Source: Candidatus Saccharimonadota bacterium (GTDB lineage Bacteria > Patescibacteriota > Saccharimonadia > Saccharimonadales > Saccharimonadaceae). Taken from it: DNA of 64,000 nucleotides. Below are positions 1 to 64,000 of the stretch, piece after piece. Made by a program: the position numbers and the translations under genes. The stretch lies in contig JAPLYU010000001.1 in assembly GCA_026395405.1 (NCBI GenBank), positions 316,696 through 380,695 on the forward strand. Direction: 5' to 3'. Position 1 is the first letter of the stretch; the number at the start of each line of letters is the position of its first letter. Under the pieces are notes generated by a model. That model did no database searches. It had not been told where the DNA came from and saw only the letters and a list, made by a program, of their open reading frames with translations.

Positions 1-92
1 AAAATTTCACCACTACCCAGCAGGTGTGTCTGCCCGACAACTTCATCCAAAGTCGTTGGTCTCATTCTCTCCGCAAGGGGTACTCGTTGCAT
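1..92 (-). CDS. rarA: Replication-associated recombination protein A (AAA+ ATPase), N-terminus only, runs off the window
   Basis: Reverse strand translates MQRVPLAERMRPTTLDEVVGQTHLLGSGEI, the typical RarA/MgsA N-terminus. Confidence 0.8.
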   Translation of the reverse strand, partial: MQRVPLAERMRPTTLDEVVGQTHLLGSGEI

Positions 93-126
93 ACTTCTAT
101 TATACCTCGTATACTGGTTATATAAG

Positions 127-1152
127 ATGCAGCGAACCACAGTAATGTTATTATTTGGGGGCGAATCATCAGAGCATGCAGTCTCTATCTCTTCAGCGCG
201 TAATGTTTTTGCGGCGCTTGACGACACGAAATACGATGTTGTTTTGGGCTATATAGACCAGTCGGGCCAGTGGTGGTTACTGGATAATATAATGGACCAA
301 ATCGATGTTATTGGTTTGCCGCAACTGTTGCCAGTACTTGGATCGGGCAATTTTGTAACTATTCCAAGTAGTGAGGTAATTAAACCAAACGTTATTTTGC
401 CAATACTTCATGGCGTAAACGGCGAAGACGGAACGATTCAGGGGTTGGCTAAATTAACACATATTCCAATTGTTGGCAGTGGCGTTGAAGCGTCGGCTGT
501 AACTATGGATAAAGTAACGACAAAACAGCTATTAGAATTTAACGGCATTAAAACCGCTCCTTTTGAAGTTCATTTATCGGACGAACCTTATTCAAGTTTC
601 CATCAATTATCAGAAAAACTTGGCAGTCCTTTGTTTGTAAAACCGGCACGCGAAGGCAGTTCAGTCGGCGTCAGTATGGCTAGCAACGACGAAGAACTAA
701 GCGCTGCCTTTGCGACTGCGCATAAATACGACGGTAAAGTATTAATAGAAAAAGCAATCAAAGGCAGGGAACTCGAGATTGGGGTTTTGGGTAGCGGGTC
801 CGACATCCGAGTGAGTGGGGTCGGCGAAATTGTTGCTGATAGGGAATTTTATGACTATGACTCAAAATACAGTGCCGCCAGCGAAACAAAGGTCATAATA
901 CCAGCAGATTTACCAATAAAAACTCGTGATAAAATGAGGGATATTGCGAAAAAGGCGTATTTAGTCTTGGGCTGTAAGGGTTTTGCCAGGGTAGACTTCT
1001 TTTTATCAAACGACAAAGATGTTTACATAATCGAAGCCAATACCCTGCCGGGATTTACGAATATCAGCATGTATCCTAAATTATGGCGACAAGAAGGTAT
1101 GACTTACAGTGGTATAATCGATGCCTTAATCAGTGACGCGCTTGAAAAATAG
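127..1152 (+). CDS. ddl: D-alanine--D-alanine ligase
   Basis: 341 aa ORF; LFGGESSEHAVSISSA, KPAREGSSVGVS, EANTLPGFT motifs. Confidence 0.95.
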   Translation: MQRTTVMLLFGGESSEHAVSISSARNVFAALDDTKYDVVLGYIDQSGQWWLLDNIMDQIDVIGLPQLLPVLGSGNFVTIPSSEVIKPNVILPILHGVNGEDGTIQGLAKLTHIPIVGSGVEASAVTMDKVTTKQLLEFNGIKTAPFEVHLSDEPYSSFHQLSEKLGSPLFVKPAREGSSVGVSMASNDEELSAAFATAHKYDGKVLIEKAIKGRELEIGVLGSGSDIRVSGVGEIVADREFYDYDSKYSAASETKVIIPADLPIKTRDKMRDIAKKAYLVLGCKGFARVDFFLSNDKDVYIIEANTLPGFTNISMYPKLWRQEGMTYSGIIDALISDALEK

Positions 1153-1170
1153 GTTTTTTTCCCGTACAAT
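1142..1170 (+). promoter_or_regulatory. Putative promoter of tRNA-Phe transcript
   Basis: TTGAAA-N17-TACAAT directly upstream of a roughly 140-nt structured leader and tRNA-Phe. Confidence 0.5.
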
Positions 1171-1310
1171 TAACAAGTCTTTAGAGTTCAGTTTTTTAAA
1201 CCAAGGAACCTTTGGGTGACTGTTTGAAAAACTGAGAGGAAGAAGCGATGATAGGTGAAAGCCAAACAAATTTCCATTTGTTTGCGAAAGCCGGTAATCG
1301 ATTCTGACGA

Positions 1311-1385
1311 GGCTCTTTAGCTCAGCGGTAGAGCAGAGGCTTGAAGAGCCTTGTGTCCCCAGTTCGATCCTGGGAGGAGCCACCA
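1311..1385 (+). tRNA. tRNA-Phe (GAA)
   Basis: Full cloverleaf, anticodon loop TTGAAGA, encoded CCA. Confidence 0.95.
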
Positions 1386-1424
1386 AATTAAAAACCCCAT
1401 CCTTCGTGATGGAGTTTTTAATTT
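1386..1424 (+). terminator. Terminator-like hairpin after tRNA-Phe
   Basis: AAATTAAAAACCCCATC-cttc-GTGATGGAGTTTTTAATTT. Confidence 0.6.
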
Positions 1425-1442
1425 GACGACCCCTCGGGGTCA

Positions 1443-1598
1443 AACTGGGGACTTTTAACGAAGGTAAAATAGTCCCCAGTTCGTGAAGCGCCGAGCAGTA
1501 AAAATGTGTTTACATATTTTTACAAACAAGCGGAAATAGGAAGCGAAGCGACCGCCTGCCGGGAGGACCGAGTGCAACGGAGCGCCCCGGGAGGAGCC
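1443..1598 (+). other. tRNA-Phe trailing structured element: inverted T-arm copy, T-arm copy, UUUA hairpin, acceptor-end copy
   Basis: AACTGGGGACT (1443-1453) / AGTCCCCAGTT (1471-1481); hairpin 1498-1523 with UUUA loop; CCGGGAGGAGCC (1587-1598) repeats the tRNA 3' end. Confidence 0.55.
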
Positions 1599-1612
1599 GA
1601 AAGTGCTCATTT

Positions 1613-1641
1613 TTGCATCAATAATATTATTATGTTAAAAT
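1613..1641 (+). promoter_or_regulatory. Putative promoter of cassette C0
   Basis: TTGCAT-N17-TAAAAT. Confidence 0.5.
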
Positions 1642-1739
1642 ATTGACAGGACAGAAGGGAACCTTTACAAGCCGGAGGCCAAGAATGAGACTTTGATGCA
1701 AATGCGTCGGAGTTCTCAAACGCAACCAAAGGGGACGTA

Positions 1740-2504
1740 GTGTTCCGAAGCTTCAGAATTCTCGTAATGGTCGTTGTAGTGCTGCTGGCAGCAAGCTGTT
1801 TGTTTGCCGTGTCGGCGCTGATCTCGCACGACCAAGTTCTGGCGAATGGCGTATCAGCATCACCCAGTGCAAGTGCGTCGCCGTCGCCAGGCGGAGAAGT
1901 AACACAAACGCCTACGCCAACACCAACTACCACAAACACGGCGACGCCTACGCCAACACCCACGGCGACCCCAACAATTGACCCAGCGATAATTATCGAC
2001 ATCGCTACCTACAAGGCTGACGCTCTCGCGAAAGAGAAGCAAGCCAAAAAGGTCCGTGTCGAGCTGGTCAAGCGAGCTCATGCACTCGGGTTGCGGTCGC
2101 CAAAAAGACTGCTGCCTAGGTCATGCTTTGCCACGTGGGAATTGCGTTTGGGGTACTACAAAGAGCGCTTCAAGACGTTCCGCAAACTGAGTCACGACTA
2201 CTGGCAACTCATCCGGTTCCCAACGGCAAAGTCCGGGGTGAACCGATGGATACCGCTGCTGAACTACTGCGGTATGCCGGGTGACCAGATGTGGCACGCG
2301 CTTTCGGTAATGGACCGAGAGTCGCATGGCAAGAACAAGAAGTCGACCGCAAGTGGGTTGTACCAGTTCCTGGCTGACTGGTGGCGCAACAAAAAGACCG
2401 GCCACAGAAAGTGGAATCCATTCAACCCATGGAAAAACATTCAGCACTTTGTGAATGCAATCCTGGGACCGTCTGGATGGAGTCCTTGGGCGCTGACAGC
2501 CTGA
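1740..2504 (+). CDS. Secreted or membrane-anchored lytic-transglycosylase-like protein with Pro/Thr/Ser-rich linker
   Basis: N-terminal TM segment, PTPTPTTTNTATPTP linker, C-terminal VMDRESHGKNKKSTASGLYQFLADWW...W SLT-like region. Confidence 0.6.
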   Translation: MFRSFRILVMVVVVLLAASCLFAVSALISHDQVLANGVSASPSASASPSPGGEVTQTPTPTPTTTNTATPTPTPTATPTIDPAIIIDIATYKADALAKEKQAKKVRVELVKRAHALGLRSPKRLLPRSCFATWELRLGYYKERFKTFRKLSHDYWQLIRFPTAKSGVNRWIPLLNYCGMPGDQMWHALSVMDRESHGKNKKSTASGLYQFLADWWRNKKTGHRKWNPFNPWKNIQHFVNAILGPSGWSPWALTA

Positions 2505-2567
2505 AACTATAAGCGCCTGAAAAATACCTGTTTGGCCTCGTTTTACCCTTCAAGTCCTGCACCACAG

Positions 2568-2602
2568 GCCTTGGCAGCTACACGCTGCCAAGGCCTTCTT
2601 TC
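2568..2602 (+). terminator. Terminator-like hairpin after C0 ORF
   Basis: GGCCTTGGCAGC-tacac-GCTGCCAAGGCC followed by TTCTTTC. Confidence 0.55.
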
Positions 2603-2625
2603 ATTTCAAAGCATTAATTCAGAAA

Positions 2626-2654
2626 TTGACCAAACATCACGAATATAGTAGAAT
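2626..2654 (+). promoter_or_regulatory. Promoter of cassette C1
   Basis: TTGACC-N17-TAGAAT; same layout in C2-C5. Confidence 0.7.
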
Positions 2655-2700
2655 ATGCATTAAGTCGTCGAGTATTTTTTAATTTAACTCCGAGGCACAT

Positions 2701-2778
2701 TGACAATCAGATGCTAATTTCATGGGATGGGATTTTTGTATTCAAATTATATTTAATTCGAGAATCCTATCCTATGGG
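2701..2778 (+). ncRNA. Cassette C1 structured leader (5' closing arm plus long leader hairpin)
   Basis: TGACAATCAGATGCT (2701-2715) pairs with 3762-3776; CATGGGATGGGATTTTT / GAGAATCCTATCCTATGGG hairpin. Confidence 0.65.
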
Positions 2779-2805
2779 AAAATGAAACGATTAAGGGAGT
2801 TTACA

Positions 2806-3093
2806 GTGGAAGAGTATCGCTTTATCCTTGGTAAACCCGAGGTAATCGTTCTGGAAAATGGTCGACTTGTCATCAAAGACAGTCTGGCTGTGAGACAGGA
2901 CTGCGAAGAGGTAATATGGCTGGCCAATAGGGACGGCATGGTCCTGATGTCGTTTCCCTTCTACAAGGGGGGGCATCAGCTGAAGCTGGTTGTCTCTCGA
3001 GGCGACAAGTTGGACATGCTTGTACAGCGCATTAATGAAGGACTGTACGAGTTCTCGCCCTTCCCGAACAGCTCACCGTACGCCATCAGGTAA
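2806..3093 (+). CDS. Uncharacterised small protein (cassette gene A1), paralog of 4021-4371; start re-assigned to GTG
   Basis: NGRLVIKD...HQLKLVVSRGDKLDMLVQRI matches A2; GGGAG SD upstream of GTGGAAGAGTATCG aligned with A2 start; the ATG at 2722 lies inside the leader hairpin. Confidence 0.65.
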   Translation: MEEYRFILGKPEVIVLENGRLVIKDSLAVRQDCEEVIWLANRDGMVLMSFPFYKGGHQLKLVVSRGDKLDMLVQRINEGLYEFSPFPNSSPYAIR

Positions 3094-3122
3094 TCCCACA
3101 ACTCCGTGAAAAGGAGAAAATC

Positions 3123-3695
3123 GTGGAACTCGGCAGTGAGGGTAGCTGGATGAGGCACGAACAAGATCTCCGCGACCCCATCACTCTTCCCACCTCAAAG
3201 TTGGTAAGGGAAGACAACCTCGACAGACTCCAGGACATGGGCTTCATCTTCGGCGACTTCGTCGAAGGAAGTGACGAGTACGTACAGTACTCAACATTCC
3301 CTAGGGGGTGGAGCAAAGTTCTGAGCGAAACGGGATACCCGCACAAGCTGTGGTCTCTGGTCGACCCGTCGGGGAACGAAAGAGTCCGTGCGTCCGGTGG
3401 AGATTTCTTTAAGCTTCACTGTGCTACTAGGTTCTACCTCCGAGAGGTGCTGACCCAAGGCGCTAACGCTGTTACGGTTTGGATCATCGACCAAATTACT
3501 GGTCAGCCGACCTACATGTCACAACTCTACCACTATCCACCCTGCTCAGACCGCAACGCCAAACAATGGGACAAGTACGGCGAAGTCGTTTTTACGCCGT
3601 ACGGCTCAGCCTTGGGGTCAGCCTACGATGAGGCGAGGTCTTGGTTGGCAAGATTCCACCCGGAATACCTGAACCCCTGCTCGTACTGGACCTGA
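3123..3695 (+). CDS. Uncharacterised protein (cassette gene B1)
   Basis: 190 aa ORF, SD AAAGGAG, GTG start. Confidence 0.65.
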   Translation: MELGSEGSWMRHEQDLRDPITLPTSKLVREDNLDRLQDMGFIFGDFVEGSDEYVQYSTFPRGWSKVLSETGYPHKLWSLVDPSGNERVRASGGDFFKLHCATRFYLREVLTQGANAVTVWIIDQITGQPTYMSQLYHYPPCSDRNAKQWDKYGEVVFTPYGSALGSAYDEARSWLARFHPEYLNPCSYWT

Positions 3696-3718
3696 CCCGG
3701 CACGGTTACAATATGAAG

Positions 3719-3746
3719 GGTAGCCGGTCGATTAGGACCGGCTACC
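3719..3746 (+). other. Cassette C1 3' hairpin
   Basis: GGTAGCCGGTC-gattag-GACCGGCTACC; T7 run follows after 6 nt. Confidence 0.6.
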
Positions 3747-3777
3747 ATGTGGTTTTTTTCAAGCATCTGGTTGTCAT

Positions 3778-3832
3778 TTCGCTTATTTGAATGCGTATTC
3801 AAACTGATGAGTCCAAAAGGATGAAAAGCGAA
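3778..3832 (+). ncRNA. Type III hammerhead ribozyme HHR1
   Basis: Stem III TTCGCTT/AAGCGAA; H17 = A3785; stem I TTTGAAT-GCGT-ATTCAAA; core CTGATGA; stem II GTCC-AAAA-GGAT; GAAA. Predicted cleavage 3785/3786. Confidence 0.93.
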
Positions 3833-3836
3833 CGGA

Positions 3837-3865
3837 TTGACAAAACATCATATAAATATTACAAT
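3837..3865 (+). promoter_or_regulatory. Promoter of cassette C2
   Basis: TTGACA-N17-TACAAT. Confidence 0.75.
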
Positions 3866-3911
3866 AATAATAACTCGTTGAGTGGTTTTTTGGATTAACT
3901 CCGAGGTACTT

Positions 3912-3987
3912 TGACAAGCAGACATTATTTTCATGGGGTGGGATTTTTTAATTTAACGAAAGTTTAGTTTTAAAATCCTATCCTATG
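3912..3987 (+). ncRNA. Cassette C2 structured leader
   Basis: 5' arm TGACAAGCAGAC pairs with 5190-5200; 16-bp hairpin CATGGGGTGGGATTTT / AAAATCCTATCCTATG. Confidence 0.7.
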
Positions 3988-4020
3988 GGAAGAGAAACAA
4001 CATAAAAGGAGTCTATCGTA

Positions 4021-4371
4021 ATGGAGTATCGACCCCCACTCAAAAAGCCTCTAATTAGACTGGTAAATGGTCGTCTCATCATTGATGACGGCTTTTCCAT
4101 CGAGGAAGTCGCCAGGGATACCCTAGAGTGGACCAAGTACTGCGGCGGCAAGAACGACGTTGACGGTTTCGTAAGGCTCATCCTGCCGTACAAGACGAAG
4201 GAAGAGCACCATCTGAAGCTGGACGTATATCCGGGTGAAACTCTGGATTCGCTAATCCAGCGTATCCGTAAAGCACTGAAGGATGTTACGGGGGTCTACA
4301 GTGATGTAGTCCCTTTTCGACGTAAGACAAGCGACATGCATACATTCCCGTCACTGCTGTTTGGCAGCTGA
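4021..4371 (+). CDS. Uncharacterised small protein (cassette gene A2), paralog of A1
   Basis: NGRLIIDD...HHLKLDVYPGETLDSLIQRI shared with A1; SD AAAAGGAG. Confidence 0.7.
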   Translation: MEYRPPLKKPLIRLVNGRLIIDDGFSIEEVARDTLEWTKYCGGKNDVDGFVRLILPYKTKEEHHLKLDVYPGETLDSLIQRIRKALKDVTGVYSDVVPFRRKTSDMHTFPSLLFGS

Positions 4372-4403
4372 CAATTCACCCCACTAAAAGAAAAGAGGTG
4401 AGA

Positions 4404-5120
4404 ATGCAGGTCCATATAAGTGACCTTGCCAGAGTGGCCGAGGTTCACATGGAGCCGTACGATCGTTTCGACGATCCGTCACTGTTCCCAGAGTTGCTCA
4501 AGTTGGCCAAGGTGGAAGCGGGCCAGCATCCGATGCGCGACAACAGTGTCGTCACTTTCACACTAGGTGGCATCGACGTCAGGGTGACCAGAAGGTCTCC
4601 GGTCTACACGATGGAGCGCGACTATAAGCGCTCCCTACAGGGGTTCACGTACCCCATCGTCGGTCCGACACCCAAGCAGAACCTGTCGAAGGCGGACTAC
4701 AGGAACGACAGCCTCATCGAGGCTGCCAATCTCAGACTGGACGGCGCTCCTGACCTGCAGATTAGGGTCAGGAACACCTGGGAAGAGCCCTTTCTTATGG
4801 GCAAACCTTCAGTCTACGACCGGGCGATGCTGGCATTGTCAACACGCCTTGGGCGCACATTGCAAGACCGGATGGACAGGGGTGAGTTCGATCCGTCGGA
4901 CGCCGACTCCGAGTCTGTCGCCCGGGTGGCGATCCAGACGGGAATGCCAATCATGGAGTTCGACGACGGTTGTCGGCTGTTCAAGTACGCGCTTGAACGG
5001 CTTATGGACGAGTGGGAGTACCGCAACGTCCTAAGGGGCCTGTTCGTCCGTGTCAAGCACTCCAAGCTAGCCCTCGCCGACGTCTACGCCCGGATTCAGT
5101 CCGGACCAGCCACAACCTGA
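4404..5120 (+). CDS. Uncharacterised protein (cassette gene B2)
   Basis: ORF with SD AGAGGTGAG before ATG 4404; GC-rich codon usage. Confidence 0.65.
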   Translation: MQVHISDLARVAEVHMEPYDRFDDPSLFPELLKLAKVEAGQHPMRDNSVVTFTLGGIDVRVTRRSPVYTMERDYKRSLQGFTYPIVGPTPKQNLSKADYRNDSLIEAANLRLDGAPDLQIRVRNTWEEPFLMGKPSVYDRAMLALSTRLGRTLQDRMDRGEFDPSDADSESVARVAIQTGMPIMEFDDGCRLFKYALERLMDEWEYRNVLRGLFVRVKHSKLALADVYARIQSGPATT

Positions 5121-5201
5121 TTCTCCCAAGCGGTGACAGGCAGTCGTTCAGATGAATGACGCCCGCCCCGTCATTCTGTTTCTCTGCGCGTCTGCCTGTC
5201 T

Positions 5202-5256
5202 TTCGCTTTTTTGAATGCGTATTCAAACTGATGAGTCCAAAAGGACGAAAAGCGAA
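5202..5256 (+). ncRNA. Type III hammerhead ribozyme HHR2
   Basis: TTCGCTT / AAGCGAA stem III; H17 = T5209; stem I TTTGAAT-GCGT-ATTCAAA; CTGATGA; GTCC-AAAA-GGAC; GAAA. Confidence 0.93.
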
Positions 5257-5274
5257 CGCAACAGATACGTCTTA

Positions 5275-5303
5275 TTGACAATTTATCGCGTATATGCTAA
5301 AAT
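5275..5303 (+). promoter_or_regulatory. Promoter of cassette C3
   Basis: TTGACA-N17-TAAAAT. Confidence 0.75.
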
Positions 5304-5385
5304 ATAGATAAGCATCGTGTGAGGTTTTTTAAGCACTCCGCGACGCACCTGACAACTCGTTCAAGCACCCCGAAAGGAGCCTGCT

Positions 5386-5799
5386 ATGCCCCCGAGGCCG
5401 AAGATACCGGTGGATTATGACATCACCGTGTATAACCGGGTCGAACCCAACCTCACCAAGGTCAGGGTCAAGTTCGACCAAAGGATCTGCACCGAGCTGA
5501 AGAGGTCGGGCTTTTACCCGGCGAACCTCACTAATGCCGAGCAGATCGACTCCTACGACAGGAAGACTCCTGAGTACAACGGAAAGTTCATGCCGGCCGC
5601 TATGGCTTTGGCTAATGGCCTTCCGGAAGACGGCACCAATGGTGTCCTGAGCGTGGATGCCATCTCGCCGATGATCCTCGAGATTCGCTGCAATTCAGAC
5701 CTGGTCAATATCGGACGATTGGATGACCAGATCGGCAAACTCGTCTGGGAAGTCAACCAAACCGGTTGGCCACCGAGCGATCCGTACGCTTCGGTCTGA
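5386..5799 (+). CDS. Uncharacterised protein (cassette C3 gene)
   Basis: 137 aa ORF, SD AAAGGAG. Confidence 0.65.
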   Translation: MPPRPKIPVDYDITVYNRVEPNLTKVRVKFDQRICTELKRSGFYPANLTNAEQIDSYDRKTPEYNGKFMPAAMALANGLPEDGTNGVLSVDAISPMILEIRCNSDLVNIGRLDDQIGKLVWEVNQTGWPPSDPYASV

Positions 5800-5811
5800 A
5801 CGTCGCAAGAT

Positions 5812-5840
5812 GGGGTAGGGGCTTTCAATCAGCCCTACCC
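5812..5840 (+). other. Cassette C3 3' hairpin
   Basis: GGGGTAGGGGCT-ttcaatc-AGCCCTACCCC, no U-tract. Confidence 0.55.
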
Positions 5841-5895
5841 CTTGCGGGGATGAACGAGTTGTCAAACTCAATGATTTATAAACTAGTGATTATCT

Positions 5896-5924
5896 TGCAA
5901 TTTCACCCCTCTTTCCCTATAATT
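5896..5924 (+). promoter_or_regulatory. Putative promoter of tRNA-Gly(GCC) precursor
   Basis: TTGCAA-N17-TATAAT about 180 nt upstream of the tRNA. Confidence 0.55.
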
Positions 5925-6104
5925 TTTAGAGAATGCGGGTGAGAATTGCCCAGAATGGCAGTTCGCAAGGCCGGAGCCCGGATGACGAACGTCACTGAGT
6001 GAGGCGGGGCTGCGAAAAATTCGGAAGGAATTTTATCGTAGCTAGCTCAGTTAACGTCTCATCCGCAGACAGGCGTCCTTTATTAACAATATTCACACAT
6101 CTAT

Positions 6105-6180
6105 GCGGGTGTAGCTCAGTTGTTAGAGCGCTTCCTTGCCAAGGAAGAGGTCAGGAGTTAGAGTCTCCTTACCCGCACCA
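6105..6180 (+). tRNA. tRNA-Gly (GCC)
   Basis: Cloverleaf, anticodon loop TTGCCAA, encoded CCA; unusual T-loop TTAGAGT. Confidence 0.93.
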
Positions 6181-6199
6181 AACCATTAGCATTATAGTA
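6160..6199 (+). repeat. 40-bp direct repeat copy 1 (tRNA-Gly 3' end), att-like
   Basis: AGAGTCTCCTTACCCGCACCAAACCATTAGCATTATAGTA; second copy at 7304-7343 with one mismatch. Confidence 0.8.
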
Positions 6200-6223
6200 C
6201 GTTAACGGAATATATTCGGAAAT

Positions 6224-6994
6224 ATGGGTAAGCGACTGAGAGTTGTTAGTGATCCTTCTAAGGACGTCGGCCACGAGGCAGGTGCGGTTATTGAGTTTAT
6301 GCAACCTTCCGAAACTCAACTCGGCTCGGTGCTAACAAAACGGCAGATGCACTGGGAACATCACGCCGATGCAGTTACTCAGGCGTACAACAAACTGGAC
6401 TATTTTCAAAACAAGATCTTGCTCACAAAACCAGACACAGGAAACTATCGTCACATAAGAGACGATCGTATATTGGGCAAAATCTATATCTCAGGCTCCG
6501 ACCTGGTCAATCACACTTATCTTCTATATAGGCATCTTTCGCACTGGATTATTTCAACAGTACATGTATGGCCGGATAGCACCCAGGCAGATAAAGACGT
6601 GATGGCCCACTTTGAAAGTAGAACAATTGATTATGAATCACCACTAAATTATGTCGTAAAGGACATCCTAAAGAGAGAAGATTTATTCCAACACAAAGGC
6701 TACGCGTTTATTACTGGAGAGTGGAAGGAAATACGACACGCGCTTTATCATCCAACGCATCAGAATATATATAATTCCTCTCTTGATTTATGGGATAAAG
6801 TTCCAATCGCATGGTTCACGTCTGGGAAGTTCAGAGACCAATACAAAGAAATTGTAGCTTTTCACAATGAACTGATTGAGGGATGGTGTAGTTTACTGCC
6901 CAATTACAAGCGACCTGGCAATATTACAATTACCCATATTGGGGCTACGTCAGAATACCCTTCACAAATCAAGAAGGCTCGGGCCAAGAAGTAG
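6224..6994 (+). CDS. Uncharacterised 256 aa protein inside the tRNA-Gly direct repeats
   Basis: Long ORF; no family recognised. Confidence 0.6.
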   Translation: MGKRLRVVSDPSKDVGHEAGAVIEFMQPSETQLGSVLTKRQMHWEHHADAVTQAYNKLDYFQNKILLTKPDTGNYRHIRDDRILGKIYISGSDLVNHTYLLYRHLSHWIISTVHVWPDSTQADKDVMAHFESRTIDYESPLNYVVKDILKREDLFQHKGYAFITGEWKEIRHALYHPTHQNIYNSSLDLWDKVPIAWFTSGKFRDQYKEIVAFHNELIEGWCSLLPNYKRPGNITITHIGATSEYPSQIKKARAKK

Positions 6995-7303
6995 TTACGT
7001 CTAAAAGTATTGCACTAAGAGCCGCTTGAGTGTATCGGGCGGATAGCGCAGCTGATATTTCAGTTGGGTTAGGTCGTCGTATGTAATCCCGGATTCGCCG
7101 TCCTGGTTCGAGACTCGTCCACTGTCTTGCACCACGAAATAAACTCACCTGATGGTGAGATTTTTTCGTGGTCTGATATTGGAATTTTCTAACTCCTGAC
7201 CTCAGAGGGAAGGAGTGAGACCCGCAAGCCTGCGGGTCGCAAGGAAACCTTCCGATGGCAACTGGTTTGCCAGTCGTGAAGTTTCGGGCCCGCGGAACGT
7301 GGG

Positions 7304-7343
7304 AGAGTCTCCTTACCCGCACCAAACCATAAGCATTATAGTA
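7304..7343 (+). repeat. 40-bp direct repeat copy 2 (displaced tRNA-Gly 3' end)
   Basis: 39/40 identity to 6160-6199. Confidence 0.8.
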
Positions 7344-7416
7344 TGACAGTGCTAGTCTAGGTCCTCATCTATGAATAGACGGAGGGCTTTTCTGTTGCCT
7401 AACGAAGATGACTATA

Positions 7417-7445
7417 TTGACGAATCACTATAATTATCGTACAAT
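7417..7445 (+). promoter_or_regulatory. Promoter of cassette C4
   Basis: TTGACG-N17-TACAAT. Confidence 0.7.
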
Positions 7446-7485
7446 AACATCTAACTTGTTGAGCTGTAATAGTTCCAAGGTACTT

Positions 7486-7556
7486 TGACAAGCAGATATC
7501 AATTCACAAGGTGGGGCCCCCTTGCTGAACAGTCAGCACGGAGATCTCATCTTGTG
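7486..7556 (+). ncRNA. Cassette C4 structured leader
   Basis: 5' arm TGACAAGCAGA pairs with 8068-8078; hairpin CACAAGGTGGGGCCCC / GGAGATCTCATCTTGTG. Confidence 0.65.
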
Positions 7557-7635
7557 TCTCTAACAGAGAGAACACAGCCAAGAGCTTGGCTCCGCTTGGG
7601 AGGCATTTGCCTATGAGAAAGAGAAGGCGGAGCAC

Positions 7636-7974
7636 ATGGTTGAAAGAAGTGGTAGCGACGAGAACAAAGACCCATTTGTGGTACGTTGGGGGACTTACTT
7701 CTACGGTGAAGCGTATCGGTCGGGGTTTGAAATAGACAATTCCGATCCACGGTCTGTCCAGAAGATACACGACGCAAATTACGCAATGCTAGCGTTTTCG
7801 TTGATCGTCTTCCCCGGCATACTGATTGCCTTCATCTTGTTCGTAGTCTTCGCTGGACGTTCACCATGGTGGGCTCTTTTGTGTATGGCGGCTATACCTG
7901 TGTGGTCGGGGCTTGCGATGCTCGTCGGGTGTGTGCTCGAGTGTGTCCACGAGCTTTGTAAACAGCGAAAGTAG
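7636..7974 (+). CDS. Small membrane protein with two predicted TM segments (cassette C4 gene)
   Basis: 112 aa; YAMLAFSLIVFPGILIAFILFVVFA and WWALLCMAAIPVWSGLAMLVGCVL. Confidence 0.65.
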   Translation: MVERSGSDENKDPFVVRWGTYFYGEAYRSGFEIDNSDPRSVQKIHDANYAMLAFSLIVFPGILIAFILFVVFAGRSPWWALLCMAAIPVWSGLAMLVGCVLECVHELCKQRK

Positions 7975-8013
7975 GCGGGACTGCTTACGGCCATGTTTCA
8001 TGGCATACAGCAA

Positions 8014-8046
8014 GCGGGCTAGTCGCAGATTAGCCCGCTTGCTCTC
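8014..8046 (+). other. Cassette C4 3' hairpin
   Basis: AGCAAGCGGGCTA-gtcgcagat-TAGCCCGCTTGCT, no U-tract. Confidence 0.55.
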
Positions 8047-8080
8047 GCCTCTCTGTATTTGTAAATGTCTGCTTGTTATA

Positions 8081-8133
8081 TCGCTTAAATGAATGCGTAT
8101 TCATTCTGACGAGTCCCAAAGGACGAAAAGCGA
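8081..8133 (+). ncRNA. Type III hammerhead ribozyme HHR3
   Basis: TCGCTT/AGCGA stem III; H17 = A8087; stem I AATGAAT-GCGT-ATTCATT (compensatory change); CTGACGA; GTCC-CAAA-GGAC; GAAA. Confidence 0.92.
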
Positions 8134-8139
8134 ATCAAT

Positions 8140-8337
8140 CTAGGCCAAGAACCTCGAATAGTCTTTTAGCGTTTCGGTCGGGTAGCGCAGGCCGTGCTTT
8201 AGGCAAGTGAGTTCTTCAATCGAAACGCCCTCGGACTCTGTTTTGCGACTCCACTTGCGTACTAATATATTAGGAGCACTAGGGCGACGATTTGGACTTC
8301 TTCTGGTGTTCGAGAGTTGTCCCTTTCCGTGCACCAA
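8140..8337 (-). CDS. Small ORF family, copy B (65 aa), function unknown
   Basis: ELTCLKHGLRYPTETLK tail homologous to the minus-strand ORF at about 7013-7137, with mostly synonymous differences. Confidence 0.45.
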   Translation of the reverse strand: MVHGKGQLSNTRRSPNRRPSAPNILVRKWSRKTESEGVSIEELTCLKHGLRYPTETLKDYSRFLA

Positions 8338-8383
8338 ATAAAACCCAGTTCAGTTGGGCTTTTTTATTTTGAAGATATTTAAA

Positions 8384-8412
8384 TTGACAGATAACTATAA
8401 TTATCGTAGAAT
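8384..8412 (+). promoter_or_regulatory. Promoter of cassette C5
   Basis: TTGACA-N17-TAGAAT. Confidence 0.75.
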
Positions 8413-8449
8413 AACACCTATCTTGTTGAGCTGTAATAGCTCCAAGTTC

Positions 8450-8522
8450 ATTGACAAGCAGATATCAATTCACATGGTGGGACCTCTGGATTCAATAGCG
8501 AATTTTGGGGTCTCATCGTGTG
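8450..8522 (+). ncRNA. Cassette C5 structured leader
   Basis: 5' arm ATTGACAAGCAGAT pairs with 9001-9014; 16-bp hairpin CACATGGTGGGACCTC / GGGGTCTCATCGTGTG. Confidence 0.7.
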
Positions 8523-8603
8523 ATTTCTAACAGAGAGACCACAGCCAAGAGCTTAGCTCCGCTTGGGAGGCATTTGCCTATGAGAAAGAAAAGGCGGAGC
8601 ACA

Positions 8604-8696
8604 TGGGGTTCTATGTAGGCATTGTGAGCATGATAGCTATTCTAGTTGTAGGCTTCGCCATCTTCGTCGTAGAGGAGATAAGACGACCACGGTAGA
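8604..8696 (+). CDS. 30 aa single-TM small protein (cassette C5)
   Basis: MGFYVGIVSMIAILVVGFAIFVVEEIRRPR*, aligned with the C4 gene start context GGCGGAGCACATGG. Confidence 0.45.
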
Positions 8697-8741
8697 CTCC
8701 AAAGGAAGGTGAAGTGATGAGCAACGAGGAGGAGCGTACAA

Positions 8742-8924
8742 ATGGAGGATCCTAAGGCGCCGGTCATCATCAACCTGACGACTTGCAACGAGGAATGTCC
8801 GGCGTGCGATTTGCCGACCGGTCATGCCAAGTCGACGAGCGTACGGTGGTGTCATGTCGAGAAGTGGCGCGCGCCTATCGGTCAACCCTGCCCTGTACTG
8901 CAGGCCCGAATGTCGCTGGTCTAA
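8742..8924 (+). CDS. Small Cys-rich protein (cassette C5)
   Basis: CNEECPACDLPTGH motif; ATG preceded by GGAGGAGC. Confidence 0.45.
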   Translation: MEDPKAPVIINLTTCNEECPACDLPTGHAKSTSVRWCHVEKWRAPIGQPCPVLQARMSLV

Positions 8925-9172
8925 TCGTCTCGACACCTTTTCGAAAGGCAGTCTGGTCACAATTCAGACCAGACTGCCTGGCGGCTCTGTGTCATTGATA
9001 ATCTGCTTGTCAATTTTATTTAAAAATTATTTATAAAACTGTTTAATAAAGACTGAAGAAAAACTTATAATTAAATAATATTTTTCTATTTTTGCCAAAT
9101 AGCTTGACTCTGGAAACATAAGGGTATTAAATATAGGCATTAGAGTTTTAAGATAAACATGGGGAAATTAAC

Positions 9173-9661
9173 ATGGCAATAAACCCGGTTGAACTAGAAG
9201 CACCAATTATCTATGATTTTGACCAGATGTGCAAACTAGTAGACAACCCGGCTCTTGCTGCAAAATGGGCCAAAAAAGACATATTGTTTCAGTTAAGTCG
9301 AATGGGATTGGTAAGTAATCCGAATGCCATATCTAAACCCTCTATCGCTGCAGCTGAAATTACAAAAGATATAGTAACACATGCCGATGAATCTGAACCA
9401 AGATTGGTTATTTTACAACCCGAGTTAGGCGGTGCTGCTCTACATTCTCTTAGTGTTGAGGGGGTTAATAAAGCAGGGGATGACGATGAGGTTGCGGACC
9501 CGTTTCTTGATGAGTTTATTCATAATGGCGAAAAACTTCTAGAAGGTATGTACAAAGCTGACTATAAGCTAGTGCGGGGTGACGACGGAGAGTTTGAACG
9601 GCATTTGTTTATTAGGGGTGATGTAGACGTAGAACTCCCTAGAATTCATCACGACAATTAA
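9173..9661 (+). CDS. Conserved-looking hypothetical protein
   Basis: 162 aa ORF with host-like codon usage. Confidence 0.65.
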   Translation: MAINPVELEAPIIYDFDQMCKLVDNPALAAKWAKKDILFQLSRMGLVSNPNAISKPSIAAAEITKDIVTHADESEPRLVILQPELGGAALHSLSVEGVNKAGDDDEVADPFLDEFIHNGEKLLEGMYKADYKLVRGDDGEFERHLFIRGDVDVELPRIHHDN

Positions 9662-9816
9662 TATAAATAATTAGGCAGTGCAATGACCAACGACCGACAA
9701 AGGGTCGTTTTTCATTTGCTTATGCTTGTGTTTTACATCTGTAATTAACTGCTAATATAAAAATATAAATATTATACATTGAGCGAAATGGTATAATTAT
9801 TTCAGGGTAGCTAAAT

Positions 9817-10254
9817 ATGAAAACATTAATCGTCTGCGATTCGAATTTTGGAAATACCAAACTAATTGCGCTGGAAATTGCCAAAAGTATTGGTGAGGGT
9901 GCCAAAGTTATTTTAACCAAAGATTTCAAAGAATCTGATTTGAATGCAATTGATTTACTTATTTTTGGCAGTCCGATTAATGGATGGCGTCCATCAGAAA
10001 AAACTCTTGAAGTCCTGGTAAATCTAAAGGGTAAGCTAAAAAAAGACCTTAAATTCGCAACTTTTGACACTAGAGTTAAATTGTTCATTCATGGTGATGC
10101 CAAAGAAAAAATGGCCGAAATGTTGCGTGCTGCCGGCGGAAAACGCGTTTTTGAATCCCAAGCATTTTATGTAAAAGGCAAACAAGGCCCACTTTTTCCG
10201 GGTGAACTTGAAAAAGCCGCCAACTGGGCAAAACTGCTTAAATCAAAAATGTAA
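9817..10254 (+). CDS. Flavodoxin-like protein
   Basis: LIVCDSNFGNTKLIALEIAKSI and LLIFGSPINGWRPSEKT. Confidence 0.8.
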   Translation: MKTLIVCDSNFGNTKLIALEIAKSIGEGAKVILTKDFKESDLNAIDLLIFGSPINGWRPSEKTLEVLVNLKGKLKKDLKFATFDTRVKLFIHGDAKEKMAEMLRAAGGKRVFESQAFYVKGKQGPLFPGELEKAANWAKLLKSKM

Positions 10255-10270
10255 TATAATAAACCTACAT

Positions 10271-10346
10271 GCGAGTGTAGCTCAGTTGTTAGAGCGCTTG
10301 CTTCCCAAGCAAGAGGTCCAGGGTTAGAGTCCCTGTACTCGCACCA
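10271..10346 (+). tRNA. tRNA-Gly (CCC)
   Basis: Cloverleaf, anticodon loop TTCCCAA, T-loop TTAGAGT, encoded CCA. Confidence 0.92.
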
Positions 10347-10368
10347 AATTAAACTGTACAATAATTAC

Positions 10369-11526
10369 ATGTCTTGGCTTGATGGTGCGGTTATTTATCA
10401 AATTTTTACAGACCGATTTGCAGGTTTTAATAACACCAGTGAATGGCGAAAACCAGTCTATGTTGGTGGAAATATTCGTGGAATAATAGACAAATTTTCG
10501 TATATAAGGAATCTTGGTGTTAATACCATTTGGATTACTCCTTTTAACACTGGCGTGTCCTATCATGGCTATCATATAACTGATTTTTTTGGTGTAGATA
10601 GTCGTTTCGGCGATGAAAAAGACATAGAGAACCTAATAAATATTGCGCACAGTCACAATATCAAAATAATTTGTGATTTTGTGCCGAACCACTGTTCAAA
10701 TATGCATCCATTTTTTATAGACGCACAGAATAACAAGGATAGTGAATATCGCAAATGGTTTATTTTCGATAATTGGCCCGATAAATACAAATGTTTTAGA
10801 AGTTACAAGGAGTTACCAAAGTTGAATCTTGACAATGTCCACGTCAGGACACATTTAATAAACGCTGCTTTGAAATGGCTTGGTATGGGATTCGACGGTT
10901 TTCGGATTGATCATGTGGTGGGTGTTTCAAATGACAACCTTCGAAAAATACTAGAGCCTTTGCGTAAAGAATTTCCCGAAGCGGTATTTATAGGTGAAGC
11001 TTGGTTTAAGAACAACACACTAAAGGAACTAGCTTCTGTTAATGTTCCACACAAATATATTATTCATTTATTTAATTTAACCACTATGCTATATAAAAAC
11101 TACGCATATATTTTGGATGGAATTTTAGACTTTAGTACGGCAACTTACTTTGAAAAGTATGCTCTATCAGGCGATAAAAAATATTGTAGGAAAATCACTA
11201 GCAAACAAAGAAAATTAAATAAGCTGATAAAACCAGTTACATTTCTCGATAATCATGATATGGAAAGATTTTTATTCCGATGTGGCGGAAATATTAATAA
11301 ACTAAAACTTGCAGCGAATCTGCAATTTTCAATGAATTGTCCAACAGTGATATACAGCGGCACTGAAATTGGTATGTCTCAAACAATACCCTTCTCGGCT
11401 TTTAAAAGCCATGCTGATATCATGGCTAGAGAACCCATGGAGTGGGACGAATCTAAACAAAACGCTCAGTTATATAAATATTATCAAGAACTTATTAAGA
11501 GGAAACTTATAAGACAGGGGAAATAA
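10369..11526 (+). CDS. GH13 alpha-amylase family glycosidase
   Basis: YQIFTDRF, FVPNHCS, DGFRIDHV, FLDNHDMERF motifs. Confidence 0.88.
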   Translation: MSWLDGAVIYQIFTDRFAGFNNTSEWRKPVYVGGNIRGIIDKFSYIRNLGVNTIWITPFNTGVSYHGYHITDFFGVDSRFGDEKDIENLINIAHSHNIKIICDFVPNHCSNMHPFFIDAQNNKDSEYRKWFIFDNWPDKYKCFRSYKELPKLNLDNVHVRTHLINAALKWLGMGFDGFRIDHVVGVSNDNLRKILEPLRKEFPEAVFIGEAWFKNNTLKELASVNVPHKYIIHLFNLTTMLYKNYAYILDGILDFSTATYFEKYALSGDKKYCRKITSKQRKLNKLIKPVTFLDNHDMERFLFRCGGNINKLKLAANLQFSMNCPTVIYSGTEIGMSQTIPFSAFKSHADIMAREPMEWDESKQNAQLYKYYQELIKRKLIRQGK

Positions 11527-11530
11527 AACT

Positions 11531-12097
11531 ATGGTATTTGAAGATTACAAGGAAAAAGACAGTGTAATAGTTGTCTATACCGGAGAAAATAAAGGCAAAA
11601 CTAGCGCAAGTTTAGGTTTGATGGTTCGTGCTCTTGGAACTGGTTGGAGGGTTGCATATGTGCAATTCATTAAACACTGGGAAGTTGGTGAGCACAAATT
11701 TATTCATTCAATCATGCCACTTTACAAGGATAAACTAGATTTTTATAAGGGTGGGCTAGGATTTTTTAATGCAGGCGAACTCAGCGCCAAAGCCACCAAA
11801 CAGGAACACATCGACCATGCCCGAAAAACCTACGAATTTGCATTCAAAGCTGCCACATCCGGTGATTATCAACTGGTAATTTGCGACGAGATTAACAACG
11901 CCGTTCACGATGGTTTATTGACAGTCAAGGATATGGAAAAGTTGATTGACAAAAAACACTCCAAAACCAGCCTTTGTTTTACTGGGCGCAATTTCCCAAT
12001 GGAATTAATCGATCGTGTTGATATTGCAACCGAAATGAAGAAGTTAAAACATCATTTCGATAACAAGAACCTAGCAAATAAGGGTATCGATTTTTAA
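11531..12097 (+). CDS. cobO: ATP:cob(I)alamin adenosyltransferase (CobO/BtuR-like)
   Basis: VYTGENKGKTSASLGLMVRALGTGWRVAYVQFIK; VICDEINNAV; TGRNFP. Confidence 0.85.
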   Translation: MVFEDYKEKDSVIVVYTGENKGKTSASLGLMVRALGTGWRVAYVQFIKHWEVGEHKFIHSIMPLYKDKLDFYKGGLGFFNAGELSAKATKQEHIDHARKTYEFAFKAATSGDYQLVICDEINNAVHDGLLTVKDMEKLIDKKHSKTSLCFTGRNFPMELIDRVDIATEMKKLKHHFDNKNLANKGIDF

Positions 12098-12101
12098 TCA
12101 G

Positions 12102-14699
12102 CTAACACTTGCTATAACCGCAAAGCTCACACTTTTGGCAACCTTCGATATATCGTAGGCTGGCCGATCCGCACTCTGGACAAATATCGGTCGTTTTACT
12201 AGCGTCCTTGGTTTCAAATAGAGGAGCAGTTTCATGTTGAACTGGTTCTTCCTGTATTTCTTCTTCATCTTTAATTTTTTTTGCTTGATGTCGTTCGATT
12301 GTCTTTGCTATTGCATCAGCCAGTGACCTGACGCGTTCGGCCCCAAATCCGGTTGATCCGGATCCGCCGATTCCGCGAAGTTGTGATATGACCTTCTGGG
12401 CGATTTGATCTGACGAATAATCCGATGGAATCCGGAAGGCAAGTGATATCAATCGTCCTAGCGCCTCGGCGTCAGCCGTAATGTCTGATCCGGCGTGACC
12501 AACATTAATGAACACCTCGAATATATTGCCATCCTCATCTTCATTAATTGATATGAACGCATGCCCTAGCGGTGTAGATATTCGGTGCGTCTTGCCGTTC
12601 AGAATGCCTGGACGTTTTTTAATTGTTAGTCTTGTGTTTGGAACTGTTTCTGGAACATCCTTCTGCTCGTCAGATTCGGATTTATTAGAAGCGTCAAGCT
12701 TGTCGTAATATGAATCTTCCTTTTTGACTTCCAAAATTTGTTTTTCACGGCTACCGTCACGGTAAATCGTGATGCCTCGACAACCAATTCTGTGAGCCAT
12801 TAAATAGGCGTTTCTGACGTCTTCGATATTTGCTGTATTTGGGAAGTTAATCGTCTTTGAAATAGCGTTATCGACGTATTTCTGGAAAGCAGCTTGAATT
12901 TTCAGGTGCCATTGCGGAGTAATATCGCCGGCAACAACAAAAATCTCTTTCAAACTATCCGGAATCGAGGCCAAGTTCTGGATTGATCCGCCATTCGCCT
13001 GAATTTTTTCTAACAGCTCGTCAGAGTATAAACCAAGTTTCTTCAGGGCGTTTGCGAAATATGGGCTGGATTGGAACATTCGTTTGCCTTCGATGGTGTT
13101 TTTTGAATAGGTTAGTGCGAATAGTGGCTCGCAACCACTGGAAGCGTCCGCAAGCATTGCAATAGTTCCGGTTGGTGCAATTGTTGTCCTAGCGCCATTC
13201 CGTGGGCTAATTTCGCCCGGTTTGTCATAAATCGAACCCTTGTAGGCTGGGAATACCCCACGAGTTTTTGCAAGGTTCTCGGACGCAATATCGGACTCTT
13301 TCTGGATAAACTCCATAACCTGTTCAGCCATCATGACGCCTTTTTCGGTGTTATAGCCAACGCCCATTGCAAGTAATGAGTCGGCAAAGCCCATTATCCC
13401 AAATCCAATTCGGCGGATTTGGCGGACGGTGTCGCGGACTTTTTCTATAGGATATTCGTTCATGTCTAGAACGTTATCTAGGAAGTGGACCGATTCATGG
13501 ACAGCTTGGCGCATCGCCTCCCAGTCATAATCGTTTCCATCAATAAATTTTGCCAAATTGATACTTCCCAAAGTACAGGCATCATAGGGTAGTAACGGCT
13601 GTTCGCCACAGGGATTCGTTGCCTCGATTTGACCGAGTTGTGGTGTTGGGTTAGCGCGCGAATTATTAATTTGGTCGATAAATATCATTCCAGGGTCACC
13701 ATATTGCCAAGCAAAACGTGTGATTAAGTCAAAAACCTTTTTCGCGTTCAATCGGCCTCTGGTCTCGCCGTTTCGTGGATTGATTAGCGGATAACCATAT
13801 CCTTCTTTTTCTTCACCACACCATTCAAGAAGCTTATCAACAGCAGCGCCAAGTCTAACCTCTTTCAGGTCCATGTCGCGTGTTTGATGAGCTTCACGAA
13901 CCTCAGAAATTAGTTTATCGAAATCAAAATTCTTTTCGTAATCGTCTTCCAGCAGGATTTTATCAATCTCTATTTGATCAAAAAACTTTTTATCAGTAGT
14001 AACTGAAATATTGAAATTGGTCAACGAAAACTCATCGAGTTTATAGATTACGAAAAGCAAAATATCTGGGTGATTGTAATGCAAAATACCCATATTCGCA
14101 CCACGTCTTACGCCGCCCTGACGCACAGACGCGGTGATATCGTTATACATTTGCATAAATGAGATTGGACCCGTTGTCGAACCGCCGGAAGTTGACAGGA
14201 TGTCGTTTTTTGGTCTAAGTCGCGAGAACGAAAATCCCGTTCCACCGCCTGATTTATGAATCAATGCCATGTCGACAGCAGATTGCATGATACCGGTCAA
14301 ATCATCCTCCACGGGCAAAACAAAACATGAAGAAAGTTGCTGATTGGGCTTGGCCGCGTTTAGTAAAGTTGGTGTACCAGGTAAAAATTGGCTGGTTGAC
14401 ATCAATTTATAAAATCGTGTAGCAGTTGCTAGGTGAGCTTTTTCGTCCGCGCCGTATAATCGGTCAGCAGTAGCAATATTATAGGCTACTCTCCAAAATA
14501 GCTCACGTGGGGATTCAATTGGGTTTCCGGCACCATCTCGCTTAGAGTAGCGTGTTTTTCCAATATACCAAGCGTTATCGCTTAGTTTAGGCTCAGCCAG
14601 CCGCGCAGGTGGCAAAGGAACATTAAGTCCTATTTTATGTATTTCGTCAAGTTTGACGGTCTCATCCAGGTCTAAAATTCGTTGTTTTGTTCCAGCCAT
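12102..14699 (-). CDS. nrdJ: Adenosylcobalamin-dependent (class II) ribonucleoside-diphosphate reductase
   Basis: NAAKPNQQLSSCFVLPVEDDL, NPCGEQPLLPYDACTLGSINL, APTGTIAMLADASSGCEP, C-terminal CPECG..CELCGYSKC. Confidence 0.93.
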   Translation of the reverse strand: MAGTKQRILDLDETVKLDEIHKIGLNVPLPPARLAEPKLSDNAWYIGKTRYSKRDGAGNPIESPRELFWRVAYNIATADRLYGADEKAHLATATRFYKLMSTSQFLPGTPTLLNAAKPNQQLSSCFVLPVEDDLTGIMQSAVDMALIHKSGGGTGFSFSRLRPKNDILSTSGGSTTGPISFMQMYNDITASVRQGGVRRGANMGILHYNHPDILLFVIYKLDEFSLTNFNISVTTDKKFFDQIEIDKILLEDDYEKNFDFDKLISEVREAHQTRDMDLKEVRLGAAVDKLLEWCGEEKEGYGYPLINPRNGETRGRLNAKKVFDLITRFAWQYGDPGMIFIDQINNSRANPTPQLGQIEATNPCGEQPLLPYDACTLGSINLAKFIDGNDYDWEAMRQAVHESVHFLDNVLDMNEYPIEKVRDTVRQIRRIGFGIMGFADSLLAMGVGYNTEKGVMMAEQVMEFIQKESDIASENLAKTRGVFPAYKGSIYDKPGEISPRNGARTTIAPTGTIAMLADASSGCEPLFALTYSKNTIEGKRMFQSSPYFANALKKLGLYSDELLEKIQANGGSIQNLASIPDSLKEIFVVAGDITPQWHLKIQAAFQKYVDNAISKTINFPNTANIEDVRNAYLMAHRIGCRGITIYRDGSREKQILEVKKEDSYYDKLDASNKSESDEQKDVPETVPNTRLTIKKRPGILNGKTHRISTPLGHAFISINEDEDGNIFEVFINVGHAGSDITADAEALGRLISLAFRIPSDYSSDQIAQKVISQLRGIGGSGSTGFGAERVRSLADAIAKTIERHQAKKIKDEEEIQEEPVQHETAPLFETKDASKTTDICPECGSASLRYIEGCQKCELCGYSKC

Positions 14700-14745
14700 T
14701 ATACCTCTTTTCACCCTATCCCTTGTGTTTTATTTTTTAGCACAA

Positions 14746-14793
14746 ACGCTATATGTTGCGTGTGCATTTAAGTATAGGCGCTATATGTTGCGT
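14746..14793 (-). promoter_or_regulatory. Tandem NrdR-box-like sites
   Basis: ACGCTATATGTTGCGT (14746-14761) and GCGCTATATGTTGCGT (14778-14793), 32 bp apart, upstream of nrdJ and trx. Confidence 0.75.
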
Positions 14794-14848
14794 ATGTCAA
14801 CGATAATTGTTATTATTACACTATGACTATTAAAACAGAAGGGGAATC

Positions 14849-15166
14849 ATGAGGGCAACAACAAAAACTACATTTAAAACAGACGTTTTAGACTCAAAAA
14901 AAGTCACTTTAGTCGATATTTGGGCGTCGTGGTGCGCGCCGTGTCGCAATATGGAACCGATTTTAGAGGCGCTAGAGCCAGAAATCAAGGATTGGGCCGA
15001 AATTGTAAAGCTTGACGCAGAGGCAGAAATGGAATTAGTTCAAGAGCTTGGAGTAAATAGTCTACCAACATTTTTAATCTATAATAACGGTGAAATAGTT
15101 GGATCAACCATCGGCGCCACACCAAAAGCCAACTTGTTAAATTTACTACAAACAGCTAAGCAATAA
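14849..15166 (+). CDS. trxA: Thioredoxin
   Basis: WASWCAPCRNMEP active site, NSLPTFLIYNNGE. Confidence 0.9.
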   Translation: MRATTKTTFKTDVLDSKKVTLVDIWASWCAPCRNMEPILEALEPEIKDWAEIVKLDAEAEMELVQELGVNSLPTFLIYNNGEIVGSTIGATPKANLLNLLQTAKQ

Positions 15167-15204
15167 CGAATAGAAATACAAAAAACTTACTACAACACAA
15201 AAAC

Positions 15205-15243
15205 CTCTTTTAGAAGGACGGACCTTCTAAAAGAGTATTTTAT
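15205..15243. terminator. Strong hairpin terminator
   Basis: CTCTTTTAGAAGG-acgga-CCTTCTAAAAGAG followed by TATTTTAT. Confidence 0.75.
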
Positions 15244-15299
15244 TGTATAATATATTTCTTTGCGGTGTAAATATCTCTGCTATAATAATTCGTGAGAAC

Positions 15300-15373
15300 G
15301 GCGCGTTGGCGGAGCAGTTACGCAACGGTCTGCAAAACCGTGTAGATGGGTGCAACTCCCATACGTGCCTCCA
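15300..15373 (+). tRNA. tRNA-Cys (GCA)
   Basis: Anticodon loop CTGCAAA, T-loop TGCAACT, TCCA end. Confidence 0.9.
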
Positions 15374-15384
15374 AATATATTTCC

Positions 15385-15471
15385 GCGCGGATGGTGGAAT
15401 TGGTATACACGAGATACTTAAAATCTCTTGGCCTCACGGCCGTGCGGGTTCAATTCCCGCTCCGCGCACCA
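15385..15471 (+). tRNA. tRNA-Leu (UAA)
   Basis: Type II tRNA with long variable arm, anticodon loop CTTAAAA, encoded CCA; one U:C mismatch in the anticodon stem. Confidence 0.88.
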
Positions 15472-15558
15472 AATAAAATAAGCCAATTTTAGGCTTATTT
15501 TAGTTTGAGCAATTTGCTATAATGAAAGCATAGGCAAGTAATCTTAAGGAGGAATGAA

Positions 15559-16122
15559 ATGTTAGCCGTTTGGATAATTTTAGCAATTGTAATTGTGGTT
15601 GTGCTTTTCCTGTGGGTAGCCTACAACTCACTAGTAACATTAAAAATTAGAGTAGATGAAGCCTGGAGCGACATCACTGTTCAATTAAAACGACGTTTGG
15701 ACTTAATTCCAAACCTCGTTGAAACCGTCAAGGGCTATGCTAAACACGAAAGTGGTGTATTCGAAAAAGTCACCGAGGCTCGTGCTAATGCATTAAATGC
15801 CCAGGGCGTCAAAGAAACCGCTGCTGCCGAGAATCAATTCGAAGGAGCACTTAAAAGCCTATTCGCCGTTGCAGAGGCTTACCCGGACTTAAAAGCCAGC
15901 CAAAACTTTATGGAACTTCAACAAGAACTGGTTGACACCGAAGACAAGATTCAAGCTTCCCGACGTTTTTATAACGGTGGCGTTCGTGATTTGAACACGA
16001 AAATTCAACAATTCCCAAGCAATATTATTGCTGGGGTCTTCGGATTTAAAAACCGTGAATTTTATCAACTTGACGATGCTGAACAAGCACAAGCCGAAAA
16101 ACCTGTCGACGTAAAATTCTAA
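15559..16122 (+). CDS. lemA: LemA family protein
   Basis: [40 protein letters not shown]. Confidence 0.92.
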
Positions 16123-16139
16123 AATCGATTTAAAAAAAC

Positions 16140-17015
16140 ATGTATAAAGCAATTGCCGCCAATAAACGCAATACCGTGATAATCATGGCTTTGTTTGTTG
16201 GGCTTGTCAGCGCAATCGGTTGGGCAATAAGTTATATCTATGGAAATACAAGCATCGCTTATTTTGTAATTGGCGGTGTAGCAATATACACGTTAATTCA
16301 ATATTTTGCTGCAGATAAGTTGAGTGTTGCTATGACTGGGGCTAGGCAGATTGAAAAAAAAGATAACCCCAGGTTTTATCGAATTGTTGAAAACCTGGCC
16401 ATTACTACCGGAATGCCAACTCCAATGATTTATATAATAGACGATCCGGCCCCTAATGCGTTTGCAACTGGGCGAGACCCGAAACATGCAATCGTTGCAG
16501 CAACTTCAGGTTTAATCGATATGATGAACGACAGTGAATTAGAGGCGGTTATGGCGCACGAGATGGGGCACGTCCAAAACTATGACATTCGTGTCAGTAT
16601 GATTACTTTTGGATTAGTCAGCGCCATTGGACTACTGACGGACATAATGCTTCGCATGTTTATTTTTGGAGACCGCGATAATAATAATAATTCACCCGTA
16701 GGGATGATAATTGGAATTGTTGTCATTATTCTGGCCCCAATAATTGCTGCAGTTATCCAGTTGGCAGTTAGTCGCCAGCGCGAATATTTGGCTGATGCAA
16801 CTAGCGTCATGACAACCCGCAACCCCGATGCGATGATATCGGCATTACAAAAACTGCAAAAACAATCAAAGCCAATGATACGCCAAAGCAGTTCATCGGC
16901 TCATCTTTTTTTAATCAATCCCTTAAAACCGGGGTTTGTGAACAAGCTTTTCAGTACACATCCGCCCATTGAGGATCGGATTGCAAGATTACAAACTAAC
17001 GCAGGAAAATTCTAA
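16140..17015 (+). CDS. htpX: Zinc metalloprotease HtpX homolog (M48)
   Basis: VMAHEMGHVQNYD; DPAPNAFATGRDP; FSTHPPIEDRIARL. Confidence 0.93.
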   Translation: MYKAIAANKRNTVIIMALFVGLVSAIGWAISYIYGNTSIAYFVIGGVAIYTLIQYFAADKLSVAMTGARQIEKKDNPRFYRIVENLAITTGMPTPMIYIIDDPAPNAFATGRDPKHAIVAATSGLIDMMNDSELEAVMAHEMGHVQNYDIRVSMITFGLVSAIGLLTDIMLRMFIFGDRDNNNNSPVGMIIGIVVIILAPIIAAVIQLAVSRQREYLADATSVMTTRNPDAMISALQKLQKQSKPMIRQSSSSAHLFLINPLKPGFVNKLFSTHPPIEDRIARLQTNAGKF

Positions 17016-17019
17016 TATT

Positions 17020-18036
17020 ATGGTTGCCAAAAATAAATATGCAAAAACAAAAGATAAATTCAAGACATATTTAGGTAGTCGAACCCACCGTAGTTTTCAG
17101 CGAACGCGTCATCGTGACTATGTCCGTCCATTGGAGTTGCCAGGATATTTTTCTTTTACGAAATATGTTGCAAAAACCATATGGATGTACCGAAAAGCAC
17201 TGGCTATCCTAGCTGTTTTATATTCAGTGTTGACCATTTTGATGGTCGGTATTGCTTCACAAGACCTATACTCAACCATAAGTAAAACCTTGGGCACAAC
17301 AAGTGGCGATATATTTAACGGCGTTCTTGGCCAGCTTGGCAAATCGGGATTATTATTTCTGACAACTACAACTGGTGGTATCTCTCAAACGTTAACGGAA
17401 GCTCAGCAGGTCTATGCTGGAATAATCGTCCTTCTAACGTGGTTAACAACAGTTTGGCTTCTTAGGAATTTAATAGCTGGTCATAGGGTCAAGGTGCGTG
17501 ACGGCCTTTACAACGCCGGTGCTCCAATCGTGTCTACTTTTATAGTTGCACTGGTATTTATTGTACAATTGCTGCCTTTAGCATTGGCTGTCATTGGTTA
17601 TTCGGCAGCATCTGCCACCGGACTACTAGCTGGGGGAGTAGAAGCAATGCTGTTTTGGATTGTTGCATTATTATTAGCAGTATTATCTGCATATTGGGTA
17701 ACCAGTACTTTCTTTGCGTTAATAATTGTTACTTTGCCTGGAATGTACCCGTATCAAGCCCTAAAAACGGCTAGCGATTTGGTCATCGGTAGGCGACTTA
17801 GAATTCTACTTCGTCTAGTTTGGATGTTTGTCGTAACTGCCATTGTCTGGGCCGTTGTAATGATTTTAATAATCACATTTGATTCATGGATAAAAAGTGT
17901 CTTGAGTGCCATTTCGGGTTTTCCTACCGTTCCAATAGCACTGCTGGTTATGGGGGCAATTACAATTATTTGGATACCAAGCTACGTTTATCTTTTATAT
18001 CGCAAGGTAGTTGACGATGACTCAAACCCAGCCTGA
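17020..18036 (+). CDS. Multi-pass membrane protein
   Basis: Several hydrophobic segments; re-assigned start ATG 17020. Confidence 0.7.
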   Translation: MVAKNKYAKTKDKFKTYLGSRTHRSFQRTRHRDYVRPLELPGYFSFTKYVAKTIWMYRKALAILAVLYSVLTILMVGIASQDLYSTISKTLGTTSGDIFNGVLGQLGKSGLLFLTTTTGGISQTLTEAQQVYAGIIVLLTWLTTVWLLRNLIAGHRVKVRDGLYNAGAPIVSTFIVALVFIVQLLPLALAVIGYSAASATGLLAGGVEAMLFWIVALLLAVLSAYWVTSTFFALIIVTLPGMYPYQALKTASDLVIGRRLRILLRLVWMFVVTAIVWAVVMILIITFDSWIKSVLSAISGFPTVPIALLVMGAITIIWIPSYVYLLYRKVVDDDSNPA

Positions 18037-20035
18037 GAAAAGATTAAAAGAGCTTCGTGAACTGTTAAATACTTACAGTTATCAGTATCACGTTATGGAC
18101 GACCCGTCGGTCAGTGATGCGGTCTATGACAGTCTTTTTTCTGAACTAAAGAAAATAGAATCAGATAACCCAAAACTAATCACGCCCGATAGTCCGACTC
18201 AAAGAGTTGGCAACCAATTAACAGGAGGTTTCAAAAAAGTTAGGCACGGATCGCGAATGTTAAGTTTGAACGACGTGTTTGATAGGTCCGATGTTGAGGC
18301 ATGGGTGAAAAGGACCGACAAGCTTTTGCCGGGCGCTGAACATGAATTCTTTGCGGATATAAAAATGGACGGTTTGGCTTGCGCATTGATTTATCAGGAC
18401 GGCTTGCTGGCTCAGGCAATAACTCGTGGTGACAGTTTTGTCGGTGAGGACGTTACCGAAAATGTTAGAACAATAAAAAACATTCCACTCAGATTACGAA
18501 AAGCCGCCGGCTTCGAAGGTTTCTTGTCTGGACGAACTGAAATACGCGGCGAAATAGTTATGTTAAAACGTGATTTCGAAAAATTGAATATAAAACGTCA
18601 GGAATCGGGTGAACCAGTTTATGCAAATCCTCGTAATCTTGCCGCAGGTACAATTCGACAGCTTGACCCGAAATTAGTCGCTGCACGGCCATTGCACTTC
18701 AGGGCGTACGACCTGCTTCGTGATAATCCTGCCGAAATACCAACAAATATGTTTGCATATAAAACCTTAACGGAACTCGGCATAACAAGGAATCAACAAG
18801 CGACGGTTTTTGACAGTTTGGATGGAGTAATGAAATTCGTAGATGAATGGGGCGAAAGGCGTCACGAACTGCCATTTAATACTGATGGACTAGTAATCAA
18901 AGTAAATAATCGTGCACAGTTTGACCAATTGGGGGTTGTTGGCAAGCAACCGCGGGCAGCTGTAGCATATAAATATGCGCCAGAACAGGCTACTTCGGTT
19001 GTTAAAGATATTGTGGTAAGTATTGGACGAACCGGCGCTGCCACGCCAGTTGCGGTGTTTGATCCGGTCTCGATTGCTGGGACGACCGTTCAACACGCCA
19101 GTCTTCATAATGCCGACGAAATCAGCCGGTTGGACATCAGAATCGGTGATACCGTGGTAATTTTCAAAGCAGGTGATATTATTCCTCAGGTTGAAAGTGT
19201 AGTTTTAGAGCTTCGTCCAAAAACAGCAAAAAAGTTTGATTTTGAAAAAGAACTAAAAACCCAATATCCCGAACTAGATTTTTATCGTCCCGAAGGCGAA
19301 GTCGTTTATCGAGTAAAGGGCGCAACTGGTGATTTATTGCTAAAGCTGGGCCTAAAACATTTTGTCAGCAAGGCCGCGCTTGATATTGACACGCTTGGTG
19401 AAAAAAATGTCGTTGCATTGGTAAATGCTGGATTTGTAAAAGATTTAGCAGATATTTATACAGTTACGAAAGAGCAACTATTAACTATCGATAGGTTTGC
19501 TGAAATATCTGCCAACAAATTGGTTTCAGCAGTAAATGAAAATAAAAAACCGCCGCTTGAAAGATTTGTATATGGCCTGGGGATTCGCCATGTTGGTGTT
19601 CAAACGGCAATAGATTTGGTCAATAAATTTGAATCATTAAGGGCTTTGCAAAGCGCAACGATTGACGAACTAGAATCTGTTGATGGAGTCGGTAAGGTGG
19701 CGGCGGAAAGTATAGTTGCTTGGTTTGCGGACACCGATAACGAAGCTTTGCTCGATAAATTCGAAAGTTTGAATGTAAAACCGTTTTTCAAAAAGAAAAC
19801 CGGCAGGATGATGGGTCAAAGTTTTGTTATTTCAGGCACTTTTGAAACAATGTCTCGCGATATCGCTGCTGATCGAATCAGGTCCCTTGGCGGAACATTT
19901 CAATCGGCAATCGCCAAAGATACGACCTATTTGGTTATTGGTGAAAAACCAGGCGCCAGTAAGGTTAAAAAAGCCAAAGACTATGGGACTGTTGTAATCG
20001 ACGAAGAACAACTAGTGAAGCTATTGGGAAAATAA
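18017..20035 (+). CDS. ligA: NAD-dependent DNA ligase
   Basis: KMDGLACALIY, GRTGAATPVAVFDPV, HhH and BRCT regions. Confidence 0.96.
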   Translation: MTQTQPEKRLKELRELLNTYSYQYHVMDDPSVSDAVYDSLFSELKKIESDNPKLITPDSPTQRVGNQLTGGFKKVRHGSRMLSLNDVFDRSDVEAWVKRTDKLLPGAEHEFFADIKMDGLACALIYQDGLLAQAITRGDSFVGEDVTENVRTIKNIPLRLRKAAGFEGFLSGRTEIRGEIVMLKRDFEKLNIKRQESGEPVYANPRNLAAGTIRQLDPKLVAARPLHFRAYDLLRDNPAEIPTNMFAYKTLTELGITRNQQATVFDSLDGVMKFVDEWGERRHELPFNTDGLVIKVNNRAQFDQLGVVGKQPRAAVAYKYAPEQATSVVKDIVVSIGRTGAATPVAVFDPVSIAGTTVQHASLHNADEISRLDIRIGDTVVIFKAGDIIPQVESVVLELRPKTAKKFDFEKELKTQYPELDFYRPEGEVVYRVKGATGDLLLKLGLKHFVSKAALDIDTLGEKNVVALVNAGFVKDLADIYTVTKEQLLTIDRFAEISANKLVSAVNENKKPPLERFVYGLGIRHVGVQTAIDLVNKFESLRALQSATIDELESVDGVGKVAAESIVAWFADTDNEALLDKFESLNVKPFFKKKTGRMMGQSFVISGTFETMSRDIAADRIRSLGGTFQSAIAKDTTYLVIGEKPGASKVKKAKDYGTVVIDEEQLVKLLGK

Positions 20036-20036
20036 C

Positions 20037-20474
20037 ATGCCAAACAACAACCTTACCAGAATCGTTCCGAAAAATTATCAAAGTTTCATTCAAGCTTTAC
20101 CCGGTAGTAATATGTGGAGGCATTTGTATGTTTCCGACCAAGACGGAAGGGAAATAGATGTAACCGAAGGCGGCAACAAATCATGTGCATATATGGTTTC
20201 AAGCGTTCTATGTATTTTTCAGTTGATTGACAAACCTCACGCAACTGTAAATACAACACTCAAGCACATGTTGGAGGCTGGTTGGCAAAAAATCGATAAA
20301 CCCATAAAAGGGGCGGTTGTTCATTGGGAAGAACACCTGGGTTTTTATTTGGCAGATGATTTTGTCATCAGTAATAACTCCTCTAAAGGTTACGCGTCCA
20401 GTCACGGGTTAGTTATGGATGATGGCAGTAAACCAATCGATTTCTATATACATTCAGATATAATCTTGAACTAA
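20037..20474 (+). CDS. Hypothetical protein, possibly NlpC/P60-like
   Basis: NKSCAYMVSSVL ... HLGFYLADDFVISNNS layout; weak. Confidence 0.45.
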   Translation: MPNNNLTRIVPKNYQSFIQALPGSNMWRHLYVSDQDGREIDVTEGGNKSCAYMVSSVLCIFQLIDKPHATVNTTLKHMLEAGWQKIDKPIKGAVVHWEEHLGFYLADDFVISNNSSKGYASSHGLVMDDGSKPIDFYIHSDIILN

Positions 20475-20515
20475 ATATATCCAATACCAATCTTAAGGGT
20501 GCTACAATATTCAAT

Positions 20516-22543
20516 ATGTACAAAAAACCACCGATAACTCAAAAGATCCCAACAACCGAAATCCTTCATGGCCGAACCTTAAACGACGACTATAGATGGC
20601 TGGAAGATATTACAAATCCAGACGCGCAAAAATGGATTGACCAGCAAAACGCTTATACAGACGACATGATAGCTAAACAACCCGACTTTAATAAATGGGA
20701 ACAAAAGGTTGAGCGATTCGTACGTCTCGAGAAACACTCTATGCCTGTACGTAAAAAGGATTTTAAATTTTATATTCATCAAGCTCCAGAAGATGATTTT
20801 CCTAAGTTAATGGTTATTGATGAAAATGATAACGAAAAAGTTTTACTGGATTTGGCGACAATAGACAAAGGAAAACCAGCAGACTTTAGTTTTTGGTCTG
20901 CTTCGCATGACGGCAGTCTAGTTGCATATGGAATTGCAAAAAAGGGGAATGAGATCTCAACCTTAAGGGTTAGAGACGTTGTTACCGGTAAAGATTTAGA
21001 TGACGAGATTCAAAACTCGTACGACAGCCCGAATTGGCTGGATGATAACTCTGGCTTTTTCTATTCAAAGGGACCGCTACCGGGTACAGTACCCGAAAAT
21101 GATATTCGAATGAACACAAGATTATATATCCATAAACTTGGTGATTCTGTGGAAAACGATATTTTGATTTTCGGAGAGGGACGTCCGTCTGACGACATGC
21201 TGTTTACCAACAGAAGATTTGGTGCGCCATACCTTGCGATTAGTGTTACGAACACATGGAGTTCAAATGATGTTTACCTATACGATATTAAAAAAGGAAA
21301 GACCATTCCTTTATTTGTTGGTAAAGATGCCGAGTTTGAAGTTGCTTCGTTAAAAAATGGGTTGATTGTAAAGACAAATTACAAAGCGCCCAATAACAAA
21401 ATCATAAGTATTCCTTTTGAAAAGTTGAATATGCCAATACATGAACAAAATGAGTTAATTCCAGAGAGTGACGAGTTAATCAGTTTTTTCGCACCGTCAA
21501 AATCCCGGTTATTTGTAGGATATTTTAAAGATGCATCCACTTTCGTAGAAATTTTTGATTACGACGGCGAAAAGACAGGCAAACTTCCAACTCCAGATAT
21601 TTGTGACATCAACATGCGCACTAATTCGCTGGATGATGAAGTGTATTTTAGCGTCGAGACCATGGTAGAGACCGGAACTATATATAAACTTGATGCAATC
21701 AGCCTTGAAGCAACCGATTATTATCGTCTAAAGCTTCCACACAGCCCAAAGGACTATATCATCAAGCGCGAATGGACAACATCAAAAGATGGGACAAAAC
21801 TACCGATATTTATTATTCATAAAAAAGATTTAAAAATTAACGGGAAGGCACCAACTATACTGCACGGGTATGGTGGATTTGCCTATTCAGAGTCGCCCAG
21901 TTATTTGTACTCAAACATGGCTTGGTTAGAAAACGGAGGCATCTTTGCAAATGCAATTCTTCGAGGTGGGGGTGAATATGGTGAAAAGTGGCATCAGGAT
22001 GGAATATTGAATAAAAAACAAAATACATTCGATGACTTCATAGCTTGTGCGCAGTATTTGCAAGAAAAAAAATATACAAACAACGAACATTTGGCAATCA
22101 TTGGCGGTAGCAATGGGGGACTGTTGGTAGGAGCCGTAAGCGTGCAGAGGCCCGACTTATTTAAGGCGGTTGTTTGCTTGGTACCACTGTTGGATATGAT
22201 TCATTTTCATAAATTATTAATCGCAAGTCGATGGGTGAGTGAATATGGAAATCCGGAAAAATCAAATGATTTTACACAGATTCTCAAGTGGAGTCCTTAC
22301 CAGAATGTCAGCAGTTCGGATATATATCCCGCAACCTTTTTCAGAACGGCCCTGAATGATACGCGCGTTCACCCAATGCATGCGCTAAAAATGGTGGCAA
22401 AACTTCAGAATATTGAAGAGCCGAAAATTATATTGTTGCGAGTCGACAAAGACACTGGGCATACGGGTATAAAACCTAGAACGCAAATCATTAAAACCAT
22501 AGCGGAACAATTTACGTTTTTAGCCTGGCAGCTTGGTTTGTAG
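20516..22543 (+). CDS. Prolyl oligopeptidase family protein (S9A)
   Basis: DDYRWLEDITNPDAQKWIDQQNAYT; GGSNGGLLVGA; DTRVHPMHALKM. Confidence 0.93.
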   Translation: MYKKPPITQKIPTTEILHGRTLNDDYRWLEDITNPDAQKWIDQQNAYTDDMIAKQPDFNKWEQKVERFVRLEKHSMPVRKKDFKFYIHQAPEDDFPKLMVIDENDNEKVLLDLATIDKGKPADFSFWSASHDGSLVAYGIAKKGNEISTLRVRDVVTGKDLDDEIQNSYDSPNWLDDNSGFFYSKGPLPGTVPENDIRMNTRLYIHKLGDSVENDILIFGEGRPSDDMLFTNRRFGAPYLAISVTNTWSSNDVYLYDIKKGKTIPLFVGKDAEFEVASLKNGLIVKTNYKAPNNKIISIPFEKLNMPIHEQNELIPESDELISFFAPSKSRLFVGYFKDASTFVEIFDYDGEKTGKLPTPDICDINMRTNSLDDEVYFSVETMVETGTIYKLDAISLEATDYYRLKLPHSPKDYIIKREWTTSKDGTKLPIFIIHKKDLKINGKAPTILHGYGGFAYSESPSYLYSNMAWLENGGIFANAILRGGGEYGEKWHQDGILNKKQNTFDDFIACAQYLQEKKYTNNEHLAIIGGSNGGLLVGAVSVQRPDLFKAVVCLVPLLDMIHFHKLLIASRWVSEYGNPEKSNDFTQILKWSPYQNVSSSDIYPATFFRTALNDTRVHPMHALKMVAKLQNIEEPKIILLRVDKDTGHTGIKPRTQIIKTIAEQFTFLAWQLGL

Positions 22544-22598
22544 CATAAAAAATACCTCGCCGATTAGGACGAGGTATTATTATGCGTTAGTAAATAAA

Positions 22599-22928
22599 TT
22601 ACCAGCTGCGTTGTCGGAATGAACCGCCACCGCTGCCGCCGCGATCACCACCGCCGAAATCACGCTTTGGGCGATCTTCCTTTGGTCGAGCTAGACCGAC
22701 GCTAATTGCGCGTCCATCAAGTTCTTTGCCATCAAGTTGGTCGATAGCTTTTTGGTTATCTGCGTCATTTGCCATTTCAACAAAGCCGAAGCCTTTTGAA
22801 CGGCCGCTATCACGGTCAGTGATAACACGTGCACTTGTAACTTCACCGATTTGCTCAAAATGAGCCTTCAAAGTGTCATCTGTAGTCGCATACGCTAAAC
22901 TACCGACGAATAGATTTTGCTGTGCCAT
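22599..22928 (-). CDS. RRM-domain RNA-binding protein with Gly-rich tail
   Basis: NLFVGSLAYATTDDTLKAHFEQIGEV, KGFGFVEM, GGGDRGGSGGGSF. Confidence 0.93.
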   Translation of the reverse strand: MAQQNLFVGSLAYATTDDTLKAHFEQIGEVTSARVITDRDSGRSKGFGFVEMANDADNQKAIDQLDGKELDGRAISVGLARPKEDRPKRDFGGGDRGGSGGGSFRQRSW

Positions 22929-23334
22929 ATATTTTTGGTACTCTTTTCTTCTTATCTGATTCTTAATTATCGTCAGATCGACCGCTTCTGCGATTATTGC
23001 GAAGAAGAGAGTTTACCAACAGGGGTAAGCGCTCGCCTTTTGCCGTTATACGCGTGTGCTTCTGAACACTATTATTTAAGCATACTTTCATAATTATTAC
23101 TAGTACAAGCATTATTGTGTCGATAAAATGCTTGTGTTTTATTCGTAAATAATTGATAATATTACCATGGCTGGTGCGCAACAAGGGGTAACCTTTGCGC
23201 TAAAACAAAAAAGCATTAAAACAAAAACGTGCCCCGGGTGGGCGCGCAACAGCAAGAAAGTCTGTTCCTGCGTGGAATGGACTTTTGTTTTTATGTATAT
23301 AGGAATATTATTAATGCATAATTGGAGACTATTG

Positions 23335-24135
23335 ATGAACAAGAAAAATCGTACAAAAATATTAACAATTTTGTTTATAATATTTGTCGCTATATATCTG
23401 ATAAAAGCATATTTTCTAATCACCGGAGGAGCATTTGGGTCGTTTTATGCGGTTACAACTTGGTTTTTGTGGTTTTCACTGATATTGTGGCTGGTTTTCA
23501 TCGTTTTCTTTTATCTGCTGGTTTTTCAAAAAATGTTTCGAATAATGTGGCTGATTTGGCTATTTGTAGGCTTTGCAGTTGTTTCAGTCGCAGTTGGAAT
23601 ACCTACTGGCGGCCTAAAGTTCGGCAACACTGGCTCTACGGGCGGTAAAAAGCAGCTGGTTGAGTGCACGGGCACAATAACTTCGCCAGTGTCGAAAGTT
23701 AGTGGCTGGAACACCCATCTTTATGCTGCAAACCCCAGCGGCTTGGCGGACTCATCCGAGACCAGTACAACGCCTAAATATACAGCAAAAACGGCCGTTA
23801 GAGATAGTTATTCTTTCGCCGATTTAAAGAACAATGATAAATCGTATAACATTTACTATTATATTGAACGGTCTGACCAATCTGTTCTACCGTCTGGATC
23901 TAACAGGATTATAGAAGTCTGCGATTCAAATAATAAAGTTGTTGCAAAGGGCAGTACCAAAGATACAAACATGCAAAGTTCATCAGCTGATGTGGTTGGT
24001 TCATATGACTGGCTAATACCGTACTACATAAATAACGCAGCGGTTCCTGGGGACTTTCGGGTTGATGCCTATCTTTATGCAAATGGTGTCTGGACCTTAA
24101 CTGATCGGATTGAAAAAGTTCACATTGTTGAATAG
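23335..24135 (+). CDS. Membrane protein with extracellular C-terminal domain
   Basis: Three hydrophobic segments then a polar domain. Confidence 0.6.
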   Translation: MNKKNRTKILTILFIIFVAIYLIKAYFLITGGAFGSFYAVTTWFLWFSLILWLVFIVFFYLLVFQKMFRIMWLIWLFVGFAVVSVAVGIPTGGLKFGNTGSTGGKKQLVECTGTITSPVSKVSGWNTHLYAANPSGLADSSETSTTPKYTAKTAVRDSYSFADLKNNDKSYNIYYYIERSDQSVLPSGSNRIIEVCDSNNKVVAKGSTKDTNMQSSSADVVGSYDWLIPYYINNAAVPGDFRVDAYLYANGVWTLTDRIEKVHIVE

Positions 24136-24224
24136 TCGGTTTTTTATTCGTGTGTAATTTCTAATATCATCCTCAGCAAAGGGCGACTATAATTTAATAG
24201 TGGCAACTTAAAAAGGAGGTGAGT

Positions 24225-24608
24225 ATGTTAAAAGCAAACGCGGTGTTTAGTAGTTTTTCGGTTGATGATTTAGATAAAGCCAAGAAATTCTATTCAGAGA
24301 CTCTTGGGTTGAAGGCTGAGCAGGATGAAATGGGACTAAATTTGAGTTTACCTCATGGGGGAATGGTTTTTGTATATCCAAAGGAAGACCATCAACCGGC
24401 AACCTTTACGGTTCTGAATTTTGACGTTGACGATGTTGACGATGCGGTGGAAGAACTTAAGTCTCAGGGTGTTAAATTTGAATTTTATGGTGGGATTACA
24501 GATAAAAACGGCATTGCCAGAGGTTTTCAGAATAATAGCGGACCGGATATTGCTTGGTTCAAGGATCCTGCGGGGAATGTTATTTCAGTGTTAAACAGCC
24601 CAAAATAA
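24225..24608 (+). CDS. VOC (glyoxalase/bleomycin-resistance) family protein
   Basis: SSFSVDDLDKAKKFYSETLGLK; WFKDPAGNVISVL. Confidence 0.9.
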   Translation: MLKANAVFSSFSVDDLDKAKKFYSETLGLKAEQDEMGLNLSLPHGGMVFVYPKEDHQPATFTVLNFDVDDVDDAVEELKSQGVKFEFYGGITDKNGIARGFQNNSGPDIAWFKDPAGNVISVLNSPK

Positions 24609-24668
24609 GTAAAAATAATTAGACGATTAACATAAACAAGAATAATCCATTTGGGTTATAATTGGTTT

Positions 24669-25952
24669 ATGTTCAAATCCTATATACAAAAACGTCTGGA
24701 ACGATATGTGAAGCTGTACTTTAAAAATCATCCAGAAGTAATATTAGTGGCGGTAACGGGTAGCGTTGGAAAAACCAGCACCAAAGTCGCGATAGCAACT
24801 GTATTGTCCGAGCGGTTCCGGGTTCGTCTTCATAAAGGAAATCATAATGATGTCCTAAGTGCACCGCTGGCCGCATTAGGTATTGAATACCCGTCAAACA
24901 TTAGGAATGTTGGGGAGTGGATGAGGGTTTTCAAGGCTGCTCGGCGGCGGATAAAGGATCCTACCGATGTTGATGTGGTAGTTCAAGAATTAGGCTCGGA
25001 TCGGATAGGCCAAGTACCGCATTTCGGGACATACTTACATCCAGATATAGGGGTCATTACTGCAGTTTCGGCGGAACACATGGAATTTTTCAAAACTGTT
25101 GATAATGTTGCGACTGAAGAACTGTCGGTCGCGAATTATTCCGAGCTAGCGCTAATTAACAAAGACGACATTGATGGCATTTATGCGAAACATCTGAAAA
25201 ACGCAAAAATTAACACATACGGGACTAGTGCTAGTGCCGAATACCACTTTATCAGTATGGACTATGCAGCTAAAGAAGGTAATGTCGGTCTATTTTACGC
25301 TCCGGAGTTTACCGATCCGATGCCAGCAACAATAAAGTTAATAGGTGAACATACGCTTAGGCCAGTGATTGCAGCAATGGCAGTCGGAATAAAACTTGGA
25401 ATGGACACATCAGAGTTAACCCGTGGCTTGTCCAAAATTCGACCTTTGTCTGGGCGAATGAATAGCTTAAAGGGCATTGACGGGTCTTTGATTATTGACG
25501 ATACGTATAACTCCAGTCCACTAGCAGCAGAATCGTCCCTTCGAGTGCTATACCAATTACTGGTACCTCAAAAAATTGTGGTATTTGGTGATATGAATGA
25601 ACTGGGAAAAACATCCGAATCCGAACATAAAGCCCTTGGCCATTTATGTGATCCAAATCAACTTGCTTGGGTTATTACTGTTGGCCCTGAGTCTGAAAAA
25701 TTCTTGGCACCCGCAGCACGGGCAAACGGCTGTCAGGTAAAAAGTTTTCAAAACGCACTACTGGCGGGCGCTTTTGTTCGTGGTGTTATTGCAGAAGGTG
25801 CGGTGGTATTATTCAAGGGTTCACAGGGTGGTATATACCTGGAAGAGGCCGTCAAATCTGTTCTTCACTCCGCCCATGATGAATCGCAGCTGGTTCGTCA
25901 ATCTCCAGAGTGGATGGTCAGAAAAAACAAATTCTTCTCGACTTTTTCATAA
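24669..25952 (+). CDS. murF: Mur ligase family protein, MurF-like
   Basis: VAVTGSVGKTSTK; DDTYNSSPLA; FGDMNELGKTSESEH. Confidence 0.85.
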   Translation: MFKSYIQKRLERYVKLYFKNHPEVILVAVTGSVGKTSTKVAIATVLSERFRVRLHKGNHNDVLSAPLAALGIEYPSNIRNVGEWMRVFKAARRRIKDPTDVDVVVQELGSDRIGQVPHFGTYLHPDIGVITAVSAEHMEFFKTVDNVATEELSVANYSELALINKDDIDGIYAKHLKNAKINTYGTSASAEYHFISMDYAAKEGNVGLFYAPEFTDPMPATIKLIGEHTLRPVIAAMAVGIKLGMDTSELTRGLSKIRPLSGRMNSLKGIDGSLIIDDTYNSSPLAAESSLRVLYQLLVPQKIVVFGDMNELGKTSESEHKALGHLCDPNQLAWVITVGPESEKFLAPAARANGCQVKSFQNALLAGAFVRGVIAEGAVVLFKGSQGGIYLEEAVKSVLHSAHDESQLVRQSPEWMVRKNKFFSTFS

Positions 25953-26044
25953 ATCAAACCCAGGGTTAACTCACGCACCCTTGTTATCTGTATGACGCTT
26001 ATGATAAGCTGAGGTCAAATACATTAAACACAAAAAGGAATTCT

Positions 26045-27736
26045 ATGCCAGAAGAACCACAAAATAACGAACAACAACCTGAACCTACGCCTCATTTTGA
26101 TGCATTTTCTGGTAATAGCGCAACAGACGTGGAACCTACTACTGGACCAGCGCAATCATCGGCATTCAATTCAAATCCAGCCCCAACTCCGACCCCTGCC
26201 CCAACACCCTCACCGGTTTCCGAAACACCCATCACTCCAACGCCAGTACAGGATGGTCCAGTGACCACTTTTGCACCGAACCCATCGGTTAACCATGAAT
26301 TTGCGCGCATACCAGACGGCATAACCACTCAATCAATTGCACCGGAAACCAGTTCTGGTAAACCGAAATGGTTCAAACAAAAGAAGTTTGTTACTGGAAT
26401 TGTAGTAGTATTTCTGTTGGCATTAGTTGGCGGTGGTTCCGCTTTTGCATATACTTCCTACCAAAATCCTCAAAAAGTAATCTCTGACTCTATTATTAAT
26501 GCCGTAACCGCAAAAACCTCTATTTACACCGGCACATTAAGTGTTGTCAACAGTGATATGAAGCTTAATGTGAATATCACTTCGAAAATGGCAGCGCCAA
26601 CTGGCAGTTTGGACGCCAAGGTCACGGTAACCGCCCAAAATAAAACATATTCAGTCAGCGGTAGTGGTTTAATTGACGAGTCGGGCGATGTGTATTTCAA
26701 GGTTAGTGGCTTGGCGGGCGTCGTTAACGAGGCAAAATCAAGCCTAGGCATAACTCAATCATCACCCGTTTCAGCATCTATCGATAAGTTAGTCGCAAAA
26801 ATTGATGGGGTTTGGGTAAAGGTTTCGAGCAAAGATTTGAAACAATACAGTGAATCTACAGCGACAACGAAAACATGCTTAAACGACACTATCAATAAAT
26901 ACAAAGACGATAAGGCTGCTATTTCCGAGGTAACCGATTTATATAAAAAGAATCCTTTCCTAGTTATAAGCAAAGAACTTGGTCAAGTGAATGGAAGTTA
27001 TGGGTATGAAATCAAAGGAGATAACAAGGCCTCAATATCGTTTATAAAAGGCTTCAAAGACACCAAGATTTACAAATCACTACATAATTGTGACAGTTCA
27101 TTCACGATTTATGACAACTATAAGAACGCTGACACATTTACGGATTCAAACAAAAACAACACCTTTAAACTATGGGCGAGTGTTTGGTCACACCAAATTA
27201 CAAAGATTGAAGCAGGTAGTTCGAGTGATGGCACAAAGACCGCGTTAACTATCTTGCCGAAGTTCAACCAGACCGTTACTATTACAGCTCCAAAGTCCTC
27301 AATTTCCCTATCGCAACTCCAATCATACATAGAGGAGTTAACCCAAACTGCATATGGTGGTAGTTATAGTGGATTAGCCCCAACCAGCTCTAGCGCTGTA
27401 ACTGAACATGCAAAAACCTCACAATCACAAACGAACGCAAATAGTGCATTAGTAGTAGCAGAGACTTTCAATGCGGACAATAATTTTTATCCGGGGACTA
27501 CTACGGCATTCTACTCTGGTGAAAACTACAAGCAATTAACAGGAGTTCATATTTTACCAAATGTTTCATCAATAACGTCAGCCAATGGACAAGATAATGT
27601 TGCCTGGTCTTGCTTAAACGTATGTGCATATACTAAAGGCGGTCGAATCGCTTATTACGACTACACAACCAACGCCGTAGCCTATATGTATGCCGGGGCA
27701 GCAACGGTGAACGATAAGTTCGTTAACTCCCAATAG
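26045..27736 (+). CDS. Membrane-anchored surface protein with Pro/Thr-rich cytoplasmic N-terminus
   Basis: PAPTPTPAPTPSPVSETP repeats then TM FVTGIVVVFLLALVGGGSAFAY. Confidence 0.6.
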   Translation: MPEEPQNNEQQPEPTPHFDAFSGNSATDVEPTTGPAQSSAFNSNPAPTPTPAPTPSPVSETPITPTPVQDGPVTTFAPNPSVNHEFARIPDGITTQSIAPETSSGKPKWFKQKKFVTGIVVVFLLALVGGGSAFAYTSYQNPQKVISDSIINAVTAKTSIYTGTLSVVNSDMKLNVNITSKMAAPTGSLDAKVTVTAQNKTYSVSGSGLIDESGDVYFKVSGLAGVVNEAKSSLGITQSSPVSASIDKLVAKIDGVWVKVSSKDLKQYSESTATTKTCLNDTINKYKDDKAAISEVTDLYKKNPFLVISKELGQVNGSYGYEIKGDNKASISFIKGFKDTKIYKSLHNCDSSFTIYDNYKNADTFTDSNKNNTFKLWASVWSHQITKIEAGSSSDGTKTALTILPKFNQTVTITAPKSSISLSQLQSYIEELTQTAYGGSYSGLAPTSSSAVTEHAKTSQSQTNANSALVVAETFNADNNFYPGTTTAFYSGENYKQLTGVHILPNVSSITSANGQDNVAWSCLNVCAYTKGGRIAYYDYTTNAVAYMYAGAATVNDKFVNSQ

Positions 27737-27801
27737 ACTTCTACTTGCAATATGGATTATCTATAGAATAACAATTGTTATTTTGTTATACTACATCTGA
27801 T

Positions 27802-29181
27802 ATGAAGCGTTATAATCCTATTGAAATTGAGAAAAAATGGCAAGATGTTTGGGAAAAAAACCAGACTTATAAAGTGGATTTTTCTGACCACACTAAACCA
27901 AAATACTATGGTTTTTCAATGTTGCCAGGAATTACCGGTGCTGGAATTCACACTGGTCATGGACGAACTTTTCAATTCAGCGACATAAAAGTTCGCACTA
28001 AACGCCAGCAAGGATATAATTCGTATAGTCCGATTGGTTGGGATTCATTTGGACTGCCGGTTGAAAATTACGCGATTAAAATCGGTAAAACGCCACGGGT
28101 TGCACATGACGAAGCGTTGGTTAATTTTAAAAATCAGCTAAAACGCCTGGGCTACAGCTATGATTGGTCCAAAGAAATCAGTACAGCTGACCCAAAATAC
28201 TATCGATGGACACAGTGGATTTTTAATCAATTATTCGAACATGGTTTGGCTTACCAAAAACAAAGCCCACAATGGTGGTGCGAAACCGACCAGACCGTTC
28301 TAGCTAACGAGCAAGTCGTTGATGGCAAATGTTGGCGTTGTGGTAATCCAGTCATCAAAAAGAATTTAAAACAATGGTTTTTCAAAATTACAGATTATGC
28401 CGATGAAATTCTAGAAGCGACCGACGATTTGAATTGGACTGAAATGGTCAAAACCATGCAGAAAAACTGGATTGGCAAATCCGAAGGTTCAGAAGTTGAA
28501 TTCAAAATAGACGGACACGACGATATAATGACCGTCTTTACAACTCGTGCCGATACGCTTTTTGGCGCGACTTTCGTGGTCTTGGCGCCCGAACATGAAT
28601 TAGTTAAAAAACTAGTAACCGACGAAACCCGTAAAAAAGTCGAAGAATACATACTACAGGCTGCCCGAAAATCCGAAATCGAGCGTATGAATGAAACTCG
28701 TGAAAAAACCGGTGTTTTCACCGGTGGTTACGCCATTAATCCAGTAAATGGCGAAAACGTTCCAATATGGGTAGCCGATTACGTTCTGTCGGGTTACGGC
28801 ACTGGCGCAATCATGGCAGTCCCGGCGCATGATGACCGTGACAATGCGTTTGCCAAAAAATTCGATATAGAAATTAGGGAAGTTATTTTACCTCATCGAA
28901 TTGACAGAAACAATCCTCCAGTCGATGGGAAAGAACAAGTATTTCGCCGCGCGGTACAAGGGATCGTTTACGACCCAAAGACGGACAAATATCTTTGCGT
29001 CCAATGGAAAAAACAACCTTGGACGGCTTTCGTAGTTGGAGGGGTCGAGGACCAAGACAGAGGAGATTTAATTGCAGCTGCGACCCGTGAAATTCGTGAA
29101 GAAACCGGATACAAAAATATTAAACCAATTCGTGTTTTAGGTGGTCCGGTAGTATCTGAAGTGCCGTTTTGTTTGAATTAA
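27802..29181 (+). CDS. leuS: Leucyl-tRNA synthetase, N-terminal part with inserted Nudix domain; frame ends prematurely
   Basis: GHTYHG-equivalent GAGIHTGHGRTFQFSD, TRADTLFGATFVVLAPEHELV, then AVQGIVYDPKTDKYLCVQWKK...ATREIREETGY. Confidence 0.88.
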   Translation: MKRYNPIEIEKKWQDVWEKNQTYKVDFSDHTKPKYYGFSMLPGITGAGIHTGHGRTFQFSDIKVRTKRQQGYNSYSPIGWDSFGLPVENYAIKIGKTPRVAHDEALVNFKNQLKRLGYSYDWSKEISTADPKYYRWTQWIFNQLFEHGLAYQKQSPQWWCETDQTVLANEQVVDGKCWRCGNPVIKKNLKQWFFKITDYADEILEATDDLNWTEMVKTMQKNWIGKSEGSEVEFKIDGHDDIMTVFTTRADTLFGATFVVLAPEHELVKKLVTDETRKKVEEYILQAARKSEIERMNETREKTGVFTGGYAINPVNGENVPIWVADYVLSGYGTGAIMAVPAHDDRDNAFAKKFDIEIREVILPHRIDRNNPPVDGKEQVFRRAVQGIVYDPKTDKYLCVQWKKQPWTAFVVGGVEDQDRGDLIAAATREIREETGYKNIKPIRVLGGPVVSEVPFCLN

Positions 29182-30659
29182 TTGACGATGAGCGGGATGA
29201 TGTGTCTGAAGCGGAAAAAGATATCCAAGAGGCGATTTGGCTAAATCGAAGTGAAATTACGCCACAGCGGATGACTTGTGCTGAACTTGATTTATGGTGG
29301 GATAGGATAGATAACCCAGAGGCTTTATATGTTGGTGAGGGCGTCCTTGTAAATTCAGGCGCGTTCGATGATATGGAAACGTCTCAAGCACGTGAAGAAA
29401 TCGTTGCTTGGTTAGAACAACGTGGCGTTGGACGGATGAAAACGACTTACAAAATGCGTGATTGGCTAATTAGCCGTCAGCGCTACTGGGGCGCGCCAAT
29501 TCCGATAATCCATTGTCCTGAACATGGCGCGGTCGCTGTTCCAGACGACCAATTACCGGTTATTTTGCCTGAAGTCGAAGATTTTAAACCAAAAGGTGGC
29601 GCAACATCAGCCCTAGCCAGCGCGACCGATTGGGTCAATACGACGTGTCCAAAATGTGGCAAACCAGCCAAACGCGAAACCGACACAATGGATGGCTATG
29701 CTTGCAGTAGCTGGTACCATTTGCGTTATTTGGACCCATTCAATGATAAACAAGCTTGGGACCCGGAAGTCGAAAACCATTGGGGGCCAGTCGATTTCTA
29801 TAATGGGGCCGACCACGCCGTAGCCCATCTGTTATATGCAAGGTTTTGGCAACGATTTTTCTATAAATTAGGTCTGGTTTCGCACCCCGAACCTTTCAAG
29901 CGGATGATGTATAACGCTTATATTCTGGCTACCGATGGCACAAAAATGAGCAAATCACGCGGCAACACAATAGACCCACTGGAAATCATGGACAGCGGTT
30001 ATGGTGCTGATAGTTTGCGAGTTTACGAAATGTTTATTGCGCCATATGACCTGGAAGCCCCGTGGGATACTCGTGGCGTTCCTGGCGCATACCGATTCCT
30101 TAACCGTGTCTGGACGCTGGTTCAGGAATATATGGATTCCGATGAAAAAACCTTGGAAAAATCCGATGAAAATGAAATCCTTGTAATTGCCAACAAGACC
30201 ATCAAAAAAGTCACTGCCGATATCGAAGACGAAAAGTTCAACACAGCAGTATCCGCCATGATGGAGGCTGTCAACGCATATTATAAGTTGAAAGAAAAAG
30301 GCCTGGTTGGTAAATCCGAAACGTGGACTTTTGCGTTGGAAGGCCTGCTTCAATTACTTGCTCCATTCGCGCCGCATATGACCGAAGAATTATGGCAACA
30401 ACTTGGCCGCTACGATACAATTCATATCGACCATTGGCCAAAATGGGATGATAAATATCTGCAAACCGATGTGATGACGATTATTGTGCAGGTTAATGGA
30501 AAATTACGTGCTAAACTAGAGGTTCCAAAAGATTCGTCAGAAGATGAAATTAAAAAACAAGCATTAGAGAACGAAAACGTAAAAGTCTTCGTAGGAGATA
30601 AAAAACCAACCAAAGTAATTTATGTACTCGGTCGGTTAGTCAGTATCGTTATAAGTTAG
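29169..30659 (+). CDS. leuS: Leucyl-tRNA synthetase, C-terminal part in a different frame (residual Nudix tail, KMSKS and anticodon-binding domains)
   Basis: FELIDDERDDVSEAEKD then MRDWLISRQRYWGAPIP, KMSKSRGN, FAPHMTEELWQ. Confidence 0.88.
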   Translation: MFELIDDERDDVSEAEKDIQEAIWLNRSEITPQRMTCAELDLWWDRIDNPEALYVGEGVLVNSGAFDDMETSQAREEIVAWLEQRGVGRMKTTYKMRDWLISRQRYWGAPIPIIHCPEHGAVAVPDDQLPVILPEVEDFKPKGGATSALASATDWVNTTCPKCGKPAKRETDTMDGYACSSWYHLRYLDPFNDKQAWDPEVENHWGPVDFYNGADHAVAHLLYARFWQRFFYKLGLVSHPEPFKRMMYNAYILATDGTKMSKSRGNTIDPLEIMDSGYGADSLRVYEMFIAPYDLEAPWDTRGVPGAYRFLNRVWTLVQEYMDSDEKTLEKSDENEILVIANKTIKKVTADIEDEKFNTAVSAMMEAVNAYYKLKEKGLVGKSETWTFALEGLLQLLAPFAPHMTEELWQQLGRYDTIHIDHWPKWDDKYLQTDVMTIIVQVNGKLRAKLEVPKDSSEDEIKKQALENENVKVFVGDKKPTKVIYVLGRLVSIVIS

Positions 30660-31206
30660 GATCTGACTTTGCGGAATTCGAATATTTAGCGTCACCTTTT
30701 TGATCACTTACCCAAACATACCCATCTTCGTCGCCATTTAGTTTCAGGTCCGGATCGACGCGCTCTAAACTTTCAGCAGGAATCCCGTAAAAAGTACCGT
30801 CGACAGTGTGTGAGTCTACGACAATATCATCGTTTCCGGGAACTTCAATTTTTTCTGTAGTTTTACCTAATAAATTTTCGGTGTCACCATTATGTAAATC
30901 AGGTACGGATGAGTCACTTCTAATTTTGCCACCCTTATCAATGTAAACTTTTTTAATAGAAGGATCAACGTAACCTCCATATTGCGTTGCTGATTTAACA
31001 TCCGGCTTGTGAGGGGTGTCCGGATAACTATTAGCACTTGCTATTTTGGCAGCACCTCCGACAGCACCAACAACACCGACTAAGCCAATGGCAACCATAC
31101 GCCTTAAGGCGTGATTAGGGGTTCTATAGTTAGTTCTTTCTGTTCCTCGACTGTTTGTTTCATGATTCATGCAGTCATTTATACCACTTACGCTTAAATA
31201 TGTCAA
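30649..31206 (-). CDS. Hypothetical secreted protein
   Basis: TM/signal-like MVAIGLVGVVGAVGGAAKIASA. Confidence 0.55.
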   Translation of the reverse strand: MTYLSVSGINDCMNHETNSRGTERTNYRTPNHALRRMVAIGLVGVVGAVGGAAKIASANSYPDTPHKPDVKSATQYGGYVDPSIKKVYIDKGGKIRSDSSVPDLHNGDTENLLGKTTEKIEVPGNDDIVVDSHTVDGTFYGIPAESLERVDPDLKLNGDEDGYVWVSDQKGDAKYSNSAKSDPNL

Positions 31207-31294
31207 TACTATTTTCTTGGCACTTGAGCATTGATGGCAGATTAGCTATAATAAGGGTAAGTTTTAAAATAATACCTGAAAAGGAGTTCTTTAT

Positions 31295-31444
31295 ATGGGA
31301 CAACCCAAAAAGCAGTCCAGCCCCCGTAAAACCGGTTTGCGTCGCAGCCATTTACGCCTGGAACTAGCGCGTCGCGTTAACAAAACATCACCCGTAAAAG
31401 TACGGACAACTGTTCGTGAAACAGGAAAAAAACCTGCTAAGTAG
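31295..31444 (+). CDS. rpmF: Ribosomal protein bL32, 49 aa, absent from the supplied ORF track
   Basis: MGQPKKQSSPRKTGLRRSHLRLELARRVNKTSPVKVRTTVRETGKKPAK*, SD AAAGGAG, directly upstream of nusB. Confidence 0.8.
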   Translation: MGQPKKQSSPRKTGLRRSHLRLELARRVNKTSPVKVRTTVRETGKKPAK

Positions 31445-31482
31445 CAAGTGATAATTACCTTAAAACATAATAATAGGAAGAA

Positions 31483-31950
31483 TTGAACGCTATTGCATCT
31501 AATCGCCACCTTGGTCGCATCGTTGCACTGCAAACACTGTATGAATATGAATTTCGGATGCAGTCTAATGATACATCGGCAAATATTGACGACATTCTAG
31601 CTCGCAACCTGGACAGGTACGAGACTACGATTGATGATAAGGGCTTCGTTGAAAAACTCGTTAAAGGAGTATTAGACGAAAAAGACGATCTAGATGCCAA
31701 AATTCAGCCGATTGCACCCGACTGGCCAATTGATCAGATTGCCAGAATAGATTGCAATATACTGCGGATTGGTTTGTACGAATTGCTACATCAAGCAAAA
31801 ACTATACCACCGAAAGTAGCAATCAACGAAGCAGTTGAACTGGCAAAAGCGTTTGGTTCTGATAACTCAAGCAAGTTCATTAATGGGGTGTTAGGCACCG
31901 CGTTTCGAACGCTTGTAGAGGACACAACCGATGGCAGTACCGAAGTTTGA
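31483..31950 (+). CDS. nusB: Transcription antitermination factor NusB
   Basis: [55 protein letters not shown]. Confidence 0.92.
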
Positions 31951-32422
31951 TAAGTTCAAAAAATATTTTAGCAAAAAAAATCAAATCCAAGAAATAGTCC
32001 GCGAACCCACTAGCGGTGGAATTATATTCCGTCGCGACAAGGATGGCGGTGTCGAGATTTTGTTAATTCAGGATGGCAAAGACCGTTGGACAATTCCAAA
32101 AGGCCATATCGAAGAAGGCGAAACAGCGGAACAGACAACTATTCGTGAAATTGGTGAAGAAGCCGGGCTGACAGACATTGAAATTTATGGATGGTTAGGC
32201 AAGATAAACTTCCGCTATAGACGGGTTGACAGGCTAGTGCTGATGACCACTCAGATATATCTGGTCGGGGCAAAGGGTGACACCGACGCCATCAAAAAAG
32301 AAGATTGGATGAATGGTATCAAGTGGTTTAAATTCAACGATGCGCTAGAAGCGATTGAATACGACGATATTGGCAAGTTAATGCTGCTGGCAATGAAACG
32401 AATCAGACAGGAGAAGTTATAA
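31931..32422 (+). CDS. Nudix hydrolase
   Basis: [23 protein letters not shown] Nudix box. Confidence 0.93.
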
Positions 32423-33138
32423 TGAGTGGAATGCAAACTGCTCCATACCAGGAATTTGCGAAAAACGTACTGGGTTACGAGTTTTCAGATATTCAAATTT
32501 TAATTACAGCACTTACTCACAGAAGTTATGTCAACGAACACAAAAAAAGTGTTAGCGAACACAATGAAAGACTTGAGTTTTTGGGCGATGCTGTGCTGGA
32601 ATTGGTTGTAACTGACTTTTTGTATCGAAATTATAACGAACAAGAAGGTATTTTAACTAGTTGGCGAGCGGCATTGGTCAGAACGGAAAGTATTGGCGAG
32701 GCTGGTGTCGAAATCGGCTACGAGCCACTGGTTCGAATGAGCCGTGGCGAAAAACAAGGCAGTGACCGCGCCAGGCAACAAATATTAGCGAATTGTTTTG
32801 AAGCGGTAACAGGTGCTATTTATCTGGAACGAGGCTATGATGATGCAGCGACCTTTATTCACAAATACATCCTTTCTAAACTTGATTCAATTTTGGAATC
32901 GGGCAGCTGGCGTGATGCTAAATCGCATTTGCAAGAAGTATCTCAACGAATCGATAACCTGACTCCGCAATATCGGGTAATTGACGAAATAGGACCGGAT
33001 CACGACAAAATATTCACCCTAGGTGTTTATGTCGGTAATAGATTGATGGGCAGGGGTGCCGGACCTAGCAAACAAGTTGCTCAGCAACAAGCTGCTCAGG
33101 CAGCGTTGGATGAATACGCTAAACGCGAAACCAAGTAG
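32422..33138 (+). CDS. rnc: Ribonuclease III
   Basis: NERLEFLGDAVLELVVTDFLY plus dsRBD tail. Confidence 0.95.
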   Translation: MSGMQTAPYQEFAKNVLGYEFSDIQILITALTHRSYVNEHKKSVSEHNERLEFLGDAVLELVVTDFLYRNYNEQEGILTSWRAALVRTESIGEAGVEIGYEPLVRMSRGEKQGSDRARQQILANCFEAVTGAIYLERGYDDAATFIHKYILSKLDSILESGSWRDAKSHLQEVSQRIDNLTPQYRVIDEIGPDHDKIFTLGVYVGNRLMGRGAGPSKQVAQQQAAQAALDEYAKRETK

Positions 33139-33324
33139 TTTGTAAAAAATACAAAATTATTGTATAAACAAGGTTAGAACCTTGAAAATTTATGGCAGGG
33201 TTGAGGGCGGCATTTTGGGTTTATTTTTAAACCTGAAATGCCGTTTTCAACTACAGGTCAGCCTACCGCAACAGATGCGGACTATTGGCAAACCTGGCGG
33301 CGACACAGGAAGGGGGCGAGCCTA

Positions 33325-34179
33325 ATGGGTAATCCCAAGGCCAGCTTCTACAACATCACCGTGGGTGATGAACTTGCGTTCTTGCGCAACTTAGTGAACG
33401 CAGGGCTCAGCGACAGCGATGTCAAAGACGTGCTGCGCAATCCGATGCTTGCAGAGATGATGGTCAACGTGTTGCATGACGGTAGCCGGTATAGGACACC
33501 GCCATGGTATGTCAGTCCCGCTGGCCAGATCAAGAAGGTCAAACGGTTCGTCAAGCTGAACAGGGCCTACTTCGGCAGTCGCAAGTGGTTCGATGAGTTC
33601 AATGTGATTCCACCGATTCCGAGTATGTTCGAGCCTCGCACGGCGACCGAGGTACTGATGCTTGTCGTCTACTTCCCGTTCAGCCAAGACTCAGGACACG
33701 ACAACCTGAAGTACACGTTCGACGCCTGGTGGAACTTCATCGGCGTGCCCAAGGGCTACGACAAAGCCACCGCATGGGATATCGCGAGGAGCGATTCGAA
33801 TATCCGACTTCACCAGGATGTAAGTCGCTACAGTGGTATCTACTGGGTAGCGTTCGATCCAGGCATAAGCTTTTCGGGCACCATTCTGAATCGATGGCAA
33901 GATGAGAACTGCATCATGGACGACCTGGCGGGACCCGAGGTGTTGATGGCGGCAGCATTGTTCCCAAGGCTGGTCTACAAATGGACCCAGAAGAATGCCT
34001 TGATTCCATGCATGCCGACCATACAGCTGCGGCGAGGCGATGTCTGGGATTGCACTCCGTGCATAGGTGTGGAGTGGCAGCCCATGGCTCCGACGTTGTT
34101 GAAACGAAACGTTCAAAACGCCAGGTACCCAGTAGAGAACCTGTCTCTACCCACAGTACGGCGCCTGCCGCGAATCTAA
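33325..34179 (+). CDS. Uncharacterised protein of cassette C6, paralog of the C7 protein
   Basis: DAWWNFIGVPKGYDKA ... GIYWVAFDP ... AGPEVLMAAALFP; start moved to ATG 33325 because ATG 33238 lies in the leader hairpin. Confidence 0.65.
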   Translation: MGNPKASFYNITVGDELAFLRNLVNAGLSDSDVKDVLRNPMLAEMMVNVLHDGSRYRTPPWYVSPAGQIKKVKRFVKLNRAYFGSRKWFDEFNVIPPIPSMFEPRTATEVLMLVVYFPFSQDSGHDNLKYTFDAWWNFIGVPKGYDKATAWDIARSDSNIRLHQDVSRYSGIYWVAFDPGISFSGTILNRWQDENCIMDDLAGPEVLMAAALFPRLVYKWTQKNALIPCMPTIQLRRGDVWDCTPCIGVEWQPMAPTLLKRNVQNARYPVENLSLPTVRRLPRI

Positions 34180-34243
34180 GGGTTCACAAGTGGTGCCCGG
34201 AGGGTCTTTGAGGATTCATCCTCGGTTCCTCCGGGCACCCAGC

Positions 34244-34289
34244 CCGACATAGTGTTTGACGTATAGTCCGCTGCGTCGGGCTTTTTAAT
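34244..34289 (+). terminator. Cassette C6 terminator with conserved interior
   Basis: CCCGACATAGTGTTTGACGTATAGTCCGCTGCGTCGGGCTTTTT. Confidence 0.65.
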
Positions 34290-34463
34290 TGATTGTAAAA
34301 TTTGTGTAATTATGGTATAAATAATACTAGAACCTTGAAAATCTAGAGTTTTTTGAGGGCGGCGTTTTGTGTTCGGAGGCGAACGCGAAACGCCGTTCTC
34401 AACTGAAGTGAAGACAGGCAACTATGAGTGAGTTGAAATGTCCCGACAGAAAAGGAGCGTTCG

Positions 34464-35105
34464 ATGACACAAAAGGTTATTCGCCCAGGTCTGCTCGGGA
34501 ACCCCGAGCAGCAAGTCGAGAAGTCCAGGGAGTTCTTGAATCAACACGGTGTCGTACGACCCATACCGGACATGCCGGAGTTCACGCCACAGACTATCAG
34601 CGAAGAGCTTCTGCTGGCCACCTACCTGTGCGACAACGATAACGGTGAGGCCTGGCTGCGGACTCTCAAGGCCTGGTGGCGATTCATCAACGCACCCAAG
34701 GGCTTCGTCAAGGCGGAGTGGGAAGGGTATACAGTCGAAGATGATGAGATCAGGCAGATTCCTGGCTACAAGCACCGCTGCGGCATCCGCTGGGTGGCCT
34801 ACGATCCGTTGGCCAACCTTGGCTTTTCGCCGAGGGCGTGTTGGGACAAGCCCGACAGGCATGGTCATCTGGCTGGGATCGAAGTTCTGATGGCTATGGG
34901 TTTGTCCCAGAAGTACGTCAAGAGCTGGGACGACCACACCCCATCGCCCAACATGGCCGGTCTGCAGGTCAGAGAAGAGCAGAATCCCGAAGCTGGGACT
35001 CCATTCGCCTGCAGGGCAGACGAACGCAAGGTGCTCAAGCTGAGCGTCGTCAAGGCCGCAATCACCAGCCCGAACTTCGCGAACCCCACCGTTCGCGAGC
35101 TCTAG
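34464..35105 (+). CDS. Uncharacterised protein of cassette C7, paralog of the C6 protein
   Basis: KAWWRFINAPKGFVKA ... GIRWVAYDP ... AGIEVLMAMGLSQ. Confidence 0.7.
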   Translation: MTQKVIRPGLLGNPEQQVEKSREFLNQHGVVRPIPDMPEFTPQTISEELLLATYLCDNDNGEAWLRTLKAWWRFINAPKGFVKAEWEGYTVEDDEIRQIPGYKHRCGIRWVAYDPLANLGFSPRACWDKPDRHGHLAGIEVLMAMGLSQKYVKSWDDHTPSPNMAGLQVREEQNPEAGTPFACRADERKVLKLSVVKAAITSPNFANPTVREL

Positions 35106-35166
35106 ATCTTCGGTCACAGGTGCCCGGAGGGGCTATGAGGGAAACCTCGCTCCTCCGGGCACTTCG

Positions 35167-35212
35167 CCCGACATTGCGTTTGACGTTCAGTCCGCTGTGT
35201 CGGGCTTTTTAA
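35167..35212 (+). terminator. Cassette C7 terminator with conserved interior
   Basis: CCCGACATTGCGTTTGACGTTCAGTCCGCTGTGTCGGGCTTTTT. Confidence 0.65.
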
Positions 35213-35382
35213 ATTGAAAAAAAATTATTATAAAATAAAAACTTCTTTTAGAAGGTCCGTCCTTCTAAAGAGAGATTATGTTTTATAACATGTCTTACGT
35301 TTGATTGACTATAAGGGTAAAACAGTGTAGAATTGGTCGAGAGTAAAAAACAATTTAAAGATAAGAAAAGGAAATTTTATTT

Positions 35383-35838
35383 ATGCTCGCAATTCGTTTG
35401 CAACGTGTCGGCCGAAAGGGTCATGCAATGTATCGTATGGCTGTCCAAGAATCCAGGCGTCATCCATCAAGTGGCCGTGTAGTTGCCTATGTCGGAATCT
35501 ATAATCCGCACACCAAAGACGCCAAAGTTCAAGTCGAACTTGCGCAAAAATACCTAGACAATGGCGCACAGCCATCTCCACGAGTAGTTAAACTGCTTAA
35601 AGATGCCGGTGTTAAAATGCCTGCTTGGGTTGTCAAATTCGATAACAAGAAAACCAAAGATATTCGAAATACTGAAAAACTTCGCAAAAATCGACCAGCG
35701 GGCGAACCGGCAAAACCAGCTGAAGAAAAAAACGAAAAAGTCGAAGAAGTCGAAGAAAAACCATCCGAAGAAGTAACTGCTGAAACTCCTGAAAAAGCCG
35801 AAGTTGAAGAGGTTGCCGAAGAAGCCGTACAAGAATAA
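35383..35838 (+). CDS. rpsP: Ribosomal protein bS16 with acidic C-terminal extension
   Basis: MLAIRLQRVGRKGHAMYRMAVQESRRHPSSGR; VGIYNPHT. Confidence 0.95.
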   Translation: MLAIRLQRVGRKGHAMYRMAVQESRRHPSSGRVVAYVGIYNPHTKDAKVQVELAQKYLDNGAQPSPRVVKLLKDAGVKMPAWVVKFDNKKTKDIRNTEKLRKNRPAGEPAKPAEEKNEKVEEVEEKPSEEVTAETPEKAEVEEVAEEAVQE

Positions 35839-35892
35839 ACGTGATACAATTATAATATTAGTAAGCAACGACCGAAAAGGTGAGGGGGCAAT

Positions 35893-36303
35893 ATGGCGAC
35901 AATAGACCAACAATTCGTAGAATTCATAGTAAAATCACTCGTTGGGCATCCGGACGATGTCGTAGTCGAGCGAATTATTGATGAAAAAGGCGTTCTGTTA
36001 TCATTGACGGTCAATCCCGAAGATTTGGGAAGAGTTATTGGCAAGCGTGGTGTTACGGCGCAGAGTTTGCGCACACTGCTGCGGGCACTTGGAACTAAAA
36101 ACGATGCCAGGTATAACCTAAAGATTGTAAACAATGACGATCAGCGTGAAAACTATGCAACCAGCGACACACCTACTGCAACATCAGATGACGCAAAAGA
36201 CGAGCCTGTGAAAAACTCACCAGATGAAGCTGTGGAAAACGCTAGTGATTATGCAAAAACCGCTCGTGAAGAGCTTGCAGAACTAGACGACCTAGATATA
36301 TAA
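35893..36303 (+). CDS. khpA: KH-domain RNA-binding protein (KhpA-like)
   Basis: FVEFIVKSLVGHPDDV; DLGRVIGKRGVTAQSLRTLL. Confidence 0.88.
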   Translation: MATIDQQFVEFIVKSLVGHPDDVVVERIIDEKGVLLSLTVNPEDLGRVIGKRGVTAQSLRTLLRALGTKNDARYNLKIVNNDDQRENYATSDTPTATSDDAKDEPVKNSPDEAVENASDYAKTAREELAELDDLDI

Positions 36304-36402
36304 TCATAAACAAGTTACAAGTATAAAACTTGAACTGCGAGATAAAAGCTCTATGCGAGCAACAATATATAATTGTTGAGAGATTTATATGTCAGAGAAA
36401 CC

Positions 36403-36422
36403 ACCGTTAGGGTGGTTTTTTT
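36403..36422 (+). terminator. Terminator or attenuator before trmD
   Basis: AACCACC-gtta-GGGTGGTTTTTTT. Confidence 0.7.
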
Positions 36423-36440
36423 GTGATAAGATTATAACAG

Positions 36441-37094
36441 ATGAAAAAAATACAGATTATTACATTATTTCCTGAAATGTTTGAAGGCGTTCTGAACAGT
36501 TCGATGATGTGGAAAGCCCAAAAAGAAAAGGCGGTTGAATTTCGGATTATCAACCTGCGAGATTTCGGGCTGGGTCCACGCAAACAGGTTGACGATACAC
36601 CTTATGGCGGTGGCGATGGGATGCTGTTAATGCCCGAACCGCTTTTTGGCGCTATTAACGACGCCAAGAATTACGCAAAAGGATCGAAAGTAGTCTTGAT
36701 GACACCAAAAGGACAGCGCTGGAAGCAGTCGGAGGCTAGGGGGTGGGCAGACAGTAGTGATGACTATATTTTAGTCTGTGGGCGCTATGAGGGCTATGAC
36801 GAGCGCATATTGACACTGGTTGATAAACAGGTCAGTGTAGGGGATTATGTGCTGACTGGCGGTGAGTTGCCGGCAATGACCATAATCGACAGTATCGTCC
36901 GACTAATTCCCGGGGTTTTAGGCGGCGAAAATAGTGCCGAGATTGAAAGTTTCAGCGACGGTGAGACATTGGAGTTCCCGCAATATACACGCCCGGAAGT
37001 TTTTAACGAAATGGGAGTGCCAAAGGTATTATTAAGTGGTAATCACGCCGAAATTGCCAAGTGGCGACAAGAAAACTCTGAAAAAGCCGAATAA
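36441..37094 (+). CDS. trmD: tRNA (guanine-N1)-methyltransferase
   Basis: ITLFPEMFEGVLNSSMMWKA; DDTPYGGGDGMLL; VCGRYEGYDERI; VGDYVLTGGE. Confidence 0.97.
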   Translation: MKKIQIITLFPEMFEGVLNSSMMWKAQKEKAVEFRIINLRDFGLGPRKQVDDTPYGGGDGMLLMPEPLFGAINDAKNYAKGSKVVLMTPKGQRWKQSEARGWADSSDDYILVCGRYEGYDERILTLVDKQVSVGDYVLTGGELPAMTIIDSIVRLIPGVLGGENSAEIESFSDGETLEFPQYTRPEVFNEMGVPKVLLSGNHAEIAKWRQENSEKAE

Positions 37095-37295
37095 GTGCAA
37101 AGCACCCCAAGCGGGGTGCTTTTTGTTGTGGTGGATGTCGTAAAGCGATCAGTCACATTTTTTTTGGTGTTGTGTTTGTTTTTGTAACCTTCGCTATCTG
37201 TACTTTAGATTAAAATAAATAAAAGCGCAAGCGAAATAGCAAAAATAACAACATTTGTGCTTTAAATGGTCCTAAACTATACTGTTAACATGAAT

Positions 37296-37781
37296 ATTTT
37301 AGTGAAAACAACAGCGGCAAAAAAGGCAAAAACAAAAGATTCTCAAAAAATAGCTTACACTTATGCAGCGGTTTTGGTCGTTATGGTTGTTGCCCAGCTT
37401 TTTACTTTTGATAAATTTATCCCACTTTTAGTAGATTTTGATTTACCTGGGGGTGTACCTGTTGCTCATCTGTTCAGCGCTTTGTTCGTCTCCGCCGGGG
37501 TTTTAGCTTTGCCATTTTTATTAGGCTTTAGACTGAGCCCTTTGATGCGTATTTTTAGTATGTTGATGGGGTGGATGATTCCACTAACGTGGCTTTATGT
37601 GACTTTGTGGCTAGTATTTTCGACAAACTCCGTTACAAACGTCGGTTTCTTGGGGACGACCGTTAAATTGACTCCGGGCTGGTGGGCTGTTTTTGTCAGC
37701 ATTGCACTTGGTATATTAGCAGCCTGGGCAAGTTGGGGGTTATGGCCTGCTGAAACTAATTCACTTAAACCAAAAAAATAG
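37296..37781 (+). CDS. Membrane protein
   Basis: Several hydrophobic segments. Confidence 0.6.
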   Translation: MLVKTTAAKKAKTKDSQKIAYTYAAVLVVMVVAQLFTFDKFIPLLVDFDLPGGVPVAHLFSALFVSAGVLALPFLLGFRLSPLMRIFSMLMGWMIPLTWLYVTLWLVFSTNSVTNVGFLGTTVKLTPGWWAVFVSIALGILAAWASWGLWPAETNSLKPKK

Positions 37782-37784
37782 CAG

Positions 37785-38357
37785 TTGTTTTATCTTGCAC
37801 AGGAGATTATTATAGAGACACTAAGGGGGATTAAAGTTATGGATACAGTACACAAATTAGAGAAACAAGTCGAGGAATGGTTAAAGCCGCTTCCACATCT
37901 ACCAGAGGATTGGCGAAAATGGATAGCAAATAATGTCTGGTGGATTGTTCTAATCGGCGTTATTCTGTCGGTTATAGGCGGACTTGCCTTGGCTGGAGCG
38001 CTATTTGCTGCCATGGGAGCAACCGCAACCGTAAACACTCTCTATTCATCATTAGGTGTTAGCGGTGTCCCTGCGTATACGGGGTGGTGGTATGCTGCTT
38101 CTGCCGCATCGTTAGTATTTCTTGTCATTACTGTAGTCATCGATGCTTTGGCGGTTAGTCCATTAAAAGCAAAAAATCAAAAAGGTTGGGATTTACTATT
38201 CCTAAGCTTCCTAATAGGAGTTCTGTCATCAATTGTAGGTGTAGTACTTAATGTAACTACGGGTAATCTTGTCGGAAGTCTAATTGGCGGTGTAATCGGC
38301 GTAGTAATCAGTGCATATTTCCTATTCGAAATTCGTTCGTACTTTAAACAGGCCTAA
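37785..38357 (+). CDS. Membrane protein (start probably at an internal Met)
   Basis: Four hydrophobic segments. Confidence 0.6.
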   Translation: MFYLAQEIIIETLRGIKVMDTVHKLEKQVEEWLKPLPHLPEDWRKWIANNVWWIVLIGVILSVIGGLALAGALFAAMGATATVNTLYSSLGVSGVPAYTGWWYAASAASLVFLVITVVIDALAVSPLKAKNQKGWDLLFLSFLIGVLSSIVGVVLNVTTGNLVGSLIGGVIGVVISAYFLFEIRSYFKQA

Positions 38358-38434
38358 GTATTCGAAAAGACCTCTTGCGACTTCTTTGCAAGAGGTCTTT
38401 AATTAGTGTACAATTTGTACTGTTATTGTACCCA

Positions 38435-38548
38435 TATTGGGATGTCGCCAAGTCCTGCCCGTTCTGACTGAACAGTCAGAACGGGGGTAAGGCGCATGGC
38501 CGTTGCCTTAGCGGCAACAAGATTGAAATAGTCCAAATGGACCAAAAC
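38435..38548 (+). other. tRNA-Gln leading element: interrupted tRNA-Gln 5'-half copy with hairpin inserts and an antisense anticodon-arm copy
   Basis: TATTGGGATGTCGCCAAGT copy, CCCGTTCTGACTG-aa-CAGTCAGAACGGG insert, GGTAAGGCGCATGG, then ATGGACCAAAAC (complement of tRNA GTTTTGGTCCAT). Confidence 0.6.
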
Positions 38549-38588
38549 TTCTGACGCCTAATATAAATGTACATTTTTCAATCAGTAT

Positions 38589-38663
38589 TGGGATGTCGCC
38601 AAGTGGTAAGGCACATGGTTTTGGTCCATGCATTCGGGGGTTCGAATCCCTCCATCCCAGCCA
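38589..38663 (+). tRNA. tRNA-Gln (UUG)
   Basis: Anticodon loop TTTTGGT, TTCGAAT T-loop, GCCA end. Confidence 0.95.
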
Positions 38664-38844
38664 AATTAAAAATAGACCATCTGGTCTGTTTTTAATTTGC
38701 TGAGCTGAAGTGACTTGAACCCCCGTTTTTCGCTTTAGCGAAAAAGAAGGGGGTTCGGTGTAGAGAGTGAAGCGAAAAAGTGTTTACATTTTTTCGCGAA
38801 AGAGCGGAGAAGCGAGATTTATCGAGCGCTATCCCTCCATCCCA
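38664..38844 (+). other. tRNA-Gln trailing element: terminator hairpin, antisense T-arm hairpin, UUUA hairpin, displaced acceptor end
   Basis: GAACCCCC (38717-38724) / GGGGGTTC (38749-38756); GCGAAAAAGTG-TTTA-CATTTTTTCGC (38772-38797); ATCCCTCCATCCCA (38831-38844). Confidence 0.6.
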
Positions 38845-38870
38845 TCAAATCTATGAGCTATAATATACTC

Positions 38871-39107
38871 ATGGCTAACAAACAAAAAAAGAAATTCCTA
38901 GGGCTACCAACGATAATCTGGAAACTTCAGCTGCTTTATGTTGCGGTGGCGCTTATTATCTATCTTGTTATGGTTTATTTTTTAATATTAATACCAATAC
39001 ATTCTTTGAATAAAACGATTTTTAATATATCGTATGTTTTAGTTATCATAATCGTTAATATCATTTGGCGGGTTATTTTATTGAAAAAGTACCCAAAACT
39101 TTTCTAG
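38871..39107 (+). CDS. Small membrane protein
   Basis: Two TM segments. Confidence 0.55.
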   Translation: MANKQKKKFLGLPTIIWKLQLLYVAVALIIYLVMVYFLILIPIHSLNKTIFNISYVLVIIIVNIIWRVILLKKYPKLF

Positions 39108-39254
39108 GTCGGTATAAATGCGCACCAAACACCCCAAGATAGTTTTGATTTATAAGAATACCAAGAATTTTTGAACATAATTCTTAATAATTTGAATATT
39201 GACAGTTAATTTACTTAGGAAGATAATTAAATTATTAATAAGGGGGACAAAATT

Positions 39255-39659
39255 ATGGCAAAAAACAACTATGAAGTTACAGGGTGGACGGGTTGGATAG
39301 GATTCGCAAGCATTATGCTTTATCTTGCGGGCTTCTTCCATATCATCGCAGGTTTTTACGCATTATTTAATGACAAGCTGTATGTTCTGACACCAACTAC
39401 GTTATGGACCCTTGATATCACATCTTGGGGCTGGGTTCATATTATTGGTGGTATTTTGGCTATTTTGGCAGCCAGCTCATTACTCAGCGGAAACGCTTAT
39501 GGCCGCATCGTTGCAATAATTATTGCGGTACTTAGCGCACTAGCAAACCTGGCATTTATCCCGGTATATCCTATCTGGTCGATAATAATTATCGTGATAG
39601 ACGTATTGGTTGTTTACGCCGTTGTTGTACACGCTGACGAGATGAAATCTCTGCAATAG
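39255..39659 (+). CDS. DUF7144-like four-TM membrane protein
   Basis: GWTGWIGFASIMLYLAGFFHIIAGFYALF ... WGWVHIIGGILAI. Confidence 0.7.
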   Translation: MAKNNYEVTGWTGWIGFASIMLYLAGFFHIIAGFYALFNDKLYVLTPTTLWTLDITSWGWVHIIGGILAILAASSLLSGNAYGRIVAIIIAVLSALANLAFIPVYPIWSIIIIVIDVLVVYAVVVHADEMKSLQ

Positions 39660-39785
39660 AACATTGAAACTAAATAAACCCCCCTCGGAAACTGCGCCGA
39701 GGGGGTTTTAATTTGGAACGTCTTCATTGTTCTTGATTGCTAATAGGAATATAATAGAAATATAAACTAAGTGGAAGGAGGGTAA

Positions 39786-40223
39786 ATGTTAGGACCAATA
39801 GATTATATTGCTGTCGGTTTTAAAGGTAACAACTTCGATGGGAGCATACTGGCGGAGCTTGTGAAGGCTGTGGAAAGTGGCGCTATTCGAGTGGTAGATT
39901 TACTTTTTGTGATAAAGGATTCCGACGGGGAAGTTGCTATGGCAGAGATTGAAGATCAGCACAAAGAGCTTCAAGAAGTCGCCAAAGAAATTGGACACGT
40001 AGGCGACCTTCCTTTGTTGACAGAGGACGATGTTCTAAAACTGGGAACCGCAATGGATAACGATACCTCTGCAGGGATTCTGGTTATCGAGCAACTTTGG
40101 GCCAAGGGTCTTAAAAAGGCGCTGCTTGATAACGGAGCTATTTTACTGGACGAGGGGCGTGTACATCCGGACAAGGTTGAGGCTGCAGTTGAAGACGTAA
40201 AGAAATCTAAAGTTAAAAAATAG
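39786..40223 (+). CDS. DUF6325/DUF1269-like protein
   Basis: LGPIDYIAVGFKGNNFDGSILAELVKAVESGAIRVVDLLFVIKD. Confidence 0.7.
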   Translation: MLGPIDYIAVGFKGNNFDGSILAELVKAVESGAIRVVDLLFVIKDSDGEVAMAEIEDQHKELQEVAKEIGHVGDLPLLTEDDVLKLGTAMDNDTSAGILVIEQLWAKGLKKALLDNGAILLDEGRVHPDKVEAAVEDVKKSKVKK

Positions 40224-40232
40224 GAGTATAAA

Positions 40233-40307
40233 ATGATAGGAAGACCACTTTCACCCGTTTCAATAGCTGGTGTTCATAGGCGACGTCGACGTCGCGGCCT
40301 GCTGTAG
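40233..40307 (+). CDS. 24 aa Arg-rich peptide downstream of the DUF6325-like gene
   Basis: MIGRPLSPVSIAGVHRRRRRRGLL*, SD TAGGAG. Confidence 0.4.
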   Translation: MIGRPLSPVSIAGVHRRRRRRGLL

Positions 40308-40416
40308 ATTTAGATTGGTTTAAAACAACCAATAATTGCAGGGGTTTGTTAGGTGCAATATTGAAACGTATTGTTAAAATGTTGTTAATGCCGCAAATCT
40401 CTAGTATTGTAAGTTT

Positions 40417-41019
40417 GTGAATAAAAAACAAAAAAATAATCTGAAAAAGAAAATTGCGAATCTTTTAGGCGCTTTTGGTTATTTTTTCGTATCACTCCAA
40501 TGGTTATGGGTTGTTTTACTTTATTCAAGTTTGATTATAGGACTTGCAAAAATGATGAAGACCGATACAGTAACGCAAACCGCACAACCCACTGTCAATA
40601 TCGATTTAACCTCAAGTGTTCCAATGATTATAATGACCGCTGTTATCACGTTTGTTATGGTAGCGTTGACTTTGTATATTTTGATTAAAATCCCATCAAC
40701 CTTAATAAAGTCCAGCAAAAAAGTGGTTCGAACGGCCGCAGAGGGTGCTGCACCACTAGTCCTTCAGGTGCAAAACAAGAAGGTCACAACAAGAAGTCGC
40801 CTAAAACTCACTCCATTTTTGATTATAATTATGAAATTAATTTTGATATTTTTACCACTTATTCTTGCTTTTGCTTCGCAATTTATAGAAAAACAAATTT
40901 TCGACTTCTTTATATCAATATATATAGGTGTTCTGTTAGCATGCTTTAGTTTGTTGTTTTTTGTATTTCAATACATGATTGCAGAGATAATGTTGGTGAA
41001 AAGGCAAGATATCTGGTAG
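40417..41019 (+). CDS. Hypothetical membrane protein
   Basis: Four hydrophobic segments. Confidence 0.6.
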   Translation: MNKKQKNNLKKKIANLLGAFGYFFVSLQWLWVVLLYSSLIIGLAKMMKTDTVTQTAQPTVNIDLTSSVPMIIMTAVITFVMVALTLYILIKIPSTLIKSSKKVVRTAAEGAAPLVLQVQNKKVTTRSRLKLTPFLIIIMKLILIFLPLILAFASQFIEKQIFDFFISIYIGVLLACFSLLFFVFQYMIAEIMLVKRQDIW

Positions 41020-41065
41020 GACTAAGCCCCGGGCGGTTGCTCGGGGCGGGCTAGTCCATTACTGT

Positions 41066-41635
41066 TTAGCGCCTGTTTGGGAAGCGACGGCGGTCAAGGG
41101 TGGTTGGTTCGTCCTGGCCGGTTGTCTTGATGGTGATGATGGCGTGCCGACCCACCCAAGCCCCAAGGGGCTTCAACTTGCTTTGTAACGATTCGCCCGA
41201 ATTCGTGATAGCGTCTCTATTAAGGGACGGCGTCCACGTCAGGAATCGATTACCGCCGCGCATGTTCCGAAGGAAGTTGATGACTGGCGCCACGTTCTTG
41301 GGCGTGTCAAGCGACTTGGCGACGGTGCGATACGTAATCACCGCGTCTGCAAGTTTGATCGTCTTGCCGAATCGGGCCCAAAAATAGCGTTTGCGTCCGA
41401 ACAGCAACAGTGCCAACCTTGAGTCGAGTGACTTCAACTCCTTTCCCAGGGGTTTGGTTTTGGCGGCTCGCACTGCTTTAGCACGGTCTATCGCATCTTT
41501 TTCGACCTTTTCGGCCTTGCAGATTCTTTCTAATAGTTCTCTTCGGCGTTTAGCCAGAGACTCCAACTCTTCGATTTTCCCTGTCGGGACAATATCTTCT
41601 AAGGCTGTTGACTTGCGGATCACGGTACACCTCAT
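41066..41635 (-). CDS. Mu Gam-like (host-nuclease inhibitor / DNA-end binding) protein
   Basis: KIEELESLAKRRRELLERICKAEKVEKDAIDRAK...LLLFGRKRYFWARFGKTIKLADAVITYR layout of the Gam family. Confidence 0.55.
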   Translation of the reverse strand: MRCTVIRKSTALEDIVPTGKIEELESLAKRRRELLERICKAEKVEKDAIDRAKAVRAAKTKPLGKELKSLDSRLALLLFGRKRYFWARFGKTIKLADAVITYRTVAKSLDTPKNVAPVINFLRNMRGGNRFLTWTPSLNRDAITNSGESLQSKLKPLGAWVGRHAIITIKTTGQDEPTTLDRRRFPNRR

Positions 41636-41698
41636 TTGGTAGGTACTCCAGAATGTCTAGCTACTATCTATTATAGTTCTGTTAAAATAAGATTAGCA

Positions 41699-42040
41699 AT
41701 GAATACATATAAAAATCATCGGGCGGAACCATACTTTACCTTTTTAAAAAACGGTCAGAAAACTATTGAAGGGCGGGTTAGAAAAGGCAAGTATGCTCAG
41801 ATTAAAGTGGGCGATTATATTGAAGTTTACAATAACGAAGAAACCAGTCGTGTAAATGTTCGAGTAAAACGAGTGACAGCGTACCCATCAATACTTGAAA
41901 TGCTCGAAAATGAAGAGTTGAAAAAATTATTACCAGATATTGATACGATATATAAGGGAGTAAAATTATATGGTAAATTTTATTCTCCACAACAAGAATT
42001 AGAATTCGGTATGGTAGCAATCGAAATTGAACTGATATGA
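41699..42040 (+). CDS. ASCH-domain protein
   Basis: EPYFTFLKNGQKTIEGRVRKGKYAQIKVGDYIEVYN. Confidence 0.85.
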   Translation: MNTYKNHRAEPYFTFLKNGQKTIEGRVRKGKYAQIKVGDYIEVYNNEETSRVNVRVKRVTAYPSILEMLENEELKKLLPDIDTIYKGVKLYGKFYSPQQELEFGMVAIEIELI

Positions 42041-42621
42041 AAAGAGTTTTTGTTGTACACGGATGGGGTGGTCATCCAGACGAGGTTTGGTTTCCGTGGT
42101 TGAAAGTTGAGTTAGAAAACAGAGGCTTTGAAGTATCGTTACTACAAATGCCGGATACGGGGAATCCAAAAATTGATAAATGGGTGCCATATTTAGCTGA
42201 ATCTGTCGGCGAGGTTGACAAAGATACGTTTTTCATAGGACATAGTATGGGTTGTCAGGCTATATTGCGATATGTCGAGGCTTTGCCGTCTGATGTCAAA
42301 GTTGGCGGAGCTGTATTTGTAGCAGGCTTTTTCCATTTAACAGGTGTTGAAAAGCCAGACGAGGTATTAATAGTCTGGCCTTGGATAAATAATCCAATCG
42401 ATTTTGATAAAGTTAACGCACGAACAAATAAATTCATTGCTATATTTTCAGATAACGACGTATTTGTGCCGTTAACAAATGTAAGGCAGTATGAACAGAG
42501 TATCGGAGCGAAAACCATAGTCGAACACAACATGGACCACTTTAATGGAAAGCGCAACCCTAAATACAAACAAGTACCAATTATTTTAAGCTCTGTATTG
42601 AAAATTGCCAAAGCCGAATAA
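42037..42621 (+). CDS. RBBP9/YdeN-family alpha/beta hydrolase
   Basis: FVVHGWGGHPDEVWFPWL; FIGHSMGCQAILRY; DNDVFVPL. Confidence 0.9.
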   Translation: MKRVFVVHGWGGHPDEVWFPWLKVELENRGFEVSLLQMPDTGNPKIDKWVPYLAESVGEVDKDTFFIGHSMGCQAILRYVEALPSDVKVGGAVFVAGFFHLTGVEKPDEVLIVWPWINNPIDFDKVNARTNKFIAIFSDNDVFVPLTNVRQYEQSIGAKTIVEHNMDHFNGKRNPKYKQVPIILSSVLKIAKAE

Positions 42622-42663
42622 TCCGCCTTTAATGGTTTTGAAAGTAGGATTATAATTGCATAC

Positions 42664-43257
42664 ATGGAGTATAGGAAAATATCCCGATACATCCAGGTGG
42701 CACTTGTTATATTTTTCGTTTTGCTTTTGATTTGCATCGCAATTAGACCGACAGGTTTAATTGCTAACTCCGGTATCAGCTATTACGGAAAATACTGGGA
42801 CACCTTGGTGCCTTATACGTTGGCTTTTCTGACATTTAGCGCCGCTACTTGGAAATCGGCTACACTTATTAAAAAAGAAAAGAAGTTCGACCGAAATATA
42901 CGGTTGACTCTGCAAGTCTGTACCATTCTGTTTTTAGGAGTTTTACTAACTCCGCATACCGTCTTTCCAAGCGAACATGTATTTTTCGGTACAACTCTGT
43001 TTTGTTTGCAGCTGGTGTTAGGGACGATGTTGGTTTTTATGGTAAAACGCGACGTTTTGAATACGATTCTACTAGCAGTTTTATACATGAGCGGTTTGGC
43101 ATCATTGATATTCCTAAACACTTCGCATGGATGGATGATACAAGTCCAAGTGATTTTTCAAATCTCAATCTGGATATTATTTATAAGAATTATGCTTCAT
43201 CTGAGCCTACAGGAGACGAATTTAGCCAAACAAGTAAAAGTGTCCGATAAAGGTTAA
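42664..43257 (+). CDS. Membrane protein
   Basis: Six hydrophobic segments. Confidence 0.55.
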   Translation: MEYRKISRYIQVALVIFFVLLLICIAIRPTGLIANSGISYYGKYWDTLVPYTLAFLTFSAATWKSATLIKKEKKFDRNIRLTLQVCTILFLGVLLTPHTVFPSEHVFFGTTLFCLQLVLGTMLVFMVKRDVLNTILLAVLYMSGLASLIFLNTSHGWMIQVQVIFQISIWILFIRIMLHLSLQETNLAKQVKVSDKG

Positions 43258-43336
43258 ACAAAGCTTTAAATAATAGTATTGACACATTTAAAACAAGGAA
43301 TATAATACATTGCATCAATTAATGGGAGATACTTTT

Positions 43337-43660
43337 ATGAAAAAGTTTCTTGTTGCAATGGTACTTTCAATATCAATTTTAACAACGCTGCCAGCCTCGG
43401 CGGGTGCGGCTGCTTGGCTTTGGAGTAATCATGGCAGTTGGACTCCAACCCATACATCATGCGCTTCGGTAGCATGTCCGGCTGATTATTGGGTACCAAA
43501 TAATACCAAATTTATCATGCGTTGTTACATGGACGCACAGTGGGCAACCGGAAATTATTCAAGTAATCGATGGTTCGCGGGCTATCCTCAATACTATAGC
43601 CGGTATACGTATGTCCACTCTAGTTATGTATATTATCAATATTCGGTACCTCGCTGCTAG
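43337..43660 (+). CDS. Small secreted protein
   Basis: Signal peptide MKKFLVAMVLSISILTTLPASAGA, aromatic-rich mature part. Confidence 0.6.
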   Translation: MKKFLVAMVLSISILTTLPASAGAAAWLWSNHGSWTPTHTSCASVACPADYWVPNNTKFIMRCYMDAQWATGNYSSNRWFAGYPQYYSRYTYVHSSYVYYQYSVPRC

Positions 43661-43764
43661 AGCAGACAACGGCTAAAAAGACCCTGGTATTACGGGGTCT
43701 TTTTAAATTGATATTTAATTAAAAAAAATGGTATTATTATCTTAGTTAATATAAGGGGGAGACG

Positions 43765-44679
43765 ATGGTCAAATCTGTTAAGAAAAGCGGACTGAGTAAA
43801 AGAAATAAGTGGATAATTGGGGTGGTTGCGGCCCTTGTTTTTTTGGTAGTGTTTGTTATGGTTTTTGGTACCCCAAGCGCTGAATCTGTTTTCAAAGATA
43901 TGAATGATAAAATGCTACAGACCAAAACCGTTACCGTCGACCAGACTCTTTCTATTAAAGGCAATGACGGCAGTCTTGCTAGTATTACATCGAAGATGTT
44001 TATGGATATGAACAGCGAGAAAGTATTATTAGCCAAGGGTAATTTTACACTAAATATTAGCAATAGTAATTCACCAATGACTGTCAGCGGTGATTTAGTG
44101 AAAATCGGGGACAGTAGCTATGTAAAATACAATACATTTTCATCAACCAGCCCCGGGCTATCATCAAGCTTTAGCTCGATTGAATCAAAAATAAAAGGCT
44201 CTTGGATTAAAGTTCGTCCAAGTGATCAATTTGCATCTATGGCAAAGACGCCACTTGAATTTCTTTCAAGTATTTTGCCAACCCCATTTGCTAATCTGGA
44301 CAGTACACAACGTGCAAATGTGCTGAAGCTGTTGCAAGATAAGTCGATGTATACAATTGACGAAAGCTCCAAGGTGGATATTGGCGGTGTTTCGGCCTAT
44401 AAATACTCGCTTTCATACGACAAGAGTAAGTACGACGAAGTCGCAAAAGAAATTTCAAACGACGTTAGTTACTTTAAAGTAGGATCCAAAACCGACAACA
44501 AACTAAAATCACTGACTGTCTGGGTTGATATCGATACGAAACAAATTATAAAAATCGAATTTGAAGGTTCTACGGCTGACGGAGATGTTACTGGGACATT
44601 TAAGTTTTCAAATTACAACCAAAAACTATCCGTCGACAAACCAAGCGACTACTTTATCGAATCAGAGTTATTAAACTAA
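43765..44679 (+). CDS. Membrane-anchored extracellular protein
   Basis: N-terminal TM, LppX/LprG-like beta layout suspected. Confidence 0.5.
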   Translation: MVKSVKKSGLSKRNKWIIGVVAALVFLVVFVMVFGTPSAESVFKDMNDKMLQTKTVTVDQTLSIKGNDGSLASITSKMFMDMNSEKVLLAKGNFTLNISNSNSPMTVSGDLVKIGDSSYVKYNTFSSTSPGLSSSFSSIESKIKGSWIKVRPSDQFASMAKTPLEFLSSILPTPFANLDSTQRANVLKLLQDKSMYTIDESSKVDIGGVSAYKYSLSYDKSKYDEVAKEISNDVSYFKVGSKTDNKLKSLTVWVDIDTKQIIKIEFEGSTADGDVTGTFKFSNYNQKLSVDKPSDYFIESELLN

Positions 44680-44755
44680 GTCGCTACAAAGTTTATTGCT
44701 GTTTTATCTTTAATTTAAGCTTATTAACAGAAAATCATGATATATTTACATTGAG

Positions 44756-45814
44756 ATGAGCAAATACTATGTACTTGGCAACCAAACACTAACAGCTTCA
44801 ACACTTTTGCTGACACTTAAGAGGGGCCCGAAAGCAAAGCCAATGAACTTTCAGCCCGGTCAATATGCAGTTATAAGTTTCAAGCAAAATGGCCGCCCAA
44901 CGCCAGCAAGGTGTTTTTCGATAGTTAATTCACCCTCTGATCATGGGATTTTGCAGTGTAGTATACGTAAAAAAGGAAAGTTTACGAACGCGGCCGCAAA
45001 CCTAAAAGAGGGTGACGAGGTTAACGTTTCGGGTCCATTTGGTGGGTTTGTTTTCGACGAACGTCGGGATCGGAAGATGGTATTGATTGCCGGTGGTATC
45101 GGTATAACTCCGTTCATGAGCATGATTCAATATGCGACCAATAATAAATTATCCAATGATATAACTTTGATTTATAACTGCACCAATCAAACCGACATCC
45201 CTTTTTATGGTCAATTGGTTGAAATTGAAGAGCGAAATCCCCATTTTAAAATTATTTTCGCCATTAGTAATGGTCCTACGAATCGACTAATTCACCAAAG
45301 AGTTTACTCTGGCCGTATAACCTCAGAAACAATTAATACGGCAGTAAATAATCGTTACGACGGGAAGACCTTCTTTATTTGTGGGCCATCGGCGTTTATG
45401 GATGCTATGTCCAATATACTTTACGGCAAGGGAGTACTAGAAGAAAAGGTTATGACCGAAACTTTCGGGCAAAAATCAGCCCGAAAGAAAAGTGGTGTAC
45501 AAAATTGGCCAAGAAATGTCTATATTCTGGGTGCACTCGGTATTGTTATTGCAACCGCTTCGGTAATGGCAAGCGACTTATTAACGAATTTACCAGTTTT
45601 TTCGTTGTTTAACTCTGCTAACCAAGAGGATTTAAATTCTACTAATAGCAGGCAGGATGAATTGGACGACCAGATTAACAATTACTCATCAGGGCAATCG
45701 ACATCGACATCGTCACCTTCGCCTACAACCACGACCACAACGACAACCGCAGCACCCACGAAGTCTGCGCCTGTCTGTACAACATCGCAAAGCGGGGTTA
45801 CCACATGCGTTTAA
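44756..45814 (+). CDS. FAD/NAD(P)-dependent oxidoreductase (ferredoxin reductase fold) with C-terminal TM and Ser/Thr tail
   Basis: ARCFSIVNSP; LIAGGIGITPFMSMI; FFICGPSAFMDAM. Confidence 0.88.
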   Translation: MSKYYVLGNQTLTASTLLLTLKRGPKAKPMNFQPGQYAVISFKQNGRPTPARCFSIVNSPSDHGILQCSIRKKGKFTNAAANLKEGDEVNVSGPFGGFVFDERRDRKMVLIAGGIGITPFMSMIQYATNNKLSNDITLIYNCTNQTDIPFYGQLVEIEERNPHFKIIFAISNGPTNRLIHQRVYSGRITSETINTAVNNRYDGKTFFICGPSAFMDAMSNILYGKGVLEEKVMTETFGQKSARKKSGVQNWPRNVYILGALGIVIATASVMASDLLTNLPVFSLFNSANQEDLNSTNSRQDELDDQINNYSSGQSTSTSSPSPTTTTTTTTAAPTKSAPVCTTSQSGVTTCV

Positions 45815-46755
45815 GGGAAGTATCCCAAACAAAATTAGCACTTGGCAGTAACGTGGTTATCGCGATAATTACTGATATGTCGGGCAAAGAGATTGACAAG
45901 ATATTCGAAGATTTATGGTTGCAGGTGTTTACTTTCGAACGGAAGTTCAGCCGGTTCATCCCAAAAAGCGAATTGACGCTTTTTAATCGTTTACAGGGTA
46001 TTAGAACCAATATATCACCCGAGTTTAAGGATTTATTGATATACACAAAACAACTATCCGAAGAAACCAACGGTTTATTCAATCCTTTCATTTTGCCACT
46101 ACTTCAAAAGGCTGGTTATATGAAATCAGCTGTACCGGGTTTTGAAAATGATGCGAAAATCGACTTTTCGGCGGGGCGATTGGTCGGAGTGGATAAACTT
46201 GAAATCGGTGACGATTGGGCCACGATTCCTTACGGTACAGCCATAGAAATGGGAGGCATTGGTAAGGGATATTTAGCAGATCAACTACACAGGACGCTAG
46301 ACAGTCTGTCTATACAGGGGTATTGGATGTCGCTGGGTGGTGATGTTGCGACGTCTGGCAAAGATTTAAATGGGAATAGTTTATCATTAAATATCCAAAG
46401 TGCTAAAAACCTAGATGAAAAGTCTGATTGGGTTATTGATTGTCCCATTAAATATTCAGCGGCTGCGACATCTGGAACATTCAAACGAAAAAATCAGTTT
46501 TCAGACAAAACTTGGCATCATATTATTAATCCGTTAACTCTGGAGCCAGCGGTCACGGATATCAGATTAGCGACAATTTGTGCCGACACTGCAACTCGCG
46601 CCGACGTTCTGGCATCTTGTGCGGTCATATTGGGATCGAAAAAAGCGCCGACGTTTTTAAAAAAACACGGAATAAAATCTGCACTATTGCAGTGTGTTGA
46701 TAGGGATGGAGTTGATTTTGAAGTAAGGTTTGGACCAAGGATAAGACGTGCGTAG
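45805..46755 (+). CDS. apbE: FAD:protein FMN transferase
   Basis: EMGGIGKGYLADQL; SLGGDVATSG; HHIINPLTLEPA. Confidence 0.92.
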   Translation: MRLREVSQTKLALGSNVVIAIITDMSGKEIDKIFEDLWLQVFTFERKFSRFIPKSELTLFNRLQGIRTNISPEFKDLLIYTKQLSEETNGLFNPFILPLLQKAGYMKSAVPGFENDAKIDFSAGRLVGVDKLEIGDDWATIPYGTAIEMGGIGKGYLADQLHRTLDSLSIQGYWMSLGGDVATSGKDLNGNSLSLNIQSAKNLDEKSDWVIDCPIKYSAAATSGTFKRKNQFSDKTWHHIINPLTLEPAVTDIRLATICADTATRADVLASCAVILGSKKAPTFLKKHGIKSALLQCVDRDGVDFEVRFGPRIRRA

Positions 46756-47482
46756 ATTGACACTTATTTTTTTAACGATTTTATTCATTGGGTTGCCGTT
46801 TAGTCTTGTTGTCATAAAACCGGTATATGCACAGTCAGCCCAGACCACCACGAATTCCGGAGGTAATGTAGTGGTAAATACGATATCCGGTCCCACCTTG
46901 GCTCAAAAAGCAGTAACTAGAACGGCCAATTCTTGGCCATGGTATGTCGTACGAGGATCGGGAATTGTTGCCGCAGTATCGCTTGTTATCTTGATATTGT
47001 CGGGAGTAGGTTTTATAACCGGTCACACTTTTAGGTTTTTAGAACCAATCACAGCCTGGGCGAGTCATCGTGCATTAGGTATCGCCTTTGGGGTTTCCAT
47101 ACTAATTCATATGACTGGACTTTTATTTGATAAATATGTCCCATTTAATCTCTTAAGTATTTTGGTTCCATGGTCGTCAACTTATAAACCAGTGATTATT
47201 TTTGGTGTTAATTTCGGTTCACTTTATGTGTCACTTGGCGTGCTGGCTTTTTATATGGTTGCAATCATTACGGTCTATTCATTACTTTGGATTGATAAAA
47301 AACCATATTCCTGGAAACTTACTCACCTGATGTCGTATTTAGTATTCGTTTTTGTATTTATACACGCACTATATTTAGGCACTGATTTGGCGGGTGGGCT
47401 ACTTCGTTTGATATGGATAGTCATGGGTATTGTCGTTTCTCTTGCAATCTTCATAAGGTTGTGGCGAGCAAGAACAATATAA
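46748..47482 (+). CDS. Ferric-reductase-like transmembrane (cytochrome b-type) protein
   Basis: SHRALGIAFGVSILIHMTGLLF and THLMSYLVFVFVFIHALYLG histidines in TM helices. Confidence 0.75.
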   Translation: MRRLTLIFLTILFIGLPFSLVVIKPVYAQSAQTTTNSGGNVVVNTISGPTLAQKAVTRTANSWPWYVVRGSGIVAAVSLVILILSGVGFITGHTFRFLEPITAWASHRALGIAFGVSILIHMTGLLFDKYVPFNLLSILVPWSSTYKPVIIFGVNFGSLYVSLGVLAFYMVAIITVYSLLWIDKKPYSWKLTHLMSYLVFVFVFIHALYLGTDLAGGLLRLIWIVMGIVVSLAIFIRLWRARTI

Positions 47483-47507
47483 TCATATTTCATATATAAT
47501 ACGTTAT

Positions 47508-48047
47508 ATGAAGGAAATAGTTCTAGCGACTTCGAACGACCGTAAAATTAGAGAGGCCCGTGCAGGTTGCGACCATTTTGATATAAAAGTTAATCAGCTT
47601 GTTATCGATATAGATGAGATTCAACACCACAATCCAATCGAAATATCTAAAGATAAAGCAAAAAAAGCCTTTGAAATTACCGGAAAACCAGTAGTCGTCA
47701 CGGATACGTCTTGGAATATACACGCATTGAATGGTTTTCCAGGTGGGTACATGAAAGATGTTGCGCAGTGGTTTTCTACAGGTGATTTTTTAAATTTAGT
47801 TAAAAAAGATAGACGAATTAGTTTTACGGAGACCATAGTCTACCAAGACTCAAAAGAATCAAAAGTTTTTAGCCAAGATTATCTAGGGAAAATATCGAAA
47901 ACCCCGCGAGGCTCGGGGAACTCGATTGATCAACTTGCTGAGTTTGACGGATATACTTTAGGTGAACGACATAATCAGAACAGTACAAGCCACGACTCAA
48001 AAGACTACATTTGGTATCAATTTGCTAAATGGTTCAGTGAAAGATAA
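47508..48047 (+). CDS. Non-canonical purine NTP pyrophosphatase (RdgB/HAM1)
   Basis: IVLATSNDRKIREA; VVVTDTSWNIHALNGFPGGYMKD. Confidence 0.88.
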   Translation: MKEIVLATSNDRKIREARAGCDHFDIKVNQLVIDIDEIQHHNPIEISKDKAKKAFEITGKPVVVTDTSWNIHALNGFPGGYMKDVAQWFSTGDFLNLVKKDRRISFTETIVYQDSKESKVFSQDYLGKISKTPRGSGNSIDQLAEFDGYTLGERHNQNSTSHDSKDYIWYQFAKWFSER

Positions 48048-48059
48048 CAGAAAGAATTA

Positions 48060-48578
48060 TTATAGATTTGTTATCTGGACACTGGTTGCGGTAATTGTAC
48101 TACCGGACACAGTTCCATAAACTAGCACGCTATCGTTAACAGACACTTTTTTGTCAGTTGTATTCCATGTTGTACTACCATTAGTATCGACAGTTGTTTT
48201 AGTACCACCGCCACCAACATCAAAACTGCTACCATTTACAGCAGTGACAACTCCCGAAACAGCGCTTGTACTGGTAGTAGTGGTGCCGTTTGAGTCACTG
48301 GAAGAATAAAAGAAACTACTGTTCATGTGGGGCATACCACCGCGGCCGTTGACATATGTGGTGCCGTGATTATAGTAACCTTGTCTTAAATTATTCATCC
48401 TAAACATACTGCCTGCAATCGCGAAAATTAATATGACCAATATTATTACTACTGCAATAATCCATGGTCTGCTAGACCTACTGTTGTATGGCTTCTCGTG
48501 GACGGATTCATCCGTAGCTTGGCCTGCTTTAACTGACTCAGATTTTTCGGTTGGTTTTTCGTTTTCTTCTTTTGGCAT
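48060..48578 (-). CDS. Membrane-anchored DUF5666-like protein
   Basis: TM then VSGVVTAVNGSSFDVGGG...VNDSVLVYGTVSGSTITATSVQI. Confidence 0.65.
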   Translation of the reverse strand: MPKEENEKPTEKSESVKAGQATDESVHEKPYNSRSSRPWIIAVVIILVILIFAIAGSMFRMNNLRQGYYNHGTTYVNGRGGMPHMNSSFFYSSSDSNGTTTTSTSAVSGVVTAVNGSSFDVGGGGTKTTVDTNGSTTWNTTDKKVSVNDSVLVYGTVSGSTITATSVQITNL

Positions 48579-48675
48579 AATTAATTCTCCTTTTTCTACG
48601 AACAATTTTAACGCAGATTATCTGAATAAATGCTTAATTTTACGACATTTTTTCTAAGTTTTTTATGTATTTGGG

Positions 48676-49749
48676 TTAGTGGAGGTCACCGGTATTTACT
48701 AGGCCGTTATGCTGTCTGCCACTAAAAATCAGGGTTGGTATTTTAACGGTTTTAATCTGTTTGTTAACAATGTCTTGGTTCTTCTGGATTATATACGAGA
48801 CCTTTTGGCTATTTGCGTCGGATTCAATTTGTTTTAATTGCGCCGGACTGTATCCCATATCCTTAAGCCAGCCAAGTATAAGGTCCTTGGTTTGGTTTGC
48901 GTCAAGCATAGTATTAATCTTGATCTGGTAAGACGTGCTATTTGCATCACTCCCAGTGTATATCTTTTCTAATACTTGCCAGTCGGCAGGAGTTTTTAGA
49001 CCCGAAAGCGGATTTATTTTTATAGCTTCCAGGTATTTAGTTACAGTATATGAGTTTGCAAATTTGTATTTGCCGGCAACTTCCGGGTTTTTGATGGGAT
49101 AGGCAATGTAGGTTAGGTTGTACTTGTTTTCGAAACCGGCAGATTTAATGTTTTTGAACAAATGTTGACAAACTATGCAACCAGGATCAATAACTTCCAG
49201 CGCGGTTGGTTTGGTACTATCGAATTTATTGTAATACGTAGCGTTTTGTGGTAAATATTTTGTTGCTTCCCAAGTTTGCAGCCTGGTTGGTATGTTTGAA
49301 ATCGTGTTGCCCAAATTATTAGCTTGGTTTACGAACCAATCGATTGGTTTGCCCTCGGCTGTAAGTTGCCAAAGATTTTTATCAACTGTATTTATTGAAC
49401 AGGATTCAGAGCTTAGACTACAAGACGAGGCGTTGGAAGGGCTACAGGTTCCCCAGACGAATAAGTTCAAACCAGCTTCCAGTGCCACGAACAAACTCCA
49501 AATTGTTAATATGACTAACAAAAAAGAAGCAATTTCAATTCCGATGTCTGCGGTTTTAACTAGTCGTGGAGTTTTTTTGGCGACATGGCTTAGTAATTTA
49601 TTTTTGGTTTCTTCCTTGAATGAAGTGTCGCATGGTCGCAAGGTAACTCGGCGAAGAGTACAACTCCAAGCTTTTCCGGCCAGTTTTCGATATCTAGCAG
49701 AAAAAATACTAATTATGGCCAGGACAATGAACGCTGCAATACAAAACAT
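48676..49749 (-). CDS. Membrane thioredoxin-fold (DsbA-like) protein with CIVC motif
   Basis: VIDPGCIVCQHLFKNI; KIPTLIFSGRQHNG. Confidence 0.65.
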   Translation of the reverse strand: MFCIAAFIVLAIISIFSARYRKLAGKAWSCTLRRVTLRPCDTSFKEETKNKLLSHVAKKTPRLVKTADIGIEIASFLLVILTIWSLFVALEAGLNLFVWGTCSPSNASSCSLSSESCSINTVDKNLWQLTAEGKPIDWFVNQANNLGNTISNIPTRLQTWEATKYLPQNATYYNKFDSTKPTALEVIDPGCIVCQHLFKNIKSAGFENKYNLTYIAYPIKNPEVAGKYKFANSYTVTKYLEAIKINPLSGLKTPADWQVLEKIYTGSDANSTSYQIKINTMLDANQTKDLILGWLKDMGYSPAQLKQIESDANSQKVSYIIQKNQDIVNKQIKTVKIPTLIFSGRQHNGLVNTGDLH

Positions 49750-49758
49750 ATATTAAAT

Positions 49759-50973
49759 TTAACCTTTCGCTATTTTTTCCATTATTTCAATTGTTTTTCG
49801 AATATCTTTTTCGGTGGTTTGAAGACCGATTGAAAATCGCAAAAGTGGGGGAAATTTTCGTTTTTCTAATAAATAATAATGGCAGCAAAAATACCCACTT
49901 CGAACCATTATGCCGGACGCAGACAAAAAGGTTGCCAATCTATGTGCATCAACCTTTTCGCTATACACACTAATTAACGATGAGGGAGTTTTATTCAAAA
50001 TTATAAGTCCCGGTATTTCTGATAGGCCCTCGTGCAAAGATCTTGAAAGCTTTTCGATATACTGAGACGGCATTAATCCGTCTGGTTTTACACTATTAAG
50101 CCAAGAAATCGCGTATTTTAAGCTGATAATTTCACCATATGCTTGAAGTCCTGGTTCTAGCCAACTGGTCATATTGTCAGCTAATAATGTATAGCTTTGT
50201 TCTTTAACGCCTGAAACCATCCCACCGCCAACAATTCCGATGTTTAGAGTTTCAAGTAAATTCTTTTTGATTACAACAACGCCTAAACTACCAGCGTACA
50301 TTTTGTGTGCCGAAAAACAAATTGCATCGGCCTCACATCCAACAAGAAGCTCGTGATAATGTGCCATTGTTTGGGCGGCGTCAATTATTACGATTCCGCC
50401 GGATTTATGAGAGTCGGCTACGAGTTGTTTAATGTTTAACAATAACCGTCCATCAATATTAGAAGTAGTGTTAACCACTACGATTGATTTTTCAAGATCG
50501 GATATTTCGTAATCCAAACTACCGTCATCTGTTCTATTTAGAACCTTACGTTTAACCTTTAATCTATTTGCAAGATTTATTGTTGGCAGAAAAACTGAAT
50601 TATGTTCGATTTCACTGGTTATTATCTGTTTATATATTCCTGATGGTAGTTGTCCAAGAACTAGGTTGATTCCGTATGTAGTATTTAATGTAAAAGAGCA
50701 GATGTAATCTTTTTTTGAAAGTCCCAAATAATTAATAACAAGATCTCGGGTTTCTTCAACCAGGGAGTCGACTTTTTGACCCCATTTATATTTAACTCTG
50801 CCCCCACACGCGTTGTAGGTTTGATAATAATTTGTCATAGCATCTATGACGGGTTGTGGCCTAGGACTTTGACAGGCATTATCCAAATAGATATCATCGG
50901 CCCTAAGATACTTGAAATCTGGCAGTCTGCCGGATGATACACTTAAATTTTCTGACTTCTTTCTAAACATCAA
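49759..50973 (-). CDS. Class V aminotransferase / cysteine desulfurase-like
   Basis: YLDNACQSPRPQPVIDA; IIDAAQTMAHY; CFSAHKMYAG; VRSGYFCCHY. Confidence 0.9.
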   Translation of the reverse strand: MMFRKKSENLSVSSGRLPDFKYLRADDIYLDNACQSPRPQPVIDAMTNYYQTYNACGGRVKYKWGQKVDSLVEETRDLVINYLGLSKKDYICSFTLNTTYGINLVLGQLPSGIYKQIITSEIEHNSVFLPTINLANRLKVKRKVLNRTDDGSLDYEISDLEKSIVVVNTTSNIDGRLLLNIKQLVADSHKSGGIVIIDAAQTMAHYHELLVGCEADAICFSAHKMYAGSLGVVVIKKNLLETLNIGIVGGGMVSGVKEQSYTLLADNMTSWLEPGLQAYGEIISLKYAISWLNSVKPDGLMPSQYIEKLSRSLHEGLSEIPGLIILNKTPSSLISVYSEKVDAHRLATFLSASGIMVRSGYFCCHYYLLEKRKFPPLLRFSIGLQTTEKDIRKTIEIMEKIAKG

Positions 50974-51048
50974 TTAAACCAATCTAACCCCACCTTTGAA
51001 TTTGACTTATGTTTTATTATACCAAGAATAGGCGTCGGTGTCTTTAGG

Positions 51049-51522
51049 TTATTGTTCAACACTCTTTATAATCAGCATGTTTTTAAAGTGTGCATCGTCA
51101 TCAACTTTTTTTCCAAAGATTGCCTGGGCGATTGGTGATTTTCTGCTAATAACAGTTGCGCCATTTATATTATGACCGGCATTGGCTGTCCAGTCTCCTG
51201 CAATAAAATATCGAGAAGTTTTATTAGTTTTAGTGTCCAAGACTTCGACGGTAGTTCCAATCCCAACAGTTCCTTTTTTCTGACGAGGGATACTTGGAGT
51301 GCTGTCGCGAAGTATTTGTTTTAAGTTCTGCATTTCGGTTGATAACAATGTTTGCTTGTCTCGGACAAACTCAAACGGGGCATTATCATGCCAACTTTCC
51401 GATGTTTGATTAAAGGCGTTGTAGAATTCGGGGCCAAGGGCTATTATTTCGTTGTCGAGTTCGGCGATTCGCTGGCGGGCGTACTGCTTGTCGATTTCCA
51501 ATATTAATAGTTCTTTCTTCAT
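51049..51522 (-). CDS. greA: Transcript cleavage factor GreA/GreB
   Basis: C-terminal IGTTVEVLDTKTNKTSRYFIAG...ISRKSPIAQAIFGKKVDD. Confidence 0.85.
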   Translation of the reverse strand: MKKELLILEIDKQYARQRIAELDNEIIALGPEFYNAFNQTSESWHDNAPFEFVRDKQTLLSTEMQNLKQILRDSTPSIPRQKKGTVGIGTTVEVLDTKTNKTSRYFIAGDWTANAGHNINGATVISRKSPIAQAIFGKKVDDDAHFKNMLIIKSVEQ

Positions 51523-51559
51523 TCGTGTCTTATAAGTTTATCCTATTATCAGATACTAA

Positions 51560-52639
51560 TCAACTGTTTTTAATAAGTTCATCGCAAATGTCGTATAGTT
51601 TTTTCGAAGATTGTTTCCAAGAAAACTTTTCCGCTTGTTTATGACCCTTTTCAACTAAATCTGCAAGGAAATCGGTTTTTTCAAGTTTTTTAACCTGTTC
51701 AGCGAATTTGTCCGGAGAATTGTAATTAAAAAACAACGCACCATCGCCGGCTACCTCATGGAATATCGTCATGTCGCTACATACAACCGGAGTTCCAATC
51801 ATCTGAGCTTCAATGATTGGTAGCCCGAAACCCTCTTCTTTTGAGGCAGAAGCCAAGCAATAAGCGCCCTGTAATAGTTTTATATATTCGTCATCACTTA
51901 CGCCGTTATGAAATACTACATTGACTCCAGGTTTTATCAATTTGCTAAGCTCGGCTTTGCGATTGTCTAGTATTTTACTCAGCAGGTGTAGGGTGAAATC
52001 GTGCGGTAGGTGAGCCATTCCCTTAATTAATACCTCAACATTTTTATACGGCATAAACGAACCCATATAAAGGATATCTTTTGTTTTTTCTTTGGCGCGG
52101 TGCAATTGGGATTTTTCAAGACTTGGCGCGTTATATATTACGCAAATTTCACGGTCGGTTAGGCCTAGTTTTTGGATGTTTCCTTTCGAGTAATTACTGA
52201 CTGTAGCGACCTTATCGGCATTATTTAACAAAAACCTTTGTGGCCATTTTGCCATGTGAAATAGACGCCAAGCAATTCGCTGAGACAACCCCATATTTGT
52301 TGGAGCCTGTGGGTGAAGGTAGTAAATCGTGTCATGTAACGTAACGATTAATTTATATTTTCGTCCCCATGTTCCAATGATTTGAAACGGACTGATAACG
52401 ACATCGGCGCCAAGTTTGTTAAGTTTGCCGGCTATAAACAATTCTTTGACCGATAACGGGTCATTCATTAAAAGATAAGGCGTGCCCTTCGGCAGCATTT
52501 CCAACTGTCTTTCGTCCTTGATTAATAGTGTTATTGGTATTTTGTTTTCTTTGAAGCCCTGTATTATTCCGGCTCCATAACGGCTGATTCCATCATGAAA
52601 AGGGAACCGTGTCCATCTGGCATCGTAATATATATTCAT
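51560..52639 (-). CDS. Glycosyltransferase family 4 protein
   Basis: LYMGSFMPYKNVEVLIKGM; SASKEEGFGLPIIEAQMIGTPVV. Confidence 0.93.
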   Translation of the reverse strand: MNIYYDARWTRFPFHDGISRYGAGIIQGFKENKIPITLLIKDERQLEMLPKGTPYLLMNDPLSVKELFIAGKLNKLGADVVISPFQIIGTWGRKYKLIVTLHDTIYYLHPQAPTNMGLSQRIAWRLFHMAKWPQRFLLNNADKVATVSNYSKGNIQKLGLTDREICVIYNAPSLEKSQLHRAKEKTKDILYMGSFMPYKNVEVLIKGMAHLPHDFTLHLLSKILDNRKAELSKLIKPGVNVVFHNGVSDDEYIKLLQGAYCLASASKEEGFGLPIIEAQMIGTPVVCSDMTIFHEVAGDGALFFNYNSPDKFAEQVKKLEKTDFLADLVEKGHKQAEKFSWKQSSKKLYDICDELIKNS

Positions 52640-52685
52640 ATTTGCAATTGTATCATGGGCAAATAATTTATGTTAACCTAGATGC

Positions 52686-53150
52686 ATGATTCAAGATTTT
52701 TTAATTAAGGTTGCTGCTGATTACGTGTTAATATTAATAATTTTAATAGGAGCATATGCTTTAGTTTTCAAAATTCCGAAAGAACGTCGTTTCAAGGCTT
52801 ATTGCAGGATTTTAGTTGCTGGGTTGACGGCATATCTGCTAGCAAAGTTAGTCGGTTCGATATATCAACCCGAAGCGCTTCGACCATTCGAACTTATGGG
52901 AAAAACCGCAGGTGCATCTTATTTGAATAACGCAGGTTTTCCGTCCGACCATGTTTTGTTTGCCACGGCGATTGTTTGTGCAGTGTGGTTTGAAACCAAA
53001 CAGAAATCAATCACCTGGATACTTGCAGTACTAGTACTTGTTGTTGCGGTTGGAAGAGTTTTGGCGCTAGTACATACACCAATTGATGTTATCGGCGGAG
53101 TTGTTTTTGCGCTTGCGGGTTCACTTTGGTATTTGAACTCAAAAGAATAA
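52686..53150 (+). CDS. PAP2-family phosphatase
   Basis: AGFPSDHVLFATAI; HTPIDVIGGV. Confidence 0.88.
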   Translation: MIQDFLIKVAADYVLILIILIGAYALVFKIPKERRFKAYCRILVAGLTAYLLAKLVGSIYQPEALRPFELMGKTAGASYLNNAGFPSDHVLFATAIVCAVWFETKQKSITWILAVLVLVVAVGRVLALVHTPIDVIGGVVFALAGSLWYLNSKE

Positions 53151-53222
53151 GCTTTTTAATCTATTTTTTGTCAGTTTGGCAATAAAAATGTATAATAACA
53201 TATATTACATGGAGGTATTACT

Positions 53223-53660
53223 GTGGCAAAAGTAGTTAGTAGTAATATTGACTCACAACCGGTTAGCAAATCAAGTCCGGTTTGGCATATTATTGCGGTG
53301 GGAGCAATCTTGGGTTTGCTGTATTATGTTCTGACCTTGTATTTATCTAGGTTTGTTGGATTAGCTAGTGTTGCCGGCGATATCGCGACAATTATAGTTG
53401 CAACTGTTGGTATTATTGTTATGTTGAATTTAGGGATGGCTAGGCCTCTTTTAGTTGCAGTCGCATCAGCAATTTCCCTTTGGGGTTTGTCAAAATTGAC
53501 CGACGGTCTTGGTTGGTTTGAAGCGATGGTTTGGAGTGTTTTGATTTATAGTTTGGCATATTTCTTGTTTTCATGGCTGACCAGATACAAAAAAATTATA
53601 CCGGTTTTAATTGCAGTCGTAGCCATAGTTATTATCGTCCGCTTAACCATAACCCCATAG
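53223..53660 (+). CDS. Membrane protein
   Basis: Four hydrophobic segments. Confidence 0.55.
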   Translation: MAKVVSSNIDSQPVSKSSPVWHIIAVGAILGLLYYVLTLYLSRFVGLASVAGDIATIIVATVGIIVMLNLGMARPLLVAVASAISLWGLSKLTDGLGWFEAMVWSVLIYSLAYFLFSWLTRYKKIIPVLIAVVAIVIIVRLTITP

Positions 53661-53670
53661 TGTTATAATC

Positions 53671-54750
53671 ATGTATATGGACCGGATGATTTTGTATATA
53701 GTTCTTTCTGTGGTCGTTATTGGGTTTGGGGTAATTATTTATATTATTAACCAGCGACTAAGCGATCAAAAAAATTCCAGCGCGGTTTCACTACTTAAAA
53801 GCGATTTAACGGAACTATCGAGGGGGATTAACGACTTACAGCAGGCGGTTGGAGACAAACTAGAGCGCAACAATACAACGATGCAGACGTCGATGCAAAA
53901 ACAACTAACCGAAAGCGCAAAGCTTGTTACCGACGTAACCCAGCGGCTAGCAAAATTGGATGAAACCAACAGACGGGTAGTTGATGTTGCTGACGAATTA
54001 AAAACCCTACAAAATGTTCTACAAAACCCAAAACAGCGCGGTGTTTTTGGGGAATACTATTTGGAATCGGTCCTTGATAATATTCTGCCGTCAAAAAATT
54101 ATCAAATGCAGTACAAATTCAAGGATGGCGAAATTGTTGACGCTGTTGTCTTTCTGGACAGAGGACAGATATTGCCGATTGACAGTAAGTTCTCTTTGGA
54201 AAATTATAATCGCATGGTTGGTGAGGATAAAAAACCGGAACGCGAGAAGCTTCTGGCAAAAGTCCGGTCTGACTTAAAGAACCGAATAGATGAAACAAGC
54301 AAGTACATCAGGCCTAGCGAAAAAACTATGGATTTTGCATTCATGTTTATTCCCAGTGAATCGTTATATTACGATTTGTTGATTGGAGACGTTGGTACCG
54401 GGTCGAGTGCGCGCGATTTAATCGAATATGCATTCCGGGATAAAAAAGTAATCATCGTCAGTCCGACCAGTTTTATGGCATATCTGCAAACAGTTTTGCA
54501 GGGTCTGCGGAGCTTACAAATCGAAGAGCAGGCCAAAGATATCCAGATTCGAGTAGGGAAGTTGGGACAGCATATCGGTCGCTTTGACGACTATATGCAA
54601 AAGCTTGGAAAATCACTAGGTACAACAGTTGGACATTACAACGATGCGCATAAAGAACTCGGTAAAGTCGATAAAGACGTTATAAAGATAGCTGGTACGG
54701 AAACGGGTATAGACCCGCTGATGTTGGATAAACCTAGGGACGATGAATAG
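53671..54750 (+). CDS. rmuC: DNA recombination protein RmuC
   Basis: NPKQRGVFGEYYLESVL; LPIDSKFSLENY; MFIPSESLYYD; IVSPTSFMAYLQT. Confidence 0.93.
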   Translation: MYMDRMILYIVLSVVVIGFGVIIYIINQRLSDQKNSSAVSLLKSDLTELSRGINDLQQAVGDKLERNNTTMQTSMQKQLTESAKLVTDVTQRLAKLDETNRRVVDVADELKTLQNVLQNPKQRGVFGEYYLESVLDNILPSKNYQMQYKFKDGEIVDAVVFLDRGQILPIDSKFSLENYNRMVGEDKKPEREKLLAKVRSDLKNRIDETSKYIRPSEKTMDFAFMFIPSESLYYDLLIGDVGTGSSARDLIEYAFRDKKVIIVSPTSFMAYLQTVLQGLRSLQIEEQAKDIQIRVGKLGQHIGRFDDYMQKLGKSLGTTVGHYNDAHKELGKVDKDVIKIAGTETGIDPLMLDKPRDDE

Positions 54751-54825
54751 AAGAATATAAATAATCCCCGCCTAATGACGGGGATTATCTTTTGTTTGAT
54801 TTTATTTTAGTTAAATAGCTCTACG

Positions 54826-55659
54826 TTATTTACAATCTTCACAATCGCAAGCTACTTTGTCTTGGCTGTGCAAGAAATCTTGGATTAGGAAACCTGCAAT
54901 ACCACCAAGTATCGGTGCTACTACGTAGATAACTAGTGGCCATGTGTTCCACGACAATCCGTTTGCAGCAAATGCAATTGCTGGGTTTAGGAATGTAAGG
55001 ATAACGTTAGCTTCTGTTGATCCTTGTAGCAAGACTGTGTTTAGTGTTAGTGCGACATAAAGTGCAAGTGAAATTGCAAAGGCGGCTGCAAAAGCAGCGA
55101 CGATTCGATTTTTCTTGTACCTTAGGGCGGTTGCAACACCAAGTACCAAAATTGCTGTACCGATTAACTCAGTAAAGAAAATGTACCATTCATGACCCTT
55201 TGGTATCGTTGCTGCATGCAAAAGTGTCGGTGCTGCAGCAGTAGCAGTTGATGGAGCTGCGTGAAGGAACGTATTTAGTACCAAATAAGCTACGGTGGCA
55301 CCCAAAAGCTGAGCGACGATGTAACCTAGGGCATAGACCCAATTCATTTTGCGTGTTACCCATGAGCCGATTGTAACGGCTGGGTTAACATGTGCACCTG
55401 AAACGCCACCGACAATCAAAACGATACCACCCAATGCGAATGCAACGAATAGCGGACTGCCTTGCATCTCGATGAATGCAGCTGTTAGCAGGAACATTCC
55501 GATGAACTCAGCAATCAAATTGCCTATTAGGGGCATATCTTTTAATATTCTACGAGTTGAATCGTATGTTGATGATATTGAGCTTTTTGTATTTGAAGCT
55601 GACGAGCTAGCTTTTGCTGCCGATTTTTTGGTCGACGAAATGGCTTTTTTCTCTGCCAT
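54826..55659 (-). CDS. MIP/aquaporin family channel
   Basis: GGVSGAHVNPAVTIG (NPA) and FLNPAIAFAANG (second NPA). Confidence 0.92.
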   Translation of the reverse strand: MAEKKAISSTKKSAAKASSSASNTKSSISSTYDSTRRILKDMPLIGNLIAEFIGMFLLTAAFIEMQGSPLFVAFALGGIVLIVGGVSGAHVNPAVTIGSWVTRKMNWVYALGYIVAQLLGATVAYLVLNTFLHAAPSTATAAAPTLLHAATIPKGHEWYIFFTELIGTAILVLGVATALRYKKNRIVAAFAAAFAISLALYVALTLNTVLLQGSTEANVILTFLNPAIAFAANGLSWNTWPLVIYVVAPILGGIAGFLIQDFLHSQDKVACDCEDCK

Positions 55660-55740
55660 AGGTTCTTCCCTCCTTAAGTGAAATATGAACATAGTATACC
55701 ACATTGCAAATGAAACAAACACAAGTGATATACTTATTAC

Positions 55741-55983
55741 ATGGCACTATTTATCAGACAAGACGACGAACGTTCAGAGTTACAAAAACAGGTTGCGGCA
55801 GAGTTACAGCGCAAAGCCAGGGACAATTCATTGAAAGCCGCAGAAAAGCCGGACGGCGTAGACGATTCTCAATATATCAAAGGTACCAAACAAACCACTA
55901 GTTTAGCGTGGATTTGGATTACAATTTTTGTGATATTTATCGCTCTTATTATATGGTTGACGGTACTGAGCGTGACACGATAA
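55741..55983 (+). CDS. Small membrane protein
   Basis: C-terminal TM WIWITIFVIFIALIIWLTVL. Confidence 0.5.
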   Translation: MALFIRQDDERSELQKQVAAELQRKARDNSLKAAEKPDGVDDSQYIKGTKQTTSLAWIWITIFVIFIALIIWLTVLSVTR

Positions 55984-56000
55984 GATAAGATAGACTGATT

Positions 56001-57014
56001 ATGCAAAACATTGACGAAATAGGCAAACAGCTAATTACGCAAATAGCCGGCAGTGATTCACCGCGGGACGTATTAAAAGCCCCCGAATTAAAGCAGCTAT
56101 ACGGAGTAATAAAAACATTGCCATCAGGGCAGAGGGCTGTTTATGGAAAGCGAATCAATGAATTAAAGATTGCCTTGGAATCTGCAGTAAATGCGCGGGA
56201 ATCCGAACTTGAAAGCGCAACAGTAGAAAGTTTGGATATAACAGCTCCTTGGGATGTTAATAGTGGACCGCAAAATTTACTGCTAACAGAAAACGGGTCG
56301 CAACACCCACTAACAAAAGAAATCGAAAATGTGTCAGATATATTTACGCGGATGGGGTTTGAAGTAATTGAATCTAGGCAGATTGACGATGATCATCATA
56401 TGTTTGGGACATTAAACTTTCCCGATAATCATCCGGCACGTGATGGCTATGACACGTTTAGAACTGAAGAAGGTTTTATCGCACCAGCGCACACATCAAC
56501 AATGCAAAACAGGATTTTGCAGGACGGTAAGAAAAAGTTGGAGTCTGGCGGTCAAATCGGAGTTGTCGCAATTGGCAGGTGTTTCCGCAATGAAGACCTA
56601 GACGCAACCCACGAGCATACCTTTCATCAGTGCGAGGGAGTATTTGTTAGTGAAACCGCCACCTTGGGTCAAATGCTTGGGACACTGCGAAGTTTTTTTG
56701 AAGCATATTATGGCCAAAGTTTGAATATTAGGACTCAGCCAAGCTATTTTCCATTCGTCGAACCAGGTCTGGAATTTGCTATCGAAAAACCAGCATCTTT
56801 AGGTGGTAGTTCAAAGGATAAAGAATGGCTCGAAATGCTGGGTTGCGGTATGATTCACCCGAATGTTTTAATTGCAGCCGGAATTGATCCGAAAAAGTAT
56901 CGAGGTTTTGCGTGGGGTGGCGGAATTGAACGGCTTGTCATGCTGAAATATGGCATTGAAGATATTCGGCACTTTGAATCTGGCAAGCTACAGTTCTTGA
57001 GGGAGTTTGCATGA
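56001..57014 (+). CDS. pheS: Phenylalanyl-tRNA synthetase alpha subunit
   Basis: HTSTMQNRIL; GRCFRNEDLDATHEHTFHQ; GGGIERLVMLKYGIEDIR. Confidence 0.97.
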   Translation: MQNIDEIGKQLITQIAGSDSPRDVLKAPELKQLYGVIKTLPSGQRAVYGKRINELKIALESAVNARESELESATVESLDITAPWDVNSGPQNLLLTENGSQHPLTKEIENVSDIFTRMGFEVIESRQIDDDHHMFGTLNFPDNHPARDGYDTFRTEEGFIAPAHTSTMQNRILQDGKKKLESGGQIGVVAIGRCFRNEDLDATHEHTFHQCEGVFVSETATLGQMLGTLRSFFEAYYGQSLNIRTQPSYFPFVEPGLEFAIEKPASLGGSSKDKEWLEMLGCGMIHPNVLIAAGIDPKKYRGFAWGGGIERLVMLKYGIEDIRHFESGKLQFLREFA

Positions 57015-59503
57015 TAATTTCACTTAATTGGCTAAAAAAATTTACCGACATTGATATGCCGGTTGATGAACTAGTAAAACTAATTGGTGCCAGATTGGTT
57101 GAAATTGAAAACGTTGTAGATTTAGGCGAAAAGTACAAAGATGCATTGATTGTGAAGATTGTCGAAGCCAAAAAACTTGAGGGTTCGGATCATTTGAATG
57201 TTACGAAAATTGACGATGGTGGTGTTTCACAAAATATTGAACGCGATGAAAACGGCCATATCCAAGTTGTATGTGGTGCGCCAAATGTTCGAGCGCAACA
57301 ATTGGTGGTGTGGCTTCCTCCAAATTCAGTTGTTCCGGAAACATATGGTGCAGACGAACCGTTCCTACTAGGGGCTCGCAAACTCCTAGGCGTAACCAGC
57401 AACGGCATGATTGCCAGCGCCAGGGAATTAGATCTATATGACGAGCACGAAGGTATATTCGAGGTAGAAGACGACGTAAGGACAGGCACGACATTTGCTA
57501 GCGTATACGAACTTGATGATTTTTTGCTGGATATCGAGAATAAATCATTAACCCATCGACCAGACTGTTTTGGTATAGTTGGGTTTGCGCGCGAAGTTGC
57601 TGCGATAGTTGGAAAACCATTCCACACTCCACGTTGGCTTGCAGATTTATCGCCTAATTTTGGTAATAGTGAGTCGGGCGATGTCGAAATAAACGTCGCT
57701 ATCGATGATCCGGAACTCTCGTCAAGATATATGGCAGTCGTTATGTCTGAAGCAGATGGTAACAGAAAGTCGCCGATTATAATTCAAACCTATCTGGCGC
57801 GAGTTGGTGTTCGTCCAATTAGTGCTGTTGTTGATGTAACAAATTATTTGATGATGCTGACCGGACAACCTTTGCACGCTTTCGATTACGATAAGTTGGT
57901 TGCGGTTGGCGGCGGAAAAGCTGACATCCACGTTCGAGCAGGCCTAGAGAACGAAGAGTTGGGACTACTAGACGGTAAAAAGATAAAGATTTCCAACGAA
58001 GATATCGTGATTTCGGCTGGCGAAACAGCAGTTGCCCTAGCTGGGGCTATGGGTGGAGCCAACACTGAAATCGATGAAAATACAAAAAACATTGTTATTG
58101 AAAGCGCGACATTCAATTTGTATAATTTGCGAGCAACTCAAATGCGCCACGGTATATTTAGCGAAGCGATAACACGTTTTACAAAAGGTCAGCCAGCTGA
58201 TTTGACAGCACCGGTATTATTTGAAGCCAGTCGATTGATGAACGAATGGGCGGGTGCAAAAACCGTATCAAAAGTTGCAGACGCTTATCCAGGAAAAGTT
58301 GAGACTCCAGTAATTCATGTTCCTCAAATCCAGATTAATGAGACCCTTGGATGCAGTCTGGACATGCTGCAAATTACCGACACTTTGATAAATGCTGAAT
58401 TTGAAATTGACGTCGAGGCACCGTATAGGGTTTTGGTAAAAGCGCCGTACTGGCGAGCGGATGTCCATATCCCAGAGGATGTTATCGAGGAAGTAGGCCG
58501 TTTGAATGGTTTTGATAATATTACGCCGACATTACCAAGCCGTGACTTTACGGCTGTTGAGCCTAATAGTTTTGATGTATTCCGTAGCTTATTACGGAAA
58601 ATATTAGTTCGTGCTGGCGCAAACGAGGTTTTGTCGTATAGTTTCGTACATGGAAATGTTCTGGAAAAGGCGGGTCAAGAAGTAAATAATTCCTACAAAA
58701 TAGTAAATTCAATTAGTCCTGATTTGCAATATTACAGGCAGACACTGACTCCGAGCTTACTCGATTTAGTCCATCCCAATGTAAAACAGGGTTTTGATAA
58801 TTTTGCGTTGTTTGAAATTAACAAAGCACATTCCAAAAAAGACGGATTAAATGATGAAAAGGTCCCAATCGAGTCCGAATTAGTTTCGCTGGTTGTTGCA
58901 AATAAGAACTCACAGGGCGGTGCTCCATATTATTTGGCTAAAAAAATATTAGATTATCTTTGCGAATCCTTAGGCGTTAAAATCAGATATGAACCCATAG
59001 AAAAAGATTCAGACGATCCAATTACTAAAACATTTGAGTATCGTCGCAGCGCTAGGCTGTTTGATGTGCAATCAGGTGATATTATCGGGGTGGTTGGAGA
59101 GTATAAGAATTCTGTCATCAAAGGCTTTAAATTACCGCAGTCTGTGGCGGGCTTTGAGCTAAGCTCTGCTATATTGTTCGATGTTTATAAAAAGCTAAAA
59201 CCCGACTATAAACCACTTAGTCGCTATCCATCATCTGAACGAGACGTGTGTTTTCAGGTTAATGAGAATGTAACATTTAGCCAGATTATTAATTCTGCAA
59301 CCAATGCTCTGCAACAAGAAAAGTATATTGCAGTAGTTACACCGATTGACATTTATGAACCCGTCGACGGAACGACTAAAAACATTACGGTTCGTATTAA
59401 ACTTACCGCAACAGACCACACCTTGACTGGCGAAGAAGTTAATAATTATGTCGATTCTATTTCAAACTCAGTCGTAATAAAAACTGGTGCTACAATAATT
59501 TGA
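57011..59503 (+). CDS. pheT: Phenylalanyl-tRNA synthetase beta subunit
   Basis: NWLKKFTDIDMPVDEL; VVCGAPNVR; YPSSERDVCFQV; ANK overlap with pheS. Confidence 0.97.
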   Translation: MIISLNWLKKFTDIDMPVDELVKLIGARLVEIENVVDLGEKYKDALIVKIVEAKKLEGSDHLNVTKIDDGGVSQNIERDENGHIQVVCGAPNVRAQQLVVWLPPNSVVPETYGADEPFLLGARKLLGVTSNGMIASARELDLYDEHEGIFEVEDDVRTGTTFASVYELDDFLLDIENKSLTHRPDCFGIVGFAREVAAIVGKPFHTPRWLADLSPNFGNSESGDVEINVAIDDPELSSRYMAVVMSEADGNRKSPIIIQTYLARVGVRPISAVVDVTNYLMMLTGQPLHAFDYDKLVAVGGGKADIHVRAGLENEELGLLDGKKIKISNEDIVISAGETAVALAGAMGGANTEIDENTKNIVIESATFNLYNLRATQMRHGIFSEAITRFTKGQPADLTAPVLFEASRLMNEWAGAKTVSKVADAYPGKVETPVIHVPQIQINETLGCSLDMLQITDTLINAEFEIDVEAPYRVLVKAPYWRADVHIPEDVIEEVGRLNGFDNITPTLPSRDFTAVEPNSFDVFRSLLRKILVRAGANEVLSYSFVHGNVLEKAGQEVNNSYKIVNSISPDLQYYRQTLTPSLLDLVHPNVKQGFDNFALFEINKAHSKKDGLNDEKVPIESELVSLVVANKNSQGGAPYYLAKKILDYLCESLGVKIRYEPIEKDSDDPITKTFEYRRSARLFDVQSGDIIGVVGEYKNSVIKGFKLPQSVAGFELSSAILFDVYKKLKPDYKPLSRYPSSERDVCFQVNENVTFSQIINSATNALQQEKYIAVVTPIDIYEPVDGTTKNITVRIKLTATDHTLTGEEVNNYVDSISNSVVIKTGATII

Positions 59504-59585
59504 TGCAAAAGGCTAAGTCTACAGCTGGAGCAAAGCGGTATTTTTTGGTATAATATTAAGTAAATGAAAGATAGGGAATAAATAT

Positions 59586-60266
59586 ATGGCGACTCCACGA
59601 TCGCAAAGAATTGGTATTTGGATAATTGCAATTGTATTGACGGTTGGGACGTTTGGGTCATTTCTGGCAATGGTACTAGGAAACCAAAACAAAAAAGTTG
59701 ACCAAACAAACCTGCAAACGGCGTATTCTGACTATCAAGCAAAATCCAACGTCTATAATACAAAAGTTGCTGCACAAGCAAAAACACTTTCGGATAAGTA
59801 CTACGGCGATTTTAAACAATATTCGTCGACTCCTGCCGTATTTAAAGCCGATGGAATTAAAACATTAGATAAGAAAGATTTAGTGGTTGGTGATGGATCT
59901 GAAATCACAACAAAAACCGGCTACAGCGCCTATTATATTGGCTGGAACCCTAAGGGCGTTGTATTTGACCAATCTATTGATAAAGATGCACTGAAATCAC
60001 CCCTAACAGTTGCTGCTGACACACAAATGATAGTTGGTTGGAAAGAGGGTGTTTTGGGGATGAAAGTTGGTGGCGTACGTGAACTTACTATACCTTCAAG
60101 CATGGCCTATGGCGCAGCAGGACAGGGAGAAAACATTCCAGCCAATACGCCGCTAAAATTTATTGTTATGATTATTCCAAAAGTTGATGAGATACCTCAG
60201 GTGCAAATGCCGCAAATTTTGATTGATTACTACAAAACACAGCAAGCTGGAACTCAACAGCAATGA
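59586..60266 (+). CDS. Membrane-anchored FKBP-type peptidyl-prolyl isomerase
   Basis: MIVGWKEGVLGMKVGGVRELTIPSSMAYGAAGQGENIPANTPLKFIVMI. Confidence 0.9.
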   Translation: MATPRSQRIGIWIIAIVLTVGTFGSFLAMVLGNQNKKVDQTNLQTAYSDYQAKSNVYNTKVAAQAKTLSDKYYGDFKQYSSTPAVFKADGIKTLDKKDLVVGDGSEITTKTGYSAYYIGWNPKGVVFDQSIDKDALKSPLTVAADTQMIVGWKEGVLGMKVGGVRELTIPSSMAYGAAGQGENIPANTPLKFIVMIIPKVDEIPQVQMPQILIDYYKTQQAGTQQQ

Positions 60267-61189
60267 CCGAAAAAATATATAAGGTAATTATGATTGGCGC
60301 TGGCCCAAGCTCTCTAACGGCGGCCGTATATACAACCCGTGAAGATATTGACACAGTTATTTACGAAAAAGCTACAGTTGGCGGGCTGGCTGCAATAACC
60401 GATAAAGTTGATAATTACCCAGGATTTCCCGAGGGAATCGAAGGTTATCAATTAGCCCAACAACTAGAAAAACAAGCCAAACGATTTGGTGCCGTAATTG
60501 AATACGGAACAGTTGACTCGATTCGCGATGAAGGAAAATATAAGGTCGTCAAAGTTGACGGAACCGAAATAAAGGCCCAGGCAGTATTAATCGCAACCGG
60601 CAGTTCATACGGTAAAATTAATGTTCCAGGTGAAGAAGAGTATTACGGCAAGGGCGTTCATTACTGTGCGACTTGTGACGGGGCATTTTATAAAGGAAAA
60701 CGATTGGTTGTTGTTGGTGGCGGTAATTCTGCTATTCAGGAGGCTATTTATTTGTCAGGTTTCGCTAGCCATATCGATTTATTGGTTCGAAGTACAGTCA
60801 AAGCCAGCGACGTTTTACAAAAAAAGTTACAAAAATTGGTAGATGAAGGCAAAATAACAATTCACCTTGATACATTGACCGATGAGATTGTTGCCGTAGA
60901 GGGCAAGGTCACTCACACCAAGGTAACCAAAAAAGGTAAATCATCAAACGTCAATGCTGACGGCGTGTTTATTTTTGCTGGATTAAAACCAAACACAGCA
61001 TTCTTGAACGGAAGCGGTGTCGAACTTGATGATGTTGGATTTATTAAAACTGATTTGAAATTACAAACGAATATCCCCGGCATTTTTGCCAGCGGTGATG
61101 TTCGAAGCGGATCGACTATGCAAATTGCGAGTGCAGTTGGCGAAGGTGCTACCGTAGCACATAGTATTCGCGAATACTTACAAGAATAA
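60263..61189 (+). CDS. trxB: Thioredoxin reductase
   Basis: GAGPSSLTAAVY; CATCDGAFYKGKRLVVVGGGNSA; GIFASGDVR. Confidence 0.96.
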   Translation: MTEKIYKVIMIGAGPSSLTAAVYTTREDIDTVIYEKATVGGLAAITDKVDNYPGFPEGIEGYQLAQQLEKQAKRFGAVIEYGTVDSIRDEGKYKVVKVDGTEIKAQAVLIATGSSYGKINVPGEEEYYGKGVHYCATCDGAFYKGKRLVVVGGGNSAIQEAIYLSGFASHIDLLVRSTVKASDVLQKKLQKLVDEGKITIHLDTLTDEIVAVEGKVTHTKVTKKGKSSNVNADGVFIFAGLKPNTAFLNGSGVELDDVGFIKTDLKLQTNIPGIFASGDVRSGSTMQIASAVGEGATVAHSIREYLQE

Positions 61190-61202
61190 AGAAAGTGTTA
61201 TA

Positions 61203-61736
61203 ATGACAGATTTTGATAAAACATTAACACCTGGAGATGTGAAAAACGGGCAGGTTAATGTAGTAATCGAAATGCCGGCTGGCAGTATTGATAAAGTCGA
61301 GTGGCATCGGCAGATTGCTGGATTTAGGTTGGACAGGACAAACCAAACATCGTTTCCGGTGCCGGTAAATTATGGATTTATTCCCGGGACCCTAAATGAC
61401 GACGACGACGAGTTGGATGTGTTGGTAATATCTGAAAAACCAATCCAAACTGAAGTGTCTTTAATGGCTAAAATAATTGGTGTGATGAAGTTTGAGGATG
61501 AGGGCGAAACCGACGATAAAATAATTACAATTCAAAATGACAATGCCAGTAGCGGGATTAATTCAATCGCCGATATCCCAAAAACACAAATTGATAGAAT
61601 CACGCATTATTTTGCACACTACAAAGATTATATAAGTCCAGGTTGTACGAAGGTTTTAGGTTGGGGTGATGTCGATGAGGCAAAAAAAGTGATTAATAAA
61701 TCCATATGGCTTTGGGATGAACAAATAAACAAGTAA
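61203..61736 (+). CDS. ppa: Inorganic pyrophosphatase
   Basis: NYGFIPGTLNDDDDELDVLVISEKP; HYKD. Confidence 0.95.
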   Translation: MTDFDKTLTPGDVKNGQVNVVIEMPAGSIDKVEWHRQIAGFRLDRTNQTSFPVPVNYGFIPGTLNDDDDELDVLVISEKPIQTEVSLMAKIIGVMKFEDEGETDDKIITIQNDNASSGINSIADIPKTQIDRITHYFAHYKDYISPGCTKVLGWGDVDEAKKVINKSIWLWDEQINK

Positions 61737-61740
61737 ACCG

Positions 61741-62412
61741 TTAGTCTGTCATCATCGCAACTATCGCAAATCGGCCGTCACTAGGTCTATTACCCTTTAG
61801 GAATTCACTGTGCGAAAAGTAATTATCGTCTTTGCTAGTGTCGGCCGTGTTATCTGTAATACTATTTGGCAAAATGCCGGCCGATTCAAGCTGCTTAAAA
61901 GCAACATCTTTTAGTGAGCGGTTATTAAACTTATATAAAGGGTAGGATTCCAATCCGGGTGCGGGGGATAGCCAAACCGATAAATCGGCTGGGCGGACAT
62001 TAAAATTATCGATAAGGAATTTAACAGATTTGTATCCGCCGTTTTGTTCCAACATATGACGCCCCAAATGAGACAACATTAATATATTTTTCGAGCTGTC
62101 ATAAATAACCGCACCTATGCAATCGGCAATCGGCAAGAACAATGCATGGTTAATGTTTTTTGTGACCAAGGCATCTGACGTTACAACACTGCCATCAATC
62201 ATTCCCGCGCCCATTTGACTGGAATCAACAACTTCGTATCTACAATAATCGCTTCCTTCGTATATTGTGTTGATGCGGGTTGCTTGATTTATATCGATTC
62301 CGTTTTTTCCAAGAAATTTTTTACGATTATTAATCACTTCAGGATTAGTTTTATCAGATTTTATTAACATATTTCCATCACTAACTTTCGAAATCGCAAC
62401 TATAATCGCCAT
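61741..62412 (-). CDS. PgeF/YfiH (laccase-domain) family protein
   Basis: DALVTKNINHALFLPIADCIGAVIYD; LSHLGRHMLEQNGG. Confidence 0.8.
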   Translation of the reverse strand: MAIIVAISKVSDGNMLIKSDKTNPEVINNRKKFLGKNGIDINQATRINTIYEGSDYCRYEVVDSSQMGAGMIDGSVVTSDALVTKNINHALFLPIADCIGAVIYDSSKNILMLSHLGRHMLEQNGGYKSVKFLIDNFNVRPADLSVWLSPAPGLESYPLYKFNNRSLKDVAFKQLESAGILPNSITDNTADTSKDDNYFSHSEFLKGNRPSDGRFAIVAMMTD

Positions 62413-62415
62413 TGT

Positions 62416-63936
62416 TTAATAAGTCTTTCTACGCAGAATGCTGGTGGCTGTGCTAATCATTCCAGCGACACTTGATTGTCTAAGCTGAGCTTGAAGCTTA
62501 TTTTTGGCGTGAGTTGTTGTAACTAGTTGACGCCAAGATTGCTTCGGTTGGGATGTCTTTTTAGTCACAACCTCGACAATATCGCCGTTTTGAAGTGGTT
62601 TGTCAAAAGCATGAATTTTCCCGTTGACCCTAAAACTATATGCACTTCGTCCGACGTCACTGTGCACTAAGTATGCAAAATCAAGAGGTAGCGCACCCTC
62701 TGGTAAATCATAAATGTCACCCTTTGGGGAATGAACAAAAATTCGGTCGCCAAATAGGTCTATATATAACTGGTCTTTGGATATTTCTTCACCTTCTTTT
62801 AATTTTCCAACTACCTCCTGAAGTTCCGAAATCCACTGAAGGTTTGTTGGTAGCGAGGTATTACGATTTTCAATGTATGCTTTGGTAATTTTCTGGTCAT
62901 GGTAATGAAAGCTGGCCGCTAGTCCGCGTTCAGCAAATTCATGCATTTTCTGTGTTCGTATTTGGAATTCAACTATCTGCTCAGCTGGTGTGATAACGGT
63001 AGTATGTAGGCTTTGGTAGCCATTAGGTTTTGGTGTAGAAATATAGTCTTTGATTCGGCTAACCATTGGTTTATATAATCCATGCAAAATTCCCAACACA
63101 ACATAACACTCTTCCTTTTTTTCAACGACTACCCGCAGCGCCATCAGGTCGTAGATATCATCAATATTACCATCAACTTTCGCTAACTTTTTATGTAAAC
63201 TGTAGATGCTTTTAACGCGGCCATTTATATCGGCATTGATACTGTGTTGTTTTAGAGCATTATCGACTTCGGTTCGTATTTTTCCAAGTTTTCGGGTACT
63301 TTTACCCAATCGTTTTTTCATCATAATTTTCATTTTTTTATATTCAATTGGGTCGAGGTAGCTGAACGCAAGTTCTTCGATTTGCATCCGAACGCGACCC
63401 ATACCTAATTTATCAGCCATCGGACCGAAAACCTCCAACGATTCTCTGGCAATCTTTTTTTGTTTTTCAACAGGTAAATATTTTAACGTTGATAAGTTAT
63501 GCAGCCTGTCGGCAAGTTTTACAATTATAACTCTGACATCTTGGCCGATGGCAATTAACAGTTTCGACAAGTTGTCTTTAGTTTTTGGCAGGTAGGTCTC
63601 GTACTTTTTCATCTCGGCGCTAGCTTGGGAGACCTTGGTGACGCCATCAACCAGGATGGCGACGTCGTGCCCAAACAAACTTTCTATTTGAGCAAGTTCC
63701 ACACCAGCATCCTCAACAGTATCATGCAAAACTCCGGCAATCGCGCTATCAATATCCATACCCCAGGAAATTAAAGTGTCTGCGGTAATAATAGGGTGAA
63801 TGATATAAGGCTCGCCACTAAGCCGTTTTTGTCCCGCGTGTGCAGTCGACGCAAACGTTATTGCACGTTCAAGTTTTTTGACTTGGTCCTCGTCATAGCA
63901 TTGCTTGGCGTGATCGATTAACTCACCTTTTTTCAT
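62416..63936 (-). CDS. rel: RelA/SpoT homolog (HD, synthetase, TGS)
   Basis: IIHPIITADTLISWGMD..VLHDTVEDAG; KLADRLHNL; PKPNGYQSLHTTV; LFGDRIFVHSPKGDIYDLPEGA. Confidence 0.95.
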   Translation of the reverse strand: MKKGELIDHAKQCYDEDQVKKLERAITFASTAHAGQKRLSGEPYIIHPIITADTLISWGMDIDSAIAGVLHDTVEDAGVELAQIESLFGHDVAILVDGVTKVSQASAEMKKYETYLPKTKDNLSKLLIAIGQDVRVIIVKLADRLHNLSTLKYLPVEKQKKIARESLEVFGPMADKLGMGRVRMQIEELAFSYLDPIEYKKMKIMMKKRLGKSTRKLGKIRTEVDNALKQHSINADINGRVKSIYSLHKKLAKVDGNIDDIYDLMALRVVVEKKEECYVVLGILHGLYKPMVSRIKDYISTPKPNGYQSLHTTVITPAEQIVEFQIRTQKMHEFAERGLAASFHYHDQKITKAYIENRNTSLPTNLQWISELQEVVGKLKEGEEISKDQLYIDLFGDRIFVHSPKGDIYDLPEGALPLDFAYLVHSDVGRSAYSFRVNGKIHAFDKPLQNGDIVEVVTKKTSQPKQSWRQLVTTTHAKNKLQAQLRQSSVAGMISTATSILRRKTY

Positions 63937-64000
63937 ATACTTAATTATACTGTATTTTCGTGATAAACAGCTTGATAAACGACCATATAACGCTTATACT

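Follow-up and report, generated by a model that had tools for sequence, protein, structure and literature searches.

Integron cassette arrays consist of small interchangeable genes, mostly of unassigned function, and the hok and AapA type I toxin mRNAs combine long-range 5'-3' pairing with 3'-end processing and with local hairpins that compete close to the 5' end. In prophages, hammerhead ribozymes flank single genes or small blocks of non-constant identity, for which gene-length mRNAs were proposed, and cleavage was shown for some of these ribozymes (Perreault et al. 2011; PMC3088659). As hammerheads around changeable prophage genes were published in 2011, the general kind of arrangement is already known, and the RNA chassis described below is the new part. 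The role of bacterial hammerheads has been an open question since their large-scale discovery in that year; in the literature searched we found no report of hammerheads in Saccharibacteria or Patescibacteria, and an earlier description of this chassis was found nowhere.

The host, a Saccharibacteria-like Patescibacterium, is a very small symbiotic bacterium, and the window is a 64-kb stretch of its DNA. Five units in the window (C1 to C5; Table 1) follow the order given by the first-pass annotation, C1-HHR-C2-HHR-C3-end and then C4-HHR-C5-end, where HHR is a hammerhead ribozyme. The observation holds and extends far past the window, and the best reading of the units is as self-contained mRNAs with ribozyme-made 3' ends and paired ends, for stability and/or translational locking.

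Table 1. Features of units C1 to C5, in window coordinates
Unit	Feature	Positions	Strand	Remarks
C1	promoter TTGACC-17-TAGAAT	2626..2654	+	sigma-70 match
C1	5' hairpin	2666..2695	+	-3.2 kcal/mol, weakest among units
C1	closing stem 5' arm TGACAATCAGATGCT	2701..2715	+	P 0.99 in folding; covariation set
C1	leader hairpin	2718..2781	+	z -5.5
C1	ORF1, 95 aa	2806..3093	+	homologue of C2 ORF1, E 2.6e-10
C1	ORF2, 190 aa	3123..3695	+	
C1	3' hairpin	3719..3746	+	
C1	closing stem 3' arm AGCATCTGGTTGTCA	3762..3776	+	covariation set
C1	type III hammerhead	3778..3832	+	RF00008, 34.5 bits; predicted cut after A3785
C2	promoter TTGACA-17-TACAAT	3837..3865	+	sigma-70 match
C2	5' hairpin CUCG-UU-GAGU..ACUC-CGAG	3874..3905	+	
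C2	closing stem 5' arm TGACAAGCAGA	3912..3922	+	one A-C mismatch
C2	leader hairpin	3928..3990	+	
C2	ORF1, 116 aa	4021..4371	+	homologue of C1 ORF1
C2	ORF2, 238 aa	4404..5120	+	orthologue in G017, 41% identical
C2	3' hairpin	5135..5200	+	I8; locally captures C2 3' arm
C2	closing stem 3' arm GTCTGCCTGTC	5190..5200	+	covariation set
C2	type III hammerhead	5202..5256	+	RF00008, 39.5 bits; predicted cut after T5209
C3	promoter TTGACA-17-TAAAAT	5275..5303	+	sigma-70 match
C3	5' hairpin	5312..5347	+	-14 kcal/mol
C3	closing stem 5' arm TGACAACTCGTTCA	5350..5363	+	I13, 100%; covariation set
C3	ORF, 137 aa	5386..5799	+	
C3	3' hairpin	5808..5844	+	
C3	closing stem 3' arm	5851..5864	+	then no ribozyme
C4	promoter TTGACG-17-TACAAT	7417..7445	+	sigma-70 match
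C4	5' hairpin CUUG-UU-GAGCU..AGUUC-CAAG	7455..7479	+	
C4	closing stem 5' arm TGACAAGCAGATAT	7486..7499	+	P 0.98 in folding; covariation set
C4	leader hairpin	7505..7557	+	z -3.5
C4	81-nt leader block, ends at cargo start codon	7559..7639	+	D4; 96% identical to C5
C4	ORF, 112 aa	7636..7974	+	probable membrane protein, from sequence
C4	3' hairpin	8009..8043	+	I9; z -6.2
C4	closing stem 3' arm ATGTCTGCTTGTTA	8065..8078	+	covariation set
C4	type III hammerhead	8080..8134	+	RF00008, 35.8 bits; predicted cut after A8087
C5	promoter TTGACA-17-TAGAAT	8384..8412	+	sigma-70 match
C5	5' hairpin	8422..8446	+	
C5	closing stem 5' arm ATTGACAAGCAGAT	8450..8463	+	I12, 100%
C5	leader hairpin	8470..8523	+	-33 kcal/mol
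C5	short ORF, 30 aa, hydrophobic	8603..8695	+	start = end of shared C4/C5 leader
C5	ORF, 60 aa, Cys-rich	8742..8924	+	
C5	3' hairpin	8946..8979	+	
C5	closing stem 3' arm	9001..9014	+	I12; then no ribozyme

The first-pass annotation had given every unit a 17-nt-spacer promoter and a GAG/CTC 5' hairpin, and both are borne out: the five promoters, which match the consensus at 10-11 of 12 positions, rank within the top seven sigma-70 matches of the region, and the usual build of the 5' hairpin is a lower helix, a UU bulge and then GAG/CTC. Folding likewise confirms its leader hairpins in C1, C2, C4 and C5 (-27 to -33 kcal/mol), and none is evident in C3, as the annotation also had it. It is also fair to describe the 3' hairpin of all five units as poor in U-tracts, as an intrinsic-terminator scan at the unit ends finds hairpins and no good U-tract except, loosely, at C1, which has seven T shortly past its hairpin. 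Compared with shuffles, the mean stability z is -3.8 for leader hairpins, -2.9 for 3' hairpins and -2.0 for 5' hairpins, with ORF controls at -0.7; for the whole transcripts of C3 to C5 it is -5.7 to -6.7, and native genes are near 0.

A 5' arm had been proposed to pair with a 3' arm across the whole gene body. This stands for C1, C3, C4 and C5, where the closing stem is perfect if G-U pairs are allowed, and is less secure for C2, where the stem is weaker and 5135-5152 offers the 3' arm a local partner instead. The 5' arm begins directly past the 5' hairpin, and 0-8 nt separate the end of the 3' arm from ribozyme stem III. Of the cells in 21 distinct arm pairs, 90% are paired and 55 are double-change cells, against averages of 72% and 14 for whole-arm shuffles (0 of 2000 reach either observed value), a test that is partly circular because some arms were found via their complementarity, this circularity being limited by the shared TGACA/TGTCA ends and by arm position. 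Together, the position of the arms and their covariation back the suggested terminal duplex beside the ribozyme cut. Whole-transcript folding gives a mean closing-stem probability of at least 0.76 in 20 of 24 units. A blind helix search reaches p <= 0.0165 in 13 of 82 chromosomal non-GUC hammerheads where 1.4 are expected, a count that is conservative because many units share arms; at many other hammerheads of the phylum this search shows no closing stem. A gapped duplex search discriminated poorly and was dropped, and therefore ungapped helices with swapped-upstream controls were used. Viral hammerheads pass the ungapped-helix test only because one palindromic hairpin recurs, and these were rejected as an artefact.

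At stem positions 1-12, G-U pairs outnumber A-C mismatches by 9 to 2, and therefore the selected strand is the sense RNA. This bears on the already disfavoured possibility that the arms serve a mobile element made of DNA cassettes as its terminal inverted repeats or sites of recombination, which would suit the location of the C1-C3 array between tRNA-Phe and tRNA-Gly, two genes separated by 12 bp in G016 and G008, and the tRNA-end repeats that flank insertions. However, the G-U pairing is strand-specific, the arms are set inward of the promoter and ahead of the ribozyme rather than at the unit ends, insertions are marked by the tRNA-derived repeats and not by the arms, and the only two integrase genes in the host genome are both distant from the units, with none nearby. 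We consider such an origin extremely unlikely.

Three type III hammerheads lie after C1, C2 and C4, where the annotation had put them, with core and stems intact (E 1.3e-4 to 4.7e-6), although their 34.5-39.5 bits are under the RF00008 gathering score of 48.5. In common with Hammerhead_3 (RF00008) they have the core CUGANGA...GAAA, three stems with stem III open, and an NUH at the predicted cleavage site; they differ from it in an AAAA-type stem II loop and a UUH, not GUC, cleavage triplet. The C2 ribozyme has a U at the cleavage position, which makes a slow substrate. Rfam matches to psRNA2 and mir-5470 were dismissed as far under threshold. That only the last unit of an array lacks a ribozyme is true of both window arrays but is not general, as stand-alone units vary: those at the host-genome loci C4:308.4k, C4:490.1k and C2:150.2k (loci, not window units) bear one and that at C4:1.8k does not. 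The C2 and C5-type ends show that a unit can do without a perfect stem or a ribozyme.

It is conceivable that, as has been proposed for prophage hammerheads, the ribozyme merely separates messages and the stem plays a subordinate part. In line with such simple insulation of transcripts, many of the hammerheads in Patescibacteria come after a hairpin and have no closing stem, and those of prophages border single genes or short blocks, with cleavage seen for some of them both in vitro and in E. coli (PMC3088659); however, the stem covaries and occupies a fixed place, and the ribozymes on stand-alone units have nothing to insulate, which makes this explanation improbable. The bracketing of C2 by two hammerheads, and the closing stem bringing the ends together in folding, would fit a circular, viroid-like RNA formed by ribozyme cleavage and ligation, an idea raised in the first-pass annotation. 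We do not favour it and think it very unlikely, because the typical unit has a single ribozyme and is served by its own promoter; moreover, nothing points to ribozymes on both strands, viral contigs lack a chassis copy by the arm-plus-stem pattern, and circles were sought for the prophage hammerheads and not found (PMC3088659).

The cargo carried on this frame is diverse, mostly 60-354 aa across units, the 30-aa ORF of C5 being an exception. An all-against-all comparison gives five related pairs, one of which is the same ORF counted twice, and the proposal that cargo is interchangeable while the RNA scaffold is conserved holds because the cargo proteins are nearly all unrelated. C4 and C5 illustrate the separation, with leader blocks of 76-81 nt at 86-96% identity and unrelated cargo. 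Pfam and PHROGs gave nothing useful for the window cargo, and the sole clear assignment in other units is a Band_7 protein (L154). For C2 ORF2 no relatives were found in viral contigs or phages, and its AlphaFold model was uninformative (pLDDT 39). Cargo GC exceeds that of the upstream sequence in 24 of 24 units, which could reflect foreign origin instead of stability.

The same RNA frame is present in about 25 units, mostly in Saccharibacteria, in Patescibacteria chromosomes and without recognisable prophage. Hammerheads with the exact core number eight in the host genome, a reversed control pattern giving no matches, and 26 of 100 genomes searched, the host included, bear hammerheads. The exact arm-plus-ribozyme pattern, run on a 380-genome sample of the phylum, matches in the host genome only; its matches in viral contigs are attributed to chance, with no chassis copy there by this pattern.

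In the mechanism we propose, a strong sigma-70-type promoter, recognised by sequence, would direct a start a few nt before the 5' hairpin, and the message then runs on from the 5' closing arm through a leader hairpin (in most units) and one to four small ORFs to the 3' hairpin and the 3' closing arm, as these elements are arranged in the DNA. The type III hammerhead, where present, is predicted from its motif to cut itself about 7-15 nt past the 3' arm, which would leave a 2',3'-cyclic-phosphate end and free the message from downstream RNA. Pairing of the arms, whose stem is shown by covariation and whole-transcript folding, would in cells give a panhandle mRNA with both message ends in one duplex beside the 5' hairpin, and such a message would be long-lived and resistant to exonuclease. 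In a variant chassis, closing may also shut translation until the 3' end is removed, and comparison of units shows that cargo genes swap on the frame. We infer both that the mRNA 3' ends arise by ribozyme cleavage and that their sealing confers stability. Taken as a whole, self-contained, end-paired mRNA genes that are ribozyme-cut, long-lived and exchanged in their cargo are the best explanation, with about an even chance of being correct. More tentatively, and on balance doubtfully, the family may be a new genetic element, a cassette defined by its mRNA architecture (5' cap-like hairpin, panhandle stem, leader hairpin and ribozyme-made 3' end), with unrelated cargo exchanged within Saccharibacteria and stored or locked mRNAs outliving transcription.

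A second chassis, absent from the first-pass annotation, has the Shine-Dalgarno of its first ORF within the closing stem. It is found in the C2 array of the host (a host locus, not window unit C2), with the stem GTAAGGAGA/TCTCCTTAC, in the C1 array of G017 and in G086. End pairing might, as in hok and AapA, mainly silence the full-length message, which 3' trimming or a competing local hairpin would open, with the hammerhead fixing precisely the 3' end needed for the lock to close. Consistent with this, Shine-Dalgarno accessibility in the second chassis falls in folding from about 0.4 to 0 on closing, the C2 3' arm has a local rival pairing, and in two host-genome units the loop of the 5' hairpin holds a duplicate of the 3' arm that could engage the 5' arm ahead of the 3' arm itself. 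However, in the window chassis the leader hairpin follows downstream of the closing stem, whose formation leaves Shine-Dalgarno accessibility nearly unchanged, and short toxic peptides are not the main cargo, so that locking as the principal function is possible but rather unlikely.

Read as self-contained mRNAs with paired ends, the units give bacterial hammerheads a concrete, testable job, the provision of a defined 3' end beside a closing stem; because the hammerheads are part of a recurrent, covarying mRNA architecture, this role is testable by an E. coli reporter. The family suggests that Saccharibacteria handle mRNA in an unusual way, and is a case of an mRNA scaffold kept while the encoded protein is swapped. 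With the prophage blocks, the C1-HHR-C2-HHR-C3 array shares hammerheads on both sides of changeable genes, but each unit, unlike those blocks, is driven from a promoter of its own and adds a conserved 5' hairpin, a closing stem formed over a long range and, in most cases, a leader hairpin; a prophage setting with an integrase nearby is lacking. Viroid-like circular RNAs and retrozymes have ribozymes at both monomer ends or on both strands, whereas the ribozyme here is mostly single. Long-range end pairing, seen here by folding and covariation, is common to the hok and AapA mRNAs, although here the 3' end would be set by a predicted ribozyme cut, and in place of a single short toxic membrane peptide the cargo is one to four ORFs that for the most part do not resemble toxins. 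Like integron arrays, the units form arrays of small interchangeable genes; unlike integrons, with their promoterless cassettes, attC sites and integron integrase, they have their own promoters and no integrase nearby, and the conserved part is the structure of the mRNA.

The five small-gene cassettes of the window (units C1 to C5) share one RNA chassis, and the unit and part positions that the first-pass annotation assigned to them were borne out. Their promoters have 17-nt spacers in all five cases and rank among the best of the region, and the three type III hammerheads have intact cores and stems, while scoring under the Rfam gathering score. The 5' and 3' hairpins fold in every unit and the leader hairpin in four of the five. 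Over 25 units, mean z-scores are -2.0 for the 5' hairpin, -3.8 for the leader and -2.9 for the 3' hairpin, against -0.7 for ORF segments; entire units C3-C5 give -5.7 to -6.7, native genes values near 0, and ORF C2b by itself -5.4.

Positions of features (window coordinates unless a compared locus, L, is named)
Feature	Position	Details
tRNA gene, terminator hairpin, inverted copy of tRNA 3' half	1355-1452	also at the L250 tRNA-Gly
GC-rich gene, secreted lysozyme/transglycosylase-like protein	1740-2504	structured leader
Unit C1	2626-3832	promoter 2626; hammerhead 3778-3832
Unit C2	3837-5256	promoter 3837; hammerhead 5202-5256
Unit C3	5275-5864	promoter 5275
tRNA-Gly 3' end and flank	6160-6199	repeated 1.1 kb downstream at 7304-7343, 98%
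Resembling minus-strand gene-end remnants, then tRNA-3'-end-like sequence	7013-7190, 8140-8370	GTTCGAGACTCGTCC...CACCA
Unit C4	7417-8133	promoter 7417; hammerhead 8080-8134
Short basic peptide start in C4/C5 leader	7613-7639, 8580-8606	MRK(R/K)RRSTW
Unit C5	8384-9014	promoter 8384
Two tandem GC-rich units	33140-35215	ORFs 33238-34179, 34464-35105
Small Cys-rich cargo proteins	8742-8924; L124 1200-1380; L093 7270-7500; L092 7602-7976	
Stand-alone unit between two tRNA-Val-3'-end-derived repeat copies	L092 7100-8220	GACCGAGCCCCCGCC...CTCAGCGCCC

A closing stem, in which a 5' arm in the 5' UTR pairs with a 3' arm across the whole gene body, had been claimed for every unit. With G-U pairs allowed it is perfect in C1, C3, C4 and C5; in C2 it is imperfect (an A-C mismatch), and a strong local pairing partner of the 3' arm could compete with it. 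With the TGACA/TGTCA ends used to align the arms, pairing was 90% over 21 distinct arm pairs, with 55 double-change cells, as against 72% and 14 when whole arms were shuffled among units, and none of 2000 shuffles matched the observed pairing or double-change count. Because some units had been recognised by complementarity, a blind helix search controlled by swapped upstream regions was added, which gave p <= 0.0165 in 13 of 82 chromosomal non-GUC hammerheads where about 1.4 were expected. In whole-transcript folding, 20 of 24 units have a mean closing-stem probability no lower than 0.76. Compared with its homologue C3, the second unit of the array in the compared genome G017 has two compensated changes (TGACAACTCGTTC becomes TGACAATCCGTTC, and the 3' arm changes to match). 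In the conserved part of the stem A-C mismatches are rarer than G-U pairs, and the sense RNA is therefore the selected strand; that the arms are DNA repeats is the least probable of the readings weighed here.

The 855 kb host genome holds eight hammerheads by an exact-core pattern, and further units with the same arm lie on its contigs (numbered independently of the units) at C4:308.4k, C4:490.1k, C2:150.2k and C4:1.8k. The pattern matches 20 of 100 related genomes, host counted, and its reversed form, the control, matches nothing in these genomes; with the Rfam model, 26 of the 100 have hammerheads. Across a sample of 380 genomes spread over the phylum the exact core occurs in only 6, so the window's own order is where this form is concentrated. 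Among the matches listed from a scan of 84,980 species genomes, titles are mostly Saccharibacteria and other Patescibacteria. Locus L333 (G053:C13:5951-7889) has a four-hammerhead array with ~640-nt spacing and long variable stem II loops, and the closing-stem test used detected no closing stem there. A pattern search did not find the chassis in viral contigs. Viral hammerheads (L009-L090, IMG/VR) are of GUC type in most cases and sit directly 3' of a palindromic hairpin (e.g. gtgtcttcaaagacac), often recurring along the contig.

A second chassis, with the closing stem GTAAGGAGA.../...TCTCCTTAC, is found in the array on host contig C2 and on contig C1 of G017. The first ORF's Shine-Dalgarno sequence lies within this stem, and its predicted accessibility falls from ~0.4 to 0 when the stem closes, and the genome G086 has the same arrangement in a different sequence. 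Two further host units carry a copy of the 3' arm inside the 5' hairpin loop, possibly an earlier partner for the 5' arm. The burying stem and these copies suggest that at least some units have a function in translation; a pure translation lock is a rather doubtful account of the cassettes. Of yet another type are the tandem units at 33 kb, with a common structured leader unlike that of C1-C5 (TAGAACCTTGAAAAT..., hairpin GGGCGGC/GCCGTT) and near-identical trailers that finish with an ordinary intrinsic terminator (CCCGAC..GTCGGGCTTTTT).

Cargo proteins have almost no Pfam or PHROGs matches, and an all-against-all comparison gave five related pairs, one being the same ORF counted twice; Cys-rich cargo of L124 and L093 is homologous (E 1.6e-11). 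C4 and C5 have a common 81-nt leader block, 96% identical, that ends at the start codon of unrelated cargo; the basic peptide start immediately before that codon may be a leader peptide. Identity between the window and G017 is 78% for the neighbouring ddl protein and only 41% for C2 ORF2. Cargo GC is 54.5% versus 42% in native genes (GC3 0.67 versus 0.39), and in all 24 units compared the body has a higher GC than the upstream sequence, which fits either stability or foreign origin.

The tRNA-Phe to tRNA-Gly distance is 4.7 kb in the window, 3.6 kb in G017 and 12 bp in G016 and G008, and the block of lysozyme-like gene plus array C1-C3 is therefore an insertion. That gene is conserved in G017, immediately upstream of a three-unit array whose final unit again lacks the ribozyme. 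The earlier claim that only the last unit lacks it is no general rule, since single host units elsewhere have one. Both integrase genes of the host are far from the units. The tRNA-Gly-end repeats, framing a 256-aa ORF, are an integration footprint, and the inverted tRNA halves that follow terminator hairpins form palindromic tRNA tails. In G017, typA directly follows tRNA-Val (compare the L092 unit).

What the analysis establishes is the sequence, structure and conservation of the cassettes; ribozyme cleavage, message stability and regulation are inferred. We favour over its rivals, at about even confidence, a self-contained mRNA with ends that would pair to give a stable message and, in units that have a ribozyme, a 3' end that the ribozyme would generate; plain insulation appears improbable. 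Type I toxin mRNAs are a known case of paired ends. The literature searched, covering few subscription papers, describes no hammerhead units on Patescibacteria chromosomes that combine a promoter of their own with a 5' hairpin and a closing stem that covaries. Prophage hammerheads flank single genes or short blocks of varying gene identity; cleavage was demonstrated for some, gene-length mRNAs were proposed, and circles were sought and not found (Perreault et al. 2011, PMC3088659). For the cassettes, circular RNA is highly improbable. In those blocks hammerheads likewise flank changeable genes, but they belong to prophages, whereas the cassettes lie in Patescibacteria chromosomes and also have a promoter per unit, a 5' hairpin and a covarying closing stem.

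Follow-up and report, generated by a model that had tools for sequence, protein, structure and literature searches.

Hammerhead ribozymes and gene-spanning helices in small transcription cassettes of a Saccharimonadales genome

Five cassettes in the window

The window, a stretch of 64,000 nucleotides from the genome of a Candidatus Saccharimonadota bacterium, contains five small cassettes, C1 to C5, all on the forward strand (Table 1). Each has a promoter and two distant, complementary arms, which are termed the 5' arm and the 3' arm here. In C1, C2 and C4 a type III hammerhead ribozyme begins after a gap of 1 nt from the 3' arm, while two of the five cassettes, C3 and C5, carry the helix without a ribozyme. 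Considered together with the related loci described below, the sequences argue strongly for this cassette structure.

Table 1. Position of the cassette elements within the window.
Cassette	Element	Position	Strand	Remarks
C1	Promoter	2626-2654	+	TTGACC-17-TAGAAT, 10/12 matches
C1	5' hairpin H1	2665-2693	+	P1 TCG/CGA, UC bulge, GAG/CTC
C1	5' arm	2701-2715	+	long-range helix
C1	Coding part	2806-3695	+	two ORFs without Pfam family
C1	ORFs	2806-3093 and 3123-3695	+	first ORF with GTG start, SD AAGGGAG
C1	Strong hairpin	3719-3746	+	in the gap from ORF to 3' arm; resembles a terminator with a distant U tract
C1	3' arm	3762-3776	+	
C1	Type III hammerhead ribozyme	3778-3832	+	predicted cleavage after A3785
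C2	Promoter	3837-3865	+	TTGACA-17-TACAAT, 4 bases past the C1 ribozyme
C2	5' hairpin H1	3874-3905	+	CTCG-TT-GAG/CTC-CGAG
C2	5' arm	3912-3923	+	one mismatch with its 3' arm
C2	3' arm	5190-5200	+	
C2	Type III hammerhead ribozyme	5202-5256	+	predicted cleavage after U5209
C3	Promoter	5275-5303	+	TTGACA-17-TAAAAT
C3	5' arm	5350-5363	+	
C3	ORF	5386-5799	+	137 aa, without Pfam family
C3	3' arm	5851-5864	+	no ribozyme after it
C4	Promoter	7417-7445	+	TTGACG-17-TACAAT
C4	5' arm	7486-7499	+	
C4	ORF	7636-7974	+	112 aa, hydrophobic
C4	3' arm	8065-8078	+	
C4	Type III hammerhead ribozyme	8080-8134	+	predicted cleavage after A8087
C5	Promoter	8384-8412	+	TTGACA-17-TAGAAT
C5	5' arm	8450-8463	+	
C5	3' arm	9001-9014	+	no ribozyme after it

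Of the six best-matching promoters in the region, five belong to the five cassettes. The start of the 5' arm was located 32-88 nt downstream of a -10 box in a set of 43 loci; this box has at most two mismatches at 43/43 loci and is an exact TATAAT at 20/43, compared to 2% of random positions. The interval between promoter and arm usually holds a hairpin, H1. In its TGACAAG type, H1 consists of the helix P1, a U-rich bulge of 1-3 nt and a following GAG/CUC, and P1 covaries, with column 10/52 being C-G in 12 sequences, U-A in 9 and broken in none. H1 lies at the very 5' end with a recurrent U bulge-GAG/CUC, and it presumably resembles HIV TAR and the put RNA of phage HK022. H1 might act in a put-like manner and make RNA polymerase ignore terminators, with the ribozyme replacing termination and the helix arising as the tethered 5' end meets the emerging 3' arm. 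The terminator-like hairpin within C1, upstream of the 3' arm, would fit such antitermination. However, H1 differs from one cassette type to another; we consider this explanation very unlikely.

Most of the cassette ORFs, which are short, match no family in Pfam or PHROG. Searches with the C1 and C2 proteins found no phage relatives, and no known toxin families were found among the cassette ORFs. The Thoeris inhibitor Tad4 (PF25186) was matched by 3/34 cassette proteins in one scan and by the protein of locus L077 in another, with E values of 6.5e-24 (L077), 4.9e-23 (L069) and 3.4e-10 (the third cassette of L376); Tad4-related proteins are found in phages of the Gram-positive hosts Bacillus, Mycobacterium and Listeria. 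Anti-defence genes in the putative self-cleaving cassettes of an episymbiont are unexpected. Other matches were to the RNA polymerase alpha C-terminal domain and to DUF2807. In addition, the hammerhead at L062 is preceded by a ThiF/E1-like gene (PF00899, E 7e-22) and a small ubiquitin-like ORF, and that at L067 by an E1-like ORF, recognized by eye, and likewise a small ubiquitin-like ORF; at L062 a local hairpin replaces the long-range helix.

The cassette ORFs further differ in base composition. Their GC3 is 0.68, while the longest ORF in the flanks, which represents the genome only roughly, has 0.48 (40 loci, Wilcoxon p=4e-8), and it is nearly always the cassette value that is higher, e.g. 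in C1 and C4 of the window. Because of this excess and the Tad4-type inhibitors, end-sealed, ribozyme-finished mRNAs could be imagined to be delivered by the episymbiont to a bacterial host of higher GC and translated there, some of them into inhibitors of host defence. Ordinary horizontal transfer would explain both hints equally well; we regard such delivery as extremely unlikely.

Several other elements lie around the cassettes. A 40-base repeat of the 3' end of tRNA-Gly (98%) at 6160-6199 and 7304-7343 flanks an insert of 1.1 kb that contains an ORF of 256 aa; this may be a small island located at an attachment site in a tRNA gene. The segments at 7029-7130, before C4, and 8168-8335, between C4 and C5, resemble tRNA fragments and end in a T-arm-like GTTCGAG...CACCA. 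The ORF at 1740-2504 (254 aa), which adjoins the cassettes and is kept in genome G156, contains a proline/threonine-rich linker, and its C-terminal region gives a very weak match to phage endolysins.

The long-range helix and its compensatory changes

The preliminary description of this DNA had proposed a long-range helix that closes each transcript and is maintained by compensatory change; the ribozyme adjoining the 3' arm, the promoter and H1 are additions to that proposal. Checked base by base, the arms of C1 form the 15 pairs with one G·U that had been described, and C3 and C5 each form 14 perfect pairs, which a repeat search also recovered. The additional inner helix of C3 is likewise present, between CCCCG at 5368-5372 and CGGGG at 5845-5849. 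In C4, the proposed pairing of 7486-7496 with 8068-8078 is correct and extends further, to 14 pairs with 2 G·U. The proposal held only in part for C2, where 10 Watson-Crick pairs do form, but with one internal A-C mismatch; this is the weakest of the five window helices, and a scan for perfect helices prefers another pairing. Compared to dinucleotide-shuffled arms, the pairing of the arms reaches z=6.1 in C1 and z=5.2 in C4.

At each ribozyme locus, the 22 bases preceding the ribozyme were matched against a maximum of 2.5 kb of upstream sequence, with shuffled arms as the null. Within the family, pairing with z>=3 was observed in 34/97 loci and in 0.9% of the shuffled arms, and the upstream distance of the 5' arm in the significant loci is about 380-1800 nt. 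About 60% of the family loci have no significant perfect helix, a group that includes truncated contigs and loci with a local hairpin instead. Among the usable loci from other families, orders and classes, 4/21 reach p=0.01, and GTDB records yielded further cases, including some in Dojkabacteria (L175) and Shapirobacteria (L217, L208). Helices on four viral contigs (L307, L263, L312 and L336) are probably repeated terminator-like hairpins; they were left out of the count because their arms share a GTGTCTT element and some are near-palindromic.

The arms vary in sequence between cassettes while their pairing is kept, as had been noted for the window; the wider set of loci makes this covariation far stronger than the window alone could reveal. 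The 44 loci contain 38 distinct arm pairs, and among them every one of the four Watson-Crick combinations occurs at each of the first 12 positions of the helix; as these pairs had been selected for pairing, the statistical weight is carried by the shuffle tests. The C3-like cassettes have swapped arms, TGACAACTCGTTC/GAACGAGTTGTCA in the genome studied here and TGACAATCCGTTC/GAACGGATTGTCA in G156, and compensatory change is also seen among those of G000, G156 and G169. Similarly, L175 and the loci L408/L421, which belong to distant Patescibacteria, have nearly identical leaders with different but matched arms (TAGCACAGGATGAA and TAGCGTGTGGTGA, respectively). When whole transcripts were folded without constraint, the helix was present in 35/41, with a mean pair probability of 0.80. 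The long-range helix that pairs the ends is real, and the swapped arms, its position between the -10 box with the 5' hairpin and the 3' ribozyme, and the free-energy folding all support the view that it closes the transcript and is preserved by compensatory change.

At the DNA level, a pair such as TTGACAAGCAGA..TCTGCTTGTCAA resembles a terminal inverted repeat, and the cassettes recur in the genome, as the ends of a DNA transposon would. Unlike transposon ends, the arms are not common to the copies (38 distinct pairs), nor do they form the borders of the unit, since promoter and H1 precede the 5' arm and the ribozyme follows the 3' arm, which is why we do not take them for such ends. Repeats between cassettes moreover reach the ribozyme end, G·U pairs are tolerated and no transposase is seen in the cassettes, so that arms serving a transposon and not an RNA structure are scarcely credible. 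For integron attC sites, as a further possibility, inspection by eye showed no matching core site.

The hammerhead ribozyme and a candidate switch

The ribozymes score below the gathering cut-off of the Rfam hammerhead model RF00008, with 34.5-39.5 bits in the window and 43.1 bits for the best match genome-wide compared to the required 48.5 bits. In the alignments, loop II is shorter and loop I longer than in the Rfam consensus. The catalytic core (CUGANGA / GAAA / NUH) is intact in eight aligned copies from the genome, and stems I and II are closed while stem III is open, as in type III hammerheads. A search model built from these eight copies (R1) detects 9 such hammerheads in the 855-kb genome and gives matches in 73/395 genomes of the same family and 41/384 genomes across the phylum. 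Strong covariation was found in all three stems of 91 aligned copies, with two-sided changes in 353 cells compared to 84 in shuffles and a score of 0.651 compared to 0.218, in an alignment that had been fitted to the model structure. In a pattern scan of GTDB species, the matches listed come mainly from Patescibacteria, among them Saccharibacteria, Shapirobacteria, Nomurabacteria and Kaiserbacteria. IMG/VR viral contigs (L256-L335) contain at least 120 stretches with the same hammerhead core, most of which lack a long-range helix.

The helix can occur without a ribozyme, which C3 and C5 either lost or never had; the C3-like cassettes of G156 (L042) and G169 (L044) do possess one.

At eight loci (L041, L045, L057, L066, L074, L087 and two in L198) a local strand, about 75 nt upstream, is also able to pair with the 3' arm, and in seven of them this competitor can also base-pair with the 5' strand of hammerhead stem III, either entirely or in part. 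The competitor strands are evident from the alignment as a 25-bp hairpin, in which wobble pairs are kept at columns 11, 16, 17 and 20 (in 7, 7, 6 and 6 of the 8 sequences). The same columns form Watson-Crick pairs in the arm's pairing with its own 5' arm. Hence, the competitor looks tuned: local but weaker, it could give way to the perfect 5' arm, which would free the ribozyme. In such a transcript the G·U-weakened strand would hold the 3' arm and, at seven loci, the stem III strand as well, and pairing with the 5' arm could then turn cleavage on; we infer that the seven loci with both pairings may contain a built-in cleavage switch. The six transcripts without the helix in the minimum-energy fold are exactly L041, L045, L074, L087 and both L198 loci, as competition would predict; all but one of these exceptions had been inspected or have a known local competitor of the 3' arm.

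The A5 loci contain the hairpin SL-C, whose inner part lies, at L066 for example, within the 93 bases immediately upstream of the predicted cleavage site. Its inner loop, AACCUNGG..CACG..CGUG..GUUUUC, is kept beyond the needs of pairing and could bind a ligand or a protein.

A putative panhandle mRNA and its relation to known systems

On balance, we think it fairly probable that each cassette is a transcription unit of its own that gives rise to a ribozyme-finished, non-covalently closed 'panhandle' mRNA. A sigma-70-type promoter would start the RNA a few bases upstream of H1, which would be followed by the 5' arm, at least one ORF, in many cases a strong hairpin, and the 3' arm. The type III hammerhead, 0-3 nt past the 3' arm, would cleave the nascent RNA in the cell and leave a 3' end predicted to lie 7-9 nt beyond the 3' arm; hammerhead chemistry gives a 2',3'-cyclic phosphate at this end. 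The arms would pair over 9-18 bp, so that both ends meet beside hammerhead stem III, and the most likely outcome, we infer, would be an mRNA protected from exonucleases at its 5' and 3' ends. At about a fifth of the loci the helix would cover the Shine-Dalgarno sequence and may delay or limit translation. By analogy, the effects of the helix on stability and translation are guesses. The terminator-like hairpin of C1, the Rfam scores below cut-off, the two of five cassettes with a helix and no ribozyme and the family loci that show no significant perfect helix count against the panhandle reading.

A 3' ribozyme and a helix joining the ends could alternatively yield a natural circular mRNA, by ribozyme cleavage and end-to-end ligation. 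Engineered circular RNAs of the Tornado type have a self-cleaving ribozyme beside an end-joining stem and need ribozymes at both ends as well as RtcB. The cassettes share with them the self-cleaving ribozyme beside a stem uniting both ends, and like most bacteria the genome has a gene for a ThpR-type 2'-5' ligase. Unlike in Tornado RNA, a second, 5' ribozyme was not found, the leaders containing no Rfam ribozyme. RtcB is missing from 60/60 relatives in a search whose control worked, which makes circularization by RtcB unlikely, and no match to the RNA_ligase family was found in the genome itself. As the promoter lies directly upstream, at the short distance from -10 box to 5' arm given above, the 5' end should moreover be a triphosphate, which argues against covalent circles. 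Taken together, we judge circular mRNAs to be highly unlikely.

Instead of protecting a panhandle mRNA, the pairing might mainly serve fold-back silencing as in hok: a stable, untranslated mRNA whose 3' end masks the start site and is opened later. For the mRNAs of hok (hok/sok) and Staphylococcus aureus icaR, pairing between the 5' and 3' UTRs has been described (PMC3868564). The cassettes, whose folded transcripts have a high predicted stability, share with these precedents that the 3' end of the mRNA folds onto the 5' leader and sometimes onto the Shine-Dalgarno sequence, which lies within the 5' arm at 9/44 loci (at L038, for example, TGTAAGGAGAGT precedes the ATG). Unlike in hok and icaR, most arms leave the start site uncovered, the start region lying 30-200 nt downstream of the 5' arm in most loci. 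A metastable 5' hairpin that holds the arm, as in hok, was likewise not found as a general feature, since a leader competitor for the 5' arm was significant in 1/43 leaders (mean z -0.2); at two loci of the genome, L007 and L040, a leader strand able to hold the 5' arm was seen by eye. Pairing between the 3' tail left by cleavage and the leader gave a mean z of 0.07, with no locus at z>=2.5. We consider silencing unlikely to be the main purpose of the helix. Finally, hok and icaR are each a single gene that has one arm sequence and no ribozyme, while dozens of cassettes with different arms are present here.

Descriptions of hammerheads in Saccharibacteria or Patescibacteria, or of a hammerhead together with 5'-3' mRNA pairing, were not found in the open-access literature. 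The closest relatives are the prophage hammerheads described next to small ORFs (PMC3088659, with a review in PMC6155905). It was proposed that they divide long transcripts into mRNAs the length of a gene, and the review (PMC6155905) states the role of prokaryotic hammerheads as an open question. The cassettes share with the prophage hammerheads a core beside small, poorly conserved genes and the presence of several copies per genome. They differ in having their own promoter and 5' hairpin and in residing in Patescibacteria chromosomes, and a long-range helix between the 5' and 3' ends adjoining the ribozyme is not described in the passages of PMC3088659 and PMC6155905 covered here. Prokaryotic hammerheads thus gain a partner here, a gene-spanning helix with dozens of covarying examples, which suggests 3' end formation coupled to the pairing of both ends as a possible role for the ribozyme. 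Hammerheads and 5'-3' mRNA pairing are each known separately; the cassettes combine them, and the panhandle reading would make this a natural case of a closed, ribozyme-finished mRNA in bacteria.

Follow-up and report, generated by a model that had tools for sequence, protein, structure and literature searches.

The stretch of DNA analysed here (the window, 64,000 nt of an 855 kb genome assembled in four contigs) contains, at 8081–8133 downstream of a short orphan reading frame, a sequence that an earlier note described as a hammerhead ribozyme, which raises the question of what such a ribozyme would do behind a bacterial gene. As read from the sequence, stem III of this element (HHR3) is formed by TCGCTT (8081–8086) and AAGCGA (8128–8133), the H17 position is A8087, and stem I consists of AATGAAT (8088–8094) and ATTCATT (8099–8105) closed by the loop GCGT (8095–8098). 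The core comprises CTGACGA (8106–8112) and GAA(A) (8125–8128), and stem II is formed by GTCC (8113–8116) and GGAC (8121–8124) with a CAAA loop. HHR3 thus has the type III topology, in which the core is surrounded by three stems and stem III is open. It lies on the plus strand like all of the unit features given below, and its cut is predicted at 8087/8088. Two sister copies, HHR1 (3778–3832) and HHR2 (5202–5256), were identified by sequence reading and by their match to the Rfam model, and in both stem I reads TTTGAAT-GCGT-ATTCAAA. Pairs 1.1 and 1.2 of HHR3 are therefore changed from U-A to A-U on both sides relative to its sisters, a compensatory change that the earlier note had reported; its accompanying observations, that position 7 is the sole core difference among the three copies and that the GCGU loop of stem I is identical in all of them, are borne out by the sequence reading. 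The copies differ in addition at H17 (A, U and A in HHR1, HHR2 and HHR3, respectively) and in the stem II loop (CAAA in HHR3, AAAA in HHR1 and HHR2), and stem II of HHR1 closes with a G-U pair.

HHR1–HHR3 align end to end with the Rfam Hammerhead_3 model, with E-values of 1.2e-5, 1.3e-4 and 3.2e-4 and scores of 34.5–39.5 bits, all of which lie below the RF00008 curated cut-off of 48.5 bits. The source genome carries nine hammerhead copies, including these three, and a search at the curated cut-off recovered none of the copies, so that a looser search was required; the best of them, at 43.1 bits, also falls under the 48.5-bit gathering cut-off. HHR3 is classed as a hammerhead by its structure, below curated membership of RF00008, which is a database criterion and not a biochemical definition. 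Judged from its sequence, 8081–8133 is a genuine type III hammerhead for which self-cleavage is predicted, and it belongs to a set of hundreds that the analysis detected in Saccharibacteria and related bacteria.

Whether the fold is under selection was addressed by wide sampling, using RF00008 and then a model (R1) built from the nine own-genome copies. At E ≤ 0.001, a threshold at which the low scorers may include false matches, hammerheads were matched in 73 of the 395 genomes sampled from the family, in 69 of 295 from the order, where a single genome had as many as 16 copies, and in 43 of 384 from the phylum. A strict hammerhead pattern was found at five loci in named genomes, and all loci with a named group belong to Ca. 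Saccharibacteria; outside the named Ca. Saccharibacteria it occurred in one bin labelled "uncultured bacterium", and it had no match in IMG/VR. A looser pattern retrieved 86 viral contigs with type III hammerheads, which served as a control. By themselves, two altered pairs in a single copy out of three are thin evidence. In 96 aligned copies, 94.1% of the whole structure and 98.4% of stem I is paired, with both-sided changes at six of the seven stem I pairs; in 43 further copies, taken from the order and phylum outside the first sample, the values are 95.5% and 99.3%. Covariation over the whole structure is 0.675 in the 96 copies (0.224 ± 0.009 when shuffled), 0.852 in the 43 further copies (0.223 shuffled) and 0.233 in the nine own-genome copies (0.085 shuffled), and the size of these values is inflated because the homologs were gathered with a structure-aware model that favours paired hits. 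The rule at H17 and the results on end pairing described below are independent of that bias: H17 is C, A or U, and never G, in all 136 copies that have a letter at this position. The alignment of further homologs that the earlier note called for thus supports its conclusion of selection on the RNA fold, and the free accumulation of stem I mismatches, which it had held would speak against that conclusion, was seen in neither the 96 nor the 43 copies.

The core is nearly invariant in the 139 copies, with a rare U4C change (7/139) that has been discussed as a weakened yet used hammerhead variant (Perreault et al., PMC3088659). The short loops are partly conserved, as GNGN in stem I and NAAA in stem II, which is compatible with a tertiary contact that may form between the two loops. 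At one locus (L082, 1768–1853, minus strand), a stem II loop of ~35 nt replaces the tetraloop and the core is otherwise intact. Phage contigs commonly carry type III hammerheads with the same core, which occur also in prophages (PMC3088659), so the copies could be decaying prophage relics without present function. This reading has, in our judgement, scarcely any likelihood: the covariation and the intact core extend across tens of genera, the ribozymes keep a constant place ~90 nt after a stop codon (median distance 93 nt), and the architecture to which they belong was not found in the phage copies examined.

That architecture is seen in the HHR3 unit (unit 4). By sequence reading, the unit begins with a sigma-70-like promoter, TTGACG-17 nt-TACAAT, at 7417–7445, which is followed by a leader hairpin, P1 (7455–7480; CUUG-UU bulge-GAGC...GUUC-CAAG), that folds in most leaders as judged by eye and from single folds on a ragged alignment. 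Next come a 5' arm, P2 (7486–7499; TGACAAGCAGATAT), and a second leader hairpin, P3 (7505–7556; CACAAGGUGGG...CUCAUCUUGUG), supported by an RNAalifold analysis of 23 leaders in which 20 of 24 pairs show double changes that keep the pairing. The orphan 112-aa ORF (7636–7974) has no clear Pfam domain, and neither have the other ORFs in the window that precede ribozymes. Between its stop codon and the 3' arm lies a hairpin read from the sequence (8014–8038; GCGGGCTA / TAGCCCGC), and the 3' arm, P2' (8065–8078; ATGTCTGCTTGTTA), abuts HHR3. In a fold of the whole 683-nt transcript, P2 pairs with P2' with a probability of 0.82–1.0, forming a helix between the two ends of the mRNA, here called the clamp. 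The commonest class of unit has the same order from 5' to 3': promoter, P1 with its UU bulge, arm TGACAAGCAGACA, P3, ORF, 3' UTR hairpin, arm TGTCTGCTTGTCA, 0–3 nt and the hammerhead, the two arms being given as the consensus for this class. In 30 of 49 strong clamp loci, a promoter-like site precedes the 5' arm by 15–90 nt, as against 4.6% of random positions, and terminator-like sites within 130 nt before the ribozyme were found at only 2 of 120 loci.

The complementarity between the 15 nt immediately 5' of the hammerhead and the 5' leader of its own transcript is specific to that position. A first, unrestricted helix search was dropped as noisy, and positional and swap tests were used instead; together with the whole-transcript fold, these identify P2' at HHR3. 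Across 92 loci, the excess of complementarity to the far upstream region is +5.07 ± 0.58 for the 15 nt abutting the ribozyme and only −0.1 to +0.8 at 18 other offsets, and in 41 independent order and phylum loci it is +4.07 ± 0.85 at the same position. The signal persists after other hammerheads are masked. When the arms were selected from their consensus, without regard to complementarity, 424 of 520 positions paired with the own partner; with swapped partners the number was 390.7 ± 4.8, and none of 5000 shuffles attained 424. Loci with unrelated arms, scored against the upstream regions of other loci, fell in the top 5% in 19 of 77 cases (p = 6e-9), with the excess at offset 0 only and no clear excess at four other offsets. 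Approximately half of the loci exceed the clamp threshold, which shifted controls exceed in 12–17% of cases. The sequences of the arms vary from locus to locus while their complementarity persists. On these comparisons of sequence, the predicted end pairing is position-specific, replicated in independent families and covarying.

Other units in the window contain comparable arms. Those of unit 1 (2701–2715 and 3762–3776) pair with a probability of 0.81–1.0 in the whole-transcript fold. The arms of unit 2 (3913–3923 and 5190–5200) form 10 of 11 pairs, with one mismatch, and are weak in the whole fold, at a probability of 0.13. Unit 3, which has no ribozyme, shows a perfect 14-bp match between 5350–5363 and 5851–5864 (probability 0.83–1.0), and the matching arm does carry a ribozyme in two other genomes, G156 (L048) and G169 (L051). 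Unit 5, also without a ribozyme, has 13 bp between 8451–8463 and 9001–9013 (probability 0.5–1.0). The clamp probability thus reaches ~1 in units 1, 3, 4 and 5, and in units 1 and 4 the ribozyme is folded in the same ensembles as the clamp. Clamp and ribozyme are separable, since the former is retained in units 3 and 5, which lack the latter.

A helix before the ribozyme is not universal among the loci, and the loci tend, as predicted from sequence, to bear either a clamp or a local hairpin at the ribozyme edge. At family loci the far excess is 6.34 ± 0.70 where there is no local hairpin and 1.8 ± 0.87 where there is one; at order loci the corresponding values are 7.16 ± 1.01 and −0.13 ± 1.77, the latter from only three loci. 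The stricter notion of a local hairpin invariably adjoining the ribozyme was rejected, as such hairpins are commonest ~30 nt upstream. Among the phage hammerheads 69% have a local hairpin, and those without one show no clamp (far excess 0.63 ± 0.59). An apparent clamp signal of +4.19 in the first phage control vanished in the loci without a local hairpin, and arose because palindromic hairpins repeat before tandem phage hammerheads. Such tandem type III hammerheads are frequent in the IMG/VR contigs (L199–L278), where hairpins with palindromic sequence, GTGTCTTCAAAGACAC for example, commonly stand before them. The alternation of clamp and hairpin suggests that the key feature may be a helix at the place where the ribozyme would leave a 3' end, a helix that the Saccharibacteria would often build with the 5' leader.

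The hammerhead anatomy and its covariation, the end pairing, the alternation of clamp and hairpin, the position of the promoter and the scarcity of terminators are computed results and are well supported; cutting in the cell and its effects on stability and translation are what we infer from them. The reading that we favour, and consider fairly probable, is that the ribozyme forms the mRNA 3' end of ORF 7636–7974 and that the clamp between the 5' and 3' ends closes the transcript into a loop and shields the end. Through self-cleavage between 8087 and 8088, HHR3 would generate the 3' end of this mRNA in place of an intrinsic terminator. The 13–17 nt arm 5' of the ribozyme would then pair with the leader arm between promoter and start codon, which would close the mature mRNA into a loop with its 5' and 3' ends in one helix beside hairpins P1 and P3. 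This helix would most probably protect the cut 3' end against exonucleases in the manner of a terminator hairpin, and at loci whose 5' arm overlies the Shine-Dalgarno sequence, translation may also be held down once the transcript is complete. The broader proposal, that hammerheads serve the Saccharibacteria as a general former of mRNA 3' ends, replacing intrinsic terminators behind a shifting set of orphan genes, with the cut end clamped to the 5' leader in a non-covalent closed loop, is advanced tentatively, as a possibility that falls somewhat short of being probable.

The end pairing might instead be mainly a translational switch in the style of S. aureus icaR, in which the 3' end, once formed, folds back over the ribosome-binding region to restrict translation or attract RNase III, and the ribozyme does no more than set that end. 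Pairing of the icaR 3' UTR with the 5' UTR of its own mRNA has been reported (PMC3868564), and the predicted pairing here likewise joins the 3' UTR and 5' UTR of one mRNA. In a subset of loci the 5' arm also contains or abuts a Shine-Dalgarno sequence (TGTAAGGAGAG in L011, L049 and L082, AATCAGGGAGAGAC in L050, and also L091 and L121). We judge this switch to be rather unlikely as the main role, however, as SD-like sequence is present in just 11 of 51 strong 5' arms, the arm of the HHR3 unit does not cover the Shine-Dalgarno sequence and precedes the start codon by ~135 nt, with P3 intervening, and the local hairpins at the same place in clamp-free loci are left unexplained.

The units have a modular genomic setting. 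The genes for tRNA-Phe and tRNA-Gly(gcc) are adjacent in relatives, only 13 nt apart in G175, and are separated in the window by 4.7 kb of clamp and ribozyme units, of which G156 holds a subset; the HHR3 unit sits between tRNA-Gly(gcc) and tRNA-Gly(ccc). Arms of this kind could be terminal inverted repeats of mobile DNA cassettes with the ribozyme as a passenger at the edge, an account that accommodates these modular units between tRNA genes, the recurrence of leaders within the source genome and the ORFs upstream of the ribozymes, which fall into 77 clusters mostly unrelated to one another. It is nevertheless improbable. The promoter lies just outside the left arm and the ribozyme 0–3 nt outside the right arm, so that a unit mobile from arm to arm would lack both, and complementarity is kept despite the differences in arm sequence between loci. 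Non-Watson-Crick pairs are G-U more often than A-C, as expected for RNA, in both P3 (81 vs 16) and P2 (14 vs 7), and the excess in P3 points to RNA and not to DNA inverted repeats. Comparison with phage and plasmid records revealed no relatives of the HHR3 unit. A reverse transcriptase as the mobilising agent was also rejected, as the genome has a single one, a domain match (G000, contig C1, 1453–2103, E 1.9e-43) that lies on a small contig and has no tie to ribozyme units, and several ribozyme-bearing genomes (G132, G080 and G163) have no match to one.

Several further features were observed around the tRNA genes. A conserved stretch of ~100 nt upstream of tRNA-Gly (5934–6039; GCGGGTGAGAATTGCCCAGAATGGCAGTTCGCAAGG...) has partial copies in L012, L190 and L192 and two in L194, partly before tRNA-Phe, and no Rfam match; it is possibly an unnamed structured RNA or a tRNA leader. 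The terminator of tRNA-Gly directly follows the tRNA in G156 (L187, 4464–4539) and is found at ~7150–7200 in the window, a displacement indicating that ~970 bp, containing an orphan ORF of 256 aa, was inserted at the 3' end of the tRNA (6105–7343 region). This tRNA 3' end is copied once more over 40 nt at 7304–7343, with 98% identity to 6160–6199. Two minus-strand frames, 7001–7100 and 8141–8230, share by eye a C-terminal motif (LTQLKYQLRYPPDTLK / LTCLKHGLRYPTETLK), each near a sequence that resembles a tRNA 3' end with terminal GCACCA, and are possibly remnants of integrated elements. Hammerheads also recur in several species 3' of genes that were named by eye as rnhB-like (L059, L114 and L115) and ThiF/E1-like (L072, L073 and L123), so some units hold recognisable genes.

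End pairing would also place the 2',3'-cyclic phosphate left by the ribozyme close to the 5' end, as might suit the making of retrozyme- or viroid-like circular RNAs, a role that hammerheads have in retrozymes (PMC4918200, PMC7761336). Circularisation is very improbable here. RtcB was not found in the 40 genomes searched, the source genome included, in a search that was positive in 9 of 14 control genomes, and ligation by RtcB was rejected on this ground; a 5' triphosphate is to be expected, as every unit is transcribed from a promoter of its own; and the lack of a reverse transcriptase match in the three ribozyme-bearing genomes named above counts against a retrozyme-like cycle. The hammerheads of retrozymes and those described here both lie in repeated genomic units, whereas most loci here have one ribozyme and no flanking pair, RtcB was not found in the 40 genomes, and there is no tie to a reverse transcriptase.

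A search of the open-access literature, with subscription journals and most preprints outside its coverage, yielded no publication that deals with hammerheads in either the Saccharibacteria or the candidate phyla radiation; the ribozyme class is known and the mRNA architecture is apparently new. The many copies, their constant place ~90 nt after the stop and the covarying partner helix together give bacterial hammerheads a concrete, testable role, and if the clamp reading is true, it would represent a new mode of mRNA end formation, a new way to end and close a bacterial mRNA, in a reduced-genome group with little-studied RNA processing. Compared to icaR (PMC3868564), the predicted pairing of 3' and 5' UTRs in one mRNA is common to both and the Shine-Dalgarno sequence is covered at some loci here, but the present pairing involves many unrelated genes, has a ribozyme adjacent and at most loci does not lie over the Shine-Dalgarno sequence. 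With the type III hammerheads of Rfam (RF00008, clan CL00010) the copies share the CUGANGA and GAA core, the H17 rule, three covarying stems and an open stem III; they differ in scoring below the cut-off, in the short GNGN-type loop that caps stem I, and in their position in Patescibacteria mRNA 3' UTRs beside a 5'-3' clamp. Hammerheads in prophages flank genes, and it has been proposed that they divide long transcripts into mRNAs the length of a gene, the gene-flanking copies being listed with their function unsettled (Perreault et al. 2011, PMC3088659). The present copies resemble those of prophages and phages in their position between genes, but in most of the phage copies examined a local hairpin abuts the ribozyme, whereas the present units are each equipped with a promoter and many have a long-range helix with the leader in place of the local hairpin.

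Follow-up and report, generated by a model that had tools for sequence, protein, structure and literature searches.

RT-less tandem cassettes with a conserved structured leader as probable stranded DGR targets between rnc and rpsP of a Saccharimonadota genome

Introduction

Two tandem GC-rich units, here named C6 and C7, lie between rnc and rpsP in the genome of a Candidatus Saccharimonadota bacterium, and the locus raises the question of what kind of element they represent and how they came to stand there. An original prediction described them as acquired cassettes encoding paralogs of unknown function. The units were analysed in the window, by which is meant the whole 64 kb stretch of DNA under study, and in related genomes. 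Our results make it very probable that C6 and C7 are stranded targets of diversity-generating retroelements (DGRs), of the C-type-lectin type, organized as autonomous units with structured leaders. Elements of this kind are already known; the variant that has no reverse transcriptase (RT), with tandem target cassettes that keep a conserved structured leader, is new.

Results

Organization of the C6 and C7 units

The arrangement rnc-C6-C7-rpsP comprises two tandem transcription units, each with its own promoter and terminator (Table 1). The shared promoter, start and leader hairpin of the original prediction were all recovered. Both copies of the TTGTAA-N17-TATAAA promoter are present, and the +1 motif occurs exactly twice in the 64 kb with no mismatches, where 0.24 matches would be expected even with three mismatches allowed. 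Covariation in the leader hairpin reaches far beyond the pair, to 17 leaders; the GTGCCCGGAGG hairpin common to C6 and C7 was likewise confirmed, and both the leader and a GC hairpin at the 3' end recur throughout the family. The terminator interior, described as nearly invariant, matches twice in the window (expected 0.03) and is conserved within the C6/C7 pair, but it is not kept in the related unit of genome G018 or in others. This interior was also considered as a ribozyme and rejected, given the lack of Rfam support and conservation limited to C6/C7. The likely start of C6 is at 33325, after GGAAGGGGG, rather than at 33238.

Table 1. Features of the C6 and C7 units (window positions)
Feature	Position	Strand	Basis
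C6 promoter TTGTAA-N17-TATAAA (boxes at 33140 and 33163)	33140..33168	+	sequence
C6 +1 motif TAGAACCTTGAAAATTTA; family consensus GAACCTTAAtaATTTAG	33175..33192	+	motif search, leader alignment
C6 leader hairpin UUGAGGGCGGC..GCCGUUUUCAA	33199..33252	+	covariation; covariance model R1 match
C6 gene, 284 aa	33325..34179	+	low-confidence N-terminal helices; predicted C-type-lectin-fold domain from ~residue 100
C6 3' GC hairpin, immediately past stop codon	34190..34241	+	position of DGR target-site hairpin/cruciform; compared with PMC3240598
C6 terminator	34242..34287	+	sequence/folding
C7 promoter TTGTAA-N17-TATAAA (boxes at 34293 and 34316)	34293..34321	+	sequence
C7 +1 motif TAGAACCTTGAAAATCTA	34328..34345	+	motif search, leader alignment
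C7 leader hairpin UUGAGGGCGGCGUUU..AAACGCCGUUCUCAA	34353..34402	+	covariation; R1 match
C7 Shine-Dalgarno region with CGAC, degenerate form of family CGGC motif (complementary to hairpin 3' arm)	34444..34457	+	
C7 gene, 213 aa, predicted C-type-lectin-fold protein	34464..35105	+	structure model
C7 variable-region equivalent, last 39 codons	34986..35102	+	NNC at 8/9 template Asn/Tyr positions
C7 3' GC hairpin, inner GAGG-GAAA-CCTC, at target-site-hairpin position	35119..35162	+	
C7 terminator	35166..35211	+	sequence/folding

Among C6, C7 and the G018 unit, the promoter-leader and 3'UTR segments are 71–82% identical at aligned positions, and the similarity of the coding DNA, measured with the same aligner, is at the level of shuffled sequences. 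The protein-coding part has turned over within a steadier non-coding frame.

Locus and distribution

The rnc-rpsP junction could be read in 22 congeners: it is shorter than ~150 bp in 15, measures 187–249 bp in two and holds unrelated cargo in three. The cassette occupies it only in this genome (two units) and in G018 (one unit), so that the predicted insertion is confirmed as lineage-specific, and the two genes are not a single-copy presence across the clade. The junction is an insertion-tolerant site. Unrelated inserts encoding secreted- or pilin-looking proteins were observed there in G025, G005 and G021 (loci L016, L019 and L011).

A profile search across the family finds the protein in 22 of 394 genomes, spread over 15 of 61 genera, at many different loci. 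A wider profile also detects it in one further family of this class and, outside the class, in five genomes of the phylum; several of these members, from other CPR classes, have a similar leader hairpin and 3' hairpins. No relatives were found in phage collections, plasmid collections or viral contigs.

Protein family and predicted fold

The C6 and C7 proteins match at 36% by local alignment, and profile searches and alignments place them in one family with template-bearing relatives. Their description as paralogs holds; in place of unknown function, homology points to DGR target proteins of the C-type-lectin type. Searches of Pfam, NCBIfam, PHROGs and PADLOC with C6/C7 and relatives returned no significant match (PHROG 10655 at E 0.012 and HEC-06 at E 0.047 only), and a PDB sequence search with C6/C7 returned nothing.

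AlphaFold2 models built from 6-sequence alignments reached pLDDT 80 and pTM 0.84 for C7, and pLDDT 77.6 and pTM 0.75 for C6. Foldseek comparison of the models with the PDB and with viral models gave no match at E≤0.001. Via re-alignment of the Foldseek candidates, almost all proved to be C-type-lectin folds for both models, including EgtB/SenA-type relatives. Mtd, the variable protein of the Bordetella phage BPP-1 DGR, is among the structural matches (Z 4.1 over 107–114 residues for C7, and 4.1 over 108 for C6). The Z-scores are middling, at 4–6 with a best of 6.4, and the fold match is therefore of moderate strength: C6 and C7 are predicted to fold as C-type lectins in which the variable region is C-terminal.

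DGR features in relatives

In six relatives a second copy of the gene's final ~36–44 codons lies downstream; this is the template repeat. Across the six template/variable pairs, 76 of 79 mismatches fall at template adenines (Fisher p 4e-51), and in translation the Asn, Lys and Tyr residues of the template become other residues in the gene. An RT is found near family genes in nine relatives, eight of the RTs being complete, mostly with the DGR 'SQ' motif, and one a fragment. The RT lies 0.6–1.4 kb downstream of the gene in G199, G172, G075, G163, G035, G598 and G430, and 2.8 kb upstream in G644; the fragment (RYCDDF) is 0.2 kb downstream in G012. The motifs are LGNVTSQ, LGNISSQ, LGNLTSQ (the first and third of the form LGNxTSQ) and IGNLTSQ, which fit the DGR-type pattern [ILV]GxxxSQ, together with RYxDDF. 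G018 and G010 have SQ-motif RTs far from the cassette, and no template for the G018 cassette lies in the RT loci of that genome.

On this sequence evidence, the protein family of C6/C7 is a DGR target in relatives, and the combination of RT, template and adenine bias fits the established DGR mechanism (PMC3240598, PMC5006420, PMC8144416). A 110 amino acid target gene in G163 (L111, reverse strand, 1712–2041), which has no middle part and whose N-terminus runs straight into a template-like C-terminus, was also seen directly upstream of an intact DGR RT.

C6 and C7 as probable stranded targets

The genome carrying C6 and C7, which is 97% complete, gave no RVT_1 match at E≤1, control genomes being matched, and a template repeat was found in it for neither gene. 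For this reason C6/C7 are not filed as a complete DGR; at this completeness an RT might still lie in a gap. Since the window has neither RT nor template, their assignment to DGRs depends on homology, together with a modest codon footprint. C7 aligns gap-free to the template peptide of G199, and at the nine template Asn/Tyr sites its codons are GGG, TTC, TGC, CGC, AGC, GTC, ATC, AGC and AAC. Eight of these nine are NNC, compared with 83 of the gene's 213 codons (p 0.0026), which makes C7 look like the fixed outcome of earlier mutagenesis. The G018 unit has NNC at six of nine sites (p 0.04). The variable region of C6 no longer aligns cleanly with template codons, and C6 is more drifted than C7.

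DGR target-site hairpins lie 4–34 bp past the variable region and are GC-rich, with a stem of 7–10 bp and a GRNA loop (PMC3240598). GC-rich inverted repeats begin ~13–15 nt past the last codon of C6 and C7, with longer stems and non-canonical loops by comparison with this description. The canonical 7–10 bp stem and 4-nt GRNA loop is missing from these 3' hairpins, and C7 has only the inner GAGG-GAAA-CCTC.

C6 and C7 are autonomous units, each very probably encoding a C-type-lectin-fold variable protein of a Saccharibacteria/CPR DGR lineage. In relatives with a complete element, the DGR RT would copy the gene-side template-repeat RNA with errors at adenines, and the cDNA would overwrite the last ~40 codons and so re-tune the ligand-binding face of the lectin, the homing steps being taken from the established DGR mechanism. 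Because neither RT nor template was found in their own genome, the C6 and C7 proteins would be frozen variants that were most probably retained as unchanging ligand-binding proteins. Each gene is preceded by the conserved structured leader, beginning close to +1 and possibly controlling translation through a second pairing, and followed by a 3' GC hairpin that appears to occupy the position of the DGR target-site hairpin.

A conserved structured leader

Seventeen leaders could be aligned over a hairpin of the form UGAGRRCGGC..GCCGUUCUCA, in which 95% of cells are paired and double changes occur at 10 of 20 pairs. None of 500 shuffles reached covariation as high, and the hairpin also exceeds all slid registers; covariation thus demonstrates a hairpin in the leader. 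The covariance model of the hairpin (R1) has matches in 24 of 394 genomes, including units of a second, distant protein branch, the MSTPA.. proteins of G012, G009, G076, G173, G054 and others. No Rfam model matched the leader above its gathering score; the weaker matches, to miRNA, snoRNA and similar models, are at chance level.

A CGGC motif lies ~20 nt 5' of the start codon, and in 29 of 30 leaders it complements bases 1–4 of the hairpin 3' arm. A permutation test of this 4-bp complementarity at the fixed site gives p 5e-4, for a motif placed by eye and with phylogeny ignored. Compensatory changes between motif and 3' arm are seen in L080 (GCTG/CAGC), L104 (GCCA/TGGC) and L082 (ACCG/TGGT), and in L080 and L082 the hairpin 5' arm has no matching change. 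An unconstrained test of pairing between the 3' arm and the Shine-Dalgarno region was not significant (combined p 0.08), and the alternative pairing fails in C7, where the motif reads CGAC. This second pairing suggests a possible switch for the control of translation.

The leader is the novel part of these units: it is family-wide, recurs in other CPR classes, has no counterpart in Rfam and has a putative regulatory role. We tentatively raise a further reading, which we regard as possible rather than probable: the leader may be a new class of cis-regulatory RNA dedicated to CPR DGR target proteins, in which the 3' arm switches between the 5' arm and the CGGC motif on the side of the ribosome-binding site, a signal gating expression of the hypervariable binding protein; leader and 3' hairpin might also serve as homology arms by which diversified target genes, once the mutator is lost, spread or are exchanged as free-standing cassettes.

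Leader-like structures were also seen in other settings. In G145 (L085), a leader-like hairpin at 1501–1574 (R1 E 4e-4) precedes a gene region at 1600–2385, with a GC-rich pyrF (OMPdecase) and a phosphoribosyltransferase-like gene, metabolic genes with a similar style of leader. Contig C3 of G025 (L078, L090) has four leader copies, three of them within 3.4 kb, ahead of AT-rich genes, and some of the proteins encoded behind them are weakly or undetectably related to the family.

Composition and RNA folding

The coding sequences of C6/C7 have a GC content of 0.55–0.59 against ~0.42 in the neighbourhood, which had been taken to suggest acquisition. This interpretation is not borne out. Target genes in the intact DGRs of relatives have GC3 of 0.71–0.88 (0.71–0.87 over six such loci), whereas the RT of the same locus is host-like at 0.36–0.55, and AT-rich copies of the family occur in G013 and G025. 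As only the target gene, and not the RT beside it, is GC-rich in intact DGRs, the GC-richness is mainly intrinsic to the target gene, and the high GC of C6/C7 is no donor signature.

The coding mRNA of the cassettes is more folded than synonymous-codon shuffles, with a mean z of -2.0 in 15 relatives versus -0.66 for window ORFs; over the full length, z is -2.5 for C6 (33325–34176) and -3.4 for C7 (34464–35102). The excess folding had prompted the idea of an RNA-replicon or viroid-like transcript, which was dropped after the DGR evidence.

Discussion

Three other explanations of the locus were weighed against stranded DGR targets. C6 and C7 could be live remote targets that are still diversifying, served in trans by a DGR in a contig gap, on a plasmid or in another element. 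Remote DGR targets are known (PMC8144416), the SQ-motif RTs of G018 and G010 lie far from the cassette, and the 3' hairpins and leaders of C6/C7 are still well preserved. We nevertheless consider live targets unlikely, given a 97% complete genome in which neither an RT (at E≤1) nor a template match was found, RT loci in G018 that hold no template for its cassette, and the lost alignment of the C6 variable region with template codons.

Integron-like or other site-specific mobile cassettes, with the hairpins as recombination sites unrelated to hypermutation, might account for tandem units with conserved flanking hairpins at several genomic sites, for the patchy spread and for the unrelated cargo that other genomes carry at this junction. 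However, every unit carries a promoter and a terminator of its own, in contrast to the promoterless ORF of an integron cassette; the leader hairpin retains G-U pairs and a constant position close to +1, as an RNA element would; and the 3' end of the gene is explained by the template repeat and RT of relatives. We judge such cassettes very improbable here. Ordinary horizontal acquisition, with an actinobacterial host or a phage as the donor of GC-rich genes, is the least probable of the three: the compositional contrast with the neighbourhood speaks for it, but relatives are absent from the phage, plasmid and viral collections searched, GC-richness is confined to the target gene in intact DGR loci, and AT-rich members exist.

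The reading of C6/C7 as stranded DGR targets relates them to several known systems. A CPR-only clade of DGRs (clade 2), with targets that have no recognizable domains, was described by Roux et al. 2021, whose survey misses targets remote from the RT (PMC8144416). C6/C7 resemble these DGRs in being cellular, CPR-restricted and small with domain-less targets, and their relatives do so in having adenine-biased template/variable repeats and an RT, a likeness judged by these features. They differ in having no RT or template and in forming a tandem pair of targets, each with a promoter, leader and terminator of its own. Mtd has in common with them the predicted C-type-lectin fold, a C-terminal variable region and a hairpin just past the gene; unlike them it is a phage receptor-binding protein with a canonical 8-bp stem and GAAA loop, and its identity to the family is 7% over structure-aligned residues. 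AvpA, an archaeal DGR variable protein (PMC5006420), is similarly a C-type-lectin target from a symbiont-type organism that is not predictable from sequence, but it is archaeal and does not appear in the list of structural matches. The leader resembles structured translational leaders and riboswitches in having a covarying hairpin between promoter and ribosome-binding site and a possible mutually exclusive pairing, whereas the C6/C7 family leader has no Rfam match and no known ligand or protein partner.

Because DGR catalogues are anchored on the RT, RT-less target cassettes such as C6/C7 are invisible to them and annotated as unknown. The leader covariance model finds such units directly and offers an RT-independent census of hypervariable binding proteins in Saccharibacteria, which are candidates for recognising bacterial hosts. 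The question is raised why targets that diverge so strongly retain a single structured leader and GC-rich mRNAs with unusual folding, of a composition unlike that of neighbouring RT genes.

Another GC-rich cassette family lies at 1.5–9 kb of the window, with units that end in type III hammerhead ribozymes (3778–3832, 5202–5256 and 8080–8134; Rfam RF00008, E 1.5e-4 to 5.6e-6, below gathering score). Stem I covaries between the copies (TTTGAAT/ATTCAAA versus AATGAAT/ATTCATT). C6/C7 have no hammerheads, and have the style of cassette in common with this group, with no common sequence found. In the hammerhead cassettes the 5' leader is, by eye, complementary to the 3' trailer (TTGACAATCAGATGC / GCATCTGGTTGTCA and similar; approximately 2699–2713 with 3767–3780, ~5350 with 5855, and ~7485 with 9000), so that the transcript ends could pair. 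Finally, an isolated GC-rich gene (54%) on the reverse strand at 41069–41635 has a weak match to Mu Gam (E 1.5e-5, below the curated cut-off).
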